Shown here one piece after another: positions 1-64,000 of a stretch of DNA of 64,000 nucleotides. The stretch covers positions 1-64,000 of the forward strand of contig NZ_JADEXG010000009.1 of NCBI RefSeq assembly GCF_015207255.1, in the 5' to 3' direction. Under the pieces are notes generated by a model. The model was not told the DNA's origin. It made no database searches and saw only the letters and a list, made by a program, of their open reading frames with translations. The DNA comes from Vasconcelosia minhoensis LEGE 07310 (GTDB taxonomy: Bacteria; Cyanobacteriota; Cyanobacteriia; Phormidesmidales; Phormidesmidaceae). Position 1 is the stretch's first letter. The number at the start of each line of letters is the position of its first letter. Position numbers and translations under genes: made by a program.

Positions 1-22
1 GGGTTGAGGGGGATGTAGGGGG

Positions 23-57
23 GTAATGGAGTGATGGGGTGATGGAGTAATGGAGTG
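23..57. repeat. 8-bp tandem repeat (GTRATGGR units)
   Basis: Four successive 8-bp units (GTAATGGA, GTGATGGG, GTGATGGA, GTAATGGA) followed by GTG. The same unit recurs at 56178-56217 and, on the other strand, inside the kinase gene at 31330-31353. This matches the short tandemly repeated repetitive (STRR) class known from filamentous cyanobacteria; the class assignment is inference from unit length and context. Confidence 0.75.
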
Positions 58-60
58 TAG

Positions 61-112
61 ACGCGATAGCGGCTTCCCGCAGGGTAGGGGTGTTCGCGAA
101 GCGTCCCGTAGG
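61..112. repeat. interspersed GC-rich repeat with short palindromes
   Basis: A stretch containing GCGATAGCGGCTTCCCGCAG and, 12 bases on, TTCGCGAAGCGTCCCGTAGG. The central TTCGCGAA is a perfect palindrome and CTTCCCGCAGGG/GCGTCCCGTAGG look like diverged relatives. From memory, similar text is scattered between genes in many cyanobacterial genomes. It lies between two tandem repeats and codes for nothing recognisable. Confidence 0.5.
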
Positions 113-126
113 CGTTAGGGGTGGGG

Positions 127-168
127 AGTCAAGAGGGAAGAGTTAAGAGGGAAGAGTCAAGAGTCAAG
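127..168. repeat. heptanucleotide tandem repeat, 6 units
   Basis: Six contiguous 7-bp units read AGTCAAG, AGGGAAG, AGTTAAG, AGGGAAG, AGTCAAG, AGTCAAG. Heptanucleotide tandem repeats are typical STRR elements of filamentous cyanobacteria. It lies just downstream of the stop codon of the glutamine-synthetase-like gene on the minus strand, so it may be in that transcript's 3' untranslated region. Confidence 0.8.
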
Positions 169-181
169 AAGGATGGGTGGG

Positions 182-1546
182 TCAGTAACGGTGGATGAGC
201 TGGCGGACTTCGGCGGCTAGGGACTGGTCTTTCATGGCTTGCCACTCGGCTTGGCGGACGGCGAGATAGGTTTGGGCCAGTGGTTTGCCTAGAGCGGTCT
301 GGAGGACTGAGTCTTGCTGGAGATGCTCAATTGCTCGGGAGAGCTGATCGGGTAGGGGATCGATTCCCTGCTGCTGGCGCTCCAGTTCAGTTAGCTCGCC
401 CGGATCGACGGCTATGGGAGCACTTAGGGGGAGTTTGCTTTGAATTCCGTCTAGTCCAGCCGCGATCGCGCTGCCCAGAGCCAGATAGGGGTTTGCCGCG
501 CCGTCTACGGTCTTGAGTTCGAAGTGGGTGGGGCTTGGCGGCTGGGGATTGCTGGGCACGCGCACTGCGGCCTCACGGTTGTCGAAGCCCCAGACCCGAA
601 AGGCCCCGCTCCAGCAGCGGGGCTGAAGGCGGCGGAAGGAATTGCAGCTGGGCGTGGTAATTGCCATCAGGGCGTTGAGGTGAGCTAGCAGGCCCGCGAT
701 AAAGGACTGCGCCACTGCTGAAAGGCTTCCCTGGCCAGCGTCCTGCCGATAGGACGTAATGTTTTTCCCCTGCTGCCAGAGGCTCAGGTGCAGGTGACAG
801 CCGCTGCCCGCTGCTGCCTCGAATGGCTTGGGAATAAACGAGGCGTGCAGGTCGTGTTGAAGGGCTACTGCTCGCACGGTTTCGCGCAGCACAATATGCT
901 GGTCGGCAGCGCCCATAGCATCGGTGTAGCGCACGGAGATTTCCTGCTGGCCTGGCCCCGACTCAGGATAGTACTGCTCAACGGGGATATTTTGGGCGAC
1001 GAGGGCGGACGCGATCGCGTCAATCACCGGACGCTGCCGATCCATCCCCAGGCTCTCAGCGAACGCGGTCTCATCGGCTGGCAGAATCTCACGCCCCACC
1101 CTGAGCAGGTAGAACTCCGGCTCGAACGCCGCTTTAATCTCCAGTCCTAGACCAGCGGCCTGTTCGATCATTCGCCGCAGAAAATCCCGGCTGCACCAGG
1201 GCCAGGGCTCGCCACCTGGCTGGACCATATCGCCGAGCACTCGCGCGTGGGTTGGGGCATAGGGTAGCACCCGCAGCGTAGACCAGTCGGGCCGCAGCCA
1301 GACTTCACCAACCGGACCCAGTCCGCTACCGGGGACAACGGCATCGATTGTGACCGGAACCGCCTGCTGCCCTGCCGAAATGCCAACGCCGTAGTCCAGG
1401 TGACGCGCTAGCGCTCCAACATGAATCGCTTTAGCTCTCAGAATATTGGCGTTATCGCACCAAAGCACGCGGACAAACTGCACGCCCTGACGGCTGAGCC
1501 AGTCGGGCAGCTCAGCCGGTGCAGGAGGCGCGAGGGAAGCGGTCAT
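182..1546 (-). CDS. glutamine synthetase family protein (GS-like ligase)
   Basis: The 454-residue product has the glutamine synthetase fold: an N-terminal beta-grasp region (about residues 15-110) and a C-terminal catalytic domain with the metal-binding EPEFYLL segment near 142, a GSGCHLHLSL stretch near 247 and the NREAAVRVP segment near 322. It is clearly distinct from the GlnA encoded at 4618-6039, lacking GlnA's long C-terminal part. Such paralogues can act as gamma-glutamyl-polyamine or other amine ligases, so the substrate is unknown. It lies 16 nt downstream of the cytochrome c gene on the same strand, so the two are probably cotranscribed. The start ATG at 1546 fits the usual family N-terminus. 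Family is certain, function open. Confidence 0.85.
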   Translation of the reverse strand: MTASLAPPAPAELPDWLSRQGVQFVRVLWCDNANILRAKAIHVGALARHLDYGVGISAGQQAVPVTIDAVVPGSGLGPVGEVWLRPDWSTLRVLPYAPTHARVLGDMVQPGGEPWPWCSRDFLRRMIEQAAGLGLEIKAAFEPEFYLLRVGREILPADETAFAESLGMDRQRPVIDAIASALVAQNIPVEQYYPESGPGQQEISVRYTDAMGAADQHIVLRETVRAVALQHDLHASFIPKPFEAAAGSGCHLHLSLWQQGKNITSYRQDAGQGSLSAVAQSFIAGLLAHLNALMAITTPSCNSFRRLQPRCWSGAFRVWGFDNREAAVRVPSNPQPPSPTHFELKTVDGAANPYLALGSAIAAGLDGIQSKLPLSAPIAVDPGELTELERQQQGIDPLPDQLSRAIEHLQQDSVLQTALGKPLAQTYLAVRQAEWQAMKDQSLAAEVRQLIHRY

Positions 1547-1562
1547 GCTGGTCAGGCTCTGC

Positions 1563-1973
1563 TTAAAGGGTTTCTAGAAACTCTAGCAGGTCAGCCATAT
1601 CTTTGGCGGTGGGCTGAAACTGAGGCATTGGGGGCGTATTGCCGCTAATGACCTGGTTGATTAGAGCTACCCGCGACTTGCGGTCAGACACGCCGTGCAG
1701 ATTTGGCCCGACTTCGCCCGAAGCTTCTAAGCCATGACAGGTAGCACAGTTGAGCTTGAAAATTTCTTCACCCCGAGCCGCATTGCCCGCAGTAGACAGC
1801 ACCGACTGCATGTAGGGATCGGCTGCTCGCAGCGCCCGCATACCCCAGGTGATGAGTCCTACAGCTAGCACCAGGCTTAGCAGCAATAGGCCAATCTGCT
1901 GTAGCAGGTGAACTCCGGAGGATACTTCAGCTTCTTTTTCTAACGTCTCCTGGGTCACAGCTGAGCTATCCAA
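1563..1973 (-). CDS. cytM: membrane-anchored cytochrome c, CytM-like
   Basis: The product is a small class I cytochrome c of about 130 residues. A single hydrophobic segment (about residues 24-46) anchors it, followed by the haem-binding CATCH motif near residue 76 and a late Met in the PPMPQF segment that fits the sixth haem ligand. Length, uncleaved-looking anchor and the C-terminal MPQF motif match cyanobacterial CytM, which affects respiratory and photosynthetic electron flow under mixotrophic growth. The first codon at 1973 is TTG; a GTG five codons later (1958) is an equally plausible start, and neither has a good Shine-Dalgarno sequence. The glutamine-synthetase-like gene follows after 16 nt, and petG is divergent on the other side. 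Confidence 0.75.
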   Translation of the reverse strand: MDSSAVTQETLEKEAEVSSGVHLLQQIGLLLLSLVLAVGLITWGMRALRAADPYMQSVLSTAGNAARGEEIFKLNCATCHGLEASGEVGPNLHGVSDRKSRVALINQVISGNTPPMPQFQPTAKDMADLLEFLETL

Positions 1974-2241
1974 AACTTTTTGTTATGACACATAGCTTAA
2001 AGTTTTCTCACGAATTCCGGCAAGGGGGTAAAACCCTATTAGCCCCCGTACCGAGCCGATTTTTTTATCCAAACATTGGCTCAGCTCGCGTCTTAGACGA
2101 CTGCTCAGGTCTAATCTTAGGGGTAAAAAAATGAATCTTTAGCAAACATAACTTAACATTCCCAATAGCCGTTCAGCTTTTTCACCCTGTAGCGATTAAA
2201 ATAATGGCCATAGGTAATTTCTGACAGAAGGGAAATTGGAT

Positions 2242-2358
2242 GTGGTAGAACCGTTGCTTGCAGGCATTGTGCTAGGGCTGATCCCAGTCACATTGGCCGG
2301 GCTGTTTGTCGCGGCTTATATGCAGTATCGGCGCGGCAGCCAGCTCGACGATATTTAG
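2242..2358 (+). CDS. petG: cytochrome b6f complex subunit PetG
   Basis: A 38-codon frame beginning at GTG encodes a single membrane helix protein whose core, [19 protein letters not shown], is the signature of PetG (subunit V of cytochrome b6f). The full product ends in [10 protein letters not shown], as in other cyanobacterial PetG proteins. The ATG two bases upstream is in another frame and meets a stop immediately, so GTG at 2242 must be the start; AGAAGGG at 2227-2233 is a suitable ribosome binding site. PetG is needed for assembly and stability of the thylakoid b6f dimer. The gene is divergent from cytM and converges on the FGGY kinase, 29 nt away. Confidence 0.95.
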
Positions 2359-2387
2359 CTCGTCAGATTGGTTTGCCAGCGCCTTGA

Positions 2388-3653
2388 TTACAAATACAGG
2401 CTGTCGCCTGACTGAGCCAGTCGGGCTGTGCCGTAGGCCGCTTCGGTAGCGCCCGCCGGGCAGACCGGCACCCGTAAATGGCGCGATCGCAGTTCCTGCC
2501 AGACCCAATTTTGAGCCCCGCCGCCCGCCGTGTACACCCGCTGCACGGCGGGCGCTCCCAATCTTTGCAGCAGCCGATAGCCCGTCGCCTCGATTCGGGC
2601 TATGCCGTCAAGCAGTCCATAGAGAAAGGCGACATCGCTGTCAGGTCTGGGCGTTAGTCGTGGCGCATAGGCGGGATCGTTTACTGGGAAGCGCTCCCCC
2701 GGCTGCGGCAGGGGATAGTAGTCATAGGGGCAGGGCTGCGATAGGTCGATCTGCTGGCTCAGGTGGCTGAGCTGGCTATCGGGAAAAAACTGCTTGAGCA
2801 CTGCCCCACCGCTGTTGGAAGCTCCACCGGCCAGCCAAAGGTCGCCTAGCCGATGGCTATAGACGCCCGTGGCAGAATCATTCACCGGGCACGGGCTGAG
2901 CAGCTTGAGGACTAGCGTAGAGCCCAAGGACGTAACCGCCTCCCCCGGCCTTTGGGCACCGCTAGCCAAAAAAGCCGCAATACTGTCTGTGGTTCCGGCG
3001 TAGACCTGGCAGGTGGCAGGCAAGTCTAGCCGCCGGGAAATTTCTGGCAATATTGGCGCGATCTTGCTACCGGGCACCTTCACCGTCGGCAGCCAATTCG
3101 CTATCGGCAGCGCTAGCAGCCAGTCTGGATAGCGCCGCTCTGCCACGTCATAGCCCAGCTTCAAGGCGTTGTGATAGTCACTAATGCCCCACTGGCTGTG
3201 GAGCTGGGCGCTCAGCCAGTCGGCCTGATGCAGCAGATAGCGCGCCTGGCTCAGCGGCTCAGCCGGGAGGTGACGCTGCCACCAGAGCGCTTTAGCCAGG
3301 CTGGAGGTCGCGCTGAGAGCTGGACTGCCCTCTGGCGCAATGTTTTCTAACTCGTCCAGTCCTACGCCGCCGCGAGCATCGTTGTAGAGCAGCGGTGCCG
3401 TTAGGGGATTTCCAGCGCGATCGCACAGCAGTACCGTCGCTGAGGTTCCATTGATCGCAATCCCCTGCAGCTGCTGACGAACGTCCTGAGGTAAATCAGC
3501 TAGCAGCTGCCAGAGAACTTGCTGCCAGCCTTGAGGATCGGCGGCAGACTTAGAATCAAACGCCTGCTGGGTTTGGGCCAGAATCTGGCCGGTGGAGGAA
3601 AGCGCGATCGCCCTTGCGCCGCTGGTACCAAAGTCAATGCCGAGAGAAACCAC
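2388..3653 (-). CDS. FGGY-family sugar kinase, probably D-ribulokinase type
   Basis: The protein of about 421 residues has the actin-like ATPase fold of FGGY kinases: an N-terminal phosphate-binding GIDFGTSGARA loop, the INGTSATVLLCD segment, GTTDSIAAFLASGA in the middle, and the C-terminal adenosine-binding TAGGGAQN. Size and N-terminus resemble the cyanobacterial/plant D-ribulose kinases characterised as SePSK and AtXK-1, which would phosphorylate D-ribulose; glycerol or xylulose kinases are longer. I place the start at GTG 3653 (VVSLGIDFG) because the family begins right before this strand; an upstream ATG at 3689 would add 12 atypical residues. It is convergent with petG and downstream of apcF, separated from it by a terminator. 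Substrate is inferred from family only. Confidence 0.8.
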   Translation of the reverse strand: MVSLGIDFGTSGARAIALSSTGQILAQTQQAFDSKSAADPQGWQQVLWQLLADLPQDVRQQLQGIAINGTSATVLLCDRAGNPLTAPLLYNDARGGVGLDELENIAPEGSPALSATSSLAKALWWQRHLPAEPLSQARYLLHQADWLSAQLHSQWGISDYHNALKLGYDVAERRYPDWLLALPIANWLPTVKVPGSKIAPILPEISRRLDLPATCQVYAGTTDSIAAFLASGAQRPGEAVTSLGSTLVLKLLSPCPVNDSATGVYSHRLGDLWLAGGASNSGGAVLKQFFPDSQLSHLSQQIDLSQPCPYDYYPLPQPGERFPVNDPAYAPRLTPRPDSDVAFLYGLLDGIARIEATGYRLLQRLGAPAVQRVYTAGGGAQNWVWQELRSRHLRVPVCPAGATEAAYGTARLAQSGDSLYL

Positions 3654-3693
3654 TAAACCGTTGCCATGAAACCGCCTATTCGAGCACATCTAC

Positions 3694-3721
3694 AAAAAAA
3701 GGGCGCTCAGACGAACGCCCT
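3694..3721 (-). terminator. Rho-independent terminator of apcF
   Basis: Read on the minus strand, AGGGCG and CGCCCT form a 6-bp stem around a 10-nt loop, followed directly by seven T. It lies about 50 nt past the apcF stop codon and before the FGGY kinase start. Confidence 0.85.
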
Positions 3722-3768
3722 CCAGACACACAAACCACACACAGCCAACCCATCAGGGCTAAAGCGGT

Positions 3769-4278
3769 CTAGATACTGACCTCACTCACCTCACGGGTAA
3801 TGTAGTCAAACGGCTGGTCGATAAAGGCGGCATTCTCAATACCGGCATCGGCAGCCATCCCTTTGACCATATCTTTCATAATTTGGATACCAATCACCGT
3901 CGGGGCAATCGGCACGCCCAGAGAGTTGTAGGTTTCTCTCAGGCCTTGCAGCACGCGCTCGGTGAGGACATCGTCATTACCGGCAATCATGGCGTAGCTG
4001 CTATAGCGTAGGTAGTAGTCCATATCGCGTAGGCAGGCCGCATAGCGCCGCGTGGTGTAGGCATTGCCGCCCGGGCGGATCAGCTCAGGCACTTGCTCAA
4101 ACAGCCGGGTACCCGCTGCCCGTACGATCCCCGCCGCATTGGCGCTGATCATGGTCGCGACCTTCACCCGGTCCATGCCGCTGGTGAAATAGGACTTCAG
4201 CGACTCCATCGCATCTCGATCGAGGTAGCGACCGGCACCGTCGTAGTTGCTGATTAAGCTTGTTACCGTATCCCGCAT
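3769..4278 (-). CDS. apcF: allophycocyanin subunit beta-18, ApcF
   Basis: A 169-residue phycobiliprotein. The chromophore region GGNAYTTRRYAACLRDMDYY carries the conserved Cys (near residue 82) that binds phycocyanobilin and the Asn (near 72) that is usually methylated. Length and the C-terminal FDYITREVSEVSI identify the minor beta-type core subunit ApcF, not ApcB or CpcB. ApcF pairs with the ApcE linker domain as a terminal emitter of the phycobilisome core and passes energy to photosystem II. The gene stands alone, as apcF usually does, with its own terminator (3694-3721), and is divergent from glnA. Confidence 0.95.
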   Translation of the reverse strand: MRDTVTSLISNYDGAGRYLDRDAMESLKSYFTSGMDRVKVATMISANAAGIVRAAGTRLFEQVPELIRPGGNAYTTRRYAACLRDMDYYLRYSSYAMIAGNDDVLTERVLQGLRETYNSLGVPIAPTVIGIQIMKDMVKGMAADAGIENAAFIDQPFDYITREVSEVSI

Positions 4279-4463
4279 AGATTTCCACTTCCAACTCGCA
4301 GCTCAACAGCCAGTTTATCATGGGCAGCTGGGCTCTATGAGAATGCGCCCAGCTGCGTAAACACTCTCAATCAAAAACGTTACAGACTGCAACAAACTCC
4401 TACAAAGTTTGGCCAGATTCTTCCCCAATTCTGGCCAAATTCTTTCGGGAGCGACGACTTTTC

Positions 4464-4505
4464 GTATAGGTCAATACAAAATGAGTTTCTCCCTATTTCT
4501 AGGAT
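4464..4505 (+). promoter_or_regulatory. NtcA-activated (class II) promoter of glnA
   Basis: GTA-N8-TAC is present at 4464-4477, followed after exactly 22 bases by TAGGAT at 4500-4505, which fits the TAN3T -10 box. This is the canonical spacing of NtcA-activated promoters, where NtcA replaces the -35 contact under nitrogen limitation with 2-oxoglutarate. Transcription would start near 4511-4513, giving a leader of about 105 nt before glnA. The rest of the apcF-glnA gap (4279-4617) shows no gene. Confidence 0.88.
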
Positions 4506-4617
4506 GGGTCAGGCCAAACCACTGTCTGGGGTTCGCTATTCCCGGCTGGGCAACCTAGCAAGCTTTGTAGTTTCTAGTGGTTTCTAGATATTTAAGTAAG
4601 GACATAAGGAGTAGTTC

Positions 4618-6039
4618 ATGGCTCAGACCGCCCAAGAAGTCTTGAAATGGATTCAAGACGATGATATCCAGATGATCGATCTGAAGTTCATCGACATGCC
4701 AGGAATTTGGCAGCACCTGACTGTCCATCGGAGCCAGATCGAGGACGAGAGCTTTACCGACGGGGTTGCCTTCGACGGTTCCAGCATTCGCGGCTGGAAG
4801 GCAATCAACGAGTCCGACATGATGATGGTGCCGGATCCGAAGACGGCCTGGATGGATCCCTTCATGAAGGAGCCAACCCTGAGCCTGATCTGCTCAATTA
4901 AAGAGCCTCGTACAGGCGAGGACTATGACCGCTGCCCTCGAGTGATCGCTAAAAAGGCGCTGGAATATCTTCAGTCCAGCGGTATTGGCGATACAGCCTA
5001 CTTCGGCCCAGAAGCCGAATTCTTCATCTTTGAAGACGTTCGCTTTGACCAGACTGAAAACTCCAGCTTTTACTTCGTAGACTCGGTCGAGGGCCGTTGG
5101 AATACCGGCAGCGATGAAGAGGGCGGCAACCTGGGCTACAAGCCGAGCTATAAGGGTGGCTATTTCCCTGTGGCACCAACCGATACACTCCAGGACATCC
5201 GCACCGAAATGCTGCTGACCATGGCCAAGTGCGGCGTACCGATTGAGAAGCACCACCACGAGGTCGCTACCGGCGGTCAGTGCGAGCTGGGCGTCCGCTT
5301 TGCCGAACTGATTCAGGCGGCGGACTACCTGATGACCTATAAGTACTGCGTTAAGAACGTCGCTAAGAAGTACGGCAAGACCGTCACCTTTATGCCCAAG
5401 CCGCTGTTCAACGACAACGGCTCGGGGATGCACACCCACCAGTCGATCTGGAGCGGTGGCGAGCCTAAGTTTGCCGGAGACCAATATGCCGGGCTGAGCC
5501 AGACAGCGCTTTACTACATCGGCGGCATTCTCAAACATGCGCCTGCCATCCTCGCCTTCAGCAACCCCAGCACCAACTCCTATAAGCGGCTGGTGCCTGG
5601 GTTTGAAGCGCCGGTGAACCTGGCCTACTCTCAGGGCAACCGCTCGGCCTCAGTGCGGATTCCGCTGTCGGGCGACAGCCCCAAGGCCAAGCGGCTGGAG
5701 TTCCGCTGTCCCGATGCGACGGCAAATCCCTACCTGGCCTTTGCCGCGATGCTCTGCGCTGGCATCGACGGGATCAAGAATGAAATCGACCCGGGCGATC
5801 CGCTAGATGTCGATATCTACGATCTCACCCCAGAGGAACTCTCCAAAATTCCATCAACCCCAGGTTCGCTGCTCGACGCCCTCAACGCTCTAGAGGCTGA
5901 CCACGAGTTCCTAACGACGGGCGGCGTCTTCACAGAAGACTTCATCACCAACTGGATCGAGTTCAAGCTGGATAATGAAGTCAACCCGATGCGGCTGCGG
6001 CCCCACCCCTACGAGGTGGCACTCTACTACGACGCTTAG
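4618..6039 (+). CDS. glnA: glutamine synthetase type I
   Basis: The 473-residue protein is a full-length type I glutamine synthetase, which joins ammonium to glutamate using ATP and forms a dodecamer. Visible landmarks are DGSSIRGW near residue 53, the metal-binding [10 protein letters not shown] near 129, the [15 protein letters not shown] segment near 211, the GSGMHTHQS histidine loop near 268 and the NRSASVRIP segment near 341. The ATG at 4618 is preceded by AAGGAG. The NtcA promoter at 4464-4505 points to induction when nitrogen is short, and a terminator closes the unit at 6064-6098, so the gene is monocistronic. It is the primary ammonium-assimilating enzyme here; the protein at 182-1546 is a distant paralogue. 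Confidence 0.97.
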
Positions 6040-6063
6040 CTTCTCAACTGAGCTCAACAGCTA

Positions 6064-6098
6064 AATCCCTGGCTTCTCTAAAAGCTGGGGATTTTTTT
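6064..6098 (+). terminator. Rho-independent terminator of glnA
   Basis: AATCCC-TGGCTT pairs with AAGCTG-GGGATT (two central mismatches) around a short loop and is followed by a run of seven T. It lies 25 nt past the glnA stop. Confidence 0.85.
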
Positions 6099-6220
6099 GA
6101 GAAATGGCAAATTTGGGCGCGATCGCACCTGAGAGCCCCTGCAAATTTCGTTACAACCTTTTACAATAATCAAAGCTTTATCTATTTTCGCAACTTTACT
6201 TCCATCCTTCACGTCCTACT

Positions 6221-7315
6221 ATGCCTGATACACTGACGCCTGACACATTCACCAAACTGGCTTACCAGACGTTCCAGCAGGGCAAACAGTACTTCGGTCT
6301 GGCCCACAAGACCATTAGCTCGCGGATTATGAACACGGTTTTTCCCAAGCCGCAGGAAGAGCCCAATCCGCTGACGCCGAAGATGATGAGCCTGCTGCAG
6401 GCGCGGATGAATGCGCTGATTGCGGTTGACTGGCAAGAGGCTGAAGCCGGCGTCTATCCCAAGAGCCTGCTGTTTGAAAATCGCTGGGACGACTTTTTCC
6501 GCTACTACCCGATGATGTGTCTGGATATTCCGGGCATCTGGCAGCGGGCCAACAGCAAACGCCATCAGGAATTTTCCACTGGGATCAATACGGAAGGCTA
6601 TCCCGACTACTACGTTCAAAACTTTCACCACCAGACAGACGGCTATTTCAGCGATATGTCTGCCAACCTTTACGACCTTCAGGTCGAGGTATTGTTCAAC
6701 GGCACGGCTGACCCCATGCGGCGGCGGATTCTGGTCCCGCTTAAGCGTCACGTTGAGAAAATGCAGGCGCAGCAGCAAAACGTCCAGGCGCTTCAGCCAG
6801 TCAAGGTGCTAGACGTGGCCTGCGGTACCGGGCACAGCCTCCAGATGATCCGGGCAACGCTGCCTCAGGCGTCACTGTACGGGCTAGATCTCTCTCCAGC
6901 CTACCTACGCAAGGCCAATCAGCTACTTTCTGAGGACGCGGGTATCTTGCCTCAGCTCGTCCATGCCAACGGTGAGCAGATGCCCTACCTGGATAACTAC
7001 TTTGAAGCCGTTACCAGCACCTTCCTCTTTCACGAGCTACCCGCCGACGCTCGCCAAAATGTAATTGACGAAGCCTATCGGGTGACTAAACCTGGCGGCG
7101 TCTTTATCATCTGCGATTCGGTTCAGCTGTCGGACTCGCCTGAATTCACCCCGATGATGGAAAACTTCCCCGCTATTTTCCACGAGCCCTACTACCGTCA
7201 CTACACGACGGATGATCTGGTCAAGCGCCTGGAGCAGGCCGGTTTTGTCAATGTCACGACGGCGAATCACTTTATGAGCAAGTACTGGGTGGCTGAGAAA
7301 CCGGCTGGCGAATAG
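6221..7315 (+). CDS. class I SAM-dependent methyltransferase
   Basis: The 364-residue protein has a C-terminal Rossmann methyltransferase domain (about 190-355): motif I VLDVACGTGHSLQ, an acidic motif II in LYGLDLSPAYL, and post-motif residues YRVTKPGGVFIICD, typical of ubiquinone/menaquinone-type and small-molecule methyltransferases. The N-terminal 185 residues have no motif I can name but are typical of a conserved cyanobacterial family of this length. The substrate cannot be read from the sequence; quinones or tocopherol precursors are possible. The start at 6221 has only a weak ribosome binding site (CATCC upstream), so it is less certain. It is downstream of the glnA terminator and has its own transcript. 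Confidence 0.75.
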   Translation: MPDTLTPDTFTKLAYQTFQQGKQYFGLAHKTISSRIMNTVFPKPQEEPNPLTPKMMSLLQARMNALIAVDWQEAEAGVYPKSLLFENRWDDFFRYYPMMCLDIPGIWQRANSKRHQEFSTGINTEGYPDYYVQNFHHQTDGYFSDMSANLYDLQVEVLFNGTADPMRRRILVPLKRHVEKMQAQQQNVQALQPVKVLDVACGTGHSLQMIRATLPQASLYGLDLSPAYLRKANQLLSEDAGILPQLVHANGEQMPYLDNYFEAVTSTFLFHELPADARQNVIDEAYRVTKPGGVFIICDSVQLSDSPEFTPMMENFPAIFHEPYYRHYTTDDLVKRLEQAGFVNVTTANHFMSKYWVAEKPAGE

Positions 7316-7381
7316 CAGGCGAATAGCGATCGCAAGGAATGACGCGCAGAGACATAAATAAAGTGCTTTAGGGTCGGCTCA

Positions 7382-7715
7382 TCACCATAATGCGAGTAGC
7401 GATAAGTTCTCATCTTCATGAAATGATTCAATAGCATCAAAATATTGGCGCAGCAAACTTTCAACTTGTGATGTTGAGCAGTTTCCAAGGCGAAGCTAAA
7501 TGACTTTTGGCGGATTTCCAAGTACAAGGCTCAGGTCATGCATATCAGTATCTTTCGAGACAATCATCAGCTTATTGCCTTTGGCATAATTCCAAACGAC
7601 CGAGTCAATTGTCGCTTTCATACCTATCATCTCGAACATGAAGCGAATCTGGGTAAAGGTCGCTCAAACGGATTGGCAATTTTGGCGATAAGTTTTCATC
7701 AAAAAGCAATTTCAT
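7382..7715 (-). pseudogene. decayed DUF5615 PIN-like toxin gene
   Basis: On the minus strand an ATG at 7715, overlapping the DUF433 stop by 4 bp (ATGA), starts KLLFDENLSPKLPIRLSDLY, the typical N-terminus of DUF5615 PIN-like proteins. The frame breaks after HVRD: one extra base near 7628 shifts reading, and the next frame continues the family sequence (IGMKATIDSVVWNYAK, then IVSKDTDMHD with the PIN acidic residues). It then meets TAG at 7496-7498 exactly where the family has the Trp of PPKVIWLR; beyond the stop, LRLGNCSTSQ and the rest continue to TGA at 7382-7384. The result is a full-length (about 111 codons) gene broken by one frameshift and one Trp-to-stop change. A sequencing error could explain one lesion, hardly both. 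Confidence 0.85.
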
Positions 7716-7942
7716 GCGGGTAGTGAAGCAGCCATAAATCGGCGTTCACGATCAGCAGCATAAGCGATGCAGGCCTTTAAATCTTCTCGCGTTAGGTCGG
7801 GAAAATCGTCGAGGATTTCTGCTTCAGTCATCTCGGAAGCTAGGTACTCAAGTACCTCATAAACTGTAATCCGTAAGCCGCGGACACAGGGTTTGCCGCC
7901 GCGCTTTCCAGGCTCGATTGTGATAATGTCTCGATAGTTCAT
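7712..7942 (-). CDS. DUF433 family antitoxin-like protein
   Basis: The 76-residue protein MNYRDIITIEPGKRGGKPCV... is a DUF433 member: the IEPGKRGGKPCVRGLRITV core followed by a helix with DFPDLTREDLKACIAYAADRE, resembling a winged/HTH DNA-binding fold. DUF433 genes usually precede a DUF5615 PIN-domain gene, forming a VapBC-like toxin-antitoxin pair. Here the stop codon overlaps the start of the downstream DUF5615 gene by 4 bp, which shows translational coupling, but that toxin gene is broken (7382-7715). The antitoxin frame itself is intact. Toxin-antitoxin function is inferred from family and layout. Confidence 0.85.
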   Translation of the reverse strand: MNYRDIITIEPGKRGGKPCVRGLRITVYEVLEYLASEMTEAEILDDFPDLTREDLKACIAYAADRERRFMAASLPA

Positions 7943-7967
7943 GAGTTTTTTAAATCATTTATTATAG

Positions 7968-8273
7968 CTATTCGTATATCTTGCCGAGATAGAGAAATTC
8001 GGCGAACAATTTCCAACTCGGACTTTGTTCTGTGTAGGTCACGGGCTGCGCAATAAACCCTTCGAGTGCGGCATCGAGGAAGCTAGAAATATCCCCATTC
8101 TTCCATCCTAATGCCCCATCCAAAATATAGGCATTGGGAGTTTTGTTTTCAATCTCTTGTGCTCTTTTCCTCTCAGCGACTAATGCCTGTACAAATATAA
8201 TGATATTGCGGGGGAAGGTATCCCAGTCATCCTCTATTCGTACTGATGGAGCTGCTCGAATAGCTGGGCGACT
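7968..8273 (-). CDS. small DUF7660-like protein lacking an evident start codon
   Basis: Downstream of trpF on the minus strand, one frame stays open for 101 codons to TAG at 7968-7970 and reads as real protein: ...[20 protein letters not shown], then [27 protein letters not shown] and a C-terminal [17 protein letters not shown]. From memory this matches the DUF7660 family, whose members share FLxALxAxxxxAxEIE, GWxNGxIxxFL and a terminal W..FA..LY.GKIYE. No ATG, GTG or TTG occurs in the N-terminal part; an ATT codon inside the trpF 3' end is the only near-start. It may be a truncated remnant that lost its start, or a gene translationally coupled to trpF from a rare start. Function unknown. Confidence 0.55.
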
Positions 8274-8875
8274 TTAGCTAAGTCCTTATCGCCAGGCGAT
8301 CGCTCTACGCTGCTGGAAAGGTCAATCCCGGCTGGGGAGAGCTGCGCGATCGCGCTCAGTACATTCTCAGGACTCAGCCCACCGGCCAGAAACCAGGGCC
8401 GAGCGGGACGAAACTGGGTCAGCTTTTCCCAGTCCAGCGTTTGGCCCGTGCCGCCGAGCTGGGTGGGGTGATAGGCGTCGAGCAGCAGCGTATCGACGTA
8501 GGGTTCATAGGTTTGGGCCGACGCCAGGTCAGCCGCCGAGCGAACGCGCAGGGCTTTGATGAGTTCGACTTGGGACAGCGCTGCGCGCACCGCCTGACAG
8601 AAGGCTGGGCTTTCCTGGCCGTGGAGCTGGACGGCGGTGAGATGAGCTCGAGCAACTGTCGCCTGAATTGTCGGCAGGCTAGCGTTTGCAAAGACGCCGA
8701 TGCAGTCCGGGTAGGGCGGCGGCAGAGCGGCGGTGATAGAGCCAATCTGGGCAGGTGAGATATAGCGAGGGGACTCAGGCACGCAGATAAATCCCAGGGC
8801 CGTGGCTCCCAGGGTAGCGATCGCGCTGCCCTGCTCCACGGTCGTAATGCCGCAAATTTTCACCCGCAAAGTCAT
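8234..8875 (-). CDS. trpF: phosphoribosylanthranilate isomerase
   Basis: The 213-residue protein is a complete (beta/alpha)8 TrpF. It begins [11 protein letters not shown] with the catalytic Cys, has [10 protein letters not shown] mid-way, the general acid Asp in LLLDAYHP, and phosphate-binding [10 protein letters not shown] and [10 protein letters not shown] near the end. It isomerises phosphoribosylanthranilate to CdRP in tryptophan synthesis, in the cytosol. As in most cyanobacteria it is not in a trp operon. The small open frame 7968-8273 overlaps its 3' end, and psaK is divergent on the other side. Confidence 0.96.
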
Positions 8876-8977
8876 GGGGCCGCTGCCGCTAATGTGAACT
8901 CTGATAAAAAAATCGAAAGGGGGTTGAGCCGGTTACCTATAATCGATAGTTAACTGATTAGCTTTTAGGAGACCCTG

Positions 8978-9247
8978 ATGAATAGCCTAATCTGGCTGGC
9001 CCAAACCCCGCCGCCAACACCCGAATGGTCTTTTAGCGTAGCGCTGGTGATGATTGCCTGCAATCTGTTTGCGATTGCCATTGGCCGCTACGCCATCCAA
9101 AATCCGGGTAAGGGGCCACGGCTGCCGTTTACGCTGCCCGGGCTATTTGAAGGTTTTGGCGTACCCGAACTACTGGCGACGACCAGCCTGGGTCACATTT
9201 TAGGGGCTGGGATGATTTTGGGCTTGGGTAACGCTGGTCTGCTTTAG
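8978..9247 (+). CDS. psaK: photosystem I reaction centre subunit PsaK
   Basis: The 89-residue product carries the PsaK pattern: two transmembrane segments (about 20-40 and 62-84) joined by a short positively charged stromal loop, with CNLFAIAIGRYAIQNPGKGP and the FEGFGVPELLATTSLGHILGAG segment. PsaK lies at the periphery of photosystem I and helps bind antenna. The ATG at 8978 follows TTAGGAGAC, a strong ribosome binding site. A TATAAT at 8938-8943 may be its -10 box, giving a leader of about 30 nt. One psaK gene is seen here; other isoforms could exist elsewhere. Confidence 0.95.
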   Translation: MNSLIWLAQTPPPTPEWSFSVALVMIACNLFAIAIGRYAIQNPGKGPRLPFTLPGLFEGFGVPELLATTSLGHILGAGMILGLGNAGLL

Positions 9248-9365
9248 AGGGCCGACGCTAGCACCTTTGGAGCATCGGTTATCCCCCCAAGATCCTCAGC
9301 GAGTGATCTCATAAAATAGAGCTGTTGAGGGTCTCCAGGGGAGGCCACTGTGAAAGGAAAGGAAT

Positions 9366-10568
9366 ATGCAATCTGGTTGGCGCGTGGGTTCGCTATTTAA
9401 TATCCCATTTTTTATTGACCGCTCCTGGTTTTTGGTCGTGGTTCTGATTGCTTTTGTTTATGGCAGTGACCCTGCCTGGCAGGAGCAGGTCGGGACCACG
9501 GCAGCCTGGGGCGTTGGTTTGCTGTTTGCCCTGCTGCTGTTTGGCTCGGTGCTGCTGCACGAGCTAGGTCACAGTCTGATTGCCCAGCGACAGGGGATTC
9601 AGGTCAACTCGATTACCCTATTTCTATTTGGCGGCGTCGCGGCGATTGACAAAGAGTCGAAAACGCCTGGGCAGGCTTTTCAGGTTGCAATTGCGGGTCC
9701 TCTAGTCAGCCTCTTTCTATTCCTGGCGCTGACCGCAGTGAGCCAGCTGCCCAGCCTGCCCGAATTTGGTCAAATTGTGATTCTCAATGTCGCCCGGACC
9801 AACTTAGTTTTAGCTCTGTTTAATTTGATTCCCGGGCTGCCGCTAGACGGCGGCCAGGTACTCAAATCTGCCGTTTGGAAAGCCACCGGCAGTCGCTCTA
9901 CGGGCATCCGCTGGGCTGCACGCACCGGGCAGATTCTCGGCTGGACGGCGATTGGACTAGGCGTTCTGGCTTACCTCAGCAGCCAGCGGTTTGAACTGCT
10001 GTGGATCGCGCTAATTGGCTGGTTTGCCGTTCGCAACGCCAGCACCTACAGCCGCGTTACCGACTTGCAAGACGCGATCGCGTCCCTCAAAGCCGCCGAT
10101 GCCACCGTCCGCGAGTTCCGAGTGCTGAATGCCGATATGACGCTGCGCCAGTTTGCCGACGAGCAGGTTTTACAAAATCCGGGTCAGGCACCTATCTACT
10201 TTGCCGCCTCAGACGGTCGCTATCGCGGTTTGGTTTCCGCAGAAGATCTGCGCACCGTCGAGCGCAGCGAGTGGGAAACGCGCACGCTGCATAGCATCGC
10301 CCATCCCCTGCTGGAAATTCCCCATGTGCAGGAAGATACACCGCTGAACGAGGTGATCAGCCAGCTGGAGGAAAGCGAGGTCAGCCGCCTCACGGTGCTG
10401 ACGCCAGCTGACGCGGTCGCCGGTACGGTTGACCGGGGCGACATCGTGCGAGCCCTGGCGAAAAAGATGAACTTCCGCATCTCTGAAGCGATTATTCAGC
10501 GGATTAAGGAAGAGGGGAGCTATCCAGCTGGACTGCAGCTGGCCGCGATCGCCAAAGGCGCTGAGTAA
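9366..10568 (+). CDS. site-2 protease family (M50) zinc metalloprotease with CBS domains
   Basis: A 400-residue membrane protein. The zinc-binding HELGH is at residues 65-69 inside a transmembrane helix, and the third ligand Asp is in NLIPGLPLDGGQVL near 160; together these define the M50/S2P intramembrane protease fold with about six membrane segments (1-235). The soluble C-terminal half (about 240-370) has the look of paired CBS modules (LRQFADEQVLQ...YFAASDGRYRGLVSAEDL, then LLEIPHVQEDTPLNEVISQLEESEVSRLTVL) that could sense adenine nucleotides. Start ATG 9366 follows GAAAGGAA. Substrates of this family include membrane-bound anti-sigma factors; none is identifiable here. Confidence 0.9.
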   Translation: MQSGWRVGSLFNIPFFIDRSWFLVVVLIAFVYGSDPAWQEQVGTTAAWGVGLLFALLLFGSVLLHELGHSLIAQRQGIQVNSITLFLFGGVAAIDKESKTPGQAFQVAIAGPLVSLFLFLALTAVSQLPSLPEFGQIVILNVARTNLVLALFNLIPGLPLDGGQVLKSAVWKATGSRSTGIRWAARTGQILGWTAIGLGVLAYLSSQRFELLWIALIGWFAVRNASTYSRVTDLQDAIASLKAADATVREFRVLNADMTLRQFADEQVLQNPGQAPIYFAASDGRYRGLVSAEDLRTVERSEWETRTLHSIAHPLLEIPHVQEDTPLNEVISQLEESEVSRLTVLTPADAVAGTVDRGDIVRALAKKMNFRISEAIIQRIKEEGSYPAGLQLAAIAKGAE

Positions 10569-10608
10569 TTCCGCAGCTAGGCTTCACATCCATCAAAGCA
10601 CTATAGCA

Positions 10609-10640
10609 AAACCCCCGCTTCCGGCTAGAAGCGGGGGTTT
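10609..10640. terminator. bidirectional terminator between M50 protease and 10662-11216 gene
   Basis: AAACCCCCGCTTC and GAAGCGGGGGTTT form a perfect 13-bp stem around a 6-nt loop. A-rich and T-rich flanks on the two sides let it end transcription from both convergent genes. Confidence 0.93.
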
Positions 10641-10661
10641 CTTAGGCTTACTCTAACCTGA

Positions 10662-11216
10662 CTAGCTAGCCGCGCTGCCAACGGCACCCTTGAGGGCGGC
10701 GATTCCCTGCTCGACGCTGGCCCACAGACCCATATCGGGCTCCTTACCGGCCATCTCACGGGTGCCGACAAAGTACAAAACGCCTTTGAGTACTTCCTGG
10801 TGGGCGCGGTTTTCAAAGTTGACCTTGTTCAGCGGCTCCATGGCATTTTGCAAGGTGTCATCCAGGGACTGGGCGACCTTGTGTAGCACCAGGCCGGTCA
10901 TGGTCTGCTGGTGCTTCAGCAGCTCTAGCTGGAAGAACTTGTCATACAGCGTAAGCTCAGAGCCGCTCATCATCTGATTGACTTTCTCAGCGTGCTTTTG
11001 GGTGATATCGCGAGACTCGGCAGTGGTGCCAGACTTAGCGATCGCGGTTTCAATAGTACCGAGGTTTTCGCGATCGCGCTTCAGCATCCCTTCCAACCGC
11101 TCCCGAATCGTGCTGTCGTCCGTCGCGGCCATCAGCTTTTGCTCTTGCTCAATCAGCACGTTTTGAAAAAGCTTCAGGTCGGCAAGCTTGGTTGCCAGGG
11201 TGGTCATGTCAGCCAT
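10662..11216 (-). CDS. hemerythrin-associated N-terminal helical domain protein
   Basis: The 184-residue protein is predicted almost entirely helical. Its text (LADLKLFQNVLIEQEQKLM, then ...LELLKHQQTMTGLVLHKVAQ and NRAHQEVLKGVLYFVGTREM, ending DMGLWASVEQGIAALKG) matches, from memory, the N-terminal domain found before the HHE hemerythrin domain in a conserved cyanobacterial protein family. Here that domain stands alone: no HxxxE hemerythrin repeat follows before the stop. I place the start at ATG 11216 (MADMTT), eight bases after GGAG, instead of the longer frame from 11285. Metal binding and function are unknown; it may be a stress protein. It is convergent with the protease gene across a strong terminator. 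Confidence 0.6.
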   Translation of the reverse strand: MADMTTLATKLADLKLFQNVLIEQEQKLMAATDDSTIRERLEGMLKRDRENLGTIETAIAKSGTTAESRDITQKHAEKVNQMMSGSELTLYDKFFQLELLKHQQTMTGLVLHKVAQSLDDTLQNAMEPLNKVNFENRAHQEVLKGVLYFVGTREMAGKEPDMGLWASVEQGIAALKGAVGSAAS

Positions 11217-11351
11217 TGCTATGGTCTCCAGAATAGTCGTGTTATTCGCCAAACTCCATGATTCTGCGAGACTTGGGCGGGTCACTCCCTCTTCAGAGAG
11301 ATCTAGGCCCAGTTGCCTGGGTGAAATTTTTCAAGCTTCAGCAGCTGAATA

Positions 11352-12398
11352 TCAGAATCCGTACCAAGCCCCCCGACCTTGCCCATGTAGCTTCAAATGG
11401 CCATTCGCAACCAACCGCCTGAAGTGCAGTTTGAGCGTATTCCGGCTTACGCCAGTTAAAGTAACCGCTTCGCCGATGGTGATTCGCCCATGGTCTTTTA
11501 CATGTTCCAAAATTTGGGCCGATATTTCCGACAGATCTGCCAGCAACAGGCTTTCTCGCTCGGCTTTCTTGCGCAATCGCTGCATCTGTTGCTGCAATGC
11601 TCTCAGGAAAAACACTAGCCATGGCTCCCACAAGGGAGCATCGCTGCGAATGGTACGCTGCGTTTGCCGCAGCGCGATGTAATAACCTTCTTTACTCTGC
11701 TCAATTACGCTCTCAAGCGAGCTGTAGGGTACATAGGTATATCCTGCCTGCAATAGCAGCAGAGTTGTTAGCACCCGACTCAAGCGCCCGTTGCCATCTT
11801 GAAACGGATGGATTTCCAAAAAAACGACTATAAAAATGCCGATTATCAGAAGCGGATGCAGAATTTCTGCTTGTTTTTCTGCTTCAAACCAGGTTACCAG
11901 CTCCGTCATGAGCCGTGGAGTCTCAAAAGGACTAGCAGTTTCAAAAACAATGCCGACCTGATTGCCATCGGCATCAAAAGCTGCCACGCGGTTAGACGAC
12001 GTTTTGTACTGACCCCGATGCCAGTCATCTTTTTCGCTGTAGATCAGCAAGTCCCGATGTAGCTGTCTAATGTAGTTCTCGGTAATCGGAATTTGCTGCC
12101 ATGCCTGAAACACGGTTTCCATGACTGCGGCGTAACCGGCAACTTCCTGCTGATCGCGGCTAATGAATGCTTTGATGTCGAGATTGGACAAAAGCTCTGC
12201 GACTTCCCGATCAGACAGCTTACTCCCCTCAATCCGCGTGGAAGAGCCAATACTTTCAATGGTGGCAACTCGTCTGAGGGCAGACAGCCTTTCTGGCGCT
12301 AGAGTCCCTAGCGCTCGCCATGCCCCCTTAAACTCATCGATCTCTGCGATCAGCTTAAGTATCTCTGGGGTAATTTTCAGGGTTGACGTTGCGACCAT
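11352..12398 (-). CDS. Fic family protein with C-terminal winged helix
   Basis: About 348 residues. The Fic core (about 90-260) contains the catalytic HPFQDGNGR motif (residues 198-206 counted from the GTG at 12401), the intact active-site form used to transfer AMP to target hydroxyls. An inhibitory helix with SxxxEG (SSTRIEG near 54-59) precedes the core, so this is a class II, self-inhibited Fic protein. The last 70 residues (ISAQILEHVKDHGRITIGEAVTLTGVSRNTLKLHFRRLV) form a winged HTH. Start is ATG 12398 or the GTG one codon before. It heads away from the HsdR-like gene on the same strand with about 75 nt between them, and a direct repeat lies just upstream (12412-12431). Target unknown. Confidence 0.9.
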   Translation of the reverse strand: MVATSTLKITPEILKLIAEIDEFKGAWRALGTLAPERLSALRRVATIESIGSSTRIEGSKLSDREVAELLSNLDIKAFISRDQQEVAGYAAVMETVFQAWQQIPITENYIRQLHRDLLIYSEKDDWHRGQYKTSSNRVAAFDADGNQVGIVFETASPFETPRLMTELVTWFEAEKQAEILHPLLIIGIFIVVFLEIHPFQDGNGRLSRVLTTLLLLQAGYTYVPYSSLESVIEQSKEGYYIALRQTQRTIRSDAPLWEPWLVFFLRALQQQMQRLRKKAERESLLLADLSEISAQILEHVKDHGRITIGEAVTLTGVSRNTLKLHFRRLVANGHLKLHGQGRGAWYGF

Positions 12399-12411
12399 CA
12401 CCCATTAATAC

Positions 12412-12431
12412 ACCCAATTAGACCCAATTAG
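12412..12431. promoter_or_regulatory. 10-bp direct repeat upstream of fic gene
   Basis: ACCCAATTAG occurs twice head to tail immediately, 13 nt upstream of the Fic start codon, and is followed by a GCGCGATCGCGC palindrome. The position suits binding of a regulator, possibly the Fic protein's own winged helix. This is inference from position only. Confidence 0.35.
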
Positions 12432-12472
12432 CGCGATCGCGCTAGCAAACCCTGTTTGGGTCGCAGACGCGG

Positions 12473-13099
12473 CTAATGGCTGACCGACCGCAGCACGCCC
12501 ACAACTTCGTATAGGTCATTACCTGGATTGAATAGCGAAAATGGTTTAGATAGTCCGTACTGACCCATATCTTTTCGCAGTTTGACAAAAATGAAATCGG
12601 CACCGTTTGTGATCATTCCAAATCGAGTTGGCGTGGGCTGATCGCTGCTAGCCATATAGGTCAAAGTCTGAGGTAGTCCTACCAGCCAGCTAAACTGCGG
12701 GCCTTTGGCTTCCACCGTGGTTACCCAAAGCTGCTCGTTCAGCACTAAAATATCAATTCGCCCTCGGACAATTTCATCTTCAGCGTCAGTCTCAGTCGCC
12801 TCAATCTCAATCTCAATCGTTTTCTCAGCCACGGGGCGAAAAGGGCTTTTATAGAAGCCCGCAACCGACAGCAGCGGTGAGACAACCACCATTTTCACCA
12901 GCTCTTCGTGAATCGGATAGTCCGTCCAATAGATGTAATCTGCCTGGGTTTGGTCGAGTAGCTGCCGCTGGTAGTCGTTTAAGGCAGGCGGCGGCACCTG
13001 CCATTCAGTAAAGAAATCAGGCTCGGTTTCAGGCTGCAAACCAAACTTGGTCTTTACGTCATGTAGGGTGAGCTGAGTCGCTTGCAGAACTCTGACCAT
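12473..13099 (-). CDS. restriction-endonuclease-like (type I R N-terminal-like) nuclease fold protein
   Basis: The 208-residue protein has a PD-(D/E)xK nuclease-like core: an Asp in RGRIDILVLNEQ and the E-x-K in VTTVEAKGPQFSW, followed by LPQTLTYMASS. Proteins of this length, often annotated as restriction endonuclease subunit R, are frequent stand-alone genes in cyanobacteria and lack the helicase of true HsdR. There is no methylase or specificity subunit next to it, so a working type I system is unlikely here. It lies between the orphan HigA-like gene (upstream, 32 nt) and the Fic gene, all on the minus strand. Role unknown; genome defence or nuclease toxin are possible. Confidence 0.7.
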   Translation of the reverse strand: MVRVLQATQLTLHDVKTKFGLQPETEPDFFTEWQVPPPALNDYQRQLLDQTQADYIYWTDYPIHEELVKMVVVSPLLSVAGFYKSPFRPVAEKTIEIEIEATETDAEDEIVRGRIDILVLNEQLWVTTVEAKGPQFSWLVGLPQTLTYMASSDQPTPTRFGMITNGADFIFVKLRKDMGQYGLSKPFSLFNPGNDLYEVVGVLRSVSH

Positions 13100-13131
13100 C
13101 GGTTATTCCTAATGTGCTCATAGCGATCAGG

Positions 13132-13485
13132 CTAAGTGAGGAATAGACCTGCGTCAACGCTGAATCGCTGGCTCAGCGCGATCGCCATTCCCTTACTGAT
13201 GCTTCGCTTGCCATTGACCACTTCTGAGACAACCCCGCTAGAGCCGATAATGCCTACCAGATCGGCTTGCTTCAGGGCGTTGCTCTCCGTGAGGAATAGC
13301 AGCATATCCAATGGAGTTGACTGTTTCTGAGTGGGAAAAGCATAGTGTTTTGCTTCGAAATGCTCAACCAGCTGGGTTAGCAGTTCCAAAAGGTCTGCTT
13401 CGGCTGTGGTTAATGAATCCTGATTTAATAGCGCTTCGACCTGAGATAACGCGCGTTCATGTATTAATAGGAGCTGCGCTTCCAC
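13132..13485 (-). CDS. HigA-like helix-turn-helix antitoxin, orphan
   Basis: The 117-residue protein has an N-terminal helical part (about 1-55) and a C-terminal HTH (about 60-115) with ALKQADLVGIIGSSGVVSEVVNGKRSISKGMAIALSQRF. This resembles HigA/HipB-type antitoxins of the cyanobacterial group that regulate a HigB mRNA interferase. No HigB-like gene is adjacent: upstream lies tldD (divergent) and downstream the nuclease-like gene. The antitoxin is therefore an orphan, or it now controls the downstream nuclease gene, which starts 32 nt after its stop. Confidence 0.75.
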   Translation of the reverse strand: MEAQLLLIHERALSQVEALLNQDSLTTAEADLLELLTQLVEHFEAKHYAFPTQKQSTPLDMLLFLTESNALKQADLVGIIGSSGVVSEVVNGKRSISKGMAIALSQRFSVDAGLFLT

Positions 13486-13589
13486 TCATTAGTCCAATCG
13501 GAGTATCAGGCCATTATACCTAGCTTAGCAGTCCTGCCGCTGGCTGAATTTGCTAGACTGAGAAGGATTTGCCAAAGGACTCCGCCGGA

Positions 13590-15074
13590 ATGACGACCGC
13601 TACTTTTCCCGCTCGGCTACTGCGTCTACAAGAAATTCCCAACCTCGACTATGCCGCTAATCCCTCCCGCTTCGACCAGTCCTGGGAAGCGCCACTGGCG
13701 ACCCTGCTGGGCCTGGGTCGGGCCGTCGGGGCTGACCTGGTGGAATTTTTTCTAGAGCGGAAGAACTACATTAACTGTCTGGCGGAAGACGATTCGATTA
13801 CCAGCATTTCGCCCAGCCTGATTACCGGGGCGGGGGTGCGCGTCTTTCGGGGAAATTCGGACTGCTACGTCAGCACCAACGACCTTTCGTTCAAAGGGCT
13901 GAAAGCCGCCCTAGAGAAGGGCCTGGCGATTATGGGCTTCAGCCCGCCTAGTCCCCATGCCCACGTTCCCGAGCTCAACCTGGAGCCGCTGCGTGACTAC
14001 GGCGCTAGCCGCAATAAAGAAGACTGGCTGCTCAATGTGGTCTCCATGCAGGATATGGGTGAAGTGCTGCTAGCCGCCAATGCGTCCCTATCGCAGCAGG
14101 CCAGCCATGTCCAAGCCCGCCGCGCCGCCTATTTTCGCGACTGGCAGGAGATTCTAGTCGCGGCCAGCGACGGCACCTTTGCCCGCGACCTGCGCCTGAC
14201 CCAGTCCGTTGGCTACAACCTGCTCTGCGCCGATGGCGACCATCGCTCTTCGATCAATCAGCGGCTGGGCAACACCGGCGATCCTGGCTTTCTCACCGAC
14301 TGGGATTACGCTCAAACGGCGGCAGAAGTTTCCGAAGCGGCGGGCAAAATGCTCTATGCCGACTACGTTGAGTCGGGCAGCTATCCGGTGATTATGGCCA
14401 ACCACTTCGGCGGCGTAATCTTCCACGAAGCCTGCGGCCACCTGCTAGAGACGACTCAGATTGAGCGCGAAACGACGCCATTTATGCATAAAAAAGGTGA
14501 GAAAGTCGCACATGAAAACCTCACCGCCTGGGATGAAGGGCTCTCTACCGCAGCCTTTGGCACCATTGATATGGATGATGAAGGAATGCCGGTACAGAGC
14601 ACGCTGCTGATTGAAAACGGCATTCTCAAAAACTTTATCGCCGACCGGGCAGGCTCCATGCGGACGGGGCATCCCCGCACCGGCAGCGGTCGCCGTCAGG
14701 ACTATACCTACGCCGCCGCTTCTCGGATGCGCAATACCTACATCGACGCTGGCGACTACAGCCTAGACGAGCTGTTCGCCTCGGTCGATAAGGGCATTTA
14801 CTGCAAGAAAATGGGCGGCGGCAGCGTTGGCCCCACCGGCCAGTTTAACTTTGGCGTGGATGAAGCCTACCTGATTGAGAATGGACAGGTGACCCGACCG
14901 CTGAAGGGGGCGACGCTGATCGGCGAAGCAGTGAACATCATGCAGAAGATTTCGATGTCTTCAAAAGACCTGAGCCTGGCCCCGGGCTTCTGCGGCTCGG
15001 TCAGCGGCAGCCTCTACGTCACAGTAGGGCAGCCCCACATTAAGGTAGACCACATTACAGTCGGGGGCCGGTAG
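13590..15074 (+). CDS. tldD: TldD metalloprotease subunit
   Basis: About 494 residues with the TldD/PmbA fold. The zinc-binding helix HEACGHLLE is present (HExxxH, around residue 286), followed by [28 protein letters not shown] and a C-terminal [29 protein letters not shown], typical of the active TldD subunit. TldD pairs with TldE (next gene, 16 nt downstream) in a heterodimer that degrades unfolded peptides and is used in maturing some modified peptides. ATG 13590 is chosen because AAAGGA lies ten bases upstream; an in-frame TTG at 13569 sits too close to its own AGAAGGA. Confidence 0.95.
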
Positions 15075-15090
15075 AAATCCGATAGAAACT

Positions 15091-16434
15091 ATGGCAAACA
15101 TTCAAACCATGGCCGAGCAGGCTGAGAAAATCTCTCGGCAGCTGGGCATCGATAAGTACGACATCTACGGCTCTTCGGTAGAAGAAACCAGCGTCCAGGT
15201 AGATCGGGGTGAGCCCAAGCAGGTCAAGGCGTCGCAGCGGTCGAGCGTGATCGTGCGGGTGTGGAACGGCGATCGCCAAATCGGCGTCACCTCCACTACC
15301 GACATTGATCCAACCGGGCTAGAGCTGGCGCTGAAGACGGCCTACGAGGCCAGCAGCTTTGGCGCGCGCGAGCATGTGCCCGACTTCAGTCCAGAGGCCC
15401 AGGCCCCGACGGCTGAGGTGACGCGATCGCAGATCTCCCCCGCCCCAGTTCCTGACCTGGTGGAAAAGCTCGTGTATGCCGAGAAGGAGCTGCTAGAGGC
15501 CCATCCCGCGATCGCCAGCGTGCCCTATAACGGCCTGGCCCAGCGCGCCCTAGAGCGGTTTTACCTAAATAGCGACGGGGCGCTGCGCAGCGAAGCCCGG
15601 ACCTATGCTTCGATCTATCTCTACAGTAAAACCGAACAAGAAGGCCGCAAACCGCGCTCAGCTGGGGCGGTGCGGGTCGAGAGCGGCTTGAAAAAGCTGG
15701 ACATTGCTGGCTGTCTGCAAGAGGCGGCTGAAAAAACCGTTAGCCACCTGGACTACGAGCGCATCCCCTCGGGCAAATATCAGGTGGTATTCTCTGCTGA
15801 TGCTTTTTTGAGCCTGCTGAGCGCCTTCTCAAATCTCTTTAACGCCCAGAGCATTTTAGACAACCGCAGCCTTTCGACGCCGGACTCCTTGGGTCAGCAG
15901 ATTGCCTCACCGCTGCTCTCGCTCTACGACGACGAGCTCAACGCCAACAACATCGCTGCGGAAACCTTTGATGGCGAAGGCACGCCGACCCGCCGCCTGC
16001 CGCTGATTGAAAACGGCGTGCTCACCCACTTCATCCACAGCGCCGGCACCGCTAGGCGGATGGGCGCAACGCCAACCGGTCATGCCAGCATCGGGGCAAA
16101 GGTCAGCGTTAGCCCCAACTACTTCCACGTCATGCCGGGGGAAGCAGCGGACGATAGCTACCGCCTCGACCGGGCCGATAACGTGATTCTGATCGATGAG
16201 CTTCAGGCTCTCCATGCCGGTGTGAACGCGCTCCAGGGCTCGTTTTCGCTGCCTTTTGACGGCTGGCTGCTGCGCGATGGCAAGCGGATTAGCGTCGAGT
16301 CGGCTACGGTGGCCGGTGACTTTCGCCAGGTGCTCAACTCGATTCTGCATATCGAACCCGACGCCGAAGTGATTCCTGGCGGCATCTGTCCCCGCATCTG
16401 GGTGAGCGAACTGTCTATCACAGGCGAAGAGTAA
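15091..16434 (+). CDS. tldE: TldE/PmbA, partner subunit of TldD
   Basis: The 447-residue protein belongs to the same superfamily as TldD but lacks the HExxxH zinc helix, as expected for TldE. It shows the N-terminal VDRGEPKQVKASQRSSVIVRV strand pattern, LIENGVLTHFIHSAGTARRMG mid-way and a C-terminal GDFRQVLNSILHIEPDAEVIPGG region. It forms the non-metal half of the TldD/E protease. The 16-nt gap to tldD means one transcript, and no peptide precursor gene is seen nearby. It is convergent with the P-type ATPase gene. Confidence 0.93.
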   Translation: MANIQTMAEQAEKISRQLGIDKYDIYGSSVEETSVQVDRGEPKQVKASQRSSVIVRVWNGDRQIGVTSTTDIDPTGLELALKTAYEASSFGAREHVPDFSPEAQAPTAEVTRSQISPAPVPDLVEKLVYAEKELLEAHPAIASVPYNGLAQRALERFYLNSDGALRSEARTYASIYLYSKTEQEGRKPRSAGAVRVESGLKKLDIAGCLQEAAEKTVSHLDYERIPSGKYQVVFSADAFLSLLSAFSNLFNAQSILDNRSLSTPDSLGQQIASPLLSLYDDELNANNIAAETFDGEGTPTRRLPLIENGVLTHFIHSAGTARRMGATPTGHASIGAKVSVSPNYFHVMPGEAADDSYRLDRADNVILIDELQALHAGVNALQGSFSLPFDGWLLRDGKRISVESATVAGDFRQVLNSILHIEPDAEVIPGGICPRIWVSELSITGEE

Positions 16435-16472
16435 CCGGCACGCCATGCCCCCCTGCGGCTGGCCAAGGCAGA

Positions 16473-19265
16473 TTATTGAACAGTGCGTTTTTCAACAGGC
16501 CGATGCGACCTCATCCAGGCCCGAATAAACAGCTTCTCTAGCTCTACCCAGACAAAAATCAGCGTACTAAAGCCAAAGCAGACCGCTAGCTCGGTCAGGG
16601 TTAGCGCATGGGTGCCGAAGAAGTTGCGCAGTGGTGGCACATAGACCAGCGCTAGCTGGAGCAGCGTCGTTACGCCCACCGCCAGCAGAATGAACGGATT
16701 GGAAAAGGGCGACATTTCTACCGCCAGCCGTCGGTCTGAGCGCACCGCGATCGCGTGGCCCATCTGCGACAGACAGAGCATCGTGAAGACCATTGTCTTC
16801 CAGCGGTCGGGGTCGCCGGGAGTCGTCTGGGCGTAGTCGTAGGCCCAGAGCATGAGCATGATCGCGATGATGCCAAAAATAATGCCGATGCGCACCATGT
16901 AAAAGCCCAGGCCGCGGGCGAAGATGCTCTCCTGCGGATCGTAGGGCGGTCGGTTCATGACGTTGGGTTCGGGCGGCTCGACGGCCAGGGCTAGAGCCGG
17001 GAAGCCATCGGTGACCAGGTTCATCCAAAGAATCTGCAACGGCGTTAGTGGCACGGCCACAACCGGCAGCAGCAGCGGTGAGAGGGCGATCGTCAGGACT
17101 TCGCCAATATTCGAGCCCAGAATGTATTTAATAAAGCGGCGAATGTTGCTGTAGACCACTCGCCCCTCTTCGGTCGCCGCCACAATCGAGGCAAAGTTGT
17201 CATCGAGCAGCACCATGTCGCTGGCTTCTTTACTCACATCGGTACCGGTAATCCCCATGGCGATGCCGATATCGGCCTGCTTGAGGGCGGGGGCATCGTT
17301 CACGCCGTCGCCGGTCATCGCGACCACCTGATGCTGTTTCTGCAACGCCTGCACGATTCGCAGCTTGTGCTCCGGCGCGACCCGGGCATAGACGCTGACC
17401 CGCTGCACCGCTTCTTCCAGCTCCGGTTGGCTCATCTGCTCTAGCTGCTGTCCCCGCAGGGCTTCGGCCCCCGTTTCAGAAATTCCCAGGTCGATCGCTA
17501 AGGCCCGGGCCGTGAGTGGATGGTCTCCGGTAATCATCACCGGTCGAATCCCTGCCTGCCGACAGCGCTTCACCGCTTCTCGCACTTCGGGTCGCGGGGC
17601 GTCGATCAGGCCGACCATGCCTAACCAGACCAGGTCGCGCTCCGCTGCATCGGGGTCGTCTGCGTCGGGAATTTCCGTCAGCGGGCGAGCGGCGAATCCC
17701 AGCACCCGCATTCCCTGCCCGGCCAGCCGCTCATTGGTTTGGAGAACGAGGTCGCGCCACCCCCGCTCCATCGCCTCAGTTTCGCCCAACGACTCCACCG
17801 CTACCGCATTGCAATAGTCCAGTAGGATTTCAGGCGATCCCTTAGCCAGCAGCAGATAGGGCGAGTCGAATTGAAACCGACTATCCTCAGCCGCCTCGAC
17901 TGCGACGCTCATCCGCTTGCGCTCCGAAGAAAAGGGAAATTCGGCCCGGCGCTTGAACTGGTAGGTCAGGGGCTGCTGCTCCAGACCGGCCTTGCCCGCT
18001 AGCACCACCAGCGAGCCCTCGGTGGGGTCGCCCATAATCGCCCATTCGCCGTCCTGCTTTTGCAGCACCGCGTCATTGCAGAGGACGCAGTCGAGCAGCA
18101 GCAGGGCCAGTACGGGCTGCTCCAGCGGCTGAATGGACTCTTCTGCTTGCAGAAAATTGCCCTCTGGCGCGTAGCCTTCGCCGCTAACCTGCCAGCCGCC
18201 GCTGGGTGTATGGACGGACTGCACGACCATTTTGTTCTGCGTTAGCGTCCCGGTTTTGTCGGAGCAGATGGTCGTCACCGAGCCCAGGGTTTCAACGGCG
18301 GGCAGGCGTCGGATCAGGGCCTGCCGCCGCACCATCCGCTGGGTACCAATCGCCAGCGTTACCGTGATCACCGCAGGCAGCCCCTCGGGCACGACCGCTA
18401 CGGCCATACTTAGAGAAACCGTCAGCAGCTCCTCGAAGGCCTGCCAGCCCATGGCCACAACGCCGCCGATGACGACGATTGCCACCAAAATCAGGGAACC
18501 CAATACCAGCGCATTGCTGAGCTGACCCATCCGCCGCTGGAGGGGCGTATCCTCGGCCTCGACCCCTTGCAGCATGTCGGCAATCCGACCCAGCTCGGTC
18601 TTCATACCGGTTCGCGTCACCAGCACTTGGGCCCGGCCCTGGACAATCTCGGTGCCTTGAAAGACTAGATTTTTGCGATCGCCCAGGGCTGCATCTGCCT
18701 CTAATACAATTTCTGCTTTCTTAGTCACGGCCTGAGCTTCGCCCGTCAGCGCCGACTCACGGGCCTGGAGATTTGCCGCTTCTAGCAATCGTCCGTCAGC
18801 CGCGACCTGATCGCCCGCTTCCAGCAAAATGATGTCGCCGGGGACGAGCGCTGCGGCAGGGACTTCCCGGATTTCGCCCTGCCGCAGGGTGCGCACCGCC
18901 GGCGCAGAAAGCTGCTTTAGGGCCGACAGTGCCTGCTCCGCCCGGTTTTCTTGCAGGTAGCCTAGGACGGCATTGAGCAGCACGATAGCAAAAATCGCGA
19001 TCGCGTCCTTCGGCGTCTCTCCCGCCCGCAGCGACAGCACACCCGATATCACTGCTACCCCAATCAGCATCAGCAGCATGACGTTGGTAAACTGGTCGAG
19101 CAATATCCGCAGTCGGCTGCGACCGCCGGTTTCCTGGATGGCATTCGGCCCATATTCGGCCTGGCGCTGCTCAACCGCTGTAGAAGATAGGCCGCAATCG
19201 CGATCGCTCTCTAAATTCGCCAGGGCTGCGGCTGCTTCAACGGTATGCCATTGCTGATCGTCCAT
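16473..19265 (-). CDS. P2A-type cation-transporting ATPase (PacL/SERCA-like)
   Basis: A P-type ATPase of about 930 residues with the complete set of motifs: N-terminal cation_ATPase_N domain, actuator TGEA (about 174), PEGLP in M4 (about 293), phosphorylation site [11 protein letters not shown] (Asp near 336), [13 protein letters not shown], and the hinge [19 protein letters not shown]5 has LGSNIGEV and M6 NLVTDG, the calcium-type ligand arrangement seen in PacL and SERCA, so it probably expels Ca2+ (possibly Mn2+ or Na+) from the cell. ATG 19265 is chosen over an in-frame start at 19349, because a terminator hairpin of the upstream gene (19337-19377) lies across the longer N-terminus. It is downstream of the stress protein gene. 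Confidence 0.93.
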
Positions 19266-19336
19266 AGGGCTGGCTGGGATGCTTAAAGGCTTAAGTATAT
19301 CGATGACTGACCGAGCTGTATCGAACGCCTGAAATG

Positions 19337-19377
19337 TCAAAACTGCCACTGGGCTTTGCGGCCAGCGGCAGTTTTGA
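19337..19377 (-). terminator. hairpin terminator of stress/ChaB protein gene
   Basis: TCAAAACTGCC-A-CTGG pairs with CCAG-C-GGCAGTTTTGA (one mismatch) around an 8-nt loop. It is 34 nt past the stop of the 19411-20178 gene and ahead of the ATPase start; the T stretch within the right arm is short, so termination may be partial. Confidence 0.65.
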
Positions 19378-19410
19378 AGATATGAGCAAGCAAAATGCTT
19401 CTATCGGGGC

Positions 19411-20178
19411 TTAGACAGATGCTTTTGACTTCGACCAGACGCCGTTTTCATCTTCGTCGTACTGTTCTCGAATCGTCTCCCAGGCCTCATGTTCAGCCTG
19501 CATGGCATCCTGGGAATCGTCGTAAACCGCGTTGTAGCGTTTGACAAAATCCTTCTGAGCCGACTCAGAGAGGTGACTCCGGATTTCCGGCGACAGCTCT
19601 TCGACGCCACCGCAGCGGCCCTCGCAGGGACGGGGCAGCGCCGTTTCGGTCAGGTGCATTTCTTCGCCGCCAGCGCTTTCGAGCAGCAGCTGAAGTTCAC
19701 CCGTTTTATCCGCTGGCACTTCTGCCATCACGACGAATTCGCCAGCCTGGAGGCGAGTTTGGTAGATCGCAGCCTTTTCTTCGGGCAGGCCAATTGCGGC
19801 GAGCACTGAAACCAGTCCGGCCCCAGCGCTACCGGCTAAAGCGCCGCTGGTTGCGCCCAGCAAAATTGTGCCAATTGGCCCAGCTGCCACAATCGGACCG
19901 ACAAAGGGAATGAATAGAACGCCTACGCCGGTCAGCAGGCTCAGCAAAGAGCCAAACAGGGAGCCGAAGATGGCGCCGTTTTTGAGTCCGCCTAAAATGA
20001 CGTCTTTCTTGGTCAGAAAACCGGAAATTCGAGATTCGCTTTGAAAATTGCGTCCCATGACGGAGATATGGTCTCGGGGGACGCCCCGGTCCAGCAGGCG
20101 GCGGACGACGGAGTCAACCTGAGACTGCTCTTTAAAGACGCCGGTGAGGGTGCGTTCTGCTTTATATTCAGTAGCCAT
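19411..20178 (-). CDS. stress-response protein: YflT/17M-like domain with glycine zipper, fused to ChaB
   Basis: 255 residues in three parts. Residues 1-50 ([34 protein letters not shown]) resemble the general stress protein 17M/YflT fold. Residues 60-130 are Gly- and Ala-rich hydrophobic segments ([39 protein letters not shown]) like a glycine zipper that may insert in membranes. Residues 195-250 ([27 protein letters not shown]... [18 protein letters not shown]) are a ChaB domain, a module first linked to the ChaA cation/proton antiporter. Its placement just upstream of a P2A ATPase gene suggests ion-stress homeostasis; this is inference. Confidence 0.75.
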
Positions 20179-20328
20179 TGGGTATTGTTGGGGTCGTAAT
20201 CAGTAAAAATCGCCCAGAACTCCATCAAGAATCTGGCAAGAATCTGGCAGAGGTCTGGACGACGGAATCAGGCGCAGTTAGCAGCGCCCTAAAAGGTCGA
20301 TATCATCACGTGGCGGTGAGCCCTAGCC

Positions 20329-20862
20329 CTATACCTTTGCAGGTACCTTGATCGCAGGCCGTTCGCCGCTGGGCTCCAGCCGCTGGCCTTCGAGGAAGGA
20401 ACGCAGCATCCAGGCCATTTCTTCATGCTGCTCCATTAGGCCGGTAAGAAAATCAGAAGTCCCTTCGTCATGGAACTTGTCAGAGCACTGATCGATATGA
20501 TCCCGCAGGTTGCGAATAATCTGCTCATGATCGGAAACCAGTCGGGTTACCATCTCGTCGGCGTCGGGCAGATCACCGCTGTGCTCGCTGATGGTGGCGT
20601 GCTTCAAGAAACCTTCAGCGGTACCAACCGGATAGCCGCCTAGGGCCCGAACGCGCTCGGCGATCGCGTCGATGTTTAGCGCGATCGCTTCGTACTGCTC
20701 CTGCCATAGCTCATGCAGGGTGCGGAACTGAGGCCCAATCACGTCCCAGTGATATTTCTTCGTTTTGATGATCAGCAGGTACGAGTCGGCTAGGTCACCG
20801 TTCAGCAGGTCGATAACACCCGTGCGCTGCTCGTCGCTTAAACCAATATTGATCGGTCTCAT
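20329..20862 (-). CDS. dps: Dps-family ferritin-like protein
   Basis: The 177-residue protein is a Dps/ferritin-like four-helix bundle. The inter-subunit ferroxidase ligands are in KYHWDVIGPQFRTLHELWQEQYEAIALNIDAIAERVRALGG, with the conserved His and the downstream Asp/Glu. Twelve subunits make a shell that oxidises and stores iron using hydrogen peroxide, protecting DNA. The C-terminal tail (about 165-177) is rich in Lys and Pro. Its neighbours (stress/ChaB protein, photolyase, glutathione reductase, peroxiredoxin) fit an oxidative-stress setting. Start ATG 20862 has GGAGAC upstream. Confidence 0.93.
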   Translation of the reverse strand: MRPINIGLSDEQRTGVIDLLNGDLADSYLLIIKTKKYHWDVIGPQFRTLHELWQEQYEAIALNIDAIAERVRALGGYPVGTAEGFLKHATISEHSGDLPDADEMVTRLVSDHEQIIRNLRDHIDQCSDKFHDEGTSDFLTGLMEQHEEMAWMLRSFLEGQRLEPSGERPAIKVPAKV

Positions 20863-21035
20863 GCAATAGTCTCCTAATAAAACTTAATACTGACTCCATT
20901 GCATCAAATTTGCTCGATTGCAGCATCCTTCAATAGGGAGATTTGTCCCTGATATTGTCCAGCAGTGCGTTGTACCCGCCATTTTAACCCCATGCACTCT
21001 TCCGCCCAGCCCATCCTGCCTCCCCGGTAAGGAGC

Positions 21036-22538
21036 TTACTGGGGCTGGTGCCAGTCCACCGCCCTTTGATGAATTTCATTGAGCTCTTCCTCTGACAGGC
21101 GGTCGAGGTTGGCCAGGATGAAATTCATGCGGCCCTGGGAGCCGAGCTTGTCGCGGTGGCGGGCGAGAAAATCCCAGTAGAAAAAGTTGAAGGGGCAGGC
21201 GTCATCTCCGGTGCGGGCCTTGCGGTTATACTGGCAGCCTTGGCAATAGTCGCTCATGCGGTTGATGTAGTTTGCCGAGGAAGCGTAGGGTTTAGTGGCT
21301 AAGACGCCGCCGTCGGCGAATAGACCCATGCCGATGACGTTGGTCTGCATTACCCAGTCGTAGGCATCGATGAAGGCCGCGTGGAACCAGTCCTCGACCG
21401 CCTGGGGAGAGAGACCCGCAATCAGGGCAAAATTACTCAGCACCATCAGCCGCTGAATGTGGTGGGCATAGCCGGTTCGCCTGACCGTATCCAGGGTTTG
21501 GTGCAGACAGTTCATCGGCGTGTCCGCCGTCCAGAAAAAGTCAGGCAGCGGCTGGGTGTGCTCAAAAAAGTTGCGCTCTGGGTAGTCAGCTTTGACGTGG
21601 TGATAGATGCCATGCATGTATTCCCGCCAGCCCAGCACCTGACGGATAAAGCCCTCAACGCTGTTGATGGGTAGATCATCCTCGTGATAGGCCTGTTCCA
21701 CCGCTTCAATCACCTCCAGCGGATGCAGCAACCCCAAATTGAGATAGGGCGACAGCAACGCGTGCCAAAGGGTTTCGGCCCCGGTAACCATGGCATCCTG
21801 GTAGGGGCCAAAGGTCCTGAGTCGGACCTGGATAAAGTGTTCGAGTACCTCTAGGGCCTGCGATCGCGTCACCCCCCACCGAAACGGTTCCGCCTCGCCA
21901 AATGTTTTCAAATCCAGCCCGTTTACCCAATCAGTAACGTCCCGCGTCACCGAGTCGGGCTCAAACCACAGCGGCTCTGGCGGCTCAATCTTGCCCTTGG
22001 GCGGCCGCCGGTTCTGTTTGTCAAAGTTCCACTGGCCACCAACCGGCTGCTCGCCCTCCATCAACACCTGAAAGCGCCTTCGACCCTCGCGATAAAAGGT
22101 CTCCATCAGCAGACTTTTACGCGACTTGGCCCAGCCTGCGAAGGCTTCCCGCGACCAGAGGTACTGGTTATTGGGCCGCAGCGTCAGCTTACAGGGCAGC
22201 GATAGCTCGGCCAGAAACTCCGCAAAGGGCCGGTCGGTCGGGGCCATCACCCGCAGCTCTTGAATGCCCTGCTGTTCAATCCAGTTGGTCAGCGGAGTGG
22301 CGAAGTCTTCAGCCATTTCATAGGTTACCGGCCAGCCTTCGGCCCGCAGCTCGGCGGCAAAATGTCGCATCGCCGACCAGACTAAAATCAGCTTCTGCTG
22401 GTGATAGGGTCGTCGCCGGACCTGTTCCAGCGACTCGATCAGGATGACGGGCATTTTTGACTTGCGGTTAGCGCAGCTCTCTAGCGCGGCCTGCCCTGTC
22501 CAAAGCTGATCGCCCAGTACCCAAATGCCAGTAGTCAT
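21036..22538 (-). CDS. Fe-S cluster photolyase/cryptochrome (FeS-BCP, CryPro type)
   Basis: 500 residues belonging to the prokaryotic photolyase-related group. It begins with an antenna-domain strand (GIWVLGDQLW) and contains QVLGWREYMHGIYHH, GYAHHIQRLMVLSNFALIAGLSP, DWVMQTNVIGMGLFADGG and YINRMSDYCQGCQYN with a later DACPFNFFYWDF. The Cys of CQGC and DAC, plus an upstream Cys in MNCLHQT, are the 4Fe-4S ligands that define FeS-BCP proteins. Members repair (6-4) photoproducts with FAD and a ribolumazine antenna. Start ATG 22538. It is divergent from the GAF-kinase gene, with 268 nt between them. Confidence 0.93.
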   Translation of the reverse strand: MTTGIWVLGDQLWTGQAALESCANRKSKMPVILIESLEQVRRRPYHQQKLILVWSAMRHFAAELRAEGWPVTYEMAEDFATPLTNWIEQQGIQELRVMAPTDRPFAEFLAELSLPCKLTLRPNNQYLWSREAFAGWAKSRKSLLMETFYREGRRRFQVLMEGEQPVGGQWNFDKQNRRPPKGKIEPPEPLWFEPDSVTRDVTDWVNGLDLKTFGEAEPFRWGVTRSQALEVLEHFIQVRLRTFGPYQDAMVTGAETLWHALLSPYLNLGLLHPLEVIEAVEQAYHEDDLPINSVEGFIRQVLGWREYMHGIYHHVKADYPERNFFEHTQPLPDFFWTADTPMNCLHQTLDTVRRTGYAHHIQRLMVLSNFALIAGLSPQAVEDWFHAAFIDAYDWVMQTNVIGMGLFADGGVLATKPYASSANYINRMSDYCQGCQYNRKARTGDDACPFNFFYWDFLARHRDKLGSQGRMNFILANLDRLSEEELNEIHQRAVDWHQPQ

Positions 22539-22806
22539 TTTTTTACGATAGCTATAATAAATACTGTCATCACTATTCGCCTGAGCCGAGAAGATCGATT
22601 TTCATCACGCATAGGCTGCTGCGGGCAGCTTTTCCCTGTTTTGCCGCATTTCTAAAGCTGTAGCTGTTTGGTGGCGCTAAATCCAGATCGGGGGGAATCC
22701 TGAATAAGCCAATCTCGCTACATTTCCCAGCCGCCGCACTATATCTGTCAGGCTTATCAAACTAGTATCTATGCCGTTCTAGTTCTCATTAGTTACATTT
22801 ATATCA

Positions 22807-24306
22807 ATGTCTGACTGTCTACCCGCCTGTATTGCGCTGCCCATGGCTGAGCCAAACTGCTTTCCCATTCCTGACAATGAGACTGAGCGCCTGAAAGCGC
22901 TAATCGAGTACGATGTCCTCGATTCCCTGCCCGAGCAGGATTTTGACGACCTGACTCAGATTGCGGCCCAGATTTGTCAAACCCCGATTGCGCTGATCAG
23001 CTTAATCGACAGTCAGCGCCAGTGGTTTAAGTCCAGGATCGGCATGGATATGATGGAAACGCCCAGAGAACACGCCATTTGCAGCCATGCCATTTTGCAG
23101 CCTGACGAGCCGACGGTAGTTCCCGATTTACTCAAAGATAGTCGTTTTATCCAGAATCCCCTAGTTACGACAGCGCCCTTTATGCGCTTTTATGCCGGTA
23201 CGCCGCTGGTCAATCCAGAGGGCTATGCCCTGGGCACCATCTGCGTTTTAGATCATCAGCCCCGTCAGCTTACCCCGGCTCAAATCCGCGCCTTGCAGGG
23301 GCTGAGCCGACAGGTCGTGGGCCAGCTAGAGCTGCGGCGAAAAACGGCCCAGCTGAAACAGCAGGTGCGGCAGCAGGAAGCGATCGCAAAAATTGCCACC
23401 GCTAAAAACCAAGCCTTAGAGCAGACGCTGATCCAGCTGCGGGACACTCAGACAACTCTGGTTCAGACCGAAAAGATGACGGCCCTAGGCCAGCTCGTGA
23501 CCGGCATTGCCCAGGAAATTAACAATCCGCTCGGATTTATCTACAGCAATTTACCTTACGCCAGGGACTATGCAAATGAGCTAATGGCACTATTGCAGAA
23601 GTACTCGCAGGCCGATTTTGCAGCCCGGTCAGCGGCTGATCAGGCGGCGGCAGCGGCAGAACTCGATTTTCTCAAAGAAGATTTCTTTAAGGTGCTGCAG
23701 TCAATGCAGCGGGGGGCCAGCCGGATTCACTACATCATCCAGGCCCTACAAGCCTTTTCTCAACCCAGCGAAACGGTCTTTCGATACGTGGGACTGCGCA
23801 AGCTGGTCGAAGCTTCCCTCACGCTGCTGCAGCGATCGCTGAAGTCAAATCTCAGCCGACCTGAAATCCAAGTGATTCGCTCCTACGGTCACCTGCCGCG
23901 GATCTGCTGCGCTGTCGGACCGCTGAATCAGGCCGTGCTGAACCTATTGCTGAATGCGACTGAGGCCCTGGCCAATGGCCCCGGCGAGCTGCACGGTCAG
24001 CAGACCGGTGAAACGCCACCGCCATCGATCTGGATTACAACTCAGCAGCTCGATTCAGAGCGGGTGCAGCTCTGCATTGCCGATAACGGTTCGGGCATTT
24101 CGGCTGAAAGCCAGGGACATATTTTTGAGCCGTTCTATACCGCGAAGCCGAGCACCGAGAAGCCAGGTGGTGAACGGCTGGGGATAGGGCTAGCAGCGAG
24201 CTATCAAATCGTGACCCAGCAGCACAATGGCCAGCTGACGTTTCACTCTGAGCTAGGCAAGGGCAGCGAATTTCGGATTATCTTGCCGATTCACTGTCAG
24301 CGCTAA
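22807..24306 (+). CDS. GAF sensor histidine-kinase-like protein with His-to-Gln in the H-box
   Basis: 499 residues. A GAF domain (about 32-172: [19 protein letters not shown]... [27 protein letters not shown]) is followed by a coiled coil (about 175-220) and a kinase core. The H-box reads [18 protein letters not shown], where the family has AHEINNP: residue 236 is Gln (CAG at 23512-23514) in place of the phosphoacceptor His. The ATP-binding domain looks intact: N-box [17 protein letters not shown]1 [10 protein letters not shown]-box FEPFY and G2 [14 protein letters not shown]. It could bind ATP but should not autophosphorylate on this site. Start ATG 22807, or ATG 22843. It is divergent from the photolyase gene. 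Confidence 0.85.
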
Positions 24307-24416
24307 TTGGAGCCCCGCCGAGGGAACACAGCACCTACTCTGCCAAAGCCGACTTTTGTTTTGACGGGGAAGAACTCATGGGCCTGCTGACAACTGCAAT
24401 AACGGTCAATCAGGCA

Positions 24417-25766
24417 TTAGCGCATGGTGACGAATTCTTCGGCGGAGCTGGGGTGGATGCCAACCGTGGCGTCGAAGTTGGCCTTAGTAGCGCCCATTTT
24501 GACCGCGATCGCGACGCCCTGAATAATTTCTGCGGCGCCATCGCCGACCATATGAGCGCCGAGCACCTTATCCGTCTCAGCGTGGACGATCAGCTTCATC
24601 AGCGTTCGCTCGTCCTTATTGGGCAGGGTGTAGTACATCGGGCGGAAGCGAGAGCGATAGACGGTAATGTTGTCCTCGCCGTACTGCGCCATCGCTTCGG
24701 ACTCAATCAGTCCTACCGTTGCCGCCTCGGGCGTGGTGAAGACGGCAGTCGGAATATTGTCGTAGCTCATTTGGCGCGACAGGCCGCCGAAGACCGTGTC
24801 GGCCAGGACCCGCCCTTCGTTGATGGCGACCGGGGTGAGGTTAATCCGGTCGGTGCAGTCGCCGATGGCGTAGATATTGGACTCGGCGGTGTGGTTGTAT
24901 TCGTCTACCGCGATCGCGCCGCTGTTGGTTTCTACCGCGGTATTTTCCAGCCCCAAATTGTCGAGCTTGGGCTGGCGGCCGGTGGCGGCTAGGCTAACGA
25001 CATCCGTCACAATTGTCTCCTGACCGTTGCGATCGACTGTGACCTTGAGCCCCGCTTCGGTTTCTTCCATCGCCAGCAGTTCGGCATTGTCAATAATCCG
25101 CACGCCGTGCCGCACCATCGCTTCGTGAATCTCAGTTCGAATATCTTTGTCAAAGCCACGCAGAATCTGATCGCGCCGGATCACCTGCGTCACCTCGGTA
25201 CCCAATCCGTTGAGAATGCTGGCAAACTCGCAGCCGATGTAGCCACCGCCGAGAATTACCATGCGCTTTGGCTGGGTCGGCAGGTGGAAAATATCGTCGG
25301 AGGTAATCGCCTTTTCAATGCCCTCGATGTTCGGCTTGACCGGCTTGCCGCCCACCGCGAGCAAAATTTTATCCGCTGTCACTTTCTGGTCGCCCACTTC
25401 TAACCTGTGGGCGTCGAGCAGCCGGGCATGGGCGCGAAATAGGGTCACTTCCGCATTGTCGAGCATCCGCTGATAGATGCCGTTGAGCCTTGTCACCTCA
25501 TCGTTGACAGCTTTGATCATCTTTGACCAGTCAAACTGTCCGGCGCCAAACTGCCAGCCGTACCCCTGCGACTCTTCCACATAGCCGGGAAACTTCGAGG
25601 CATAGACCATCAGTTTTTTCGGCACGCAGCCTCGATTGACGCAGGTGCCCCCTAGCCGGTCATCCTCGGCAATCCCGACTTTTGCGCCATGGGAAGCTGC
25701 GCGCCGGGCCGTAGCAATGCCGCCTGAACCGGCGCCAATGACAAAGAGATCAAAATCGTAATTCAT
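24417..25766 (-). CDS. gor: glutathione-disulfide reductase
   Basis: About 449 residues of a flavin disulfide reductase: the FAD-binding VIGAGSGGIATARRA near 11, the redox-active GGTCVNRGCVPKKLM near 40, the NADPH-binding ILGGGYIGCEFASILNGLG near 178, SNIYAIGDC, and the C-terminal dimer-interface GIHPSSAEEFVTMR with the proton-transfer His and Glu. Residues after the GxGxxG-like motif are consistent with NADPH preference. The enzyme reduces oxidised glutathione for glutaredoxins and peroxidases. ATG 25766 (MNYDFDL) is the family start. The Prx-Grx fusion gene, a glutathione user, lies 137 nt upstream on the same strand. Confidence 0.94.
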   Translation of the reverse strand: MNYDFDLFVIGAGSGGIATARRAASHGAKVGIAEDDRLGGTCVNRGCVPKKLMVYASKFPGYVEESQGYGWQFGAGQFDWSKMIKAVNDEVTRLNGIYQRMLDNAEVTLFRAHARLLDAHRLEVGDQKVTADKILLAVGGKPVKPNIEGIEKAITSDDIFHLPTQPKRMVILGGGYIGCEFASILNGLGTEVTQVIRRDQILRGFDKDIRTEIHEAMVRHGVRIIDNAELLAMEETEAGLKVTVDRNGQETIVTDVVSLAATGRQPKLDNLGLENTAVETNSGAIAVDEYNHTAESNIYAIGDCTDRINLTPVAINEGRVLADTVFGGLSRQMSYDNIPTAVFTTPEAATVGLIESEAMAQYGEDNITVYRSRFRPMYYTLPNKDERTLMKLIVHAETDKVLGAHMVGDGAAEIIQGVAIAVKMGATKANFDATVGIHPSSAEEFVTMR

Positions 25767-25903
25767 AGTGAAGCAGCTCCAGACGTGGAGCAATCGGCAA
25801 ATGAGCTAAAAATGAGCAAAGGCGAGTAGACCGTTTTACCCGCTTGCAGCGCTGACACCATAAGTCTACCCGCCTTCAGTCGATGGCCGTGAACAGCGAT
25901 GAC

Positions 25904-26656
25904 CTAACCGACCTGAGCAGTTTGCTTTTGGAAGTAAGCTTCGAGATCATCTGAACCGCCGACCAGCATGCCGTCGATAAAGACCTGCGGCGTGGTGCTC
26001 GCCCCAGAGACGGCCAACAGCGTCCGAGTCGAAACGCCATTGCCGTTCAGTGAGATCTCTTCGTAGTCCATATCATGGGACTCGAGCATGTCTTTGGCCT
26101 TAGCGCAGTAGGGACAGCCGGGCTTGGTAAACAGCGTTACCCGCTTAGGATGACGGGCCTCTGCATTGATGTACTCCAGCATGGTCTGGGCGTCGGAGAC
26201 CTCAAACGGGTCGCCTGGCTTTTCTGGCTCAATAAACATCTTCTCGATTGTGCCGTCTTTGACCAGCATTGAATAGCGCCAGGAGCGCTTGCCGAAGCCC
26301 AGGTCGTTTTTATCAACCAGCATGCCCATGCCGTCGGTAAATTCACCGTTTCCATCGGGAATCAAGGTGATGTTATCCGCTTCCTGACTCTCGGCCCAGG
26401 CATTCATCACAAAGGTATCGTTTACCGATACACAGAGAATGTCGTCAACGCCATTGGCTTTGAACACCTTGGCATATTCGTTGTAGCCCGGCAGATGGGT
26501 TGAGGAGCAGGTCGGCGTAAATGCGCCCGGCAGGGAGAACACGATCACCGTTTTGCCTTTGAACAGCTGATCGGTTGAGACATCAACCCATTCGCCATCC
26601 TTGCGGGCTCTAAAAACAACGTTGGGGACCTTCTGGCCTTCGCGATTCTCTAACAT
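25904..26656 (-). CDS. peroxiredoxin-glutaredoxin fusion (Prx5-Grx hybrid)
   Basis: 250 residues in two catalytic parts. Residues 1-165 form a Prx5-type peroxiredoxin with the peroxidatic Cys in PGAFTPTCSSTHLPGY. Residues 170-250 form a glutaredoxin with the active-site CPYC in TLFTKPGCPYCAKAKDML, TTPQVFIDG and GGSDDLEAYF. Such hybrids reduce hydrogen and alkyl peroxides with glutathione through the attached Grx domain. ATG 26656 is chosen because GGAGA lies nine bases upstream; the longer frame from 26686 is less likely. Gor, encoded next on the same strand, would regenerate the glutathione. A promoter with an inverted repeat precedes it (26703-26732). Confidence 0.95.
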   Translation of the reverse strand: MLENREGQKVPNVVFRARKDGEWVDVSTDQLFKGKTVIVFSLPGAFTPTCSSTHLPGYNEYAKVFKANGVDDILCVSVNDTFVMNAWAESQEADNITLIPDGNGEFTDGMGMLVDKNDLGFGKRSWRYSMLVKDGTIEKMFIEPEKPGDPFEVSDAQTMLEYINAEARHPKRVTLFTKPGCPYCAKAKDMLESHDMDYEEISLNGNGVSTRTLLAVSGASTTPQVFIDGMLVGGSDDLEAYFQKQTAQVG

Positions 26657-26702
26657 AAGCGTTTCTCCGTGATTAACTCTAAGCAATGATGCGGACTGTC
26701 AA

Positions 26703-26732
26703 ATCATACTCGTTATGAGTACGCTTTGACAA
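26703..26732 (-). promoter_or_regulatory. promoter with operator-like inverted repeat upstream of prx-grx
   Basis: On the minus strand, TTGTCA (26727-26732) and TATGAT (26703-26708) are spaced by 18 nt. Between them lies an inverted repeat, TACTC-N5-GAGTA (26707-26721), overlapping the -10 box by two bases. A repressor bound there would block polymerase, which suggests redox- or metal-dependent control. The regulator is unknown. Confidence 0.5.
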
Positions 26733-26805
26733 GTAGCAATTCTTTAGAAAACTATCAAATTCTCAACATTGAAGCATCTGCTGCTGGGAGGAACGTTAGC
26801 CGGGC

Positions 26806-27579
26806 CTAGCCGAAGGTAATGTCTAAAAACATCATGAGCACGAAGCCTGCCAGTACGCCCAGGGTGCCCTGCTGATTCAGCCCCTTGTGGTCAATCTCGG
26901 GAATAATCTCATCTACGATGACGTAGAGCATCGCCCCGGCGGCAAAGGCCATTCCCCAAGGCAGCAGCGGCTCGGCCAGGCTGACGACGCCCGCGCCAAA
27001 CAGGCCACCCACCGGCTCTATCAGACCTGTCAGGGTAGAAATACCCAGGGCATAGCGGGCCGAATAGCCCAGGTTGCGCAGCGCGATCGCGACGACCAGT
27101 CCCTCGGGAATATTTTGCAGACCGATCCCTCCGGCCAGGGCCAGGCCGCCCGCCGTATCGCCGCCGCCAAAGCCCACACCGACAGCCAGTCCCTCGGGGA
27201 AGTTGTGAAGCGCGATCGCGATCACAAACAGCCAGATCTGCTCAAAATTCTCCCGCAGCTTACCTTCCTTGCCCTTAAAGAAATGCTCGTGGGGAAAGAA
27301 AACATTCGCAGCAAACAGCGCCATCCCACCCATCATCAGACCAGCGACCATAATCAGCGCCGACACCGGTTGCGAGGCCCCCTGCTTAACCGCCGCGTCA
27401 ATGCCCGGAATCAGTAGCGAAAAGGAGGTGGCCGCCAGCATCACGCCGCCGCCAGCGCCGAGCAAAAGCCCCTGAGTCCTTTCCGAGAGGGTAAAGGGCA
27501 GCAGCACCGGCAGGGCCCCTACTCCCGTGCAGAGTCCCGCCCCCAGACTCGCCAAGGTGCCAATCCAAACCGTATCCAT
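26806..27579 (-). CDS. ZIP family divalent metal transporter
   Basis: 257 residues and about eight membrane helices. The ZIP metal-path motifs are HNFPEGLAVG (helix 4) and QNIPEGLVVA (helix 5); a His-containing cytoplasmic loop (FFPHEHFFKGKEGK) lies between helices 3 and 4. ZIP proteins bring Zn2+, Fe2+ or Mn2+ into the cytosol; the metal is not predictable here. ATG 27579 is the start (TTG precedes it). The gene begins 15 nt after the stop of cysK, so the two are cotranscribed. Confidence 0.92.
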   Translation of the reverse strand: MDTVWIGTLASLGAGLCTGVGALPVLLPFTLSERTQGLLLGAGGGVMLAATSFSLLIPGIDAAVKQGASQPVSALIMVAGLMMGGMALFAANVFFPHEHFFKGKEGKLRENFEQIWLFVIAIALHNFPEGLAVGVGFGGGDTAGGLALAGGIGLQNIPEGLVVAIALRNLGYSARYALGISTLTGLIEPVGGLFGAGVVSLAEPLLPWGMAFAAGAMLYVIVDEIIPEIDHKGLNQQGTLGVLAGFVLMMFLDITFG

Positions 27580-27594
27580 CAATGCTTAAAATTC

Positions 27595-28593
27595 TCAGTC
27601 GCGACTTGGGGGCAGCAGTTGGTCAGACCAAAGCCCTTTTGATTCTAGCCATTCGCGGCTAAAAATCTTGGACTGATAGCGCGAGCCGCTGTCGCAGAGA
27701 ATCGTGACAATGGTATGGCCCGGCCCCATCTGCTTGGCTAGCGCCACCGCCGCGCCCACGTTGATCCCCACCGATCCGCCCATATATAGGCCGTCCTGGT
27801 AGAGCAGCTGGTAGATCACCCGCAGCGCTGCGGGGTCGTCCACCTGCAGTGCGTCGTCGATGGGCGCTCCTTCCATATTGGCGGTGATTCGGCTATTGCC
27901 GATGCCCTCTGTTACGGAATTGCCCTCCGGCTGAATCTCGCCGGTTTTGACATAGCTATAGAGGCCGCTGCCCATAGGGTCAGCCACGACACAGCGGATG
28001 TCGGGATTCTTTTCCTTGAAAAATAAGGACGCTCCGGCATAGGTGCCCCCAGTTCCGGTGGCGGCAGTCCAGGCGTGAATCTGACCGTCGGTCTGGTGCC
28101 AAATTTCCGGTGCGGTGGTTTCGTAATGGGCCAGGCGGTTGGCGAGGTTGTCGAACTGGTTGGCCCAGATGGCGTTGTCGAGTTCCTCGGCTAGACGACC
28201 CGACACTTTGACATAGTTATTCGGGTCGCGATAGGGCACCGCTGGCACGGTTCGCACATCGGCTCCTAAGGTCCGCAGCAGGTCAATTTTTTCGGCGGAC
28301 TGGGTCTCAGGGATGACAATCAGGCAGCGATAGCCCTTGGCATTGCAGATGTGGGTGAGGCCAATCCCCGTATTGCCCGCCGTGCCCTCGACGACGGTGC
28401 CACCCGGCTGTAGCTGGCCCTTTTTCTCTGCTTCTTCGATGATGTAGAGCGCCGCCCGGTCTTTGACGGAACCGCCCGGATTGAGGAATTCAGCCTTACC
28501 TAAAATTTCACAGCCGGTCTCATCGCTGAAGCTGTTAATCCGAATTAGGGGCGTATTGCCGACGGTTCCGACAAAACCCGTTTTGATATCCAT
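27595..28593 (-). CDS. cysK: cysteine synthase A
   Basis: 332 residues of a fold-type II PLP enzyme. The PLP lysine is in NPGGSVKDRAALY, the phosphate loop in VEGTAGNTGIGL, and the later GTGGTYAG and CDSGSRYQSKIFS follow the O-acetylserine sulfhydrylase pattern. It joins sulfide to O-acetylserine to make cysteine. It is the longer cyanobacterial form, with a C-terminal extension SREWLESKGLW. ZIP transporter gene follows in the same transcript. CCA-adding enzyme gene lies 66 nt upstream on the same strand and may belong to the unit. Confidence 0.93.
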   Translation of the reverse strand: MDIKTGFVGTVGNTPLIRINSFSDETGCEILGKAEFLNPGGSVKDRAALYIIEEAEKKGQLQPGGTVVEGTAGNTGIGLTHICNAKGYRCLIVIPETQSAEKIDLLRTLGADVRTVPAVPYRDPNNYVKVSGRLAEELDNAIWANQFDNLANRLAHYETTAPEIWHQTDGQIHAWTAATGTGGTYAGASLFFKEKNPDIRCVVADPMGSGLYSYVKTGEIQPEGNSVTEGIGNSRITANMEGAPIDDALQVDDPAALRVIYQLLYQDGLYMGGSVGINVGAAVALAKQMGPGHTIVTILCDSGSRYQSKIFSREWLESKGLWSDQLLPPSRD

Positions 28594-28659
28594 GCCTGGC
28601 CAGTATGACGGTCAATCCCTATCCTACTGGGCAAAGGCAACCCCTGCTGGAATCATCAG

Positions 28660-29901
28660 CTATTTTTGGGCCCGCGCCCAGTCCAGCGCCGCAGCGGCGG
28701 AGGTAATCTGCCCTTCGGCCTGGGCCAGCGCGATCGCGTCTAGCAGCTGGCCGATGCGCCGACTGGGTTTGAGCTGGAGCGCCTGCATCAGGTCTCGGCC
28801 TGTCACCAGGGGCATGGGGTGGGCTACCGGGTCGTCTGGGGTGAGATAGCGCTGGATCAGCGATCGCACTAGCCCCAATTCCGCTCCCTGCGCCGCCGCC
28901 ACCAGCGTAACCGCAGGAAAGCTCTCGCCCGTCTGCTGGAATAAAAAATATTGCTGCCGCAGCGAAAGCGGCCCTTCGATCAGCGCGTCAATGTAGGGCT
29001 GGCTGCGCAGAATTGCCAGAATCGCCTGTAGCTCAGCCCGGCTATATTTTAGCTGCGTCAGCTGGACCTCGGCCGCCTCGGGGTCGGCAGGGAGCAACTG
29101 ACTCAGCCGGGCCGCCTTCACCCAGCTACGATGAACGCTCGCCGGCCGGGTTTTAATCCAGCCAAATAGAACGGTGCCATAGCCCGGGATCGCCTGCCGC
29201 AGCAGCTCAACAGCCTGGTCAACGGCCCGCAGCCGGTCCAACGGCTCCGCCCCGACCTGGGGCAGCCAAAATTTCAGCAGCCCTGCCTGCCACGCCTGCC
29301 GCAGCGGCTCGGAACTATCGGTCTGGCTGAGCAAAATATCCAGCTCGGTGCGAAATCGTTCGGCGGCGACCTGAGCTAGCAGCGGAGCCAGTTCACTGAT
29401 CGCAGCCTCGGTTACCGGTTCAATCTGAAAGCCGAGCTGGGCCGACTGGCGGTAGGCCCGGAGCAGCCGCAGCGGGTCGTCTGCCAAATTCTGCGGCGCG
29501 ACCATGCGGATCTGGCCCGCCTTCAGGTCGCTCAGGCCGCCTAGCGGATCGATGGTCTGCTGGCTGTGGGGATGGTACGCGATCGCGTTTACCGTAAAGT
29601 CCCGCCGCCGCAGATCTGCCTCCAGCGACGCCCCCTGCTGCTGGGCAAAATCCGCCGTCGCCTGGGCGAACACCACCCGGGCAATCTGGCGCTGCGGGTC
29701 GAGCAGTACAAACCCAGCCTGACAGCGATCGGCAATCTGCCGCGCCGTTTCGACCGCCCGCTCCGGCAGGACAAAGTCGAGATCCAGATAGGCACTCTGC
29801 CGGTTGAGCAGCGCATCGCGGACGCTACCGCCGACCAGGTGGGCTGTTTGAGGCAATAGGTCTAGCGAAAACGGCCAGGTTTGGGGAGACAGAGCAGACA
29901 T
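28660..29901 (-). CDS. tRNA CCA-end nucleotidyltransferase / poly(A) polymerase family
   Basis: 413 residues of the class II nucleotidyltransferase family: the GGSVRDALL motif, catalytic DLDFVLP, LRRRDFTVNAIAY, and QNLADDPLRLLRAYRQSAQLGF. The C-terminal region is helical with no HD motif. In cyanobacteria such proteins complete the 3' CCA of tRNA, sometimes split into CC- and A-adding enzymes; which activity applies cannot be read here. The start is ATG 29901 (MSALSPQ) or 29925; neither has a clear ribosome binding site. The next gene downstream on this strand is cysK. Confidence 0.88.
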   Translation of the reverse strand: MSALSPQTWPFSLDLLPQTAHLVGGSVRDALLNRQSAYLDLDFVLPERAVETARQIADRCQAGFVLLDPQRQIARVVFAQATADFAQQQGASLEADLRRRDFTVNAIAYHPHSQQTIDPLGGLSDLKAGQIRMVAPQNLADDPLRLLRAYRQSAQLGFQIEPVTEAAISELAPLLAQVAAERFRTELDILLSQTDSSEPLRQAWQAGLLKFWLPQVGAEPLDRLRAVDQAVELLRQAIPGYGTVLFGWIKTRPASVHRSWVKAARLSQLLPADPEAAEVQLTQLKYSRAELQAILAILRSQPYIDALIEGPLSLRQQYFLFQQTGESFPAVTLVAAAQGAELGLVRSLIQRYLTPDDPVAHPMPLVTGRDLMQALQLKPSRRIGQLLDAIALAQAEGQITSAAAALDWARAQK

Positions 29902-30048
29902 AGGGTTTAAACCGCAGTTTTTCATTTTGCAACATTCCCATCGCAGGTGAGAAGGGTTCGCGATGCCTGCGCTAGAGTAAGAGCAAATAATCGGCTCCTA
30001 GTGGCTCCTAGTGGCGCTTGGGGGCTGCGCCGTTCAGGATGAGTCGCC

Positions 30049-30330
30049 ATGTGTATTTGCGTAAACTGCCACTACGTTGACCGCTGCATTACCTACCACG
30101 CGGTCGAGGCCAATCATCAGCAGCCCCACCTGACGATGTCTCCCAGCTTTGAGCCCGATAACCCGACGGTTAACGCCAACATCATGCCGCCCAAGGCGCG
30201 GGTTGAGGGCGACCGAATCGTACAGGATGGCGACTTTGGCTTCGAATATGACGTCGTTGGCTGCAACAGCTTCTTGAAAGAGCAGGGCAAATGGGCGAAG
30301 CTTCGCCCCGGCGAGGCCATTCCCACCTAG
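30049..30330 (+). CDS. ycf34: Ycf34 iron-sulfur protein
   Basis: 93 residues: starts MCICVNCHYVDRC, with conserved Cys residues (positions 2, 4, 7 and 13), and a later VGCNSFLKEQGKWAKLRPGE. This is Ycf34, found in cyanobacteria and plastids of algae, and shown in Synechocystis to bind an iron-sulfur cluster and to affect photosynthetic electron flow. The gene ends 20 nt before the Ser/Thr kinase gene, so they may be cotranscribed. Confidence 0.95.
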   Translation: MCICVNCHYVDRCITYHAVEANHQQPHLTMSPSFEPDNPTVNANIMPPKARVEGDRIVQDGDFGFEYDVVGCNSFLKEQGKWAKLRPGEAIPT

Positions 30331-30350
30331 CCCTATCGTCCTCTAAATCT

Positions 30351-32261
30351 ATGAGCTACTGCCTGAATCCGGCCTGCCCCCAGCCGCAGAATCCGGCAGA
30401 CGCCAACTACTGTCAGACCTGCGGAACGCCGCTGATTTTAGCCGAACGCTACCGGGCAATCAGTTTAATTGGCCAGGGCGGTTTTGGCCGCACGCTGCTA
30501 GCAGAGGCTGCTGGTCGCGATAGCGGGGATACCCCGTCCGGCAGGTGCGTGATCAAACAGCGGATTTTTAACCGGGGTCGGCTGTCCTCAGCTGATTTAG
30601 ACCTGTCCAAATCTTTTCAGCAGGAAGCTGAGCGACTGCAGCGGCTAGGGGAACATCCCCAAATCCCGCGCCTTTTGGACTATGTAGAAACCGAGCTGGG
30701 CCAGTTTTTAATTCAGGACTGGATTGCGGGACCCAACCTAGAGCAGCGGCTGGCGGCAGAAGGCCCCTGGGCAGAACCGCTCTTGCAGAACCTGCTGAAG
30801 TCACTGCTGACTGTACTGGAGTACGTCCATAGCTTTCAGATTATCCATCGCGATCTCAAACCGGCCAATATCATCTGGGCCGCGCCCGCCCCGCCCGTAC
30901 TGGTTGACTTTGGGGCTGCCAAGCAGCTTTCGCGACTGGAATCGCCCCAGACGGGCACCGTCATCGGCAGCGCCGGCTATGCCGCCCCCGAACAGACCAT
31001 GGGCCAGGCGGTTTACGCCAGCGACCTCTACAGCCTGGGCGTCGTCTGCATTCACCTGCTCACAGGACTCCACCCGTTCGACCTCTACTCCGTCAGCGAA
31101 GACCGCTGGGTCTGGCAAACCTATCTAACCCAGCCCGTCACCCCCCACCTCGCCCAGGTGCTCGACGGCCTGCTGGCCCGCTCTCTCCAGCAGCGCTACC
31201 CCACCGCCGCCGCCGCTAACCAAGCCCTAAAGCAGAATCGCTATTCCCTGAAGCCGCTGCTGAACCAGGTGCGATCGCGCCTCATCCCATCCATCCAGGC
31301 ACCCATCCACCTAGGCAGGGAAACCCTACCCCATCACCCCATCACCCCATCACGCCAAACCTGGCACCCCCACCACCGCCTCACCCCCCCAGGCCTCACC
31401 CAAGCCCTAGCGATCAGCCCCGACAGCCGCACCCTAGCCACCGCCGGCCAAGATGCCGCCATTCGACTTTGGGATCTCAACCGGGGTGAATGCCTGCATA
31501 CCTTCCGACGCGGACGGCTGCTGGGCGGGGGACATCGCGATCGCGTCACCGCCCTCCAGTTCCATCCCGATGGCAGAGTGCTCTACAGCAGCAGCGAAGA
31601 CGGCACCCTGAAAGAGTGGGACGTCGGCGAATATCAGCTGCTAAATACGCTCCCCGCCCAGGGTTGGACGCCGACTGCGCTGAGCCTAACCGCCGATGGT
31701 AAAACCCTGATTAGCGCCGGAGTGGCCGGTCAGATTACGTTTTGGGACATCGCCACCCTAACGCCTCGGCAAACGCTAGCCCCCCATCGCGAACGGGTCA
31801 CTGCCCTGGTCAGCACCGAACACCAGCTCGCCAGCGCCAGCTGGGACGGAACCGTCCGACTCTGGCAGCTGCCTGAACTCAAGCCAATTAAATCTTTCAA
31901 AGCCCACGATGCTCAGGTGACGGCGCTAGCGCTGCGGCCTCAGGGGGACTATCTGGTTAGCGGCGGCAGTGAGGGCATTGTCAAGCGCTGGACGCTCAAT
32001 GGCCAGATAGTCCAGACCCCGCTCTATACTGCTACGAGCGGCATTACGGCCCTGGCCCTCTGCCCAGGTAAGCCTCACCTGGCCGTCGGCAGCGGAGACA
32101 GTCTGCTGACAATTTGGCAGATTGAGACCGGCGACTGTATGGCCAAAATTGAGCATGGCTGGGGACTGGTCGCGATCGCGTTCACCCCCGATGGCCAAAC
32201 GCTAGTCACCAGCAGCGCCGATGAGGTAATTTCAGTTTGGCAAAGAAAAGAGTCTGGGTAG
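30351..32261 (+). CDS. Ser/Thr protein kinase with zinc ribbon and WD40 propeller
   Basis: 637 residues. A zinc-ribbon-like N-terminus (CLNPACPQPQN... CQTCGTPL, four Cys) leads to a protein kinase domain (about 38-285) with GQGGFGRTLLA loop, a Lys in CVIKQR, catalytic HRDLKPANI and DFGAAKQ. A Pro/His-rich linker (about 310-345) that contains an STRR-derived repeat (31330-31353) joins it to seven WD40 units (about 345-637), enough for one propeller. Starts at ATG 30351; a longer frame overlapping ycf34 is not supported. Such kinases are common in cyanobacteria and act in signalling by phosphorylating partners recognised through WD40. The linked gene order suggests partial coupling to ycf34; the LD-carboxypeptidase follows 44 nt later. 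Confidence 0.92.
   Translation: MSYCLNPACPQPQNPADANYCQTCGTPLILAERYRAISLIGQGGFGRTLLAEAAGRDSGDTPSGRCVIKQRIFNRGRLSSADLDLSKSFQQEAERLQRLGEHPQIPRLLDYVETELGQFLIQDWIAGPNLEQRLAAEGPWAEPLLQNLLKSLLTVLEYVHSFQIIHRDLKPANIIWAAPAPPVLVDFGAAKQLSRLESPQTGTVIGSAGYAAPEQTMGQAVYASDLYSLGVVCIHLLTGLHPFDLYSVSEDRWVWQTYLTQPVTPHLAQVLDGLLARSLQQRYPTAAAANQALKQNRYSLKPLLNQVRSRLIPSIQAPIHLGRETLPHHPITPSRQTWHPHHRLTPPGLTQALAISPDSRTLATAGQDAAIRLWDLNRGECLHTFRRGRLLGGGHRDRVTALQFHPDGRVLYSSSEDGTLKEWDVGEYQLLNTLPAQGWTPTALSLTADGKTLISAGVAGQITFWDIATLTPRQTLAPHRERVTALVSTEHQLASASWDGTVRLWQLPELKPIKSFKAHDAQVTALALRPQGDYLVSGGSEGIVKRWTLNGQIVQTPLYTATSGITALALCPGKPHLAVGSGDSLLTIWQIETGDCMAKIEHGWGLVAIAFTPDGQTLVTSSADEVISVWQRKESG
31330..31353 (-). repeat. STRR-type 8-bp repeat within kinase coding sequence
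   Basis: Three perfect units CCCATCAC (GTGATGGG on the minus strand), the same unit as in the intergenic repeat at 23-57. It codes for His/Pro/Ile residues in the linker between kinase and WD40 domains, in a region of low complexity from about 31270 to 31400. Confidence 0.8.
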
Positions 32262-32305
32262 CTCGATTTCACAGTCACCAACCCCCTGTCACAAAGCACT
32301 TCCCT

Positions 32306-33208
32306 ATGCCACCGCCGCTGAAAATTCCGCCGCTGCTCCAGCCGGGCGATCGGCTCTACGTGATTGCGCCCAGCGGGCCACTGCGGGAGCGAGATAAATT
32401 TGAGCAGGGGCTAGCGATTTGGCGATCGCGGGGCTACCAGCTCCAGCTTTGCGCCGGCTATGACGGTCGCTGGGGTCACCTGGCCGGACTAGACGAGCAG
32501 CGCCGGGAGCAGCTGTTGACCGCGCTCAAGGATCCGGACTGCCGGGGCATTCTCTGCGCTCGGGGCGGCTATGGCGGGGCGCGGCTGCTGGAGGACTGGC
32601 GCTGGCCGCAGGTTGAGCCCAAGTGGCTAATCGGCTTTTCTGACATCACCAGCCTGCTGTGGAGCTGGAGTCAGCAGGGTGTTTCCGGCGTCCATGGGCC
32701 GCTGCTGACGACGCTGGCAGCGGAGCCAGACGGGTCGCGATCGCGGCTCTTTAACTGGGTAGAGCGGGGAGAGCTGCCGCCGCTGCGGGGTAAGGGCTGG
32801 GGCGGCGGAAAGGCGACCGGACGCTTGCTGCCGGGCAACCTCACGGTCGCGACCCATCTGCTGGGAACCGCTGTAGAACCTAGCCTGGACGACGTGATTC
32901 TGGCCTTTGAAGACGTCGGCGAAGCGCCCTACAGAATCGACCGAATGCTCACCCAGTGGCGCATGATGGGCAAATTTCAAAGGGCGAAAGGGATTGCCCT
33001 GGGCCGCTTCAGCCAGTGGCAGCCCGCCCAGCAGATGCCGACGCTGACCGTCGATGAAACGCTGCGAGACCGGCTGGCCGACCTCGGCATCCCCATCGTC
33101 TCCCAACTGCCCTTTGGCCATGACGGGGAAAATGCGACGCTGCCCGTTGGCATTCAGGTTCGGCTAGATGGAAATACGGGCGAAATGTCATTCCCAGACT
33201 TTCAGTAG
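32306..33208 (+). CDS. LD-carboxypeptidase (muramoyltetrapeptide carboxypeptidase, S66)
   Basis: 300 residues. The catalytic Ser is in WLIGFSDITSLL, an Arg/Gly-rich GILCARGGYGGARLL segment precedes it, FEDVGEAPYRIDRML follows, and the catalytic Glu/His lie in the C-terminal region with FGHDGENATLPVG. S66 enzymes cut the terminal D-Ala from muropeptides during cell-wall recycling, in the cytosol. ATG 32306 (MPPPLKIPPLLQPGD) is the normal family start; the longer frame from 32237 overlaps the kinase stop and is rejected. Next gene is a rhomboid protease, same strand, 36 nt on. Confidence 0.93.
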   Translation: MPPPLKIPPLLQPGDRLYVIAPSGPLRERDKFEQGLAIWRSRGYQLQLCAGYDGRWGHLAGLDEQRREQLLTALKDPDCRGILCARGGYGGARLLEDWRWPQVEPKWLIGFSDITSLLWSWSQQGVSGVHGPLLTTLAAEPDGSRSRLFNWVERGELPPLRGKGWGGGKATGRLLPGNLTVATHLLGTAVEPSLDDVILAFEDVGEAPYRIDRMLTQWRMMGKFQRAKGIALGRFSQWQPAQQMPTLTVDETLRDRLADLGIPIVSQLPFGHDGENATLPVGIQVRLDGNTGEMSFPDFQ

Positions 33209-33244
33209 CCCGTACAATAAAGAAAATTTTGGATACAGCCTGCC

Positions 33245-33964
33245 GTGGTTCCCCTTAATGATGACAATCCGATTAGCATTACCCCCGTGGTCGTCTATAG
33301 CCTGATCGCGATTAATATCGTCATCTTTTTATTTGAGATGTCGCTATCGGAGCCAGCCCTACAGCAGTTTTTTAACACCTACGCTGTTGTGCCTGAGGAG
33401 CTCACGGCTAGCTTTACGGGGGGCGACGTCAATGCCGGGGGTGAGTGGCTAACCTTAATTAGCTCTCAGTTTCTCCACGGTGGTTTCCTGCACGTCGGCG
33501 GCAATATGCTTTACCTCTGGGTGTTTGGCAATAACATTGAAGACCAGCTCGGCCATGTCAAATTTCTAATTTTTTATCTCGCCTGCGGGGCATTAGCAGC
33601 GCTGGCGCAGTGGTTTTTTATGCCGACTTCGAATGTGCCGACGCTAGGGGCGAGTGGCGCGATCGCGGGCATTATGGGAGCCTACATCATCCGCTTCCCG
33701 CGAGCCAGAATTCTGACGCTGGTACCGCTGTTCATCTTTATTACGACTTTTCGGATTCCCGCCATATTTTTTCTTGGCTGGTGGTTTATTCAGCAGGCCC
33801 TCTATGGCCTCATGAGCTTAGGCGCAACTGCTAATACGGGCAGCGGCGGGGTTGCCTACTGGGCTCACGCGGGTGGTTTTGTCTTTGGCGTCGTTTTGGG
33901 GCCGATTCTGGGCCTGTTTTCAAAGCCGGGGGGACCGCCCAATCCCTATCGCTATCGTCGATAA
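33245..33964 (+). CDS. rhomboid family intramembrane serine protease
   Basis: 239 residues with six to seven membrane helices. The catalytic Ser is in LGASGAIAGIMGAY and the catalytic His in YWAHAGGFVFGVVLGP; the HGGFLHVGGNMLYLWVFG segment carries the family's conserved His/Asn. Rhomboids cut membrane helices of substrate proteins. The start is GTG 33245, since the only nearby ATG is in another frame. Its downstream neighbour is a DUF2301 membrane protein, 27 nt away, likely in the same transcript. Confidence 0.95.
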   Translation: MVPLNDDNPISITPVVVYSLIAINIVIFLFEMSLSEPALQQFFNTYAVVPEELTASFTGGDVNAGGEWLTLISSQFLHGGFLHVGGNMLYLWVFGNNIEDQLGHVKFLIFYLACGALAALAQWFFMPTSNVPTLGASGAIAGIMGAYIIRFPRARILTLVPLFIFITTFRIPAIFFLGWWFIQQALYGLMSLGATANTGSGGVAYWAHAGGFVFGVVLGPILGLFSKPGGPPNPYRYRR

Positions 33965-33991
33965 TGAGAATAGAGAGTCAATATTTAATCC

Positions 33992-34675
33992 ATGTTTTCT
34001 GAGGCGAAGATTATGCAGTCAGAAATGCAGTCCGAAGTTTACGAAGGCCAGTTTGGCAATTTTACGATTGAGCCCGAGGACCGGCGAGAGGTGGTAATCT
34101 ATCGCGCTGGGCTCGCGATTGCCGCCATCAGCTTTGCGGTAGGAACGCTGCTAACGCTCCAGTGGGGTGCTGAAAACTGGGCGATGCAGGCGGCCAGCGT
34201 CTGCTATGTCGTGCTGTGGGTGGCCCTGGGCGTCAGCCTCAGCTACATCCATATTTATTTAAGGGCGCTGCATCGGGCCATCCAGGTTTTCTGGGCGGTT
34301 GGCGGCGTCGCTAGCCTGGGCATTGCCCTGACCCAGCCCGGCCCGCTGGCGCTGACGGTCTATCAGCAGCCGCTGACCATTTTGGGCATTGGCTTCACCT
34401 TTGCGTCGCTCACCGGCATCTTCTTCAAAGAGGCAGTCTGCTTCAACCGATTTGAAACCAAGCTGCTGGCGCCGATTGTGCCGCTGCTGCTGCTGGGGCA
34501 TCTGGTCGGCTTTTTGCCCGCGTCGGTCGAAGCGGGGCTGCTGGCGGCCTGGGCCATCCTATTTGGCGTGTTTGCCCTGCGTAAAGGGGTACAGCCCATC
34601 CCGCCGGACATTGGCGATAAGAGTGTGTTTGCCTACCTGGCGCAGCAGCGCGAGCAGCAGTCTAGCGCCGTCTAA
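33992..34675 (+). CDS. DUF2301 integral membrane protein
   Basis: 227 residues with about six hydrophobic segments (roughly 40-60, 66-90, 98-116, 124-140, 150-172, 178-195), beginning QFGNFTIEPEDRREVVIYRAGL. This text and length fit the cyanobacterial DUF2301 family; the EAVCFNRFETK loop is a recognisable signature. Function is unknown, but the family is conserved in cyanobacteria and plants and the present gene follows a rhomboid protease. Start ATG 33992; ATGs at codon 8 or 12 are alternatives. Confidence 0.82.
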   Translation: MFSEAKIMQSEMQSEVYEGQFGNFTIEPEDRREVVIYRAGLAIAAISFAVGTLLTLQWGAENWAMQAASVCYVVLWVALGVSLSYIHIYLRALHRAIQVFWAVGGVASLGIALTQPGPLALTVYQQPLTILGIGFTFASLTGIFFKEAVCFNRFETKLLAPIVPLLLLGHLVGFLPASVEAGLLAAWAILFGVFALRKGVQPIPPDIGDKSVFAYLAQQREQQSSAV

Positions 34676-34757
34676 GCGGAATTGGGCACAATAGGCCAAT
34701 CGCTTTGGCCATCCGTTTGGCCGATAATTTAGCCAGACAATTGGCGGAGGCAGGGCC

Positions 34758-35837
34758 TTGGTCGGTGAGCGAGCCTATTGGCTAGCCTGGTCTCAGGTAA
34801 AGGGCGCAGGCCCGGTTTTAATCAAGCGCCTCTACGACCATTTTGGCTCGCTGGCGGTGGCCTGGGAGGCCGAGCCGAGCGAACTGCTACAGGTCGAGGG
34901 GATTGGCCTGCTGGGGGCAGATGAGCTGGTGGGATCGCGATCGCGTCTGCAACCCGCCGATTTGCTGGCTGAGCACGAAGCCCAAAATCGCGCCTTCTGG
35001 ACGCCCGCCGACGCCGACTATCCCGCCCTGCTGTTTGATATTCCCGACCCGCCGCCCGTTCTTTACTATCGCGGTCCGCTGCGGCTGAAGACGGCCATAG
35101 CGGTTGGTATTGTCGGCACCCGCAGCCCTTCCGCCTACGGGCGTCGCTGGACCCACCGACTAACTACGCGCCTGACCCAGCAGGGAATGGTGATTGTCTC
35201 TGGGCTGGCCGCCGGGATCGATACCGAAGCCCACAGCACCTGCCTCCAGCACCAGGGCCAGACGGTCGCGGTCTTGGGGACTGGCGTGAATGTCGCCTAC
35301 CCGTACAAAAACAAGCAGCTCCATCGAAAAATTGCTGAAACGGGACTGCTCCTGAGCGAATATCCTGACGGCACCCAGCCCGACCGCACCCACTTTCCTC
35401 GCCGCAATCGGATTATTGCCGGCCTCAGCCATGCCCTGCTGGTCACCGAGGCACCGGTTCGCTCAGGGGCGCTGATTACGGCTCGCTTGGCCAATGACTA
35501 TGGCCGCGATGTCTATGTTTTACCCAGTTCGCTGGAAAACCCCACCGGCTACGGCTGCCTGGCGCTGATCGACCAGGGCGGCCAGATTGTACTTAGCGAA
35601 GCCCACCTGTTAGACTCGCTCGGCGCTATTCCCGTCATTACCCCCGAAGCCGCCCCGCCCGATCTGGAATCGCCCCTGCGCGAAATCTTCAGCGCTATCT
35701 CTACCGAACCCATCCTGCTAGACCTGATTGTGCAAAAAACCCAAATGGAAACCGGTACCGTCTTAGCCGCTCTGATACATCTAGAGCTACTGGGCCTGGT
35801 CACCCAGGTACCCGGAATGCAGTACCAGCGCAGCTAG
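34758..35837 (+). CDS. dprA: DNA-processing protein DprA
   Basis: 359 residues with a SAM-like N-terminal domain (helix-hairpin-helix near 10-60), the Rossmann-like DprA fold (about 110-300: GTRSPSAYGRR, VSGLAAGIDTEAHS, LGTGVNVAYPYKN, SEYPDGTQPDRTHFPRRNRIIAGLS, EAPVRSGALITA) and a C-terminal winged helix (about 305-359) with LIHLELLGLVTQVPGMQYQR. It loads RecA on incoming single-stranded DNA during natural transformation. The start is TTG 34758, seven bases after GGAGG. Presence of dprA is consistent with competence, common in cyanobacteria. Confidence 0.94.
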   Translation: MVGERAYWLAWSQVKGAGPVLIKRLYDHFGSLAVAWEAEPSELLQVEGIGLLGADELVGSRSRLQPADLLAEHEAQNRAFWTPADADYPALLFDIPDPPPVLYYRGPLRLKTAIAVGIVGTRSPSAYGRRWTHRLTTRLTQQGMVIVSGLAAGIDTEAHSTCLQHQGQTVAVLGTGVNVAYPYKNKQLHRKIAETGLLLSEYPDGTQPDRTHFPRRNRIIAGLSHALLVTEAPVRSGALITARLANDYGRDVYVLPSSLENPTGYGCLALIDQGGQIVLSEAHLLDSLGAIPVITPEAAPPDLESPLREIFSAISTEPILLDLIVQKTQMETGTVLAALIHLELLGLVTQVPGMQYQRS

Positions 35838-35893
35838 GGCAAATGTTCAATGACTTCTAGCGCTTCTGGGCTCAATGGGCTAATCCGCTTCCC

Positions 35894-36463
35894 TTACGCT
35901 GATAGCATCTCGGCTGCCGTGAGAGACCATTCTGAAAACATGGGCGAAACGACTGTTTCGTCTTCAGTAAAAATAACTTCCTCATAGCCATTGTCTGTCA
36001 AAGACAGCACCGTGACCTGCCGCAGCACCGGATCTACGATCCAATACTCAGGGATGCCTCGCCATTCGTACTGATTGCGCTTGTCGATATAGTCTCGTCT
36101 CTGGTTATCGGCTCCAGGGCTAACAATCTCGATGACTAGCATCGGCGGTGCCATGTCAAAGCGAATCGCAGATTGCCCCAGTCCTTTCAACTGTTCAGGA
36201 TGTTCGGGTCTCAGTACGGTAATGTCTGGAAAACGATTTTTAGGCTGCCCCGGCATTTCGAGAGCGAGCTGATGGGTGCGGACGCGCCGGAATCCGACGA
36301 TGTCTGACAGGGCTCGATCCATCGCTCGGGCCATAATCACATTTTCATCCGATTCAGGGGGCACCTCAACTAGCTCTCCATTGGTAAGCTCGTAGCGGTT
36401 ATCAGTCCCGTCAGAATAGGCCAGGTAGTCATCGAAAGTTTTGAGTTGGGTGACCTGCACCAT
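35894..36463 (-). CDS. Uma2 family endonuclease-like protein
   Basis: 189 residues of the Uma2/DUF820 family. A PD-(D/E)xK-like active site can be placed at PDITVLRPEH and MLVIEIVSPGADNQRRDYIDKRNQYEWRGIPEYWIVDP. These genes are very numerous in cyanobacteria and often single-copy cassettes; function is uncertain and no substrate is known. The gene lies between dprA (convergent) and dnaE (same strand, 118 nt downstream). Confidence 0.9.
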   Translation of the reverse strand: MVQVTQLKTFDDYLAYSDGTDNRYELTNGELVEVPPESDENVIMARAMDRALSDIVGFRRVRTHQLALEMPGQPKNRFPDITVLRPEHPEQLKGLGQSAIRFDMAPPMLVIEIVSPGADNQRRDYIDKRNQYEWRGIPEYWIVDPVLRQVTVLSLTDNGYEEVIFTEDETVVSPMFSEWSLTAAEMLSA

Positions 36464-36581
36464 GAGAGGGGCTGCCTCCTGATTGCTGAACGATGCTTAA
36501 ATTTTATGCCAGGTTTAGGCGGAGCGATCGCGTAACCCAACGTGGCATGGGTCTGCGGCGAGATGTCCTTTACCGGGCCCC

Positions 36582-39500
36582 TTAAGCCATCACCAAGGGA
36601 GTCGCCTTGGCATTAAAGGAAGCGGCCTTCAGCGCGGCGACAGCGGCTTCGGAATCCTTCACCCGGAACTGTGCCCCCAGCCTCACCGCCTGCCGACTGC
36701 CCTGGGCCGTAATCATGGCGATCACGGGTACCTTGGCGGCGTCTCGGTCTTCGCCCTGCTGCTGCTGGAGCACATTGCGCAGACGATACTGCTGCTCGAT
36801 GTCGCCGGCAATGCTGGGATTCAGCTCAACCATCACCAGGCGAACGTCTTCGATTGGTTCGGCATCGTCGATGATCAGCTGATTGCGGTCGTCGCGGCGG
36901 TCTACCTTACCCCAGACGATCAGCCGCGCATCGGGCCGGATGTATTGACCGATGCGCTGATAGGAGCGCGGAAAAACGACGGCTTCGGCCTGACCGCTGA
37001 GGTCTTCAATCTGCACAATCGCCATCGCATCGCCCTTTTTGGTCGTAATCGGTTTGACGCTGCTGAGCATGACGATGGCGCTGACCGTTACCTTCTCGGC
37101 CTGCTCTGGCAGCTCGGCCAGGCTAATCGGTGCCAAGATTCTGGCCGGGCGCTGCACCGACTTGAGCGGATGGTCAGAGATATAGAAGCCCAGCAGCTCT
37201 TTTTCCAGCCGCAGCCGCTCCTGGGGGTCAAAGTCCTCTACCGGCGGCGCGCTAGGGGCCGACTCATAGGCCTGGCTGGCAGTCTGACTGGCAGTCTGAC
37301 TGGCGTCGCTGGCGGTAGCGCCGCCCAGCATGTCAAAGATATTGCCCTGGCCGGTTTCGCGATCGCGGGCCCGACCCTGCGCCCAGTCCAGCACATATTC
37401 TAGATCCTGCATTAGCTGCCGCCGGTTGCCGTTCAACCCGTCAAAGGCGCCGCTCTGAATCAGGGCCTCTAGGGCGCGGCGGTTGACGGCGCGCAGATCG
37501 ACGCGATCGCACAGATCGGCCAGCGACTGAAAATGGCCTTCCGTCTGCCGCGACTTCAGCAGCGCTTCGATTGCGCCCAATCCCACATTGCGCACCGCCG
37601 ACAGGCCAAACAAAATCTTTCGCTTCAGCGGCGTAAAATCCACCCCAGAACGATTGATATCCGGCGGCAGCACCTCAATTCCCATACTGCCGCAGTTAGC
37701 AATATACATCTGCACCTTGTCCTGATCGCCGCTAATCGCCGTCAGCAGCGCCGCCATATATTCGACGGGATAATTAGCTTTTAAGTAGGCGGTCTGAAAG
37801 GTAACAAACCCATAAGCTGTTGAATGGGATTTATTAAAACAGTACTCCGCGAACAAAACCATCTGTTCAAACAGCGCCTCTGCTGTCTTTTTATGAACAC
37901 CATTTTTCTCAGCACCAGCGATAAAAATCTCTCGATGTTTTTCCATTTCCGAGACTTTCTTTTTGCCCATGGCCCGACGCAATAAATCGGCCTCACCGAG
38001 AGAATATCCGGCCATATCTTGAGCAATTTTCATGATCTGTTCCTGATAGACCATGATGCCGTAGGTCTCATTCAAGATTGGCTTAAGAATGTTATGCTCG
38101 TAGTCGATTGCTTCTCGTCCGTGCTTGCGATTAATAAACTTAGGAATCAGCCCGGCATCGAGTGGTCCAGGCCGATAGAGAGCGAGAACAGAAGAAATGT
38201 CTTCTAAGCCTGAGGGCTTGAGCTCTCGAACGATCTGTCGCATCCCAGAAGATTCTAGCTGGAAGACGCCACCCAAATCGCCTTTCGCTAGCAGCTTAAA
38301 CGTCTCGGGATCGTCCATTGGCAGCCGGTCGAGGTCGATTGTCGTTTGGTGGTTTTGCTCGATGTAGTCCACTGCTTTTTGGAGCATGGTGAGGTTTCTT
38401 AGCCCCAAAAAGTCCATCTTCAACAGGCCGACGGCTTCGATGTCTTCCATGTAGTACTGGGTGATCACCGAGCCGTCGTTGTTGCGCTGGAGCGGAACAA
38501 TCTCGTCTAGCGGCTCGGCAGAAATTACCACGCCTGCCGCATGCATGCCAAAAGTTTTATTGGTGCCCTCAATCGTCATGGCCATATCGAGCCAGCGACG
38601 ATAGGTGACGCTAGCGCCGGGGACGAGTTCGCCGCTGTCGTATTTTGCTTTAAATTCCTTCGCAGGCGTATCGTCCGAGATCATCACCTTCAGCTTGGCT
38701 GGCTTACCCCGCGAAATCGGAATCAGCTTTGCCATCTTGTCGGATTCGCCGTAGGGAATATCCAGCACCCGCGCTACGTCCTTGAGCACGGCTTTGGAGG
38801 TCATGCGGTTGAAGGTAATAATCTGGGCAACGCGGTCCTTGCCATATTTTTCGGTGACGTAGCGGATCACGTCTTCACGCTTTTCAATGCAGAAGTCGGT
38901 ATCGACGTCCGGCATTGACTTGCGCTCGGGGTTGAGGAACCGCTCGAACAGCAGACCGTGATGCACCGGGTCAATATTGGTGATACCCATGGCGTAGGCG
39001 ACCAGCGACCCGGCGGCAGAGCCCCGCCCTGGCCCTACGGGAATATCATTATCTCGGGCAAATTTAATGTAGTCCCACACCACTAGAAAGTAAGTAGCAA
39101 ACCCCATCTGGTGCATCATCTGGATTTCGTACTCCAGGCGATCGCGATATTCCGCTTCAGCTTCCTCATAGCTCGACAGCTCAAACCGCTCGACCAGCCC
39201 ATCGCGGGCCACCTTAGCCATGTAGCTCTCGCTGGTATAGCCGTCAGGAATGGGGAAATTAGGAAATTGGGGGTCGCCCAGGACGCTGTAGGCTTCCACC
39301 TTGTCGGCGACTTCGACGGTAGTCGCGATCGCGCTGTCGATCACTTCCTGGGGCAAATGGTCGCGAAACAGCCGCCGCATTTCTTCAGCCGACTTCAGGT
39401 ATTCGGTACCGCTATAGCGCAGCCGCTTATCTTCGGTCACCAGCTTGCCGGTTTGGATGCAGAGCAGCGCGTCATGGGCTTCCACATCCAGGCAGGAAAT

Positions 39501-40127
39501 AAAGTGGGAGTCGTTGGTGGCGATCACCTTGATGTCGAGCTCCTGGGCAATCCGAATAATCTCGACGTTGACAATCCGATCTTCGGGAGAGCCGTGGTCC
39601 TGAATTTCGAGGTAGAAATCCTCGCCAAAGCGCTCCTGGTACCACTGGGCTACTCGCCGGGCCACGTCCAGCCGCTGCTGGAGGATGGCCTGGGGAATTT
39701 CACCGCCCAGACAGGCGCTGGTGACGATCAGGCCCTCGCGATACTGCTCCAGCAGCTCCTTATTAATGCAGGGCCGAGAAAAAATGCCGCGCCCCTGGAC
39801 GCCCTCCAGGTGAGACAGGGTGGTCAGCTTGACCAGATTTTTGTAGCCCTGGGTATTCTTCGCCAGCACTACCTGGTGGTAGCGGGGACGGCGCTCCTGC
39901 TTGGTGATGTCGCCGTTGATCACGTACATCTCATTGCCGATAATCGGCTTGATCCCCGCGCTCTGGCAGACTTTGAGCAGCTCCACCGCGCCGTACATAA
40001 CGCCGTGGTCGGTGAGCGCGATCGCGCTCATCCCCATTTCCTTTGCTCGCTCGACCAAGGGCGGCAGCTGGCTGGCCCCATCGAGCAGGCTGTAGTCGCT
40101 GTGGATGTGGAGGCCAACGAAGGACAT
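36582..40127 (-). CDS. dnaE: DNA polymerase III alpha subunit, uninterrupted
   Basis: About 1181 residues of a complete replicative polymerase: PHP domain ([27 protein letters not shown]), palm with [13 protein letters not shown], the [10 protein letters not shown] region, and C-terminal OB-fold ([31 protein letters not shown]). In Synechocystis, Nostoc and others the gene is split by an intein between AEY and CFN; here [12 protein letters not shown] is continuous (split site at 37841/37842, residue 763). The 300 bp at 37801-38100 are about 42% GC by hand count against 60-70% in the C-terminal third. A repetitive linker [10 protein letters not shown] (37265-37310) precedes the OB-fold. ATG 40127 ([12 protein letters not shown]) is chosen over 40181. 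Confidence 0.96.
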
Positions 40128-40159
40128 AGGGCAACTCAGGGGTGAATAGTACAAATATA

Positions 40160-40206
40160 CCTTCAAAACCCCCTGTTGCAATGGTTTGGACAGGGGGTTT
40201 TGAAGG
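40160..40206. repeat. 17-bp perfect inverted repeat upstream of dnaE
   Basis: CCTTCAAAACCCCCTGT (40160-40176) is followed after 13 nt by its exact complement ACAGGGGGTTTTGAAGG (40190-40206). It lies 33 nt upstream of dnaE and 283 nt ahead of the RND adaptor. A transcript from either strand would fold into a strong hairpin. The remaining stretch 40207-40488 shows no gene. Confidence 0.9.
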
Positions 40207-40488
40207 GAAACTCAGACCAAGACTAGCTCTAGATTATCGAATATTAGCCGCTACATCTAGTACTTCTGTGAAAATGTAGCGCTAACTGTAGAGTTTTTTG
40301 TAATGCGCCTGAAACCGGGCTAAAAATTCAGCTGGCGATTCAAATTCTGAGCGGTATCCTGGCCAACAGTGCAAATACTGACCAGCCAAGCTAGACTAAA
40401 CCCATAAGTTTAGTTAACGACCGCCTGACGCAGTTTTCGTCCCTGTGTTGGTCCATCTTCCGTAGCCCAGGACGACCCGGTAGCGCTG

Positions 40489-41985
40489 ATGACCTCTTCT
40501 GCAGACCCCCAGGGTACCGCCAATATTGCGCCCCATGAATCCAGCCTGGCCCTGCCGCCAGATGCGCCACCCCCCAACGCCTCAGAGCAACAAAACCCGC
40601 GTCGGAACTGGCTGATTTTAGCGGCGGCGCTGCTCGTCATCGCCGGTGGTGGATTTGCCCTCTGGCGACGCTTAGGAGGACGGGGGCAGCAGCAGATGAT
40701 GCCGCAGGAGGTTCCCGTGCAGCTAGAGCGGCTGCAAACAGCGCAGCTGGAGGATAGTTCTGAGTATGTCGGCACCTTAGACGCCCAGGCCGGTGTTGTC
40801 CTCCAGCCCGAGGCGTCAGGGCGAATCACTCAGATTTTTGCTTCCTCGGGCGATCGCGTCGCGGCTGGCGATCCGATTATGCAGCTCAGTCCTGAGCGCT
40901 CCGAAGCCGAGCTGAGCGGCGCTCTGGCCAACGTCAGCGCGGCCCGCTCGGCGCGTGACAATGCTCGCGCCTTGCTACAGGCTGCAGAAGCTCGGCGAAT
41001 TGAGCTGCAGGCCGATTTAGAACTCCAGCAGACTGAATACGAACGGACGGAGTCGCTGGTAGCCCAGGGGGCTCAGGCCCAGCAGGCGCTCGACCAGGTG
41101 AGCCGTGATCTCAGCGTTTCCCGGGCTAGCCTGGCCGCCGGCCAAGAAGAAATTGACGCCGCTCGAGCCAGCCTGAACCAGGCTGAGGCAGCCCTATCCC
41201 AAGCTCAGGCCAACGCCAGCGCGGTGCGCCAGGATCTGCAAGATAAAACGGTTACCGCTCCGATTGCCGGAATCATCGGCGACATCCCGGTGGATTTGGG
41301 GGACTATGTCAATGCCGGGGCCACCCTGACGACGATTACTCAAAATGAGAGTCTGGAGCTAGAGCTGGCGGTGCCCATCGAAGCAGCCGATCGGCTGCGG
41401 GTGGGTCTGCCGGTCGAGCTGATTCCCTTCGGAGCCGAGGAGGCGGTTTCCTCCGGCACGATTAGCTTCATATCACCGCAAACTACGGCTGGCACCCAGA
41501 CCGTTTTAGCCAAGGCTCGCTTTTCTGCTCCCAATCGGCCCCTACAGGATGACCAGCGGCTAGAGGTCAGGGTGATCTGGGATCGGCGTCCCGGCGTGTT
41601 GGTGCCGGCAACGGCGATTAATCGCATTGGGGGGCAAGCCTTTGTCTATGTTGCCGCAGACGCACCGCCGCCCGAGGAAGGCGCAGGAGAGGCGGCGCCC
41701 GGCCCTGCCGCTGCCGGTGGGAATGGCGCTCCGTCGCTGTGGCGCAGATTTTTGGGTCAGGGTAATCCCCCCGAAGCGGCCGGGCCGCCGCCGCCTGAGC
41801 AGATCGCCAGCCAGCGACAGGTTGAGCTAGGGGCCATTCAGGGCAATCGCTACCAGGTTTTAGAAGGGCTCGAAGCGGGTGAAACGATCATTACCTCCGG
41901 CCTGCTCAATCTCAGAGACGGCGTGCCGATTGTGCCCCAAAGCGAAGCCGAAAGCGAAGGTTCTGCCCCGGCTCCACCCCAGTAG
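40489..41985 (+). CDS. RND efflux periplasmic adaptor (HlyD/MFP family)
   Basis: 498 residues: a Pro-rich cytoplasmic tail, one membrane helix (about 41-59), a lipoyl half with GTLDAQAGVVLQPEASGRITQIFASSGDRVAAGDPIMQLS, a long helical hairpin (about 140-245; many Ala/Gln/Glu) and the returning lipoyl half VTAPIAGIIGDIPVDLGDYVNAGATLTTI followed by a beta-barrel. The membrane-proximal region has an unusual Ala/Gly/Pro-rich insert near 385-430 (AGEAAPGPAAAGGNGAP). It bridges the inner-membrane pump (next gene, 81 nt downstream) and an outer-membrane channel not found in this window. Start ATG 40489. Confidence 0.93.
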   Translation: MTSSADPQGTANIAPHESSLALPPDAPPPNASEQQNPRRNWLILAAALLVIAGGGFALWRRLGGRGQQQMMPQEVPVQLERLQTAQLEDSSEYVGTLDAQAGVVLQPEASGRITQIFASSGDRVAAGDPIMQLSPERSEAELSGALANVSAARSARDNARALLQAAEARRIELQADLELQQTEYERTESLVAQGAQAQQALDQVSRDLSVSRASLAAGQEEIDAARASLNQAEAALSQAQANASAVRQDLQDKTVTAPIAGIIGDIPVDLGDYVNAGATLTTITQNESLELELAVPIEAADRLRVGLPVELIPFGAEEAVSSGTISFISPQTTAGTQTVLAKARFSAPNRPLQDDQRLEVRVIWDRRPGVLVPATAINRIGGQAFVYVAADAPPPEEGAGEAAPGPAAAGGNGAPSLWRRFLGQGNPPEAAGPPPPEQIASQRQVELGAIQGNRYQVLEGLEAGETIITSGLLNLRDGVPIVPQSEAESEGSAPAPPQ

Positions 41986-42066
41986 GCCCGTCCAGGAGTC
42001 AGGCCCAGGAATAATCCAGTTTAGACCAGCCGTTAGACCAGCCCCCTTTAGATTCAGGGTGAATCT

Positions 42067-45000
42067 ATGTTTGTCAACTATTTCATCAAGCGGCCTGTTT
42101 TTGCCACGGTTTGTGCGCTGATTATGCTGCTGATTGGCGCGGTCAGCATTCCTACCCTGCCGATTGCCCAATATCCCGACATCAGCCCAATCCAGGTGAC
42201 GGTCACGTCCAACTACATCGGCGCCGACGCGCTGACGGTTGAAAATGCCGTCACGACGGTGCTGGAGCGAGAGATCAACGGGGTCGAAGGGCTGCGCTAC
42301 ATCACCTCGAACAGCAGTAACACGGGGGTCAGCAACATCACCGCGACCTTTGAGCCCGGTCGGGACAAAGACATTGCCGCAGTAGACGTGCAGAATCGGG
42401 TTTCACTAGCGGAGCCGCAGCTGCCCGAAGTGGTGCGTCAGACCGGGGTCGTGGTCTCGAAGGAATCCAGCAGCATCCTGCTGGCCATGAGCCTGTTTAG
42501 CGAGAACGGCGAGTACGACGATATCTTTCTCAGCAACTACGCCGACCTCTATATGGTGGACGCGCTGCGGCGGGTTCAGGGCGTCGGCAATGTGCAGATT
42601 TTCGGCGAGCGTACCTACGCCATGCGGCTCTGGCTAGACCCCCGGCGGCTGGCCAGTCGCAATCTGACTTCGCAGGATGTAATCGATGCGCTGCAAGAGC
42701 AAAACATTCAGGTGGGAGCGGGCCAGATTGGACAGCCGCCCAGCCCCGACGATCAGTCCTACCAGATTGACCTGCGGGCTGAAAGTCGATTGGAAGATCC
42801 CACCGAGTTTGAAAATGTGGTGATCCAGTCGGGCGAAGACGGCCAGCTGGTGAAGGTGAGGGATGTGGGCCGAGCCGAGCTCGGGGCCGAGGGCTATGGC
42901 TCATTCCTGCGTTTTCGGGGTCAAGAGTCGATTGGTCTGGGGATTTTTCAGCTGCCGGGCAGCAACGCGCTGTCGGTAGCCCAGGGGGTCAAGGCCACGA
43001 TGGAAGAGCTGGCGGCTGATTTTCCGCCAGGGCTACAGTACGGGATTGGCTTTGACACCACCGAATTTGTCGAAGAATCACTCTCGCGGGTGGTCTGGAC
43101 GCTGGTGCAGGCCGTGGCTCTGGTGGTGCTGGTGATTTTTGTCTTCCTTCAGGACTGGCGGACGACGGTGATTCCGGCGATTACAATCCCGGTTTCGCTG
43201 ATTGGCACCTTTGCCATTATCAAAATCTTTGGGTTTTCGATTAATAGCCTCACCCTGTTTGGTCTTACCTTGGCGACGGGGATGGTCGTCGATGACGCCA
43301 TCGTGGTTGTCGAGGACATCAGCGACAAGATCCAAAACCAGCAGATGCCGCCACGTCAGGCCGCAATCCAGGCGATGCGAGAGCTGTCGGGGGCGGTGAT
43401 TGCCACGTCGCTGGTGCTGATGGCGGTATTTATTCCGGTGGCGTTTTTCCCCGGTACAACGGGAGCGCTGTACCGGCAGTTCGCGCTGACGATCGCGTTT
43501 GCGATCGCGATTTCCACCTTCAACGCCCTCACCCTCACCCCCACCCTTTCGGGCCTGCTGCTGCGGCAAAGTCCCGAGCGCAGCGGCTGGCTGGGGCGCG
43601 GCTTCCGCACCTTCAATCGGGGACTGGACTGGGTGCGCGATCGCTACAGCGGCATTCTAGATTTTCTGGTCGGGGTGAAGCCGCTGGTGATTGGGGTCTT
43701 TGCACTGCTGCTGGTAGTTACCGGCTGGCTCTATACCAGCGTTCCATCAGCTTTTCTGCCGGACGAAGACCAGGGCTACTTCATCACCCTAGTCCAGGGG
43801 CCTGAGGGCGTCTCAATCAACTACACCAGCGACGTGATGGCCCAGATTGAGGAGGAGCTGCTCAAACAGCCCGAAGTCCGCGCCACCTTTGCCGTCGGCG
43901 GCTTCGGCTTTAGCGGTAATACGGCCAATAGCGGCGTTGTTTTTACGACGCTGATTCCCTGGGGCGAGCGAGACGCTTCAGTCTTTGACATCATTGGTCG
44001 GGTTCAGGGGCCGCTGATGGGCATTACCGAAGCTCGGGTGCTGCCCGTCAACCCCCCGTCCATCCAGGGTTTGAGCAGCTACGGCGGCTTTGAATTTCAG
44101 CTACAAGACCGCAGCGGTAACTTAGAGCTCGGTACCCTGGTGTCCTACATGGGCCAGATGCTTGGGGCTGCCAATCAAAACCCGCAGCTGCAATCTGTCT
44201 TTAGCACCTATGCGGCCAGCACGCCGCAGCTGACGGTGGAAGTGGATCGAGATCGCGCCAAAACCCTCCAGGTGGACATCGACGATGTGTTCAGCGCCCT
44301 GCAAACCAATCTGGGCTCTAGCTACGTCAACGACTTTAACCTCCAGGGTCGCACCTATCGGGTCTATGTCCAGGCCGACCAGGCCTATCGCTCTAAGCCA
44401 GAAGATATTCAAAAGCTCTACGTTCGCTCGGAGACGGGCGAAATGGTGCCGATGGGGAATCTGCTGTCGGTCAATCCAACCACGGGGGCCCAGACGATCA
44501 ACCACTACAACCTCTTCCGCTCGATTTCGATTAGCGGCCAGGCCGCACCGGGGGTCAGTTCCGGCGCTGCGATCGACGCCATGGAGCAGGTCGCAGCCCA
44601 GGTGCTGCCCACCAGTCTGGGCTATGAATGGTCGGGGACGGCGCTGGAAGAAATTGAGTCGGGCAACCAGGCCCCGATTATTTTTGGCCTGGGAATTGTC
44701 TTCGTCTTTCTAGTGCTGGCTGCCCAGTACGAGAGCTACGTGGACCCAGTGATTATCCTCTTTGCCGTACCGCTGGCGATTTTAGGGGCGCTGCTGGCCC
44801 AGACCCTGCGCGGCCTGCCCAATGACATCTACTGTCAGATCGGCCTGGTGATGCTGATCGGCCTGGCCAGTAAAAACTCGATTCTGATTGTGGAGTTTGC
44901 CAACCAGCTGCGAGAGCAGGGCCGCACGATTGTTAAAGCGGCGCTAGAAGCGGCCCAGCAGCGGATGCGACCGATTTTGATGACGGCGATTTCCACCCTG

Positions 45001-45270
45001 AGCAGCATCTTTCCGCTGGTGATTGCCAGCGGGGCCGGGGCGGGCAGCCGTCAGTCCCTGGGAACGGCGGTCTTCGGCGGCATGTTTGTGGCGACCTTCC
45101 TCAGCCTGTTTGTGGTGCCGATTCTCTATATTGTGGTGAAGCAGCTGAGCGAAAAGTTCGTGCCGCCGAGCGATGGAGATAACGGCTCAGGTGATTACAA
45201 TGGCGATGGCCACCGTGACGGGCAGGGCCGCTACGTTGAGCAGGCCTCTAACGTTGAATCGGCTTCTTAG
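42067..45270 (+). CDS. RND efflux pump, HAE1 (AcrB-like)
   Basis: 1067 residues with the 12-helix RND architecture: N-terminal MFVNYFIKRPVFATVCALIMLLIGAVSI, then the two large periplasmic loops and the helix IV motif TLATGMVVDDAIVVVEDI that contains the paired Asp of proton relay. Helices 7-12 include GLASKNSILIVEFANQLREQG. It exports hydrophobic compounds (drugs, solvents or metabolites) using the proton gradient. The gene is the core of a tripartite pump with 40489-41985. D27-like isomerase gene begins 16 nt after the stop, so it is in the same transcript. Confidence 0.96.
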   Translation: MFVNYFIKRPVFATVCALIMLLIGAVSIPTLPIAQYPDISPIQVTVTSNYIGADALTVENAVTTVLEREINGVEGLRYITSNSSNTGVSNITATFEPGRDKDIAAVDVQNRVSLAEPQLPEVVRQTGVVVSKESSSILLAMSLFSENGEYDDIFLSNYADLYMVDALRRVQGVGNVQIFGERTYAMRLWLDPRRLASRNLTSQDVIDALQEQNIQVGAGQIGQPPSPDDQSYQIDLRAESRLEDPTEFENVVIQSGEDGQLVKVRDVGRAELGAEGYGSFLRFRGQESIGLGIFQLPGSNALSVAQGVKATMEELAADFPPGLQYGIGFDTTEFVEESLSRVVWTLVQAVALVVLVIFVFLQDWRTTVIPAITIPVSLIGTFAIIKIFGFSINSLTLFGLTLATGMVVDDAIVVVEDISDKIQNQQMPPRQAAIQAMRELSGAVIATSLVLMAVFIPVAFFPGTTGALYRQFALTIAFAIAISTFNALTLTPTLSGLLLRQSPERSGWLGRGFRTFNRGLDWVRDRYSGILDFLVGVKPLVIGVFALLLVVTGWLYTSVPSAFLPDEDQGYFITLVQGPEGVSINYTSDVMAQIEEELLKQPEVRATFAVGGFGFSGNTANSGVVFTTLIPWGERDASVFDIIGRVQGPLMGITEARVLPVNPPSIQGLSSYGGFEFQLQDRSGNLELGTLVSYMGQMLGAANQNPQLQSVFSTYAASTPQLTVEVDRDRAKTLQVDIDDVFSALQTNLGSSYVNDFNLQGRTYRVYVQADQAYRSKPEDIQKLYVRSETGEMVPMGNLLSVNPTTGAQTINHYNLFRSISISGQAAPGVSSGAAIDAMEQVAAQVLPTSLGYEWSGTALEEIESGNQAPIIFGLGIVFVFLVLAAQYESYVDPVIILFAVPLAILGALLAQTLRGLPNDIYCQIGLVMLIGLASKNSILIVEFANQLREQGRTIVKAALEAAQQRMRPILMTAISTLSSIFPLVIASGAGAGSRQSLGTAVFGGMFVATFLSLFVVPILYIVVKQLSEKFVPPSDGDNGSGDYNGDGHRDGQGRYVEQASNVESAS

Positions 45271-45286
45271 AAGCCTTTAGAACCCT

Positions 45287-45943
45287 ATGGAGACAACCGC
45301 ACCCCAGCCCCATCATGACAATCTGGCCGACCGGGTCTTTATCTGGCTGTTTTCTCGTAAGATGGCCAAGGCATTGGGACGGGGAACGCCCAGCACTGGC
45401 TATGAGGGCTTTGTCGCTCTGTCGCGGCAGATTATGCGGGGCCGCAGCGCCCAGGCCCAGCAGGCGGTGGTGGCCCAGGTGCTGCGATCGCTGGTTCCCG
45501 CTCCGGTGCTCTGGGCGACTCGCACCTTCTTTTCGCCAACCCGACTGGTCTGCGAGCTCAACGCCTGGTTTGCAACGCGGCTATTTGAATGGCTGGTCGG
45601 CCCCTGTGAGGTAGTCGAGGCCGAAATTAAGCAACTCGATGGCGGACTCAAGCGGCAGCGCAGCGGCGTCCATATTGAAAAGTGCCGCTATCTCGACCAC
45701 AGCGGCTGCGTGGGCATGTGCGTCAACATGTGCAAGCTGCCCACGCAGGACTTTTTCACCCAGAAGTTTGGCATTCCCCTGACCATGACGCCAAATTTTG
45801 AAGACCTGAGCTGCGAAATGGTCTTCGGCCAGCTGCCGCCGCCGCTGGAAACCGAAGATGCCTACCGGCAGCCCTGTTTGGACGATCGCTGCGAGATGGC
45901 TGAGCCGGGCGAGATCGCCTGCCCTAAGGTGCAGGAAAACTGA
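45287..45943 (+). CDS. DUF4033/D27-like beta-carotene isomerase family protein
   Basis: 218 residues. The C-terminal half has the DUF4033 Cys-rich signature: HIEKCRYLDHSGCVGMCVNMCKLPTQDFF and a later LSCEMVFGQ and CLDDRCEMA. Plant D27 proteins with this domain convert trans- to 9-cis-beta-carotene with bound iron, the first step to strigolactones; cyanobacterial members are less studied, and a carotenoid substrate is inferred. The N-terminal 60 residues are variable. The gene starts 16 nt downstream of the RND pump, so it shares that transcript. Whether the pump exports a product of this enzyme is unknown. Confidence 0.88.
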   Translation: METTAPQPHHDNLADRVFIWLFSRKMAKALGRGTPSTGYEGFVALSRQIMRGRSAQAQQAVVAQVLRSLVPAPVLWATRTFFSPTRLVCELNAWFATRLFEWLVGPCEVVEAEIKQLDGGLKRQRSGVHIEKCRYLDHSGCVGMCVNMCKLPTQDFFTQKFGIPLTMTPNFEDLSCEMVFGQLPPPLETEDAYRQPCLDDRCEMAEPGEIACPKVQEN

Positions 45944-46034
45944 CTTGGGGTTGAAGCTTTGTCGTTACATTTCTTAAAATAGAGGTATCCCCTGAGCGCT
46001 TGCCTCAGGCGGCGCTATTCACTTCTGCCAAACC

Positions 46035-46514
46035 ATGACCCTTGCTGACACCCAAACCGAACCCTCTGCCGCTTCCACCCCGAGCTGGGACATCGAGCTG
46101 CTCTACGACGGCAACTGCCCGCTTTGTTTAAGAGAAGTCAACTTTCTACAAAAGAAAGACGCCGGACGCGGCATCGTCCACTTTGTCGATATCGCCGACC
46201 CCGACTACGACCCGGCCCAGCACGGCGACGTAGACTTTGAAACCGCTATGGGTCGCATTCACGCTGTGCTGCCCGACGGCAGCGTGGTGAAAAATGTCGA
46301 AGTCTTTCGCCGGGTCTACAGCGCTCTGGGCATGGGCTGGGTCTATGCCGCTACCCAATGGCCGATCGTTGGGCCGATCGTCGATAAGATCTACGACTTC
46401 TGGGCCGACCGACGGCTGGCGATGACCGGACGCCCCGACCTGGAAACTATTGTTGCCCAGCGGCAGAGCTGCGAGTCAGACCGCTGCCGCATAAGCGATA
46501 GCTCAGTGGAATGA
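46035..46514 (+). CDS. DCC-family (DUF393) thiol-disulfide oxidoreductase-like protein
   Basis: 159 residues. It has the DCC/DUF393 signature LLYDGNCPLCLREVNFL, with the CxxC-like Cys pair, and the C-terminal GWVYAATQWPIVGPIVDKIYDFWADRR, which looks like an amphipathic or membrane-associated helix. The family is thought to act in thiol redox reactions; its substrate is unknown. It lies between the D27-like and ABC genes in the same direction, 91 nt after the former. ATG 46035. TAAAAT within 45976-45982 could serve as a -10 for a separate promoter. Confidence 0.87.
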   Translation: MTLADTQTEPSAASTPSWDIELLYDGNCPLCLREVNFLQKKDAGRGIVHFVDIADPDYDPAQHGDVDFETAMGRIHAVLPDGSVVKNVEVFRRVYSALGMGWVYAATQWPIVGPIVDKIYDFWADRRLAMTGRPDLETIVAQRQSCESDRCRISDSSVE

Positions 46515-46575
46515 ACCGCAGACCGAATAACGGCGGCATAATGAGAGTCCACTAACTTTTTCAACCGCTTAATTC

Positions 46576-48453
46576 TTGCTGCCTCTTCGCTCAACCGCCT
46601 TTCGAGTCCGCAAAATTCTATCTCGGGCCGCTCGGCCTTTCACGACGCTGAGGGATTTGCCCCGGCTGCGGCGGCTGGTTTGGGCGGCGGCTCCCAGGCT
46701 GCTGCTGGTGAGCCTGCTGCTGACGCTGAGCAGTTCGCTGCTGCCGGTGGCGCAGCTCTACATTGGCAAGCTGATCGTGGACCAGGTGGTAGCGCTGGTG
46801 GCGGGGGGGACTGCGATCGCGGCCCTGATCCAGCAGCTCATTCCCCTGGTCAGCCTGGGGTTTGGCCTGATGGTGGGTCAGGCGATTTTGCAGCAGCTGG
46901 ATAGCTATACGACTCAGATACTGGGCGATCGCTTTTTGCTCTATGCCAACACCCAGCTGCTAAACCAGGCCGTCCGGCTCGACCTGGCCCACTACGAATC
47001 GTCAGAATTTCACGATATCCTCAACCGGGCGCAGCAGAGCGGCAGCCAGTATCCGCTCAGGGTGCTGCGGACGTTGACCAGTCTGCTGGGGCAGACGGCT
47101 CGATTTGTCGGCCTGCTGGCCCTGCTGCTGCGCTTTAGCCCGCTGGTGATCCTGCTGCTGTTAATCAGCGCAATACCGACCTTTTGGGTCGGGGTAAGAT
47201 TCTCCGACCGGCGATTCTGGATGACCCGCCGCCAGACGTCCTCGCGCCGCCTAGCCGACTATTTTGGTGAAGTGCTGACCGAGCCCCAATACGTTAAAGA
47301 GGTGCGGCTATTCAATCTGGGTGACCACCTGGCCAAGCAGTATCAGGACATTCGCGAAGCGTTCAATCAGGAGTCGCAGCTGCTGGCCCGGCGACAGGCG
47401 ATCGCGCAGAGCAGCATTGAGCTGGTGGCAGCGGTTGGCTTTTATGGCGCCTATGCGCTGGTGCTGTGGCAGGTGATCCAGGGGGCGGTGACGATTGGCG
47501 ACCTGACGCTCTACGTCGGCTCCTTTCAGCAAGCCCAGTCGGCGGGCGCGGCCATGCTGCTCAGCATTGCCAATATCTATGAGTTCAATCTCTACGTCTC
47601 GCAGTATTTTGAATTTCTCGACCTGACGCCTAAAGTAGTCAGCCCGCCTCGACCCAAGGCATTTCCCACGCCGCTGCGGGAGGGGCTGGTGATGGAAAAC
47701 GTATACTTCACCTATCCCGGCGCTAAAGCCCCGACGCTCAAAAACATCAGCCTCACTGTCGGGCCGCGCGAATGTATTGCCCTGGTGGGCCTCAACGGCT
47801 CGGGCAAAACGACGCTGCTAAAGCTGCTCACCCGGCTTTACGACATCGATCGCGGTCGGATTGCCGTTGATGACATTTCCCTATCGGCCTTTCGGCTGAG
47901 CGACCTGCGGCGCAATATCGGCGTTCTGTTTCAGGACTTTGCCCGCTATGCGCTGAGCGTAGGAGACAATATCGGCTTTGGCAATTTGCCGATGCGCCAG
48001 CAGACTCCCCAGATTCAGCAGGCCGCCGTCGATGCGGGAGCCGACAGCGTGATTGAGGCGTTAGATCAAGGATATCAAACCATTCTGGGAAAAATGTTTT
48101 CTGGCGGGGTAGACCTCTCCGGCGGCCAGTGGCAGAAGGTCGGCCTGGCCCGGGCGTTTATGAGCCAGGCGCAGATTCTGATTCTGGATGAGCCCACGGC
48201 TGCGGTAGACGCGATCGCAGAGCACGACCTGTTCCAGCGCTTCCGCCAGCTCACCCAGGGAAAAATGACTTTCTTGGTCAGTCACCGCTTTTCCACCGTC
48301 CGCATGGCCGACCGGATTGTGGTTCTCGACCAGGGCCAAATTATTGAAATGGGTACCCACGAGCAGCTCATGGCCGAGTCAGGCCGCTATGCCGAAATGT
48401 TCCGCCTTCAGGCCGCGAGCTACACAACAGAATCAAAATCGGGCAAGGTCTAA
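46576..48453 (+). CDS. ABC exporter, fused membrane and ATPase domains
   Basis: About 625 residues. A six-helix transmembrane domain (about 30-340) is followed by the nucleotide-binding domain (about 370-610) with Walker A GLNGSGKTTLLKLL, Q-loop LFQDFARYA, signature VDLSGGQWQKVGLARA, Walker B ILILDEPTAAVD and switch His in LVSHRFSTV. One half-transporter: two copies form a homodimeric exporter of lipid, peptide or drug. No protease domain is fused. The start is TTG 46576 with poor ribosome binding site and no ATG until residue ~122, so the true N-terminus is uncertain. It closes the co-oriented run from 40489. Confidence 0.9.
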   Translation: MLPLRSTAFRVRKILSRAARPFTTLRDLPRLRRLVWAAAPRLLLVSLLLTLSSSLLPVAQLYIGKLIVDQVVALVAGGTAIAALIQQLIPLVSLGFGLMVGQAILQQLDSYTTQILGDRFLLYANTQLLNQAVRLDLAHYESSEFHDILNRAQQSGSQYPLRVLRTLTSLLGQTARFVGLLALLLRFSPLVILLLLISAIPTFWVGVRFSDRRFWMTRRQTSSRRLADYFGEVLTEPQYVKEVRLFNLGDHLAKQYQDIREAFNQESQLLARRQAIAQSSIELVAAVGFYGAYALVLWQVIQGAVTIGDLTLYVGSFQQAQSAGAAMLLSIANIYEFNLYVSQYFEFLDLTPKVVSPPRPKAFPTPLREGLVMENVYFTYPGAKAPTLKNISLTVGPRECIALVGLNGSGKTTLLKLLTRLYDIDRGRIAVDDISLSAFRLSDLRRNIGVLFQDFARYALSVGDNIGFGNLPMRQQTPQIQQAAVDAGADSVIEALDQGYQTILGKMFSGGVDLSGGQWQKVGLARAFMSQAQILILDEPTAAVDAIAEHDLFQRFRQLTQGKMTFLVSHRFSTVRMADRIVVLDQGQIIEMGTHEQLMAESGRYAEMFRLQAASYTTESKSGKV

Positions 48454-48492
48454 ACCCTGCCCGGAGGATTCGAGAACGCGATCTTTGCTGAT

Positions 48493-50943
48493 CTACAGGA
48501 CTGAGCTGCTGCCATTGACAAAGGAGTGGGTCGTCGAGCCTACTGCGGTGAGGTCCTCTAGCGTTTGACCTAAGCTATCAGTCGTAGCCATGCTGTTTGC
48601 TCCGGTTGACCTGGAACCCACTCGAACGAAATCGACGTAGTCGAACCGGGCAAACTCGCCAGCCTGCTGCTGCCCACTGATGGTAAATGCATCGCCTGAC
48701 TGCAGCGCCAGCGTATCGATGGCTCGACTGACTTTGTTCTTTTCACTGACCCAGTTGCTTGGCAGCTTTTGGTCAAATGTCCAGCTTTGAGTCTTGCCAC
48801 CGACCGAGAAGCTGGCCGCCGACTGACCATCGTTCTCATCGTAGTAGCCCACCCGGATTTCATAGAGCCCCTCAGGCCCGTTGAAGATGCCTTTAGCCGT
48901 TCCCTGCTTGGCTTTGCTGTTTTTGAGGGAAATAAACTGATTCCCAGAAGCCCGAGCCGCAGCCACAGACTTAATCTGATAGCCCTGCAGCTGGAGGCTT
49001 TCAGCTTCAACTCTTAAAGAATACGGAGATTCCTGCTCTCCTGCCATCGGCCCTGAACTGTTCCCCGATGGCGGATCAGATTCAGCCGCCCGATTGCTTT
49101 CGACTGGAATGAAGTCTACATAGTCAAACCGAGCATACTCTCTGTCCTGCCGCTGGCCGGACAGCATGAAGGCATCGCCCGACGTTAACGACAGCGTATC
49201 AATCACTTGGACCACTTTATTCTCGGCGCTAACCCAGTTGCTCGGCAGCTTTTGGTCAAATGTCCAGCGCTTAGTCTGACCCCCGATCGAAAAACTCGCA
49301 GCAGAGCGACCATCGTTCTCGTCGTAGTAGCCGACCTGAATCTGGTAGAGCCCAGCCGGGCCTTGGAAAACGCCCTCAGCTGTTCCCTGCTGGGTGCCGC
49401 TGGTCTTTAAGGAGATAAATTGATCGCCAGAAGCCTGAGCAGCGGCGGCAGTGTTGAGCTGATAGCCGTTTAGCTTCAGCTTTTCAGCTTCGATGCGGAT
49501 GGGCGAACGAGGGGTAATGTCAGGTTGAGTCAGGGGTGGAGTAGGGGCCTCGGGCTGCGGTATGGGGGGTGTAGGCGCTGACGGCGAAGGCGTCCCCACA
49601 GGCACATCCTGACCGCCGAGAATAAGGAAATAGCCGTCTTTTCCGCCGCCCGCCTGGCCCTGAATCGGGTTGTCGGTAATCTGGCTGCCTTTGAAGTTGG
49701 TCGTAGTCGCGATCGCGGCTACGCCATCTCTCACGGCAATAACGGTGCCCTTCGCACTCGAAATTGGCGTCCAGGCATAGCGTGTTTTGAGATCGGGGCT
49801 GATAATCGCCAGAAAGCCGTCGTTGGCCACATAGCCGCTCACCTGCTGGCCTTCGATTTTCTGACTATCCCGGTCCTGGATGGAAGCCGACGCGCTACCG
49901 CTGAGATAGATATTACCGTCCTTGTCCGCCGTGATCGCATCGGGGGTGATGCTGTTGCCCTTACCGTCTGAACGGCGAGTGACCAGCCCTTGCCCCTTGA
50001 CCAAACCGCCGGTCTTGAGGTCATACTCGCCGTACCAGGTCATCGCCACTTTGCTGGTATTGTAGGAATTCGTGTACTTGTCGGTGATCACCATCTGCTC
50101 AGTCACTTTTTGAGCCAGGTCAGACGGTTCACGGCTAAAGATGGAATAGCCGATGCCGCCATTCACCCAGTTAGCTGAGTAGAGCTTGCCGTCTTGACCA
50201 AAGGCGATTCGCTCGCCTCGGGTATCGGCCAGAAGATTGACCGCATCGACGGCCTGAGAGCTATAGTCATAGTTGCTCCAGCGAGCCTGACCGTCGTAGG
50301 TCCAAGCCTGGGTAAAGGCGACCTGCAGGTCAACCCGGGCCTGCTTGAAGCCGGTAATCACCACCGCACCGCCGTCCTGGTCGGAGATGGCGACATCCTG
50401 AAAATAGCGGCGACCGCTGTTGCTGCTCCAGTCCTGCAGGGCCGCGCCGCTGCTGCTGTAGAGGGTGACGCGATCGCTTTTCCCAATCGGGAAATCCTGG
50501 AGGACAGCGACTTTTCCCGAGCTAGAAACGGCAATCCGCTCGGCTCTGTCCATGGGCTTGCTCCAGATCACTGTGCTGGCGTCTGGGCTGAGCACGGCAA
50601 TGCCGCTGCCGTAGGCCACTGCGATCTCTCCCGTATTTGGATTCACTTCCAGATCGCGCACCTGACCAGGCAGGCGAGTATTCGATAAAACTTGATTGGT
50701 CTGGCTGTCGTAGCGCATAACGATACCGTCACCGCCGCCGAGCAGGCTATACGGCTTGCCACCAGGGGAGTGATTGGGCGTTTGCCCGCCGATAATCACC
50801 GTTTGGCCATCCAGACTGATATCAACAGCTCTAGCCGAATCGTCTCCGCTGCCTCCTAGATAGCTGGCTGCGGACACGTCTAAGTTGTTGTCTTCAATAC
50901 CGTTTAGGAAACTAGGTTTGGTTGAATTTGAAGAAGGATTCAT
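48493..50943 (-). CDS. beta-propeller-type repeat protein with two carbohydrate-binding-like modules
   Basis: 816 residues. The N-terminal 445 residues repeat propeller-like strands (SYLGGSGDDSARAVDISLDGQTVIIGGQT, IVMRYDSQTNQVLS, ITPDAITADKDGNIYLSGSAS), as in SBBP-type cyanobacterial proteins. A proline-rich linker (about 450-485) precedes two ~130-residue modules (about 480-615 and 640-780) that are 161 residues apart and share YDENDGxSAASFS, TFDQKLPSNWVS and FARFDYVDF; the EAExLxLxGYQ start and overall pattern fit CBM6/35-like sugar-binding modules. There is no N-terminal signal peptide, so secretion by another route or a cytoplasmic role is possible. Start ATG 50943. Function unknown. Confidence 0.7.
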   Translation of the reverse strand: MNPSSNSTKPSFLNGIEDNNLDVSAASYLGGSGDDSARAVDISLDGQTVIIGGQTPNHSPGGKPYSLLGGGDGIVMRYDSQTNQVLSNTRLPGQVRDLEVNPNTGEIAVAYGSGIAVLSPDASTVIWSKPMDRAERIAVSSSGKVAVLQDFPIGKSDRVTLYSSSGAALQDWSSNSGRRYFQDVAISDQDGGAVVITGFKQARVDLQVAFTQAWTYDGQARWSNYDYSSQAVDAVNLLADTRGERIAFGQDGKLYSANWVNGGIGYSIFSREPSDLAQKVTEQMVITDKYTNSYNTSKVAMTWYGEYDLKTGGLVKGQGLVTRRSDGKGNSITPDAITADKDGNIYLSGSASASIQDRDSQKIEGQQVSGYVANDGFLAIISPDLKTRYAWTPISSAKGTVIAVRDGVAAIATTTNFKGSQITDNPIQGQAGGGKDGYFLILGGQDVPVGTPSPSAPTPPIPQPEAPTPPLTQPDITPRSPIRIEAEKLKLNGYQLNTAAAAQASGDQFISLKTSGTQQGTAEGVFQGPAGLYQIQVGYYDENDGRSAASFSIGGQTKRWTFDQKLPSNWVSAENKVVQVIDTLSLTSGDAFMLSGQRQDREYARFDYVDFIPVESNRAAESDPPSGNSSGPMAGEQESPYSLRVEAESLQLQGYQIKSVAAARASGNQFISLKNSKAKQGTAKGIFNGPEGLYEIRVGYYDENDGQSAASFSVGGKTQSWTFDQKLPSNWVSEKNKVSRAIDTLALQSGDAFTISGQQQAGEFARFDYVDFVRVGSRSTGANSMATTDSLGQTLEDLTAVGSTTHSFVNGSSSVL
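48622..49500 (-). repeat. 483-bp period duplication of a coding module
   Basis: Two copies (about 49103-49500 and 48622-49017) align with few changes; for example CAGTTGCTTGGCAGCTTTTG at 48752 and the CTCGG variant 483 bp later. They encode the two carbohydrate-binding-like modules of the protein above. Confidence 0.8.
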
Positions 50944-51438
50944 AACCAGTCAGCCCTTCGTAAAGATTTAATGTTTTTGCCTTCAGCATGGTACCCAGCA
51001 AAATTTAACACCTAACTCTGGCTCAGTACAAAAGAGTCCAAGCAGGTTTATTTGCTCGTAACTCAGACTAGTCAGGAACGCGGATGTTCCCGGGGTCAGG
51101 CTTTTGGGCCAAGCGCCAACGGGACTAGCCCCCATACTCACAGAGTGGGGCAAACGAGTTGAGTAAAAACCTCTGAATTTTAATCGATTAATTGATACCG
51201 ATCCCATGCAGAACTACTGACGTACTGAGACGCGGATCCGTAGATTTGCCGGTAAAAAAAAGGCAAATTTACAAGTCAAAAAAGTGAATGAAGGGCCGAT
51301 TTAGTCTGAAATCAAATATAGGTAAGGACGATATTTTCTGACTGGCAAGCAAAAAAAAAGGCCAAATGGCTGTGACCCGTTTGACCCATTGACTCTAAAT
51401 AAAGCAAAAAGCAGCAGTCTCGAGCGCGATCTCGCCCC
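50944..51438. other. 495-bp gap with no recognised gene
   Basis: No convincing coding frame, RNA or known element. It holds the likely promoter of the 48493-50943 gene and the 3' end of the Rieske gene region. A palindrome TAATCGATTA is at 51181-51190, and a run of nine A at 51352-51360 (T run on the minus strand) may end the Rieske transcript without a strong hairpin. Confidence 0.5.
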
Positions 51439-51921
51439 TCAGCCGACGCTGACCAGCACGGTATTGCCTTCAACTTTGGCCTGATAGGACGGTAGCGGCT
51501 CACCTGCTGGCCCGTTGGCAACCGTACCATCCGGGTTGAACTGGGAGCCGTGGCAGGGACAGGCAAACACCTCACCTTCCCAGGCAACCGTGCAGCCCGC
51601 GTGGGTGCATTTGGAGCTGAGCGCGATAACCGCGTCGGGGTTAGCTGGGTCTCTGACGGCAATCACCTGCTCGCCCTGGAGTGATTCATTCGCCAGGTAG
51701 CCCTGCTGGTCGAGCTCCGCGACGGGGCCAAGTTCTACAAACTCAGCTTCTCCCGGCGCGGCCTGGGCCGTAGTGTCTCCATCTGCGACGGCAGAGGGCT
51801 CGATTGGCTCCGAAGGATCTTCTGGCGCAGCCGGTTCGGGGGTGCAGGCCGCTAGGGCAATGGGCAGAGAGGTCGCGATCGCGCCTAACCCTACCCAGGT
51901 CATAAATTCACGGCGTTTCAT
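51439..51921 (-). CDS. Rieske [2Fe-2S] lipoprotein-like protein (PetC3-like)
   Basis: 160 residues. The N-terminus MKRREFMTWVG... LAAC has a twin-arginine-like RRxFM signal and a lipobox, followed by a Glu/Pro-rich spacer. The Rieske site is complete: CTHAGC near 107 and CPCHGSQF near 124, giving two Cys and two His ligands. This resembles the plasma-membrane PetC3 of Synechocystis more than the thylakoid PetC1, which lacks a lipobox. It may accept or donate electrons in the periplasm. The gene stands alone; no petA or petB is adjacent. Confidence 0.82.
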   Translation of the reverse strand: MKRREFMTWVGLGAIATSLPIALAACTPEPAAPEDPSEPIEPSAVADGDTTAQAAPGEAEFVELGPVAELDQQGYLANESLQGEQVIAVRDPANPDAVIALSSKCTHAGCTVAWEGEVFACPCHGSQFNPDGTVANGPAGEPLPSYQAKVEGNTVLVSVG

Positions 51922-52072
51922 TGATGTTCTCCTCTGTGTATGCCCAGCGAGTTCTCAGGATGCGGGCTTGTCAAAAGCATAGCAATGGAATCATACCAGC
52001 GAAATTATTTCAGCTTCTGGCATCGCGTCAGCCTAGCCCGCTACACTGCCTGTATTAATCCAACACTGGCCA

Positions 52073-53008
52073 ATGTATAGAGGTGAGCGATTGAAATTTT
52101 TGCCGATGCTGTGGCACAGCGGTTTGGTCAGCGCGCTGCTTTTGCTGCCGCTTGCGGCCTGTAGCTACGACCCACCAACCCTAGCTGAGGTTTCGGCCCA
52201 GTCGTCGGCCCAGTCGCAGGCCCAGTCGCAGGCCCAGCTGCAGGCCGAAATCCTGACCCGCTTAGAAACCGCCGATGTGGTCTACCTGGCTGAAACCCAC
52301 GACGACCCGGCGGACCATCAGGCCCAGCTGGAGATCATTCAGTCGCTGGACCAGGCAAGGGAAATCGCGATCGCCCTCGAAATGTTCCAGCGCCCCTTTC
52401 AGCCGACCCTCGATCGCTATCTGGCAGGCGAGCTGACCGAAGCCGAGCTGATTGCTCAAAGCGAATATGAAACCCGCTGGGGCTTTCCCTGGGAGCTCTA
52501 CGCGCCGATCATGCGCTATGCCAAAGCGAATCAAATTCCGCTCATTGCCCTGAATACACCTGCCGAAGTCACCCGCAAGGTGGCCCAAACCGGGCTCGAT
52601 AGCTTAGCTGAAGCCGATCTGCGATATATTCCGCCGTTAGCCGAAATCGATACCAGCGATACCGACTATCAGGACTGGCTGCGACAGTTCTTGGAAGGTC
52701 ACGGCGGCCCCCACGGCGGCCTCAGCTTTGAGAATTTCTTTGCCGCCCAGGTGCTCTGGGATGAAACCATGGCCGAGGGCGTGGCAGACTACGCGGCAGC
52801 TCATCCCGACCAGCAGGTGATCGTCTTAGCCGGAGAAGGTCACATTATTTTTGACTACGGTATTCCCAGCCGGGTCGCCCGACGCTTGGGAGCAGACCTA
52901 ACCCAGTACAGCGTGCTGCTCCACCCGCCCGACGCCACCCTAACCGAAACCGATGACCACATCGCCGACTTCTTCTGGACCAGCGCCCCCCCAGCCAAAC
53001 CCGAATGA
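52073..53008 (+). CDS. ChaN family (DUF399) haem-binding-type lipoprotein
   Basis: 311 residues. The N-terminus has a hydrophobic stretch ending in LPLAACSYD, a lipobox. A short region of SAQSQAQSQAQLQA repeats (52195-52245, 9-12-bp tandem units) follows. The rest is a ChaN-like domain: VVYLAETHDDPADHQAQLEI, IALEMFQRPFQ, and VIVLAGEGHIIFDYGIPSR. ChaN-type proteins bind haem and are proposed for iron uptake or storage at the membrane. Start ATG 52073 with an alternative at codon 12. It is convergent with the racemase gene. Confidence 0.88.
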   Translation: MYRGERLKFLPMLWHSGLVSALLLLPLAACSYDPPTLAEVSAQSSAQSQAQSQAQLQAEILTRLETADVVYLAETHDDPADHQAQLEIIQSLDQAREIAIALEMFQRPFQPTLDRYLAGELTEAELIAQSEYETRWGFPWELYAPIMRYAKANQIPLIALNTPAEVTRKVAQTGLDSLAEADLRYIPPLAEIDTSDTDYQDWLRQFLEGHGGPHGGLSFENFFAAQVLWDETMAEGVADYAAAHPDQQVIVLAGEGHIIFDYGIPSRVARRLGADLTQYSVLLHPPDATLTETDDHIADFFWTSAPPAKPE

Positions 53009-53072
53009 ATCTATTCTTTAACTCACTACCCTATTCCAATGGCCTCGCTGCGCGGGTAGGGAAACCCTGCCC

Positions 53073-53828
53073 CTACTGCCTCAACCACTGCGGCTGCAAA
53101 TGCACCGGATACGCCTTCACCGTCTTCAGCTCCGGTAGCCGATAGGTCATCTGCTTACTGGTCAATTTCTGTAGGCCAATCAAAGACTCTGCCAGCTTTA
53201 CCGCCGCTGCGACCGAGTCGATCACGGGCACACCTAAACGCTTCTCTAGCTGAGAATCCAGCCCGCTCATGCCAGCGCAGCCCAGGCAAATCGCCTCTGC
53301 CCCATCTTCTGCGATCGCGATCTGACTGACGATAGTTAAGGCTTCCAAGGTGGCATCGCGGTGATTCGTGTCGAGTACGGCCAAATCCGTTGTGCGTACC
53401 GAGGCGCAGCGATCGCGAATGCCCGTCTTCTGCACTGTCTTTTCCACCATGTCGCGGACTCGATGGGTAGTGGTGACGACGCTCCATTTCGCCGCCAGCA
53501 TATTGGCAATATACAGACTTGCTTCGGCAATGCCGACGACCGGTCTGGTCGTCATTTCCCGGGCGGCCTCAATTCCCGGATCGCCCCAGCAGGCCAGGAT
53601 AAAGGCATCTGCGTCCTTGTCTAAGGCAATCTGCTCCAGAATGCCAGGAATTGCCAGATACTCGTCATAAAAGCACTCAATCGACTCGGGGCCGCTCTCG
53701 GGCTGGACCGTGACTACTTTGGTCTGCGGCAGCCGCACCGCCTGGGCCGCGGCGTCGATGCCTGCGGTCATCGTTTCATTGGTATTGCCGTTGATAATCT
53801 TGATTCGAAAGCCGCGATCGCACACCAT
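53073..53828 (-). CDS. Asp/Glu/hydantoin racemase family protein
   Basis: 251 residues of the aspartate/glutamate/hydantoin racemase superfamily. The two catalytic Cys are in FILACWGDPG (near 78) and AICLGCAGMSGLD (near 185), and NGNTNETM is near the start. These match hydantoin or allantoin racemases (HyuE) more than Asp racemases. The substrate is unknown; HyuE-type enzymes racemise hydantoins. Start ATG 53828. The gene diverges from the merR gene across a MerR-like operator, and may be under its control. Confidence 0.82.
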   Translation of the reverse strand: MVCDRGFRIKIINGNTNETMTAGIDAAAQAVRLPQTKVVTVQPESGPESIECFYDEYLAIPGILEQIALDKDADAFILACWGDPGIEAAREMTTRPVVGIAEASLYIANMLAAKWSVVTTTHRVRDMVEKTVQKTGIRDRCASVRTTDLAVLDTNHRDATLEALTIVSQIAIAEDGAEAICLGCAGMSGLDSQLEKRLGVPVIDSVAAAVKLAESLIGLQKLTSKQMTYRLPELKTVKAYPVHLQPQWLRQ

Positions 53829-53878
53829 TTCACTCTCTCCACTGCTATTGATTCCGTTTTTCTAGTAAACTGGGGTAT

Positions 53879-53900
53879 ACTCTCCGGCGAACTGGAGGGT
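53879..53900. promoter_or_regulatory. MerR-type dyad operator with 19-nt spacer toward the racemase
   Basis: ACTCTCCGG-CGAA-CTGGAGGGT is an imperfect dyad (7 of 9 pairs). On the minus strand it sits between TTCAAC and TATACC, spaced by 19 nt, the lengthened spacer used by MerR-family activators that twist the promoter. The palindromic GTATAC may also act as the -10 for the plus-strand merR. Confidence 0.65.
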
Positions 53901-53938
53901 TGAACTCTCAGCCCGAGTTTATCGATATCAATCGAATT

Positions 53939-54337
53939 ATGTCTGTTTCTACCCAAACCCTACTTCAGATCGGCGAGGTCAAAGCCCAGAGCGGCGTGCC
54001 GGTCAAAACCATTCGCTACTACGAAGCGCTGGGCCTGATCCAATCTAAAAAACGAACCAGCGGTGGGTTTCGGCTATTTGCGCCCGATACGCTGATCCGG
54101 CTGGCGTTTATTAAGCGATCGCAAACCCTCGGCCTTACGCTTCAGGAAATCAGCGAGATCCTAGCCATTCATGACCAGGGCGAGCTGCCCTGCCCGGAAG
54201 TCCGCCAAACCTTTCAGACTAAAATTGCTCAGATTGACCGCCAAATTGAGCAGCTCACCGGGCTCAAAACCCAGCTCCAGTCATTGATTACCGCCGAGCC
54301 CTCCGCTAATGCCCCGATCTGTCCCATCATCGAATAG
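53939..54337 (+). CDS. MerR family transcriptional regulator
   Basis: 132 residues from ATG 53939. The N-terminal winged HTH reads LLQIGEVKAQSGVPVKTIRYYEALGLIQSKKRTSGGFRLF, a MerR signature, followed by the long dimerisation helix. Cys residues lie in GELPCPEVR (near 77) and the C-terminal tail ICPIIE, positions used for metal binding in CueR/ZntR/CoaR-like members; the effector is not certain. The presumed operator is in the divergent promoter 53879-53900, which serves the racemase gene and perhaps merR itself. Confidence 0.92.
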   Translation: MSVSTQTLLQIGEVKAQSGVPVKTIRYYEALGLIQSKKRTSGGFRLFAPDTLIRLAFIKRSQTLGLTLQEISEILAIHDQGELPCPEVRQTFQTKIAQIDRQIEQLTGLKTQLQSLITAEPSANAPICPIIE

Positions 54338-54436
54338 CCGTTCACCTATGCATTGCCAACGTTTCTCTCGATAGATGTGAGCCAATCGGTAAATAGGCTA
54401 TATCAGATTAGCCTGACCCATTCTAGAACCTCGTCA

Positions 54437-56170
54437 ATGCCTGATGAATCTCCCAAAATTCTGATTATCGATGGCTCTCAGCCAGACCGGGCGATGCTGA
54501 GCGACTACCTCAGACAGGACCGGCGCAGCCAATATACTGTCTTGGAAGCAGACTCTGGCGAGCAGGCCCTGACCCTGTGCCAGACAGAGCAGCCAGACGT
54601 GTTACTGCTCAGCTCGCTGCTGCCCGACATGGCCGGGCTTGACCTTTTGTCTAGCCTGAGACAGCAGCTGTCTCGCCCAGTACCGGTCATTCTGCTGACT
54701 GAGAAAAGCGACCAGACCATTGCGAGGCAGGCCGTCAGGCAGGGGGTCAAGGACTATGTTGCGAAGGACGGACTCTCGGCCCAAGACGTCTGGCAGGTCA
54801 TTGACTCAGCCCTGACCCAAACCCATTTGCAGCGACTACTTAATAAAAACCGGCAGCAGCAGACCCTGATCGCCGAGGTCGCCCTGCGGATTCGGGAAGC
54901 GAGCGGTACCCAGCAGGTGTTGGACACGGCAGTTGAGGAAGTCAGGCAGTTTTTGCACTGCGATCGCGCCGTTATCTATCAGATTATACCAGACCAACCA
55001 GACATTATCGTCGCCGAATCGGTTGGGGCTGGCTGGCGACAGTCCCTGGGCTGTCTGATTCAGGATACCTGCTTTCAAGCTCAGGAGACCCGGCATTATC
55101 AGCAGGGGCAGGCGACCGTCATTGACGACGTTTATAGCGCCGAACTCTCGCCCTGCCATTTAGAGCTGCTGGAGTCGTTTCAGGTTCGGGCCAATCTGGT
55201 CGTGCCGGTGATGCTGCACCCGACTCAGCAAAATGGCTTCTCGGCACACCTGTGGGGGCTGCTGATTGCCCACCAGTGCAGCAGCCCGCGACATTGGGAA
55301 AGCGATGAGCTAGGAATGTTCGAGAAGCTGGCCGTACAGATCGCGATTTCGCTCCAGCAGGCCAGGCTGGTTGACGATTTGACGGCTGAACTCAGCCGTC
55401 GGCAGCAGGCTGAGGCCGACTTACAGCAGCGAGCCGATGAGCTAGAGCGGGTGAATACTGTCCTGTTTGAAGCGACAGAGTCGGTCAGACAGCGCAATCG
55501 AGAGCTTGACGAGTTCACCTATATTGTTTCCCATGACCTGAAAGCACCGCTGCGGGCGATCTCCAATCTGTCTGACTGGCTGATGGAGGATCTCGGCGGT
55601 CAGCTCCCTGAAGAAAATCAGCGGCAGCTCTCGCTACTCCAGTCTCGCGTTTTGCGAATGGACGGCCTGATCGATGCCTTGCTCAAGTATTCGCGACTAG
55701 GACGGCTATCGATCGAGAAGACAGACGTTGATGTAGCTAGGCTGCTAGCGGAGATTCAGGCAGGCTTATCGCGGCCACCGGAGTTTGACATCCAGATACA
55801 GGGTGAAATGCCGACGTTGCACACCGAGCAGGTTGCCCTGGAGCAGGTACTCACTAATCTAATGAGCAACGCGATTAAGCACCATCACCGCTCTGATGGC
55901 ACAGTGCAGATTTCCTGGCAGAAACAGGAGCGGTTTTATGAATTTACGATCGCCGACGATGGCCCCGGTATCGCGCCTGAAAACCAAGAGAAGATTTTCA
56001 GCATTTTTCAGCGCCTCAATTACTCTAATGCAGATAGTACCCGGTCATCTGAGAGCACGGGTATCGGTCTCACTATTGTGAAAAAGCTAGTTGAGGATCG
56101 CGGTGGTCGGGTGACTCTGAAGTCGGCGCTTGGGCAGGGCAGTGTTTTCCGCTTTACCTGGCCGGGGTGA
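54437..56170 (+). CDS. DXCF-type cyanobacteriochrome histidine kinase with degenerate receiver
   Basis: 577 residues from ATG 54437. Residues 8-125 form a receiver lacking both the acidic pocket Asp (IDGS in place of DD) and the phosphoacceptor Asp (VLLLSSLLPD: Ser 59 where Asp is expected). Residues 140-310 form a GAF domain with the cyanobacteriochrome marks: second Cys in DTCF (210-213), chromophore Cys in PCHLELLESFQV (Cys 240, His 241) and LWGLLIAHQC. DXCF-type members bind phycoviolobilin or phycocyanobilin and usually sense blue/green light. A coiled coil leads to HisKA (SHDLKAPLRA, His 366) and an intact ATPase domain. Merits: photoreceptor kinase, soluble. It follows merR by 99 nt. 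Confidence 0.88.
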   Translation: MPDESPKILIIDGSQPDRAMLSDYLRQDRRSQYTVLEADSGEQALTLCQTEQPDVLLLSSLLPDMAGLDLLSSLRQQLSRPVPVILLTEKSDQTIARQAVRQGVKDYVAKDGLSAQDVWQVIDSALTQTHLQRLLNKNRQQQTLIAEVALRIREASGTQQVLDTAVEEVRQFLHCDRAVIYQIIPDQPDIIVAESVGAGWRQSLGCLIQDTCFQAQETRHYQQGQATVIDDVYSAELSPCHLELLESFQVRANLVVPVMLHPTQQNGFSAHLWGLLIAHQCSSPRHWESDELGMFEKLAVQIAISLQQARLVDDLTAELSRRQQAEADLQQRADELERVNTVLFEATESVRQRNRELDEFTYIVSHDLKAPLRAISNLSDWLMEDLGGQLPEENQRQLSLLQSRVLRMDGLIDALLKYSRLGRLSIEKTDVDVARLLAEIQAGLSRPPEFDIQIQGEMPTLHTEQVALEQVLTNLMSNAIKHHHRSDGTVQISWQKQERFYEFTIADDGPGIAPENQEKIFSIFQRLNYSNADSTRSSESTGIGLTIVKKLVEDRGGRVTLKSALGQGSVFRFTWPG

Positions 56171-56177
56171 GGGTAGG

Positions 56178-56217
56178 GTGATGGAGTAGGGGAGTAATGG
56201 GGTGGATGGGTAGGCGT
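56178..56217. repeat. 8-bp tandem repeat, second copy of the 23-57 family
   Basis: Units GTGATGGA, GTAGGGGA, GTAATGGG, GTGGATGG, followed by GTAGGCGT. They lie 8 nt past the stop of the photoreceptor gene. Confidence 0.7.
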
Positions 56218-56331
56218 TGGGAGTGATGATTTGGGTATCGTTCTGTTGCAAACTCAGCTTGCTCTCATGATAATCTCATCGGCGTTATCTAAGGTAGATG
56301 CGATCGCATTAATACCTTGGAGGAGCTTGCT

Positions 56332-56778
56332 ATGAATGCCAATGCTCGGATTGCGCTTTCTTTACTGCTGATGCGGCTCAGCGTCGCCCTGGTGCTGCTG
56401 ATGTGGATACTTGATAAATTCGTTCGGCCGGATCACGCTGTTGCTATCTTTGCCGCCTTTTATTCGATTCAAGGCGTTGGCACCGCGGTTGTCTATGTTC
56501 TGGCCATGCTCCAGCTGCTGGTGGTGATTGCTTTTGTCATTGGCTTTCGCAAAGGCATTACCTACCTAATTGTGCTGTTTATGCACGCCCTTTCAACGGT
56601 GATTGCTTTGCCCAAATATTTCGCGCCTTTTACCGACCCTAACCTGCTCTTTTTCGCCGCTTGGCCGATGCTGGCCGCTTGCTTTGCGCTGTACATGCTC
56701 AGGGATATGGATACCCTCTGGACGGTTGAGAGCCAGTCAAACCGCTCTTTAACCCAGCAGCCTAATCGAGCTGAGTAA
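56332..56778 (+). CDS. DoxX-like small membrane protein
   Basis: 148 residues from ATG 56332, with four predicted membrane helices (about 6-28, 45-65, 72-92, 108-128). The pattern resembles the DoxX/DoxD-like family (LRLSVALVLLMWILDKFVRPDHAVAIFAAFYS), whose members are often linked to thiol redox or quinone metabolism. Function unknown. The 3' end overlaps the convergent bioA by 17 bp. Ribosome binding site GGAGG lies 12 bases upstream. Confidence 0.65.
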   Translation: MNANARIALSLLLMRLSVALVLLMWILDKFVRPDHAVAIFAAFYSIQGVGTAVVYVLAMLQLLVVIAFVIGFRKGITYLIVLFMHALSTVIALPKYFAPFTDPNLLFFAAWPMLAACFALYMLRDMDTLWTVESQSNRSLTQQPNRAE

Positions 56779-58042
56779 GGATCGACTCAATGCCGCTGTA
56801 GGCTGCCGTGAGTTCTTCTGCGGTAATGCAGTAGGGCGGCATCAGATAGAGCACGTTCCCCAAGGGGCGCAGGAGTAACCCGCGCTCCAGGGCCGCCTGG
56901 CGAATCTGCATGCCTACCGGGTTGAGATAGTCGGTTTGCTCTGGCGTGACGATATCCATGGCGGCGATGGTGCCGGTGACGCGCAGCTTCTCTAGGCGGG
57001 GGTGCGATCGCAGCTTTTGCAGCTCTCGCGTATGCTGTGCCTCCATTGATTGAAAGGTAGGCTCATTCACTGCCATTAGATCCAGCGAGGCTAGGGCGGC
57101 GGCACAGCCCAGCGGATTGGCCGTATAGCTATGACCGTGGTAGAGCGTCTTAATCGGAGCGTCGCTGTAGAACGCCTGGTAAATTTGCTCTGAGCAAACC
57201 GTCACCGCCAGTGGCAGAAAGCCGCCGGTGATGCCCTTAGACAGGCAGATAAGGTCGGGGGTGGATTGGGCTCTCTGGCAGGCAAACCAATCGCCAGTTC
57301 GGCCAAATCCGGTCATCACTTCATCAAAAATCAGCAGCGTATTATGCTGCTGAGCCAGCTGCCGCAGCTGCTGTAAAAATTCAGGGCGGCACATCTGCAT
57401 TCCCCCCGCTCCCTGCACCAGCGGCTCGATCAGAATCCCGGCGTAGCGCTGGGGCTGTTCGGCCAGAGCCGCCTCAATTTTTTGGATTGCCGTCTGTTCT
57501 TTTAATTCAGCCTGAGGATCATCCCAGTAGGTGGCCGGAAAAGGAACAAAGTCAACCTCAAACAATAAATCGCTGAAGACTTCCGAGAAGATTGAGCGCC
57601 CGCCCACTGCCATGGTGCCAAAAGTATCGCCGTGATAGCCGCCTTGAAACGCCAGAAAAGCCTGACGCGGCTTTCCCTGGTTTACCCAATACTGATAGGC
57701 CATTTTCAGCGCCACTTCTACCGCCGTCGAGCCGTTGTCGGAGAAGAAAACGCGTTCCAGGCCATCGGGTAGCTTGGCCACCAATCGCTCCGCTAGCTGC
57801 TCTGCCGGGTCGTGGGTAAACCCCGAGAAGATCACCTGCTCTAGCTGCTGGGCCTGCTGATAAATCGCTGCGGCAATCTGTGGATGGGCATGCCCGTGGG
57901 TGTTGACCCACCAGCTCGAAATACAGTCTAAAATCTGCCGACCGTTTTCCAACTCCAGCCAAGCGCCTTTACCTGACTTAACTTTAATAGCAGAGGGGGC
58001 GGTCTTAGCCTGAGTATAGGGGTACCAGATATTAGGATGCAT
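56762..58042 (-). CDS. bioA: adenosylmethionine-8-amino-7-oxononanoate aminotransferase
   Basis: 426 residues of a class III PLP aminotransferase. WYPYTQ near the start and ISSWWVNTHGHAHPQI are BioA marks; the PLP Lys is in CLSKGITGGFLPLAVT near 269, and EVMTGFGRTGDWFACQ is near 239. It makes 7,8-diaminopelargonate in biotin synthesis using SAM as amino donor. The bioB, bioC, bioD and bioF genes are not in this window. Start ATG 58042. Confidence 0.96.
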   Translation of the reverse strand: MHPNIWYPYTQAKTAPSAIKVKSGKGAWLELENGRQILDCISSWWVNTHGHAHPQIAAAIYQQAQQLEQVIFSGFTHDPAEQLAERLVAKLPDGLERVFFSDNGSTAVEVALKMAYQYWVNQGKPRQAFLAFQGGYHGDTFGTMAVGGRSIFSEVFSDLLFEVDFVPFPATYWDDPQAELKEQTAIQKIEAALAEQPQRYAGILIEPLVQGAGGMQMCRPEFLQQLRQLAQQHNTLLIFDEVMTGFGRTGDWFACQRAQSTPDLICLSKGITGGFLPLAVTVCSEQIYQAFYSDAPIKTLYHGHSYTANPLGCAAALASLDLMAVNEPTFQSMEAQHTRELQKLRSHPRLEKLRVTGTIAAMDIVTPEQTDYLNPVGMQIRQAALERGLLLRPLGNVLYLMPPYCITAEELTAAYSGIESILTQLD

Positions 58043-58102
58043 ACTGAAAAGTTGGAGCTAACAACTCCTCAGCATAGCTGACCTGTGATAACGATTACCG
58101 GC

Positions 58103-58816
58103 CTATGTCTGATCTGGATTAACGCCTAATTCACGTAGCTTGGCAGCTAGCCTTTCACTGCGCTGCCGTTCAGCTTCAGCGGCGGTTTGAGCAAGTTCTG
58201 CCGATTCCTCAGGGGTCGGAATTAGCTCCCCTTCAGCGGTAAAGTAACGCAAGGCTTGCTCGTAGACCCCCAGGTACAGGCCCAGCTGCTGACTCCACAG
58301 ATGTCCCTGCTGATTCGGCTGAAGCTCATGATAGGTACCATCGAGCAGATGGAAGCCTTTGAATTCTAAGCTGTCAGGATCGAACCAGAAGTAGTCAGGC
58401 GTGCGGAAGATGTCCTGATAAATCTGCTTCTTCAGGCCCCGGTCGGTCTTAGCAGTCGAGTCTGACAGCAGCTCAATGATGATATTGGGATACTTGCCGC
58501 CTTCTTCCCAAACGACCCAACTTTTACGGGGCCGCTTCTCAGCATCGAGTACACAAAAGAAGTCAGGTCCTCTAAAGTCCTCAGATTTACGCTGGTGGGG
58601 ACTGTAGTAAATCGTCAGGTTACCGGCTGAGAAGTAGTCAGTGCGGTCTTTCCAAAGCCAGTCGAGACAGGTCAGCAGCAGCATAATCTGCCGCAGGTGC
58701 AGAGAGCTTTCCAAGGGCGGTTCATCGCTATAGAGGTCGCCAAGCGGAAAGACGATGCCGTCTAGCTGAGCCGGGTCTGATTGGGCTGGCAGGGATTCGG
58801 TGGCTGGGGTGGACAT
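58103..58816 (-). CDS. Uma2 family protein
   Basis: 237 residues. It has the Uma2-family core: FCVLDAEKRPRKSWVVWEEGGKYPNIIIELLSDSTAKTDRGLKKQIYQDIFRTPDYFWFDPD, with the acidic residues and Lys of the PD-(D/E)xK fold, and a C-terminal coiled segment (AELAQTAAEAERQRSERLAAKLRELG), typical of the longer cyanobacterial form. Function is unknown. It is downstream of the NB-ARC gene on the same strand with a palindromic repeat between. Confidence 0.9.
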   Translation of the reverse strand: MSTPATESLPAQSDPAQLDGIVFPLGDLYSDEPPLESSLHLRQIMLLLTCLDWLWKDRTDYFSAGNLTIYYSPHQRKSEDFRGPDFFCVLDAEKRPRKSWVVWEEGGKYPNIIIELLSDSTAKTDRGLKKQIYQDIFRTPDYFWFDPDSLEFKGFHLLDGTYHELQPNQQGHLWSQQLGLYLGVYEQALRYFTAEGELIPTPEESAELAQTAAEAERQRSERLAAKLRELGVNPDQT

Positions 58817-58914
58817 TGACGGAATCCTAAGGGCGTCAGTTCATTCAGTATAGTTTCGTTTTATGCCCCTAGGATCGAGAATTAAATAACTTGACCATTT
58901 GTGCATGTCTCGCG

Positions 58915-58998
58915 GCCCTCACCCCGGCCCTCTCCCCGGGGGAGAGGGAGCTAGATCCGGCCCCCTTCTCCCCCGGGAGAAGGGTTGGGGATGAGGGC
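58915..58998. repeat. nested palindromic (REP-like) repeat
   Basis: Outer arms GCCCTCACCCC and GGGGATGAGGGC pair with one bulge; two hairpins lie inside: CCCTCTCCCC/GGGGGAGAGGG (58928-58948) and CCCTTCTCCC/GGGAGAAGGG (58963-58984). Together they form a cloverleaf-like fold. Similar palindromes recur widely in bacterial genomes. Confidence 0.8.
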
Positions 58999-59017
58999 TC
59001 GGGAGTTGTGCATCTTA

Positions 59018-62000
59018 TTAAATCCTTGATCCTATATGTTGGGAGACTTTAAGCGCTGAATCTTCCGGAATCGGGATGGGAATCCGTGAGAGAGGGCTCG
59101 ATTCTTCGGTTGCACCTAACGCTTTTAGGGTTGCTTTTTGAGCATCGGCCAGCCCGCTGACGCCGGTGATCTTCAGGCCGTCGTAGGGTCGGGGCGTGCG
59201 GCATGTGTTCAAGCAGGTCTGTGTTTCTAAGCTCCACTGATTAAGGGTTTCATCGAAGCTGCCGCTCCAGAAGACGGGCTGAGGGGCTGAGGAGTTTGCT
59301 GACGGTTCGGCGGGGGGAAACGCGATCGCAGAAACCAGTTCGGTATGCCCCTGAAACGTGTGAGCAGATTGCCCCGTTTCAAGATCCCAAACGCTGATCG
59401 CCCGGTCGAAGCCGCCGCTCAGTAAGGTGCGCCCGTCTGGCCTAAAGGCGAGGGCCACCACCGGCCCGGTGTGCCCGGCAAACGTATGACAGCAGGTTCC
59501 CGTTGACAGATCCCATAGCTTAACGGTTTGGTCGTAGCTGCCGCTGGCCAGCCACCGCCCATCGGGGCTAAATCGAATCGTCCAGACCGTGTCTTGATGG
59601 CCTTCTAGAATTTGAATGCACTGCTCTGACTGAGCGGCATAAAGCCTGATCGTTCGATCCAGGCTACAGCTGGCCAGCCAGGGCTGGTAGGGATGAAAGG
59701 CCACCGACCAGACCCAGGCGGTATGGCCCTGCAAAGTCGATAGGCACTGCCCGGTTTCGGCATTCCACAGCTTGACGGTGCGATCGCCACTGCCGCTCGC
59801 CAGCAGCGTATCGGTTTCATAGGCGGCGGTGGGCGGTGCAAAGGCGACTGACCAGGCTCGGTTGGCATGGCCTCGCAGGGTTCGCACGACTTCTCCTGAC
59901 TGGGGATTCCACAGCTTAATCGTTTGGTCTTCGTGCCCGGTCGCGAGCCACTGCCCGTCCGCTTTGAACGACAGAGATAAAATACCGTTGGTATGGCCTT
60001 TCCAGGTTTTAGCACAGTGGCCTGTTTTGAGATCCCACAGCCGGGTCGCGTGATCATCGCTGCCGCTGGCTAGCTGCTGACCATCGGGGCTAAAGGCCAC
60101 CGACCAGACCCGGTTGCCGTGTTCTCTCAGAGTTCTGACGCACTGTTGGGTGCTGACCTGCCAGACCTTTACGGTTTGGTCATAGCTGGAGCTGGCCAGC
60201 AGCTGACCATTGGGGCTGAAGGCCAGCATGGTGACGGTCGCGGGATGTCCCGGCCAGCTGTGCAGGCACTCGCCGGTGGACAGATCCCAGAGCTTAAGGG
60301 TGCCGTTGAAGCTGCCGCTGGCAACAGATTGCCCATCGGGGCTAATCGCCACCGTTTTCACCCAGGACTGATGGCCGACGAAGGTGCGATCGCATTCCAT
60401 ACTCTCCAGATTCCACCGTTTCAACGTGCAGTCCTCACTTCCGCTGACCAGCAGCTTCCCATCCGGGCTGAAGGCCGCCGACCAGACCCGGCCCTGATGG
60501 CCTTCTAGAACCTGACAGGGGACTGTTTCGACATGGGGATCGTCCAGCTGCCAGAGACGAATGGTGGCGTCTTGACTACAGCTGGCCAGGAGTTTTCCCT
60601 GGGGGTGAAATGCGATCGCGTTGATCGTATTGGTATGGCCGGGTAGCGATCGCAGGCATCGTCCGGTGCTGGCATCCCAGAGCTTGACCAGCCGGTCGTC
60701 GCCGCCGGTAGCCAGAATGGCGGCGTCAGCATCTGCAAGGGGAGACTGGGGGGCAAAGGCCGCCGCCCAGGTCCAGATGGCATCAACTCTGAAAGCGGTA
60801 ATTTGCTGATAGCTGGACACATCCCAAATCTGCACTTCGCCGCTGGTGTCGCTGGTGGCGAGCCACTGACCATCTGAGCGATAGGCGGTGCAGGAAACGC
60901 CGCCAAAGGTTTCGGCAAAGACCGACCGCCTGACCTGGGCGCAGGTCAGGTCGGTGTTGAGCAGGTTGGCTTTGACAAAGTCAGCCTGCCAGATCTGACA
61001 GTAGGAAAAGTCAAAATCGGATAGATCGACCTGTAAATAGGTCAACAGATTAATCAGGTTACCCACGGCATAGCCCGCCGGGCCTGCTTGCTGGAGGTAC
61101 TGGATTCGCTGAATAATCAGGTCAATCAGCTTGCCTTCACTCCCCGCCTGAGCCTCTGCCTGGGTGACCAGCGGCGCGACGATAATGTGAATCTGATTTT
61201 TGCGGATGTAGTCTTTAGCGGTTGCCTTTAGCAGGGCAAAACGCTTGAGAAAAGGGGTCGGGCCATTGGGGAGTGAGTGGGTCAGTTCAGCGCAAAAGCG
61301 CTCAATCAGCTGGCCCGTGACGTACTCCATCATCACGGGCTGCTGGGTAAAGCCCTGGGACGTTTGCTCAATCAGCGATCGCCCCCGCAGGGACTCCAGC
61401 GCTTCTAGCAGAACTGGAGCTGAAACCGAGGGTGCCATATCTGCGAGCAGTTCGGCGATGGAGACGGGCGCACGGTTGATGGCGAGCCAGTACATGACGG
61501 TTTCTTCGAGAGTCGAAATCCGCTCGATCTGGCGCTTCAGCAGCTGGCAAATGCCGTTGAAAACGGCGATGTCCTGCTCTAAAAAGCTCGTGATGTTTCC
61601 GCCAAAGAGGTCGCAGATTGAGGTCGCCGTGATCTTGAGGGCCAGCGGATTGCCCTGGTAGCGTTCGATCAGCTGATGCATCGCGCCGTCCGCTCCCCTG
61701 ATCCCTTTGGCCTGGAGCAGCGGCTCGGCATCTGCTGGCGGCAGTCCTCGCAGCTGGAGGGCACGAACCCGGGTTTCTTCTCCCTGGAGGATGCTGACTT
61801 CCAGGGGCTTCTCCCGGCTGGTAATGAGCAGACTGCTCTGATGACGAGACTCGCCGACGCGCTGTAGAAGTTCGCCATAGTCGGCGTAGCCGGCTCGATA
61901 GGTGCCTAGAGGCTGGCCTGCCTCAAACAGGGCGTCAAAGTTATCGAGCACGAGCAGACACCGAACGGTTCGCAGGCTTTCGATCAGCAAGGTCAGCCGG

Positions 62001-62602
62001 GCGCTTCTGGATTCGGGCAGTGCGCCGTTCTGTCCCTGGGCTAAAAATTGCAACAGGGCCGCGAGGAAGCAGTCGAAGGGCGGGGTATCCCGGAGCGATC
62101 GCCAGTACAACAGCTGAAACTCCGGTTGGACCTGCTCGGCTAGCCTGACCGACAGTGAGGTCTTACCGACGCCGCCCATGCCTAAAATTGCGACCAGGCG
62201 ACATTGCTCCTGGGTTATCCACTGGCTGAGGCGCTCCAGTTCTGAGGCGCGACCATAAAAGTGGGAGGCGTCAACCGCTTCTCCCCAGTCCTGACCGGGA
62301 GATAGCGCTGTGGAATCAGGCGAGGAGGGAGCTGTACTTTCCGCTGCCTTCTGCTGGTGGTGGCGCTTCAGGACGGCCTGAAAGTTAAATTTGGTGACCG
62401 ACTCCCCCAGCCCTGATGAAAGACACCGCCACAGCTTTGATCCCACGTCTTTGATATAGCCGGTGTCGTAGCCGGTAGCGCGGGCGATGGCTTCATAGGA
62501 TAGCCCCTCCCACGCATGGCGAAACACCAGTTTCTGAACCTGAGTTAATCGTCCTCGTTCTATAGCCCCTTCAACCAGGGCAAGTGCCTCTTCAATGTCC
62601 AT
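59018..62602 (-). CDS. STAND/NB-ARC protein with WD40 double propeller
   Basis: 1194 residues. The N-terminal 90 residues contain an HTH-like segment (GRLTQVQKLVFRHAWEGLSYEAIARATGYD), as in the vMAP-type N-terminal domain of cyanobacterial STAND proteins. The NTPase (about 115-450) has a Walker A GMGGVGKTSL at 141-150, CLLVLDNFDALF and the NPLALKITA motif. Helical spacer (about 450-545), a short pentapeptide-like stretch and then 13-14 WD40 repeats (about 560-1150), enough for two seven-blade propellers. STAND NTPases of this build act as molecular switches; many are linked to antiphage or programmed-death systems, but this one has no recognised effector domain. Start ATG 62602. Confidence 0.9.
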   Translation of the reverse strand: MDIEEALALVEGAIERGRLTQVQKLVFRHAWEGLSYEAIARATGYDTGYIKDVGSKLWRCLSSGLGESVTKFNFQAVLKRHHQQKAAESTAPSSPDSTALSPGQDWGEAVDASHFYGRASELERLSQWITQEQCRLVAILGMGGVGKTSLSVRLAEQVQPEFQLLYWRSLRDTPPFDCFLAALLQFLAQGQNGALPESRSARLTLLIESLRTVRCLLVLDNFDALFEAGQPLGTYRAGYADYGELLQRVGESRHQSSLLITSREKPLEVSILQGEETRVRALQLRGLPPADAEPLLQAKGIRGADGAMHQLIERYQGNPLALKITATSICDLFGGNITSFLEQDIAVFNGICQLLKRQIERISTLEETVMYWLAINRAPVSIAELLADMAPSVSAPVLLEALESLRGRSLIEQTSQGFTQQPVMMEYVTGQLIERFCAELTHSLPNGPTPFLKRFALLKATAKDYIRKNQIHIIVAPLVTQAEAQAGSEGKLIDLIIQRIQYLQQAGPAGYAVGNLINLLTYLQVDLSDFDFSYCQIWQADFVKANLLNTDLTCAQVRRSVFAETFGGVSCTAYRSDGQWLATSDTSGEVQIWDVSSYQQITAFRVDAIWTWAAAFAPQSPLADADAAILATGGDDRLVKLWDASTGRCLRSLPGHTNTINAIAFHPQGKLLASCSQDATIRLWQLDDPHVETVPCQVLEGHQGRVWSAAFSPDGKLLVSGSEDCTLKRWNLESMECDRTFVGHQSWVKTVAISPDGQSVASGSFNGTLKLWDLSTGECLHSWPGHPATVTMLAFSPNGQLLASSSYDQTVKVWQVSTQQCVRTLREHGNRVWSVAFSPDGQQLASGSDDHATRLWDLKTGHCAKTWKGHTNGILSLSFKADGQWLATGHEDQTIKLWNPQSGEVVRTLRGHANRAWSVAFAPPTAAYETDTLLASGSGDRTVKLWNAETGQCLSTLQGHTAWVWSVAFHPYQPWLASCSLDRTIRLYAAQSEQCIQILEGHQDTVWTIRFSPDGRWLASGSYDQTVKLWDLSTGTCCHTFAGHTGPVVALAFRPDGRTLLSGGFDRAISVWDLETGQSAHTFQGHTELVSAIAFPPAEPSANSSAPQPVFWSGSFDETLNQWSLETQTCLNTCRTPRPYDGLKITGVSGLADAQKATLKALGATEESSPLSRIPIPIPEDSALKVSQHIGSRI

Positions 62603-62942
62603 TTTTCAATGCTTAAATTTTTGTTTAGAAAGTTAGTATTTTCATTAAAACGTGCATGATTTCGGTTGAGTTTTAGGCCAAAAAAATTCCTGAAAGCACT
62701 CTCAAAAAGACAGATGCCTGCCTTGAGACGGCCTATTTGCAGGCAATCCAAAAAGCGTTTGCTCCATGAATACTTGGTTATCCGTATCTTAGAGCATTCT
62801 CTAGGACTTTCCATCTGACCTTTATCTAACTTTTATATGACTTTACCGACTATCTACGTTCTGGCTTAAGGGCTATCTTGAATTCACCTCAGTAAAACTA
62901 CTGCTTCTTCAGAGCTAGAACATCGTAAAAGGAAGTCATTTC
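62603..62942. other. AT-rich gap between NB-ARC and haloperoxidase genes
   Basis: No coding frame, tRNA or known RNA. It must contain both divergent promoters. A 7-bp inverted repeat, TGCCTGC and GCAGGCA, is spaced by 17 nt at 62715-62745. The clear drop in GC compared with the neighbouring genes may mark regulatory DNA. Confidence 0.5.
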
Positions 62943-64000
62943 ATGAAAAAAGGTGAAGCTCTCGGTCCCCAAACGCCTGCCGAACGCAGAAATGAAGCCT
63001 TCGAAAGACGCGTATGCGCTGCGCGGGCACAGCAGGCAGAAGTTCATCCCGTCCATATGAATAATGGGGACGACGAAAAGTACGCAGATCGTCGGGCTTC
63101 CTTTACGAAGGGAATGCTTCACGATCCTGAGACGGGTCTAGCTGACCGGGCAGCTTATGAATCTCTGCTTAACGCTTTGAAGTCAGGGGTTCCTGAAGCT
63201 TTTGATCGGATTCGGCTAAGTGGCGATCGCAAGCTGGTAAACCCTCAAGCGGGTCTTGCCTTTGAAGTTGCAGGCGGTGACAATCACGCCTTTACCGTTC
63301 CACCCGCTCCAAAGTTCAATAGTCAGGAAGAAGCCGCTGAAATCGTTGAAAACTACTGGATGGCTCTGCTCCGCGATGTGCCCTTTGATGAATACGCGAT
63401 CACCGGCGGGGCTAAAGATGCGGCTGAAGAGCTAACTGACTTCGGCAGTGAGTTCAAGGGGGCTAAAGATGACTCAACGCTGCGAGTCACCCCGAAGACT
63501 CTTTTCAGAGGTCTAACGCCGGGTGACAAGGTAGGCCCTTATATCTCTCAGTTTTTGATGCTGCCAGTGCCTTTTGGCGCTCAGGGCTACAACCAGCAGA
63601 TGCTGACGCCCAAACCGAAAATAGATTTCGTCACTGATTGGAATGAGTATATTGTCGTTCAAAACGGGGCTGAACGAGGCTTCAAACTCGATAAAGACAA
63701 TTCAGATAAATCAGACTTTGATCCATGCCCGGTCTATATCCGCAACGGACGGGATCTCAGCCAGTGGGTTCATATTGATGTGCTGTTCCAAGCCTATTTC
63801 AATGCGATGCTGATTCTCTTGCAGGGGCCTAATCATCCGACTCCCGTATTGGGAGGACTCCGCGCACCCAAAAACCCAGGCAATCCCTATCTTCGCAACG
63901 CTACTCAGGATGCATTTGGTACTTTTGGTGACCCCTACATTGCGGCTACGCTATGTGAGGTGGCCACACGGGCTCTGCGGGCCGTATGGTTCCAAAAGTG
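62943..64000 (+). CDS. vanadium-dependent haloperoxidase, 5' part (runs off the window)
   Basis: The frame from ATG 62943 (ribosome binding site AAAGGAAG) stays open for 352 codons to the window end. The text PQTPAERRNEAF, LHDPETGLADRAAYESLL, FVTDWNEYIVVQNGAER, IRNGRDLSQWVHIDVLFQAY and the last ALRAVWFQK fits the N-terminal helical part of bromoperoxidase-type V-haloperoxidases known from red algae and some cyanobacteria. The vanadate-binding residues (after the segment WFVHRRLRPE, and a later SYPSGH-like motif with its His) would lie beyond 64000, so activity cannot be judged. The enzyme oxidises halides with H2O2. No signal peptide is obvious. Confidence 0.9.
   Translation, partial: MKKGEALGPQTPAERRNEAFERRVCAARAQQAEVHPVHMNNGDDEKYADRRASFTKGMLHDPETGLADRAAYESLLNALKSGVPEAFDRIRLSGDRKLVNPQAGLAFEVAGGDNHAFTVPPAPKFNSQEEAAEIVENYWMALLRDVPFDEYAITGGAKDAAEELTDFGSEFKGAKDDSTLRVTPKTLFRGLTPGDKVGPYISQFLMLPVPFGAQGYNQQMLTPKPKIDFVTDWNEYIVVQNGAERGFKLDKDNSDKSDFDPCPVYIRNGRDLSQWVHIDVLFQAYFNAMLILLQGPNHPTPVLGGLRAPKNPGNPYLRNATQDAFGTFGDPYIAATLCEVATRALRAVWFQK

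Follow-up and report, generated by a model that had tools for sequence, protein, structure and literature searches.

A PPHK-type cyanobacteriochrome histidine kinase of Vasconcelosia minhoensis with a degenerate receiver and a probable single light input

The stretch of Vasconcelosia minhoensis LEGE 07310 DNA analyzed here (the window; 64,000 nucleotides) contains a histidine kinase gene (54437..56170, + strand) with 577 open codons, in agreement with the frame and strand assigned earlier from the letters alone (the sequence-only reading). The 577-aa product has the domain order REC-GAF(DXCF)-HisKA-HATPase, and the Pfam matches of all four domains exceed the curated cut-offs. The receiver comprises residues 8-111 (54458..54769, +; Response_reg, 4.8e-19). 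According to the AlphaFold2 model, it is continued from alpha5 by a long helix (residues 115-154; 54779..54898, +), which leads into the GAF domain (residues 159-306; 54911..55354, +; Pfam GAF, 4.6e-21). The kinase part consists of HisKA (residues 357-422; 55505..55702, +; 1.7e-10) with H366 (55532-55534), and HATPase_c (residues 465-576; 55829..56164, +; 4.8e-26). The kinase motifs SHDLKAPLRAI (H366), NLMSNAIK, DDGPGI and STGIGL, including the N, G1 and G2 motifs of the ATPase, are intact, as had been proposed; Pfam and the motif positions agree on this. Two other long frames of the window were inspected by eye. One (59018-62602, - strand; 1194 aa) has an ATPase-like region at its N-terminus and a long tail of WD40-type repeats; the other (48493-50943, - strand; 816 aa) has two similar C-terminal modules resembling carbohydrate-binding repeats.

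The photosensory part is a DXCF-type GAF domain. The DTCF motif (residues 210-213; 55064..55075, +) contains the second cysteine, C212 (55070-55072), and the canonical chromophore cysteine is followed by histidine (C240-H241; 55154..55159, +; C240 at 55154-55156). These residues, the latter within PCHLELLESF, and the LWGLLIAHQC strand, which begins at residue 272, are placed in a single GAF domain by Pfam, as the sequence-only reading had it. Both cysteines align ungapped with their TePixJ counterparts, with a spacing of 28 residues in both proteins, so that DTCF/PCH is not a chance motif. The window GAF matches the TePixJ structures 3VV4, 4FOF and 2M7U with E values of 3e-30 to 2e-29, and a fold search with the window model returns TePixJ, AnPixJg2 and PPHK. 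The proposed assignment to the DXCF cyanobacteriochromes thus survives the sequence tests (D210-T211-C212-F213, C240-H241 and the TePixJ spacing). PHY and PAS_2 are absent from the protein in the Pfam scan, i.e., this is a stand-alone GAF and not a PAS-GAF-PHY module. In addition to both cysteines, the histidine after the canonical one and their spacing, the DXCF protein TePixJ (4FOF, 4GLQ, 3VV4) shares with the window GAF the ANLVVP and LIAHQ segments. TePixJ is, however, a chemotaxis-type receptor and not a kinase, and its beta hairpin is 8 residues shorter than that of the window GAF (PTQQNGFS region).

The red/green cyanobacteriochrome lineage is marked by a Trp at D-2, the W of WXDXXL (PMC11284453); residue 208 of the window protein is Ile, not Trp, and an extended red/green (XRG) cyanobacteriochrome was rejected. 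Two Phe positions have been linked to trapped-twist and teal photoproducts (PMC5240096). Assigned through an alignment with NpR6012g4, they correspond in the window to Ile191 (beta2) and Phe248 (helix), a combination that may favour green over teal for the photoproduct. A ferredoxin-dependent bilin reductase is encoded in the genome (PF05996, 1.6e-71), so phycobilin should be available.

In the receiver, three of the catalytic five, namely DD1 (D12), T88 and K110 (54764..54766, +), are retained. DD2 is replaced by Gly13 (acidic pair D12-G13; 54470..54475, +), and the phosphoacceptor position is occupied by Ser59 (agc; 54611..54613, +), where 81/86 relatives have Asp. The residue after T88 (T+1) is Glu89 (54698..54703, + for the pair), although Gly or Ala stands there in 76/86 relatives. 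The switch aromatic residue Y107 (K-3), Pro at D+4 and Gly at D+8 are retained. A pseudo-receiver is defined as a protein region that matches Response_reg and lacks at least one of DD1, DD2, D, T and K (PMC12632262). With DD2 and D missing, the receiver domain of the window protein is a pseudo-receiver by this definition, although otherwise still receiver-like. The sequence-only reading had described a receiver devoid of both the acidic-pocket Asp and the phosphoacceptor Asp. Ser59 confirms the latter, while of the acidic residues only the second is lost (G13) and D12 is retained; the pseudo-receiver call itself is borne out by the alignment to active-site positions (G13, S59, E89). The phospho-Asp is also absent in 5/86 relatives, always replaced by Asn, and only one of these (L160) has no acidic DD2 either. 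Taken singly, the receiver lesions are therefore not unique, which counts against reading them as a reduction to a single input. The same genome encodes a 791-aa REC-GAF-GGDEF-EAL protein (L060:4653-7025; G000:C64) with a degenerate receiver as well, in which DD is replaced by AH and the phospho-Asp by Asn; in the GAF domain of this protein QCH is retained, with DHSF in place of DXCF.

The closest solved structure to the window protein is PPHK of Leptolyngbya sp. JSC-1 (6OAP, 6OAQ, 6OB8; Shin et al. 2019, doi 10.1073/pnas.1910855116), which also ranks first by sequence across the full REC-GAF (phmmer, 2.4e-63). The AlphaFold2 model of window residues 1-336 (mean pLDDT 89.8, pTM 0.68) superposes on PPHK over 299-303 residues (VIA Z 27.9-28.0, rmsd 4.9-5.0 A; Foldseek 2.6e-32). 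The two proteins have in common the REC-GAF tandem (36-38% identity), the overall fold over ~300 residues, a histidine kinase fed by one chromophore GAF, and the REC-GAF-HisKA-HATPase order. The architecture of the window protein is thus an already known one, the PPHK type. The receiver of PPHK is live and, according to the PDB titles, was solved in the BeF3- state, whereas that of the window protein is dead; PPHK has VEDQYF where the window has DXCF, and its Pg state lies at 562 nm. Light and phosphorylation are integrated by PPHK as a molecular logic OR (review, PMC8584932). In the REC-GAF tree, PPHK is placed on a different branch, outside the clade of the window protein. PPHK itself is not among the sampled genomes, in which the top whole-REC-GAF matches reach 66-68% identity; its authors reportedly invoke an upstream photoreceptor.

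Two other kinases bear comparison. LvrB of Leptospira (PMC13269768) resembles the window protein in its N-terminal receiver, the helix toward HisKA and the role of the receiver in signal input. In LvrB, however, one helix connects the receiver directly to HisKA and the receiver acts by phosphorylation, whereas the window protein has a GAF domain in between and a dead receiver. CikA, among the CikA/KaiA-type pseudo-receivers (PMC12632262), is likewise a kinase with a non-phosphorylatable receiver. A CikA-type domain order was considered for the window protein and rejected. The pseudo-receiver of CikA is C-terminal; that of the window protein is N-terminal and derived from a live receiver.

Full-length homologues of the window protein are present in its family and beyond. 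A single-sequence scan of the genome contigs returned 0 relatives and an alignment query 80. A tree built from 89 REC-GAF sequences places the window protein in a clade of eight (SH-aLRT 96), whose members are REC-GAF-HK proteins of 577-659 aa. The other seven, from Xenococcus PCC 7305 (L086), Leptolyngbya cf. ectocarpi LEGE 11479 (L051/L098), Phormidesmis LEGE 11477 (L054/L104) and genomes G027, G234, G242 and G031, have equal domain order, similar length and 41-49% full-length identity to it. DD, D, T and K are intact in the receivers of all seven, and six of them carry both DXCF and the canonical cysteine. The exception, G242 (L053:6187-7986), has an intact receiver and has lost both chromophore cysteines (DHAF, NWH). 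The window protein combines a DXCF sensor with a dead receiver, and within the clade receiver death is specific to the window lineage. Two other related REC-GAF-HK genes deviate in their own ways. One (L044; G339:C338:3056-4750) has an in-frame TAA and may be decaying or represent a split frame; in the other (L058:3605-5539, the second copy of G028), HEPCL replaces DXCF, with the Cys kept and the Asp-X-Cys-Phe pattern lost.

The gene neighbourhood differs as well. In 6/8 clade members, the kinase gene directly follows, on the same strand, genes for a PAS-GAF-PHY-HK bacteriophytochrome (BphP) and a single-domain response regulator (RR); G242 has kept this operon. The same order precedes longer REC-GAF multidomain genes in Nostocales, Tychonema, Leptolyngbya-type and other cyanobacteria (L100, L120, L127, L130, L138, L147, L151, L153, L158 and L161). 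The BphP-RR genes are not directly upstream of the window gene, which has a MerR-family gene on one side and a small ORF, unmatched in Pfam, on the other. Xenococcus has no adjacent BphP-RR operon either, and its receiver is live; standing alone thus does not force receiver decay. That the window gene left the operon was rejected as a firm claim, since the order of the window and Xenococcus branches at the clade base is not settled by the tree. A PHY search of the window genome (completeness 100, 161 contigs) gave one weak match (E 4.8e-10), a knotless-type protein without PAS_2, and a search with a bacteriophytochrome as query yielded no close homologue there. A strong PHY match was obtained in 7/7 tested genomes carrying a related REC-GAF-HK gene. 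The co-absence of a canonical phytochrome from the window genome is a single event and no more than suggestive; as statistical proof, phytochrome co-loss was rejected because ~1/3 of the genomes in the family have no strong PHY match, a base rate that is too high.

The tempo of receiver evolution was assessed by estimating branch lengths for each domain on a fixed topology, with the receiver expectation taken from the scaled GAF+HK tree and 100 simulated alignments. The terminal branch of the window protein measures 1.28 in the receiver, against 0.48 in GAF and 0.39 in HK. The receiver branch is thus ~3x longer than the 0.43 expected from GAF+HK, and none of the 100 simulations gave one as long (longest, 0.75). 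Within the window protein, the acceleration is confined to the receiver. By itself it is compatible with relaxed constraint and with a new function alike.

The receiver lesions together with the receiver-only acceleration point to a dual-input kinase reduced to its light input: the window protein is probably a PPHK-type REC-cyanobacteriochrome histidine kinase that lost one of two inputs. In such a kinase, the GAF would bind phycobilin via C240, with a further link via C212 at C10 in the dark state. The dark state would absorb blue light, and the photoproduct would most likely be green. Photoisomerisation would break the C212 bond, and the change would travel along the GAF-to-HisKA helix into the HisKA dimer. 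The kinase/phosphatase balance toward a separate single-domain response regulator could be set in this way. The ancestral N-terminal receiver would have been the second input; its phosphodonor was probably another kinase, e.g., the bacteriophytochrome encoded next to the REC-GAF-HK gene in relatives. For the present receiver no phosphorylation is expected, and it may serve as a fixed part of the dimer or scaffold.

The view that the partner regulator is encoded elsewhere survives the sequence tests and may be retained. The nearest kinase paralogue in the genome lies on contig C157 (52% identical over the kinase region) and is followed by a single-domain regulator. A second regulator gene, on C114, encodes a protein with 43% identity to the G027 operon regulator. 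The two best candidate partners of the window kinase are the regulators at C157:10861-11310 and C114:5327-5749.

Several other explanations of the receiver could be considered. Sequencing or assembly errors are hardly credible: nothing beyond the single draft assembly speaks for them, the reading frame is intact, and several separate lesions (G13, S59, E89) with a receiver-wide branch excess go beyond a few miscalled bases, which the receiver-only acceleration rules out. Decay of the whole gene, with the receiver as the first part to go in a kinase that no longer matters, is improbable as well. It would be in line with the loss of the receiver active site, with a gene standing alone without operon partners, and with the in-frame stop in the related G339 copy. 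Nevertheless, the 577-codon ORF is intact, all kinase motifs and both cysteines are retained, and the GAF and HK branches (0.48, 0.39) are of ordinary length; an acceleration limited to the receiver argues against such decay.

A pseudo-receiver with a new active job, binding a ligand or protein and gating the light-driven kinase, so that two inputs remain, deserves more weight and is still rather unlikely. Kinases whose pseudo-receivers are gated by a ligand have been described (PMC12632262); analogous cases are ShkA, where c-di-GMP is bound, and CikA, with KaiB and quinones as binders. AlphaFold2 gives a high-confidence receiver fold, T88, Y107 and K110 are retained, and new selection would explain the faster evolution no less well than relaxed constraint. 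On the other hand, the lesions are those expected from simple loss, the neighbours include no partner gene, and same-genus sister sequences showing renewed conservation are absent. The docking or signal-gating role suggested for the receiver in the sequence-only reading is accordingly one possibility, and a lost phosphorylation input fits the evidence at least as well.

With a lost phosphorylation input as the preferred reading, the window protein represents a well-bracketed case of the transition from a live receiver to a pseudo-receiver. The activation mechanism of bacterial pseudo-receivers has been called a mystery in a recent review (PMC12632262). It is conceivable, though doubtful, that in this family each of the two inputs is lost on its own, the phosphorylation arm in the window lineage and the photosensor in G242, which would make both proteins natural single-arm versions of the OR gate; the window pseudo-receiver could then act as a permanent on/off clamp or offer a new ligand site. 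PPHK is the structural model for one protein merging light and phosphorylation. Since the phosphorylation arm has decayed in the window lineage and the light arm seemingly in G242, the contribution of each arm could be tested without engineered mutants.
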